DNA of 7,105 nucleotides from Nitrospinae bacterium RIFCSPLOWO2_12_FULL_45_22 (GTDB lineage Bacteria; 2-12-FULL-45-22): contig MHDQ01000093.1 of NCBI GenBank assembly GCA_001803565.1, forward strand, positions 1 to 7,105, given 5' to 3'. The position numbers were made by a program, and so were the translations under genes. This document shows, piece after piece, positions 1-7,105 of the stretch (position 1 is the first letter of the stretch; the number at the start of each line of letters is the position of its first letter). Below the pieces are notes generated by a model, which was not told the origin of the DNA, searched no databases, and saw nothing but the letters and a program-made list of their open reading frames with translations.

Positions 1-320
1 AGGGTAGCTGCCCCGGCGATCTCTGCCCCCTCAATGAGTTCTTCTGGCCGGACTTTAAATATCTGGGCACAGTTTCCGCAGAGATAGAATTTGACCCTTT
101 CCTTGATTAGGCCTGCCAGGAGTTCTCTGGCTGGAGGGAAGGGTGGGGCTTCCAAAAAATCTACCGCTCCTCGCTTGCCCAGCAGTACCCCCTGGTTGAG
201 GAAAAAGATCACCAGGTCTGAACCCTGGGCCAGCAGGGCATTAGCTACAGCCAAGGCAGAGATAGCCCGTAATGGGGCATCTGTAGAATAAGTGATCACT
301 AAGACGAACTTTTTCTCCAT
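1..320 (-). CDS. DsrE-family sulfur-relay-like protein (C-terminus off the left edge)
   Basis: The first 106 residues are present; the gene continues beyond the left edge. The start is the ATG at 318-320, preceded by a purine-rich site (GGGGGA) about 7 bases upstream. The N-terminus MEKKFVLVITYS, followed by a helix rich in Ala and Leu (residues 15-32) and the strand SDLVIFFLNQG (34-44), matches the alpha/beta fold of DsrE/DsrF-like proteins. The segment KFYLCGNCAQ (77-86) supplies two cysteines, C81 and C84. In DsrE-like families a cysteine at this position carries persulfide sulfur. The run EELIEGAEIAGAA (93-105) is also typical of the family. The likely role is a cytoplasmic sulfur carrier or redox protein; the substrate is unknown. 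No DsrF or DsrH partner is visible. It is separated from the small gene upstream by about 214 noncoding bases, so it may have its own promoter, but I found no convincing one. Confidence 0.8.
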   Translation of the reverse strand, partial: MEKKFVLVITYSTDAPLRAISALAVANALLAQGSDLVIFFLNQGVLLGKRGAVDFLEAPPFPPARELLAGLIKERVKFYLCGNCAQIFKVRPEELIEGAEIAGAAT

Positions 321-464
321 ATTTATTTCCCCCTATATTTTTGTTTAAGCAATTTTACCTCCATGAATCTGTATCAACCCGTGTTCATCCCGCACACAGC
401 AAGGTTCATCTGTGGTCAAAATTCCAATCATGGCTAAAAAAATTACAAATTTTCTTTTTTGCTA

Positions 465-514
465 GGTCAGGAGACCCAGCACTACCCTACAGGATAGGAT
501 CGGGTCTCCTGACC
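465..514. repeat. 13-bp perfect inverted repeat (long hairpin)
   Basis: GGTCAGGAGACCC at 465-477 is the exact reverse complement of GGGTCTCCTGACC at 502-514, giving a 13-bp perfect stem with a 24-base loop. Read on the plus strand it is preceded, not followed, by a T-rich run (451-460). Read on the minus strand the hairpin is followed by an A-rich run. It is therefore not a classical intrinsic terminator in either direction. It overlaps and competes with the smaller hairpin at 498-519. Confidence 0.75.
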
Positions 515-519
515 CGATC
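498..519. repeat. Short hairpin, 9-bp stem and 4-base loop, 3' of the TOBE-like gene
   Basis: GATCGGGTC (498-506) and GACCCGATC (511-519) are perfect reverse complements around the loop TCCT. On the minus strand this hairpin forms 15 bases after the TAA of the small TOBE-like gene. It could protect the 3' end of the transcript or weakly terminate it, but there is no U-tract after it. It shares bases 502-514 with the 13-bp inverted repeat, so the two structures are mutually exclusive. Confidence 0.65.
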
Positions 520-534
520 TCTAACTGGTATCCC

Positions 535-691
535 TTAATCTTCTTTGATCAGGAGGACATTTACGGCCTTGACCACTACCCTGACCTCATCCCCTTCTTT
601 AATGCCCAGGTCATCCAAGGTTGAGAGGAAATTAATTTTTCCTTTACAGCAAGGGTGCGGAATGTGGGCTTGATATTTTTCTGGGATTCAT
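535..691 (-). pseudogene. Small TOBE/Mop-like protein gene, interrupted by a +1 frameshift
   Basis: An ATG at 689-691 has a good ribosome binding site (GAGG, 6 bases upstream) but its frame stops after 14 residues (MNPRKISSPH...). A shift of one base inside the run of five A (676-680, minus strand) joins it to an open frame ending at the TAA at 535-537. The joined product would be about 51 residues: MNPRK, then YQAHIPHPCCKGKINF, then LSTLDDLGIKEGDEVRVV and VKAVNVLLIKED. The last 30 residues resemble the C-terminal half of TOBE/Mop molybdate-binding domains, whose usual pattern is LGLKEGDEV followed by VIKATDVM. The downstream frame has no ATG, GTG or TTG start ahead of the conserved part. It lies 44 bases after the reductase gene, probably in one transcript. 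A sequencing or assembly error in the homopolymer is the simplest cause; real decay or recoding are alternatives. At about 51 residues it is shorter than a Mop protein (about 68), and the paired CC at 24-25 of the joined frame region is unusual. Confidence 0.55.
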
Positions 692-735
692 TCTTTACCT
701 CAAGCGGGTTTATTTAGTCGAAAGATACTCTCAGG

Positions 736-2031
736 CTAATGGGTCTTTCTAATCATCTCTAAGAAGGCCTCTAGCCGGTTAGTCAATGGACCTATATCTT
801 CCTGGCTATAATCAGTCTCTACCCGCAAGACCGGTACCCCTATTCCTTTCAATGCCTTCTCTACCCGATAGAACTCTACGGCATAAGTAGTACAGAACTG
901 TAAGATATTGTAGATTACACCATCCACCCGATACTGCTGGGCGAGGTCTATGATATTATTTATCCTGTCATCATTAGGGGTAAAGCAGGCACAGTCCAGC
1001 TTAAGGTATCTATCACTCAGGACCCGGAGTTGATTATCCAATTTGCCATCGCTCTCCTCTACCGGGTCGCGGAAATACCGTTGACCCGTGCAAGCCTCTT
1101 CACAGACTACTGCCCCACCATTTGTCTCGACAATATGGTGTATTTTCCAATTAGGTAGTACCATGGGGCAGCCGGAGACCATGAGTCTCGGCATGGCCGC
1201 ATCTATTGCTCCTTGGCTGTTCCTTACCCTTTGCTCCAACTCCTGGCGTAGTGTCTCTGCCCCTTCCAGGAACTGTTCGATATCATCAGAAAATCCTAAT
1301 TGGGTGACCAGTAGGGCGTCTTTACCGCTGATAGGGGTAGGTGAAATCTTTCTAGTCTCATTCAATCTCTTAAGTATTGCCCTTCTACGATTAACACGGG
1401 CTATGGCTTCTTTAAGCCCCGCAGCATCAATCTCATTACCTGTGATCTCTTCCACCTTCTCCTTAAACTTTATCATCTCTTCCAGCCAGAGTTCCTGGGC
1501 CTTTGTTCCTTTCATAGCCGGTAGGTGCATGACATGCAAGGGTATCAGGTCTTGGAATATCTCCCAGGCCTTTTTCTTCCCATCGCAGGTAGTCTCACCT
1601 ACTACCAGGTCAGCAAGCTCAAAATAGGGACATAGCCGCGAAAGTTTCATTCCTAAGGAGGATCTGATCAAGGGGCAGATATTTCTGGGAAGGTATTGCT
1701 CTGCCTCCGGGCCTCCTATATCTGCCCCGGCACAAAGCCCCACCATCATCCCGCCGGCTGCCAGGACGATCTCTTCCGGGACATATAGGCAGAAGGCACC
1801 TATAACCTTACCGCCCTTCTCTTTGTGCTCACTTAGTTCCCTGATACGGCACCCATGGATCTCTGACATCCTGAAATCAAAATAAGACATGGCCTTGGGG
1901 CGGTTCTTCTGACTAAGAAATACCTCCCGAAACATGGGTTGTAATCCCTGCATAAGCTGGTCATGGGCCCCAATATCAATCCCCAGGTTTTTTAGCATAT
2001 GATTGTGCCCTTCAAACTCTTTTTCAGCCAT
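736..2031 (-). CDS. Double-cubane-cluster-containing anaerobic reductase (2-hydroxyacyl-CoA dehydratase D family)
   Basis: This 431-residue protein belongs to the HgdB/FldC/BcrB superfamily and most resembles the stand-alone double-cubane-cluster proteins (E. coli YjiM type). Diagnostic stretches are VGLCAGADIGG (97-107), YLPRNICPLIRSSLG (113-127), LCPYFELADLVVGETTCDG (133-151), MVSGCP (284-289), CTGQRYFRDP (314-323), DGVIYNILQFC (370-380) and ETDYSQEDIGPLTNRLEAFLEM (405-426). Candidate iron-sulfur ligands include C119, C134, C149, C314, C347, C349 and C380. Family members take electrons from an ATP-dependent activator and drive low-potential reductions; the substrate here is unknown. It is a single subunit, and neither a second subunit nor an activase is in the window. 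The ATG at 2029-2031 follows a strong GGAGG site 7 bases upstream. A promoter at 2242-2270 and a long repeat-containing leader precede it. Confidence 0.9.
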   Translation of the reverse strand: MAEKEFEGHNHMLKNLGIDIGAHDQLMQGLQPMFREVFLSQKNRPKAMSYFDFRMSEIHGCRIRELSEHKEKGGKVIGAFCLYVPEEIVLAAGGMMVGLCAGADIGGPEAEQYLPRNICPLIRSSLGMKLSRLCPYFELADLVVGETTCDGKKKAWEIFQDLIPLHVMHLPAMKGTKAQELWLEEMIKFKEKVEEITGNEIDAAGLKEAIARVNRRRAILKRLNETRKISPTPISGKDALLVTQLGFSDDIEQFLEGAETLRQELEQRVRNSQGAIDAAMPRLMVSGCPMVLPNWKIHHIVETNGGAVVCEEACTGQRYFRDPVEESDGKLDNQLRVLSDRYLKLDCACFTPNDDRINNIIDLAQQYRVDGVIYNILQFCTTYAVEFYRVEKALKGIGVPVLRVETDYSQEDIGPLTNRLEAFLEMIRKTH

Positions 2032-2036
2032 CTCAA

Positions 2037-2046
2037 CCCCTCCTTC
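2037..2046 (-). promoter_or_regulatory. Strong ribosome binding site of the reductase gene
   Basis: On the minus strand the sequence AGAAGGAGGGGTTGAG precedes the ATG at 2029-2031. Its GGAGG core lies 7 bases before the start codon, which fixes this start. An almost identical block (one substitution, one deletion) occurs at 7050-7074, in front of a broken reading frame. Confidence 0.8.
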
Positions 2047-2054
2047 TGCAATTG

Positions 2055-2236
2055 TTTAGCCACGGATGAACACGCATCATCCAGCTACCTTTCCCTGCCA
2101 GGAAGACACAAAGACACCAAGGCTACCCCATACAGGGTAAAATTTAGAGCGGGGAAAAGGGTTCATACCTTATTTACTCTTCTTTAGTGACTTAGTGGCC
2201 TAATCTGTGTCTATGTGTAGTCATTCGTGGCTAAAA
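2055..2236. repeat. Imperfect long inverted repeat (MITE-like or dispersed palindrome)
   Basis: The left end TTTAGCCACGGATGAACAC (2055-2073) matches the reverse complement of the right end, TTTAGCCACGAATGACTACAC (2215-2235), with two or three differences. Inside, GACACAAAGACACCAAGG (2105-2122) faces the related inverted stretch CTTTAGTGACTTAGTGG (2182-2198). The element is about 180 bp, has no convincing coding capacity, and sits between the envelope operon and the reductase gene. It lies just downstream of the minus-strand promoter, so it would make up almost the whole 5' leader of the reductase mRNA. Similar fragments appear at 361-438. No target-site duplication was obvious. Confidence 0.6.
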
Positions 2237-2241
2237 TCCTT

Positions 2242-2270
2242 ACTATAGCTAAACACTTACAAATTATCAA
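2242..2270 (-). promoter_or_regulatory. Sigma70-type promoter for the reductase transcript
   Basis: On the minus strand, TTGATA (2265-2270) is separated by exactly 17 bases from TATAGT (2242-2247). Each hexamer matches 5 of 6 consensus positions. Transcription would begin near 2235, at the outer edge of the inverted repeat, about 200 bases before the reductase start codon. The stretch 2237-2318 holds nothing else recognisable and no clear terminator for the upstream operon. Confidence 0.65.
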
Positions 2271-2318
2271 TTAATCAGATAAGGATTTCTACCGAAAGTT
2301 GCTGGAAAGGTACTAATA

Positions 2319-3776
2319 TTATGGGTTACTCCCAGTCCTTATAGGATAATTAGAGGACATATCATCTTTGAATGTGTAATTTGGGTTGTGCAAGGCTATA
2401 TTCCAGGCACTGGTTGACCACTTCAGGTTTATGGCATTATATCCCAGGAGGTTAAGGAGCATGGTGATCTGTTCGGAAGCCCCCGCAGGTATGCAATACG
2501 GTACAATTTGCCGGTTCGGCGGTAGATGCTGCAAGCTGGCCAGGGCTGGTATATCCCGCCAGTTCATAGCCTTATGCCGGGGGATATTTACATGCCCGGT
2601 AAAGTTCGGAGGTAATACATCTAATATAAAAGGATCATTAGAGGTATCATCGCCTGCGCCATACAGCGCCCCATCACTATCATCGTCAAGGATCTCCATG
2701 AGCTCATCGGTATACATATACCATCTCTTAGCGACCATAGGGAAAATGATCTTTGCCCGCTCCAGGACGGCAGCCCTCATGTCTGTCTGGCTGGTACTGA
2801 TCCTGGGATAGGGATAGACGGGGCCATCTTCCAATTTTGGGGTGGTAGAATCTATGGGAAAGTTATTATTACTGGACCTCGAGTCCTCAGTAAATCTTCC
2901 CGGGGCAATGCTAGAATCCCTTGTCCAGCCGACCATACCCCATTTCAGGTTAAAGACTTTATGGTAGTTAAACCCCAATAGATTAAAATACATAACCAAC
3001 TGTTGCGATAGGCTATGATCCCGGTCTACTATGATAATCTCCCGGTCAGTGGGTAGTCGGTCAATATTTTCCTCTTTGGCCAACTCTTCAAAGGGAATAT
3101 TTATCGCCCCGGGTATATGCCCCCTTTCATACTCTGCCTTACTCCGTGCATCCAGCACAAACGGGTCATTAGCAGGATTATCCTGCTCGTCAATCTTGCC
3201 GTCCCCATTGTCATCCAGGAGGCCATAGAGATAACTGGCTTCCTTTTTATAGGGCAGCTTTTCTATTCCGGCAGCCGCCAGATAAGTGAAGGCCTTCTCA
3301 GCAATGGCAACGAATACTGGATCAGGATTGTTAATTGTAGGAAGACTTTCCCCTTGAGGAAGTACCATTAGAGTCACCTCATGCCTCCCTATATTCCCGG
3401 ACCTGTCTTTAAGACCGATGCCCAAGGTATTAAGTCCTTGAGAAAAGACTAATCCAGGAAAGGTGATGGTGACCTTTTTTTCGCCAACCGCCTTCATTTG
3501 GGCCGTCCCGCTTAATACGGCTGGTACTAGAAAATCATTGATAGACCAATTAAAGACGGTGCCGTTATAGGAGACTTCAAAAAAAGCGCGGTCTATATCT
3601 GAGAGCCCGTTCGGATCGGTTATAGTAAAGACCAGGTCAAGCGGCGAATAGAGACTTCCGCCGGTTAGGATATTGGTGATAGGCTGGGCACTAACCGGTA
3701 AAGTTTTGTGAAAGCTAAAAGCCAAGATAACTCCTAGTATCATTATAGAGATAACCCTGGTTCTTAATCTATTCAT
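2319..3776 (-). CDS. Exported Ig-like plus tandem rhodanese protein with acidic EF-hand-like loops
   Basis: The 485-residue protein starts at the ATG at 3774-3776, chosen because GGAGG lies 7 bases upstream (3784-3788) and the signal peptide MNRLRTRVISIMILGVI...VSAQP then begins properly; an ATG 10 codons earlier lacks this. Residues 31-140 look like a beta-rich Ig-like domain (TDPNGLSD, LKDRSGNIG). Two related modules follow. Module 1 (about 150-290) has an acidic loop DDNGDGKIDE (188-197), the rhodanese motifs DPFVLDARS and ERGHIPGAINIP, and LLGF...FNLKWGMVGW. The catalytic cysteine position reads VDRDHS, so this domain lacks the sulfur-accepting cysteine. Module 2 (about 330-462) has LDDDSDGALYGAGDD (363-377), DPFILD and YCIPAGASE with C428, so it may be active. 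In the family, rhodanese domains transfer sulfane sulfur or bind partners. This one should act in the periplasm or at the surface, possibly tuned by calcium (inference). It is the last gene of the envelope operon, 118 bases after the small exported protein. Confidence 0.85.
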   Translation of the reverse strand: MNRLRTRVISIMILGVILAFSFHKTLPVSAQPITNILTGGSLYSPLDLVFTITDPNGLSDIDRAFFEVSYNGTVFNWSINDFLVPAVLSGTAQMKAVGEKKVTITFPGLVFSQGLNTLGIGLKDRSGNIGRHEVTLMVLPQGESLPTINNPDPVFVAIAEKAFTYLAAAGIEKLPYKKEASYLYGLLDDNGDGKIDEQDNPANDPFVLDARSKAEYERGHIPGAINIPFEELAKEENIDRLPTDREIIIVDRDHSLSQQLVMYFNLLGFNYHKVFNLKWGMVGWTRDSSIAPGRFTEDSRSSNNNFPIDSTTPKLEDGPVYPYPRISTSQTDMRAAVLERAKIIFPMVAKRWYMYTDELMEILDDDSDGALYGAGDDTSNDPFILDVLPPNFTGHVNIPRHKAMNWRDIPALASLQHLPPNRQIVPYCIPAGASEQITMLLNLLGYNAINLKWSTSAWNIALHNPNYTFKDDMSSNYPIRTGSNP

Positions 3777-3894
3777 CTTTCTCCCTCCTTTTGAATAAAA
3801 TTCCATATTGAAAAAAGTCTCTTTTATCCTTGTATAAAGTTTAGATTGCCCAAGCTAACCCTACAGCCCTCACCGAGGGTAGAAACTAGTTTTT
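3777..3894 (-). other. Intra-operon spacer with GGAGG site and weak hairpin
   Basis: This 118-base spacer is the widest in the operon. It carries the ribosome binding site of the rhodanese gene and a nested weak stem, CTACCCTC/GAGGG...GTAG (about 3861-3883, minus strand), with no T-run after it. A TATACA hexamer is present near 3829-3836, but no good -35 box accompanies it at normal spacing. I therefore see no firm evidence for an internal promoter. Confidence 0.4.
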
Positions 3895-4218
3895 TCATGC
3901 GGCCTCTATACCTGCCTGGATACCTCCTATTTCAACCTCGAGATCATCCAGGGCCTGATCGTCTGAACCCAATATCCCGGCTGATAATTCATCTATCCCG
4001 GTAGGGGGCTCCGGCAGATCGGGTAAATCCCTTTCATTGTAAGATTCTTTCCTTACTATACCCTTATCCCTGTGGGCTCCAGGCAGAAGGGTAATGGATG
4101 GAAAGACAGGTAAATCATTTAGGGATTTGATCTCCTGGGCATAAGCCGAATCAGTTTTCAATATCAACCATAGGATAACTGTCCCCATAGTTAAGACCCA
4201 TAGTATTCTCTTAATCAA
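3895..4218 (-). CDS. Small acidic exported protein of unknown function
   Basis: I prefer the TTG at 4216-4218 as start: GGAGG lies 8 bases upstream, whereas the GTG nine bases earlier overlaps the ribosome binding site itself. This gives 107 residues. MIKRILWVLTMGTVILWLILK followed by AYA|QE is a clear signal peptide, probably cleaved after residue 27. The mature protein of about 80 residues has no cysteine. It contains a proline- and leucine-rich segment (DLPVFPSITLLPG, 35-47; DLPDLPEPPTG, 64-74) and an acidic C-terminus (GSDDQALDDLEVEIGG, 84-99). I do not recognise a family. It begins 26 bases after the thioredoxin gene and shares its transcript. It could be a substrate or accessory of the TPR/barrel protein, but that is inference from position only. 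Confidence 0.7.
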   Translation of the reverse strand: MIKRILWVLTMGTVILWLILKTDSAYAQEIKSLNDLPVFPSITLLPGAHRDKGIVRKESYNERDLPDLPEPPTGIDELSAGILGSDDQALDDLEVEIGGIQAGIEAA

Positions 4219-4244
4219 AAATATCACCTCCTTCCACTATCAGA

Positions 4245-4835
4245 TCATTGGGTATTCAAAAGATTCTCAATCAGGGAGCGGGAGAGGATATCTTCCCAGT
4301 CTCTGCCACCCAAAATTACCTTCTTTATCACCCCCTTTCTGTCAATCAAAAGAGTTGTGGGCATAAATTTGATCCTATATGCCCCCTCTATTTTGTGCGA
4401 TGGGTCTAAAAAGACGGGGAAGGTAAAGCCTCTCTCTTTGACAAAGGACTCAACCTTGTCCAGATTCCCTTTATCTACGGATATGGCCATTATCTTAAAC
4501 CCTTCATCTTTATAGTCCTGGTAAATTTGCTCCATGGAAGGCATCTCCGCCTCACAAGGCTTGCACCAGGTAGCCCAGAAGTTAAGGAGTACCACTTTAC
4601 CCCGATAACCTTTCAGGCTTATATCCTTACCCTCCATACCTTTAAGGGTGAAATCGGGGGCATAATTACCTACCATGGGTAATTCAACCTCTGGGTGTTC
4701 TTCACCCTCTTCCATTGGGGACGCCACGGCAAACGCTGCACCTTCTCCCCTTGGGCTGCGACTTCCGGGCAGACAAGATAAAAATAGATTAAAAGCTCCA
4801 AGAAGGGAAAATAACCACAAGACCTTTCTCTTCAT
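4245..4835 (-). CDS. TlpA/ResA-like thioredoxin lipoprotein
   Basis: This is a 196-residue thiol-disulfide oxidoreductase. The ATG at 4833-4835 is chosen because it starts a compact lipoprotein signal (MKRKVLWLFSLLGAFNLFLSC) with the lipobox LFLSC, C21 being the acylated residue. GGAGG lies 10 bases upstream; a GTG at 4839-4841 is the alternative, and a longer in-frame ATG at 4896-4898 would bury the signal. After a low-complexity linker (22-50) comes an AhpC/TSA-thioredoxin fold: APDFTL (59-64), YRGKVVLLNFWATWCKPC (77-94), and the cis-proline loop FMPTTLLID (157-165). The active site is C91-K-P-C94. Relatives reduce periplasmic disulfides, classically in cytochrome c maturation. Here no cytochrome gene is present, and its partners are an outer-membrane TPR barrel and a rhodanese protein. 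A likely job is keeping thiols of neighbouring envelope proteins reduced (inference). It lies 62 bases after the TPR gene. Confidence 0.92.
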   Translation of the reverse strand: MKRKVLWLFSLLGAFNLFLSCLPGSRSPRGEGAAFAVASPMEEGEEHPEVELPMVGNYAPDFTLKGMEGKDISLKGYRGKVVLLNFWATWCKPCEAEMPSMEQIYQDYKDEGFKIMAISVDKGNLDKVESFVKERGFTFPVFLDPSHKIEGAYRIKFMPTTLLIDRKGVIKKVILGGRDWEDILSRSLIENLLNTQ

Positions 4836-4897
4836 ATTCACATGCCCTCCTATTTGTATGAATAAAGTAGCAATCTGAATCCTCAGGCCCAAGCCCA

Positions 4898-6904
4898 TTA
4901 AAAATTAGCATTGAAAGTTAAATAAAATAGATTCCGGTCGTAGTTTCTATCAGTAGGGGCTGCCCTTCCAATATTGGAATTATTGGTTATATCCCGGTAC
5001 CTGAGGGAGACCTTGAAGTGGTCAAATATCTCCCGGGATATCTCGATGGAATAAGTAAAGCGGTTATCCCCTCTCTCCCTGAATAGATTCGTTCTGTTCT
5101 CATACAGTACCGGGATTAACATATTCTCTGTTTTTATAAAGTTGGGCCTTCCGAGGGTATCAAAGGGCCTTTGATCATGATAGATATACTGGTCAAGGGA
5201 TGAGTAGTTCCTTATCAAATATTCACCAGTTAAGTTGATATTGATGCTAAATATTAGGGGAAGGGAAAGCCGGGCTGATATTTCATGGCCGCTATAGGAA
5301 TAAGACTGGAAGAAGGGAAATTCTTCTGTCCCTTGCTCTTCCACCGGAGGAAGATAGGGGTCTCCTGGCCTAAACCCCTTCCTGCCCAACAGAAATGGCT
5401 GGGTTCCAGTCCGGTCATTTAAATCTTCCTCGGTATATTTATAGCTCAGCGTTAGAAGCCCCTTCCGGTTCATAAAATAGAAATACTGGGATAAGGAGGC
5501 AGTCCGCCTTATCCCTTCTAGATAGTCGTAGTCTGAACCTTTGGCATTTATCCACTGATAAGACAACTCCATCTTGGTAAACAAATTCCTTGTCTCCGTA
5601 AAGGTTATGCCTGGGGTAACTTTGTTGCTGGTTTGGTAGGGTTTATCATCCAGGTAATAGAAATACTTCTCGTATTCGAGTCCAAAAACTAATGGATCAA
5701 GTTTATATCTGGTATATAGCCTCCCGAAATGTCCCTGAAAATCGAATTCTTTCAGGTCTCTATATTGATCCTGGTAGAAGATATAGCGGGCACCTAGAGT
5801 AAGGTCGGGCCGGTTTATAAATTTGTACTCGCCCAAAAGGGTAGTATTTAACAGATTATCCGACTCCTGTGAGGTCTGATCCCCTGAGGAAAAGAGGGTT
5901 ACATTAGAATCGGACTGGCCGTTAGCATCAATACTCAATCGCCATCTTTTTCTGCTTCGCCTGGCCTCTTTGATCAGGTCAAGGTATCTCACGGCAGCAT
6001 CCTTGTATTTTGTCTTTCCTGCGATGGCCTTCTTGAACTCCATCTCTGCCCTATCTTCGTCCCCAGTCTGGAGAGCAGCTATACCGGTAAAGAAGATGAA
6101 CTTACCTTCTTCTGGTTTTAACACCCGGGCAGCGTCCAGGGAGTTAACAGCCGCCGGATAATTTCCCAATTTATAGTAGGTATAGCCCAGGTAATAGTAG
6201 ATAGCTGCCTCATTGGTACTGGCGACCGAGGCCTGTTCAAACTCCCGCACAGCACCCTTATAGTCACCCCTTTTAAACTTCTCTATACCCCTAGAATAGG
6301 ATACTTGTCCCTCTTCCTTGAGGATGGTATCCATTCTACCTTTCTCAATGGAATCCATCACCCGGCGCGCCTCTTCCCTCAATTCCGTTGAAGATTCCAT
6401 ATTTATAACCTTGGAGAACTCTTTTTTGGCCATTATTCCCAGGCCAGCCATGAAATATGTCATGCCCATGTTGAAATGGGAGTTAGCGGTCAGAGAAGGT
6501 TCAAGCCTGGCGGATTGCTTAAAAGAAGAGATGGCGTCATTCCAATTACCCATCTCATAATAGACAATTCCCAGTACATAATGGACAACACCTTCCTCGG
6601 GGTGGGTCTTCAGGATAATCTGGCACTCATCTACGGAAGATTGGTAATTCTTCAATTTGAGATAGGCTAAAGCCAGGTCAAGGCGGGTCTTAGTATTCGC
6701 TGGGTTTTCAGACAGAATGAGCTTTAATTCCTCTACTGCCTTTGCGTACTCCGCCTTTTTCAAGAATTCCTCTGCCGTTAATAGATGCGGGGAAGGGTTG
6801 GCTGCCAGGTTCTCTTTATCAGACCCGGCATATCCCTTATTGAGGCTGCCCAGGATCAACATAAAAACTAATATGAATAGCTTTGATGATTTATCTTTTC
6901 CCAT
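4898..6904 (-). CDS. TPR protein with C-terminal outer-membrane beta-barrel
   Basis: The preferred start is the ATG at 6902-6904, giving 668 residues with a normal signal peptide (MGKDKSSKLFILVFMLILG...GYAG). An in-frame ATG at 6938-6940 adds 12 residues before it; neither start has a good ribosome binding site. Residues about 40-310 form roughly seven TPR units, for example YVLGIVYYEMGNWNDAISSF, IEKFKRGDYKGAVREFEQA and YYYLGYTYYKLGNYPAAVNS. From residue about 321 (RWRLSIDANGQSDSNVTLF) to the end, alternating aromatic/hydrophobic and polar strands with acidic loops indicate a beta-barrel. The last strand, LFYLTFNANF, ends in Phe like a BAM recognition signal. The periplasmic-TPR plus barrel plan is shared with Slam lipoprotein exporters and PgaA/BcsC-type exopolysaccharide porins; I cannot assign it to one of these. 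It is the first complete gene of the envelope operon and may act as exporter or scaffold for the proteins encoded after it. Confidence 0.85.
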   Translation of the reverse strand: MGKDKSSKLFILVFMLILGSLNKGYAGSDKENLAANPSPHLLTAEEFLKKAEYAKAVEELKLILSENPANTKTRLDLALAYLKLKNYQSSVDECQIILKTHPEEGVVHYVLGIVYYEMGNWNDAISSFKQSARLEPSLTANSHFNMGMTYFMAGLGIMAKKEFSKVINMESSTELREEARRVMDSIEKGRMDTILKEEGQVSYSRGIEKFKRGDYKGAVREFEQASVASTNEAAIYYYLGYTYYKLGNYPAAVNSLDAARVLKPEEGKFIFFTGIAALQTGDEDRAEMEFKKAIAGKTKYKDAAVRYLDLIKEARRSRKRWRLSIDANGQSDSNVTLFSSGDQTSQESDNLLNTTLLGEYKFINRPDLTLGARYIFYQDQYRDLKEFDFQGHFGRLYTRYKLDPLVFGLEYEKYFYYLDDKPYQTSNKVTPGITFTETRNLFTKMELSYQWINAKGSDYDYLEGIRRTASLSQYFYFMNRKGLLTLSYKYTEEDLNDRTGTQPFLLGRKGFRPGDPYLPPVEEQGTEEFPFFQSYSYSGHEISARLSLPLIFSININLTGEYLIRNYSSLDQYIYHDQRPFDTLGRPNFIKTENMLIPVLYENRTNLFRERGDNRFTYSIEISREIFDHFKVSLRYRDITNNSNIGRAAPTDRNYDRNLFYLTFNANF

Positions 6905-6958
6905 CCCCAATAATTTGTCTCTGATTATAACCGAGCGCATAAGAGATTTAGCTGGGAT

Positions 6959-7059
6959 CTATACCTTTGCCTGGCACATTACTGTGCCCTGCTTTATCTC
7001 TTTTACTTCGCCACCCAGCTTTCTCAGCAAAAGATTGCACCAGTATCTCTTTCAGCCAT
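6959..7059 (-). pseudogene. Possible frameshifted small ORF upstream of the TPR gene
   Basis: The ATG at 7057-7059 follows GAAGAGGGATTGAG, a good ribosome binding site, but its frame closes after 11 residues (MAERDTGAIFC). One extra base in the TTTT run just before the stop would continue it as LLRKLGGEVKEIKQGTV and MCQAKV, ending at the TAG at 6959-6961. GEVKEIKQGTV resembles the N-terminal part of a TOBE/Mop domain, and MCQAKV resembles the first residues of CooT-type nickel proteins. Both matches are too short to be decisive. It could also be leader sequence with chance coding character. Confidence 0.25.
6973..6988. promoter_or_regulatory. 16-bp palindrome GGCACA-TTAC-TGTGCC
   Basis: GGCACA (6973-6978) and TGTGCC (6983-6988) are perfect reverse complements around four bases. 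The palindrome lies 33 bases upstream of the outer possible start of the TPR gene and could be an operator or a small RNA hairpin. No regulator gene is visible, so no protein is proposed. Confidence 0.3.
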
Positions 7060-7072
7060 CTCAATCCCTCTT

Positions 7073-7105
7073 CTAGAAGCTAACGGTTTCCCGCTCTGCC
7101 ATCAG
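7073..7105 (-). CDS. Possible C-terminal end of an upstream gene
   Basis: On the minus strand one frame is open from the window edge and closes at the TAG at 7073-7075, reading LMAERETVSF. A ribosome binding site and ATG follow within 14 bases, the spacing expected between operon genes. Ten codons are too few to identify a product, and another frame could be the real one. Confidence 0.25.
   Translation of the reverse strand: MMAERETVSF

Follow-up and report, generated by a model that had tools for sequence, protein, structure and literature searches.

The window analysed here is an entire MAG contig of 7105 bp, on which a cluster of four genes was found, with its four ORFs all present on the minus strand. 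The genes and their main features are as follows:

2319..6904, minus strand: four-gene cluster
4898..6904, minus strand: TPR plus outer-membrane beta-barrel protein of 668 aa, with signal peptide MGKDKSSKLFILVFMLILGSLNKGYAG (Pfam TPR, homologues)
4245..4835, minus strand: TlpA/ResA-like thiol-disulfide lipoprotein (Pfam AhpC-TSA, 3e-33)
3895..4218, minus strand: small exported acidic protein, 80 aa when mature, pI 4.1, without Cys; TTG start shortly after AAGGAGGTGAT
2319..3776, minus strand: exported protein of 485 aa with an Ig-like and two rhodanese domains, type I-like signal, not a lipoprotein (Pfam Rhodanese in two stretches, 1.8e-21)
2907..3239, minus strand: rhodanese domain 1 (alignment with 22 family members)
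3180..3215, minus strand: EF-hand-type calcium loop DDNGDGKIDEQD, residues 198-209 (sequence, weak Pfam EF-hand matches)
2397..2720, minus strand: rhodanese domain 2 (family alignment)

With start codons at 6904 (ATG), 4835 (ATG), 4218 (TTG) and 3776 (ATG), the intergenic gaps are 62, 26 and 118 nt, and the last three starts are preceded by the ribosome-binding sites AGGAGG, AAGGAGGTGAT and AAGGAGG, respectively. An N-terminal hydrophobic signal was read from the sequence of all four products; it is type I-like in the TPR-barrel protein, the small protein and the rhodanese, and includes a lipobox-like FLSC in TlpA. The earlier note had described four consecutive minus-strand exported genes with these spacings, and the ORFs, starts and signals bear it out. 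GC and GC3 are alike across the four genes. A pattern scan (overall not above chance) found no minus-strand terminator in the gaps, the RNA fold of the 118-nt gap is ordinary (z = -0.03), and no Rfam or tRNA feature was found in the window. As a whole, the four genes look like one operon and are probably co-transcribed; since the window is the whole contig of a MAG, the upstream end of this operon lies beyond view.

Concerning the TPR-barrel protein, Pfam confirmed the TPR repeats, which span approximately residues 50-325, followed by the barrel at approximately 330-680 (numbering of the 680-aa ORF). The barrel part matched no Pfam or NCBIfam model, and the best 25 of the 31 Pfam families at E <= 1 were all TPR-like. 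Fifteen amphipathic strands were counted in the barrel vs. 9.8 +/- 2.1 in shuffles (4 of 300 shuffles were as high), and the C-terminal residue is Phe; the barrel topology is a prediction from sequence, since the structure predicted without an alignment had a pLDDT of 37. Homologues of the barrel occur in 17 other genomes, with one paralogue in the same genome, and an end-to-end alignment with 15 homologues displayed a (Y)DDN-like motif at the barrel start and a C-terminal F in most. The window protein, 18-31% identical to its family end to end, shares the N-terminal TPRs, the YDDN-like motif opening the barrel and the aromatic C-terminus. A FecR gene adjoins the barrel homologue in eight of the nine loci in which the adjacent gene was checked, as well as the paralogue (contig C196). 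The window barrel thus belongs to the same family as these TPR-barrel and FecR loci (some with a CHASE2 cyclase), but the window contains neither CHASE2 nor FecR, the latter according to Pfam for the whole contig; conversely, a rhodanese was never found beside the barrel's relatives, where FecR/CHASE2 stand instead.

The lipoprotein is a membrane-tethered, exported member of the TlpA/ResA oxidoreductases, having the thioredoxin fold, a WCxxC active site (WCKPC) and the cis-Pro motif FMPTT; its match to the NCBIfam ResA subfamily (8e-44, 149.6 bits) is below the cut-off of 170, so no subfamily is assigned. As for the small acidic protein, it has no Pfam or NCBIfam match and only chance-level matches in 386 genomes, and is an orphan. 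The secretion route with this protein as client, suggested previously, found no evidence.

The AF2 model of the rhodanese protein has a mean pLDDT of 76, mostly above 85 in both rhodanese domains, and Foldseek returned ordinary rhodaneses. Domain 1 keeps the LDAR and GHIPGAINIP motifs, and its catalytic Cys is gone (VDRDHSLSQ vs. VYCYTGHTGQ in the family). The mature protein has a single Cys, residue 438 (codon near 2493-2495), which occupies the catalytic-loop position of domain 2 in a degenerate loop CIPAGASE (YCIPAGASE in the alignment); in this domain LDVR is replaced by LDVL. The tandem rhodanese of the earlier note therefore has to be qualified, and sulfurtransfer may be lost, since one domain is Cys-less and the other degenerate. 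The EF-hand-type loop DDNGDGKIDEQD is inserted ahead of the LDAR strand of domain 1, and a partial copy, DDDSDGALYGAG, occupies the equivalent site in domain 2; the Pfam EF-hand matches (E 0.11 and 0.8) are below cut-off.

This protein is a member of an exported tandem-rhodanese family spread over many phyla. It shares roughly 25-38% identity with the family (tblastn down to 1e-38, both domains covered) and has the signature LGY-x-A-x-N-L-K-W-G...W together with the two domains. The family loop VYCYTGHTGQ is found in neither domain, for which reason the protein is regarded as a divergent branch with the relatives at loci L088 and L101 rather than as a typical member. It groups with these two with a support of 93/91, and their catalytic loops are likewise substituted (YSDTG/YDQNG in L088, YSNTG/VCSETG in L101). 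While a single-sequence scan of the genome contigs gave no match, a profile of four sequences gave 39 loci. As the rhodanese loci were recruited via the conserved family motif, divergent members are under-sampled; no further clear member of the cysteine-substituted group was found in 363 and 155 genomes.

The neighbours of this family are repeatedly genes of extracellular or sulfur respiration. A decaheme cytochrome gene lies beside the rhodanese in 20 of 25 loci. Such CYTGHTG lipoprotein and decaheme loci (in Anaerolineae, Calditrichota, Gemmatimonadota and others) have the same exported two-domain rhodanese family as the window, which differs by its lost or degenerate catalytic loops, the lack of a cytochrome, the additional Ig-like domain and the EF-hand-like loops. 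In Flavobacteriaceae, the neighbours are NrfD, two YeeE/YedE Sulf_transp genes and Porin_O_P; the NrfD-YeeE-YeeE-rhodanese-rhodanese-Porin_O_P cluster of Lutibacter, whose context is sulfur, resembles the window in combining a tandem rhodanese with an outer-membrane barrel, but the window has no NrfD or YeeE and its barrel is of an unrelated family. At L091 and G345, one cluster holds both a barrel and the rhodanese; Lutibacter and L111 have a barrel next door. At L088 (Deltaproteobacteria WY2.bin112), one same-strand cluster holds the Cys-substituted rhodanese, a TlpA-like redoxin and Ig-domain proteins, as in the window, but also DsbD_TM/CcdA, MauE, YeeE, cysteine desulfurase and UGSC-like genes and a gene read as a DUF3343 carrier, and it has no TPR-barrel.

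The complete four-gene set was found in none of the 43 rhodanese loci (41 distinct, since L107 duplicates G008 and L108 duplicates G007), nor at the barrel-homologue loci. Of the claim that the four genes form one unit, the operon-like layout is supported and the conserved system is not. One further genome of this phylum, 68% complete, was compared and has no clear homologues, which makes it a weak test of conservation where it would count most. Pairwise, the associations held: rhodanese and barrel occur together in three unrelated contexts (loci found here and PMC6148476), and rhodanese and TlpA in L088. The window's own genome (85% complete) encodes a CoA-disulfide reductase-rhodanese fusion, an MBL-rhodanese protein and a tetrathionate-reductase-like (Ttr-like) Mo enzyme. 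No decaheme cytochrome homologue was found in it; no CxxCH protein is encoded on the contig, and elsewhere in the genome there is one weak 3-heme match. Upstream of the first gene the contig continues for only about 200 bp, and a cytochrome gene could lie further out.

Literature searches on the gene combination returned no matching system. The earlier note's remark that no named one is known overlooked the nearest, Geobacter extHIJKL, in which three of the window's four kinds of component also occur. This electron-conduit cluster, extHIJKL(MNOPQS), comprises a rhodanese, an outer-membrane barrel, a protein of about 104 aa and a multiheme cytochrome; the reduction of selenite and tellurite depends on extI, and extKL has been put forward as a selenoprotein (PMC6148476, PMC5877670). 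The likeness is one of kind of part: an exported rhodanese (ExtH) and a barrel (ExtI) in one cluster, the window barrel gene being three genes upstream of the rhodanese on the same strand; a small protein (ExtJ, about 104 aa, function not known); and a rhodanese very variable from species to species. The window differs in having a TlpA lipoprotein and no multiheme cytochrome, a barrel that bears TPRs and is not Porin_O_P-like, and a rhodanese that is not a lipoprotein. It looks like an unusual variant of the rhodanese and outer-membrane-barrel clusters known from metal- and selenite-reducing bacteria.

Our preferred reading, to which we give a probability of about 0.42, is that the operon encodes an envelope module for sulfane sulfur (polysulfide or persulfide, possibly the selenium equivalent). 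The barrel would be an outer-membrane channel or anchor, with its periplasmic TPR arm docking partner proteins; C438, its only loop cysteine, would let the exported tandem rhodanese bind or accept a sulfane-sulfur species; the persulfide or disulfide so formed would be reduced by the dithiol of the membrane-tethered TlpA; and the small acidic protein would be an accessory of the complex. Its working mode would resemble that of the rhodanese and barrel part of extHIJKL, a dithiol protein taking the place of the cytochromes. This reading is favoured by the operon-like layout and strong ribosome-binding sites, by the rhodanese family's position beside decaheme cytochrome or NrfD/YeeE/Porin_O_P genes, by the barrels near the rhodanese in L091, G345, Lutibacter and L111, by the TlpA-like redoxin clustered with the L088 relative, with which (and L101) the window rhodanese groups, and by the sulfur-type enzymes of the genome and the extHIJKL precedent (PMC6148476, PMC5877670). 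It is disfavoured by the absence of the four-gene set from every other locus found, the FecR genes adjoining the barrel's relatives, the degenerate rhodanese domains and the lack of a decaheme partner in the genome. The sulfur or thiol role of the earlier note is thus retained through the family's links to sulfur or extracellular-electron genes, but not as a conserved four-gene system.

In the window, this exported rhodanese family is found together with a TPR-barrel and a thioredoxin-type reductant, in a lineage of which hardly any relatives have been sequenced. Should the proposed module prove right, rhodanese-barrel modules would need no heme. The family pattern (decaheme in many phyla, NrfD/YeeE/porin in Flavobacteriaceae) points to functions of ExtH-type proteins that can be tested. 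A bolder version, a cytochrome-free conduit in which a thiol relay from the TlpA dithiol to a single-Cys pseudo-tandem rhodanese, held on the TPR-barrel, moves electrons or sulfane sulfur at or across the outer membrane, a task for which relatives have a multiheme cytochrome, appears improbable.

The main competitor, although unlikely, holds that the rhodanese is a pseudo-enzyme, i.e. a calcium-stabilised binding or structural module at the cell surface or the periplasmic one, without sulfur chemistry, TlpA and the barrel acting on, e.g., disulfides of exported proteins. The Cys lost from domain 1, the altered loop and Arg of domain 2, the inserted EF-hand-like loops and the substituted loops of L088 and L101 all fit this, but in domain 2 the sole mature Cys falls exactly on the catalytic position, and L088 is still amid sulfur genes. 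Moreover, classical thiosulfate sulfurtransferases have an inactive N-terminal and an active C-terminal domain, an arrangement that the Cys pattern of the window protein resembles.

Somewhat less probable is that the TPR-barrel/TlpA and small protein/rhodanese pairs are separate units, neighbours by chance. In favour are the 118-nt gap, which has room for a promoter, the orphan small protein, the lack of conservation of the set, and FecR as the barrel family's usual partner; against this stand the single strand, short gaps, four exported products and no detected terminator, the recurrence of rhodanese with barrel and of rhodanese with TlpA at other loci, and the weakness of a conservation test against one 68% complete genome.

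We consider it very unlikely that the TPR-barrel serves as a pore for surface assembly or secretion (like Slam or a polysaccharide exporter) with the rhodanese and/or the small protein as clients: the TPR-then-barrel architecture and a weak Pfam TPR_Slam match in the TPR part suggest it, but no barrel model of Slam or of a known TPR-barrel exporter was matched (among the best 25 of the 31 Pfam families at E <= 1, and in NCBIfam), the PDB profile matches listed are confined to the TPRs, and TlpA is the only lipoprotein, leaving no other lipoprotein client. Least credible of all is a module acting not on sulfur but on oxyanions of selenium (or tellurium), as the ext genes (PMC6148476, PMC5877670), the UGSC-family genes within about 5 kb of the L088 and L101 rhodaneses, and the cysteine desulfurase and putative DUF3343 carrier of L088 might suggest: the link via UGSC was rejected, the gene being present in 14 of 241 genomes and absent from the window's own, the window has no selenium pointer, and the CoA-disulfide reductase-rhodanese fusion and the Ttr-like enzyme point to sulfur.

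The window is the complete 7105-bp contig C93 of a 3.67-Mb MAG (321 contigs, 85% complete), and the four consecutive minus-strand genes described in the earlier note are indeed present on it, with intergenic gaps of 62, 26 and 118 nt. A strong Shine-Dalgarno sequence lies upstream of each of the TlpA, small-protein and rhodanese gene starts. A terminator/promoter scan, at chance level overall, placed no minus-strand terminator in any of the gaps separating the four genes, and the window yielded no RNA family, no tRNA and no structured leader.

Features of the window
6904-4898, minus: TPR-barrel protein
4835-4245, minus: TlpA-like lipoprotein
4218-3895, minus: small acidic protein
3776-2319, minus: Ig + tandem-rhodanese protein
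2031-736, minus: double-cubane-cluster anaerobic reductase (NCBIfam equivalog NF040772), 287 nt downstream of the rhodanese gene
320-3, minus: truncated DsrE-family gene, downstream of the reductase

We know of no physiological role established for the double-cubane-cluster reductase; the DsrE-family gene that follows it is a possible sulfur link for this enzyme.

As a whole, the four genes are best read, at a probability of roughly 0.4, as an envelope sulfane-sulfur module, a reading built on their observed domain content, export and family context. The barrel would be a channel or an anchor and the TPR arm a dock, the rhodanese would act as receptor or carrier via its single cysteine, and TlpA would be its reductant. 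For this module, we infer co-transcription, complex formation, substrate and direction.

The window is a variant of an already known rhodanese-barrel arrangement. The closest named system, Geobacter extHIJKL, comprises the rhodanese ExtH, the OM barrel ExtI and the ~104-aa ExtJ, followed by a multiheme cytochrome, and its extI is required for selenite and tellurite reduction (PMC6148476; PMC5877670). The likeness of the window to its non-heme parts is one of kind rather than of demonstrated homology, and the cytochrome is missing, so the window is not classed as an ext cluster. In Deferribacter autotrophicus, a porin and a rhodanese were proposed for polysulfide entry (PMC6896113).

Two rhodanese stretches were detected by Pfam in the window protein, and AlphaFold2 with 22 relatives gave two rhodanese domains, modelled mostly with confidence, preceded by an Ig-like domain that is uncertain. 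Calcium-type (EF-hand) loops are inserted at the matching site of both: a canonical EF-hand-like loop, DDNGDGKIDEQD, ahead of the LDAR strand of domain 1 (window 3180-3215, minus), and a partial copy at the equivalent site of domain 2, each below the Pfam threshold. Domain 1 has VDRDHSLSQ at the site of the cysteine loop; domain 2 has a YCIPAGASE loop and an LDVR motif without its Arg. Exactly one cysteine is left in the mature protein, and it occupies the catalytic position of domain 2. The main rival to the sulfane-sulfur reading, a non-catalytic rhodanese serving as a binding module, has a lower but substantial probability. As for the other two products, TlpA has an ordinary thioredoxin fold and a WCKPC motif and is closest to ResA yet below the NCBI cut-off, and the small acidic protein is a cysteine-free orphan.

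Searching genome contigs with a profile brought up 39 loci that belong to a single exported rhodanese family, spread over Chloroflexota, Calditrichota, Gemmatimonadota, Actinomycetota, Bacteroidota, MAGs titled Deltaproteobacteria, and others. The family signature is LGY-x-A-x-N-L-K-W-G...W; in most members each domain has VYCYTGHTGQ or a near variant as its catalytic loop, and most resemble lipoproteins, the window rhodanese being unusual in not being one. A decaheme-type cytochrome (about 385 aa) adjoins the rhodanese in 20 of the 25 loci L085-L109 (tblastn); the remaining five include L103 and L109, both truncated by a contig end, and L097, whose contig is short. Flavobacteriaceae loci have NrfD, two Sulf_transp (YeeE/YedE) genes and two tandem rhodaneses instead of this cytochrome, with a Porin_O_P-type barrel directly downstream in 10 of 13, while cytochrome, barrel and more multiheme genes form one run elsewhere (L091, G345). 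Through these cytochrome, NrfD/YeeE and barrel neighbours, the family is thus repeatedly tied to sulfur or extracellular respiration and to OM barrels.

The pairing of a tandem rhodanese, its VYCYTGHTGQ loop near-invariant, with the decaheme cytochrome spans many phyla (L085-L109, G345, G007 and G008; examples are L091:153-2614 and L099:8742-10825), and may represent a common, so far uncharacterised pair for sulfur or metalloid respiration. The conserved run NrfD - Sulf_transp - Sulf_transp - small rhodaneses - two tandem rhodaneses - Porin_O_P (L110, L112, L114, L116, L117 and L119-L122; Flavobacteriaceae, mostly Lutibacter) resembles a respiration cluster for polysulfide or thiosulfate that comes with a porin of its own. 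At L040:6585-7556 (G265), a single exported rhodanese of the family follows a long low-complexity repeat (SGGLYG-type), an arrangement unlike every other member seen.

Homologues of the barrel half occur in 17 of 386 sampled genomes, and one paralogue lies on contig C196 of the window's own genome. End-to-end alignment of this family brings out TPRs, a (Y)DDN-like motif at the barrel start and, in most, a C-terminal Phe. A FecR-domain protein is the neighbour at 8 of the 9 homologue loci with an adjacent gene tested; the C196 paralogue (G000:C196:2105-3682, L072) is also adjoined by a gene for this usual partner. The L074 barrel has a confirmed CHASE2-cyclase protein beside it, and similar-looking genes lie near other barrels. 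Given this FecR context, the barrel itself provides no sulfur signal. The window has no FecR, its place being filled by the genes for TlpA, the small protein and the rhodanese, which suggests that the barrel was recruited to another job. Chance adjacency of two units is slightly less probable again than a non-catalytic rhodanese but keeps some weight, because no near relative was at hand in which to check conservation: the genomes searched include just one more from this phylum.

Elsewhere in the window's genome, C156 encodes a CoA-disulfide reductase-rhodanese fusion, C210 a protein that joins an MBL fold to two rhodanese domains, and C129 (G000:C129, L137:2571-6422) a tetrathionate-reductase-like molybdoenzyme below the NCBI TtrA cut-off. 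A 3-heme CxxCH protein is encoded just upstream of the latter on the same strand. Apart from a weak match to this protein, no decaheme-partner homologue was found in this 85% complete genome. It also has no UGSC gene.

In the tree, the window rhodanese joins those of L088 and L101 (support 93/91), its placement being uncertain because of its long branch (1.99). Both relatives have substituted cysteines, and the residues shared by all three include APGR/APDR following the initial NLKWGM..WT motif and, at the C-terminus, P-I or A-I-x-x-G. Cysteine-substituted members are rare: searching 363 genomes of L101's class and 155 of L088's turned up no further clear one. Besides the window, TlpA and this rhodanese family are clustered only in L088, where DsbD_TM/CcdA, a cysteine desulfurase (from sequence), the rhodanese, MauE/DoxX, an Ig-domain protein, a TlpA-like redoxin (FWATWCGPC), a YeeE transporter and a PKD/Ig protein are encoded on the same strand; at L085, TlpA lies about 9 kb from the rhodanese. 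UGSC-like genes are also present at L088 (L088:1-8536), and at L101 UGSC genes lie a few kb from the cysteine-substituted rhodanese, on the opposite strand.
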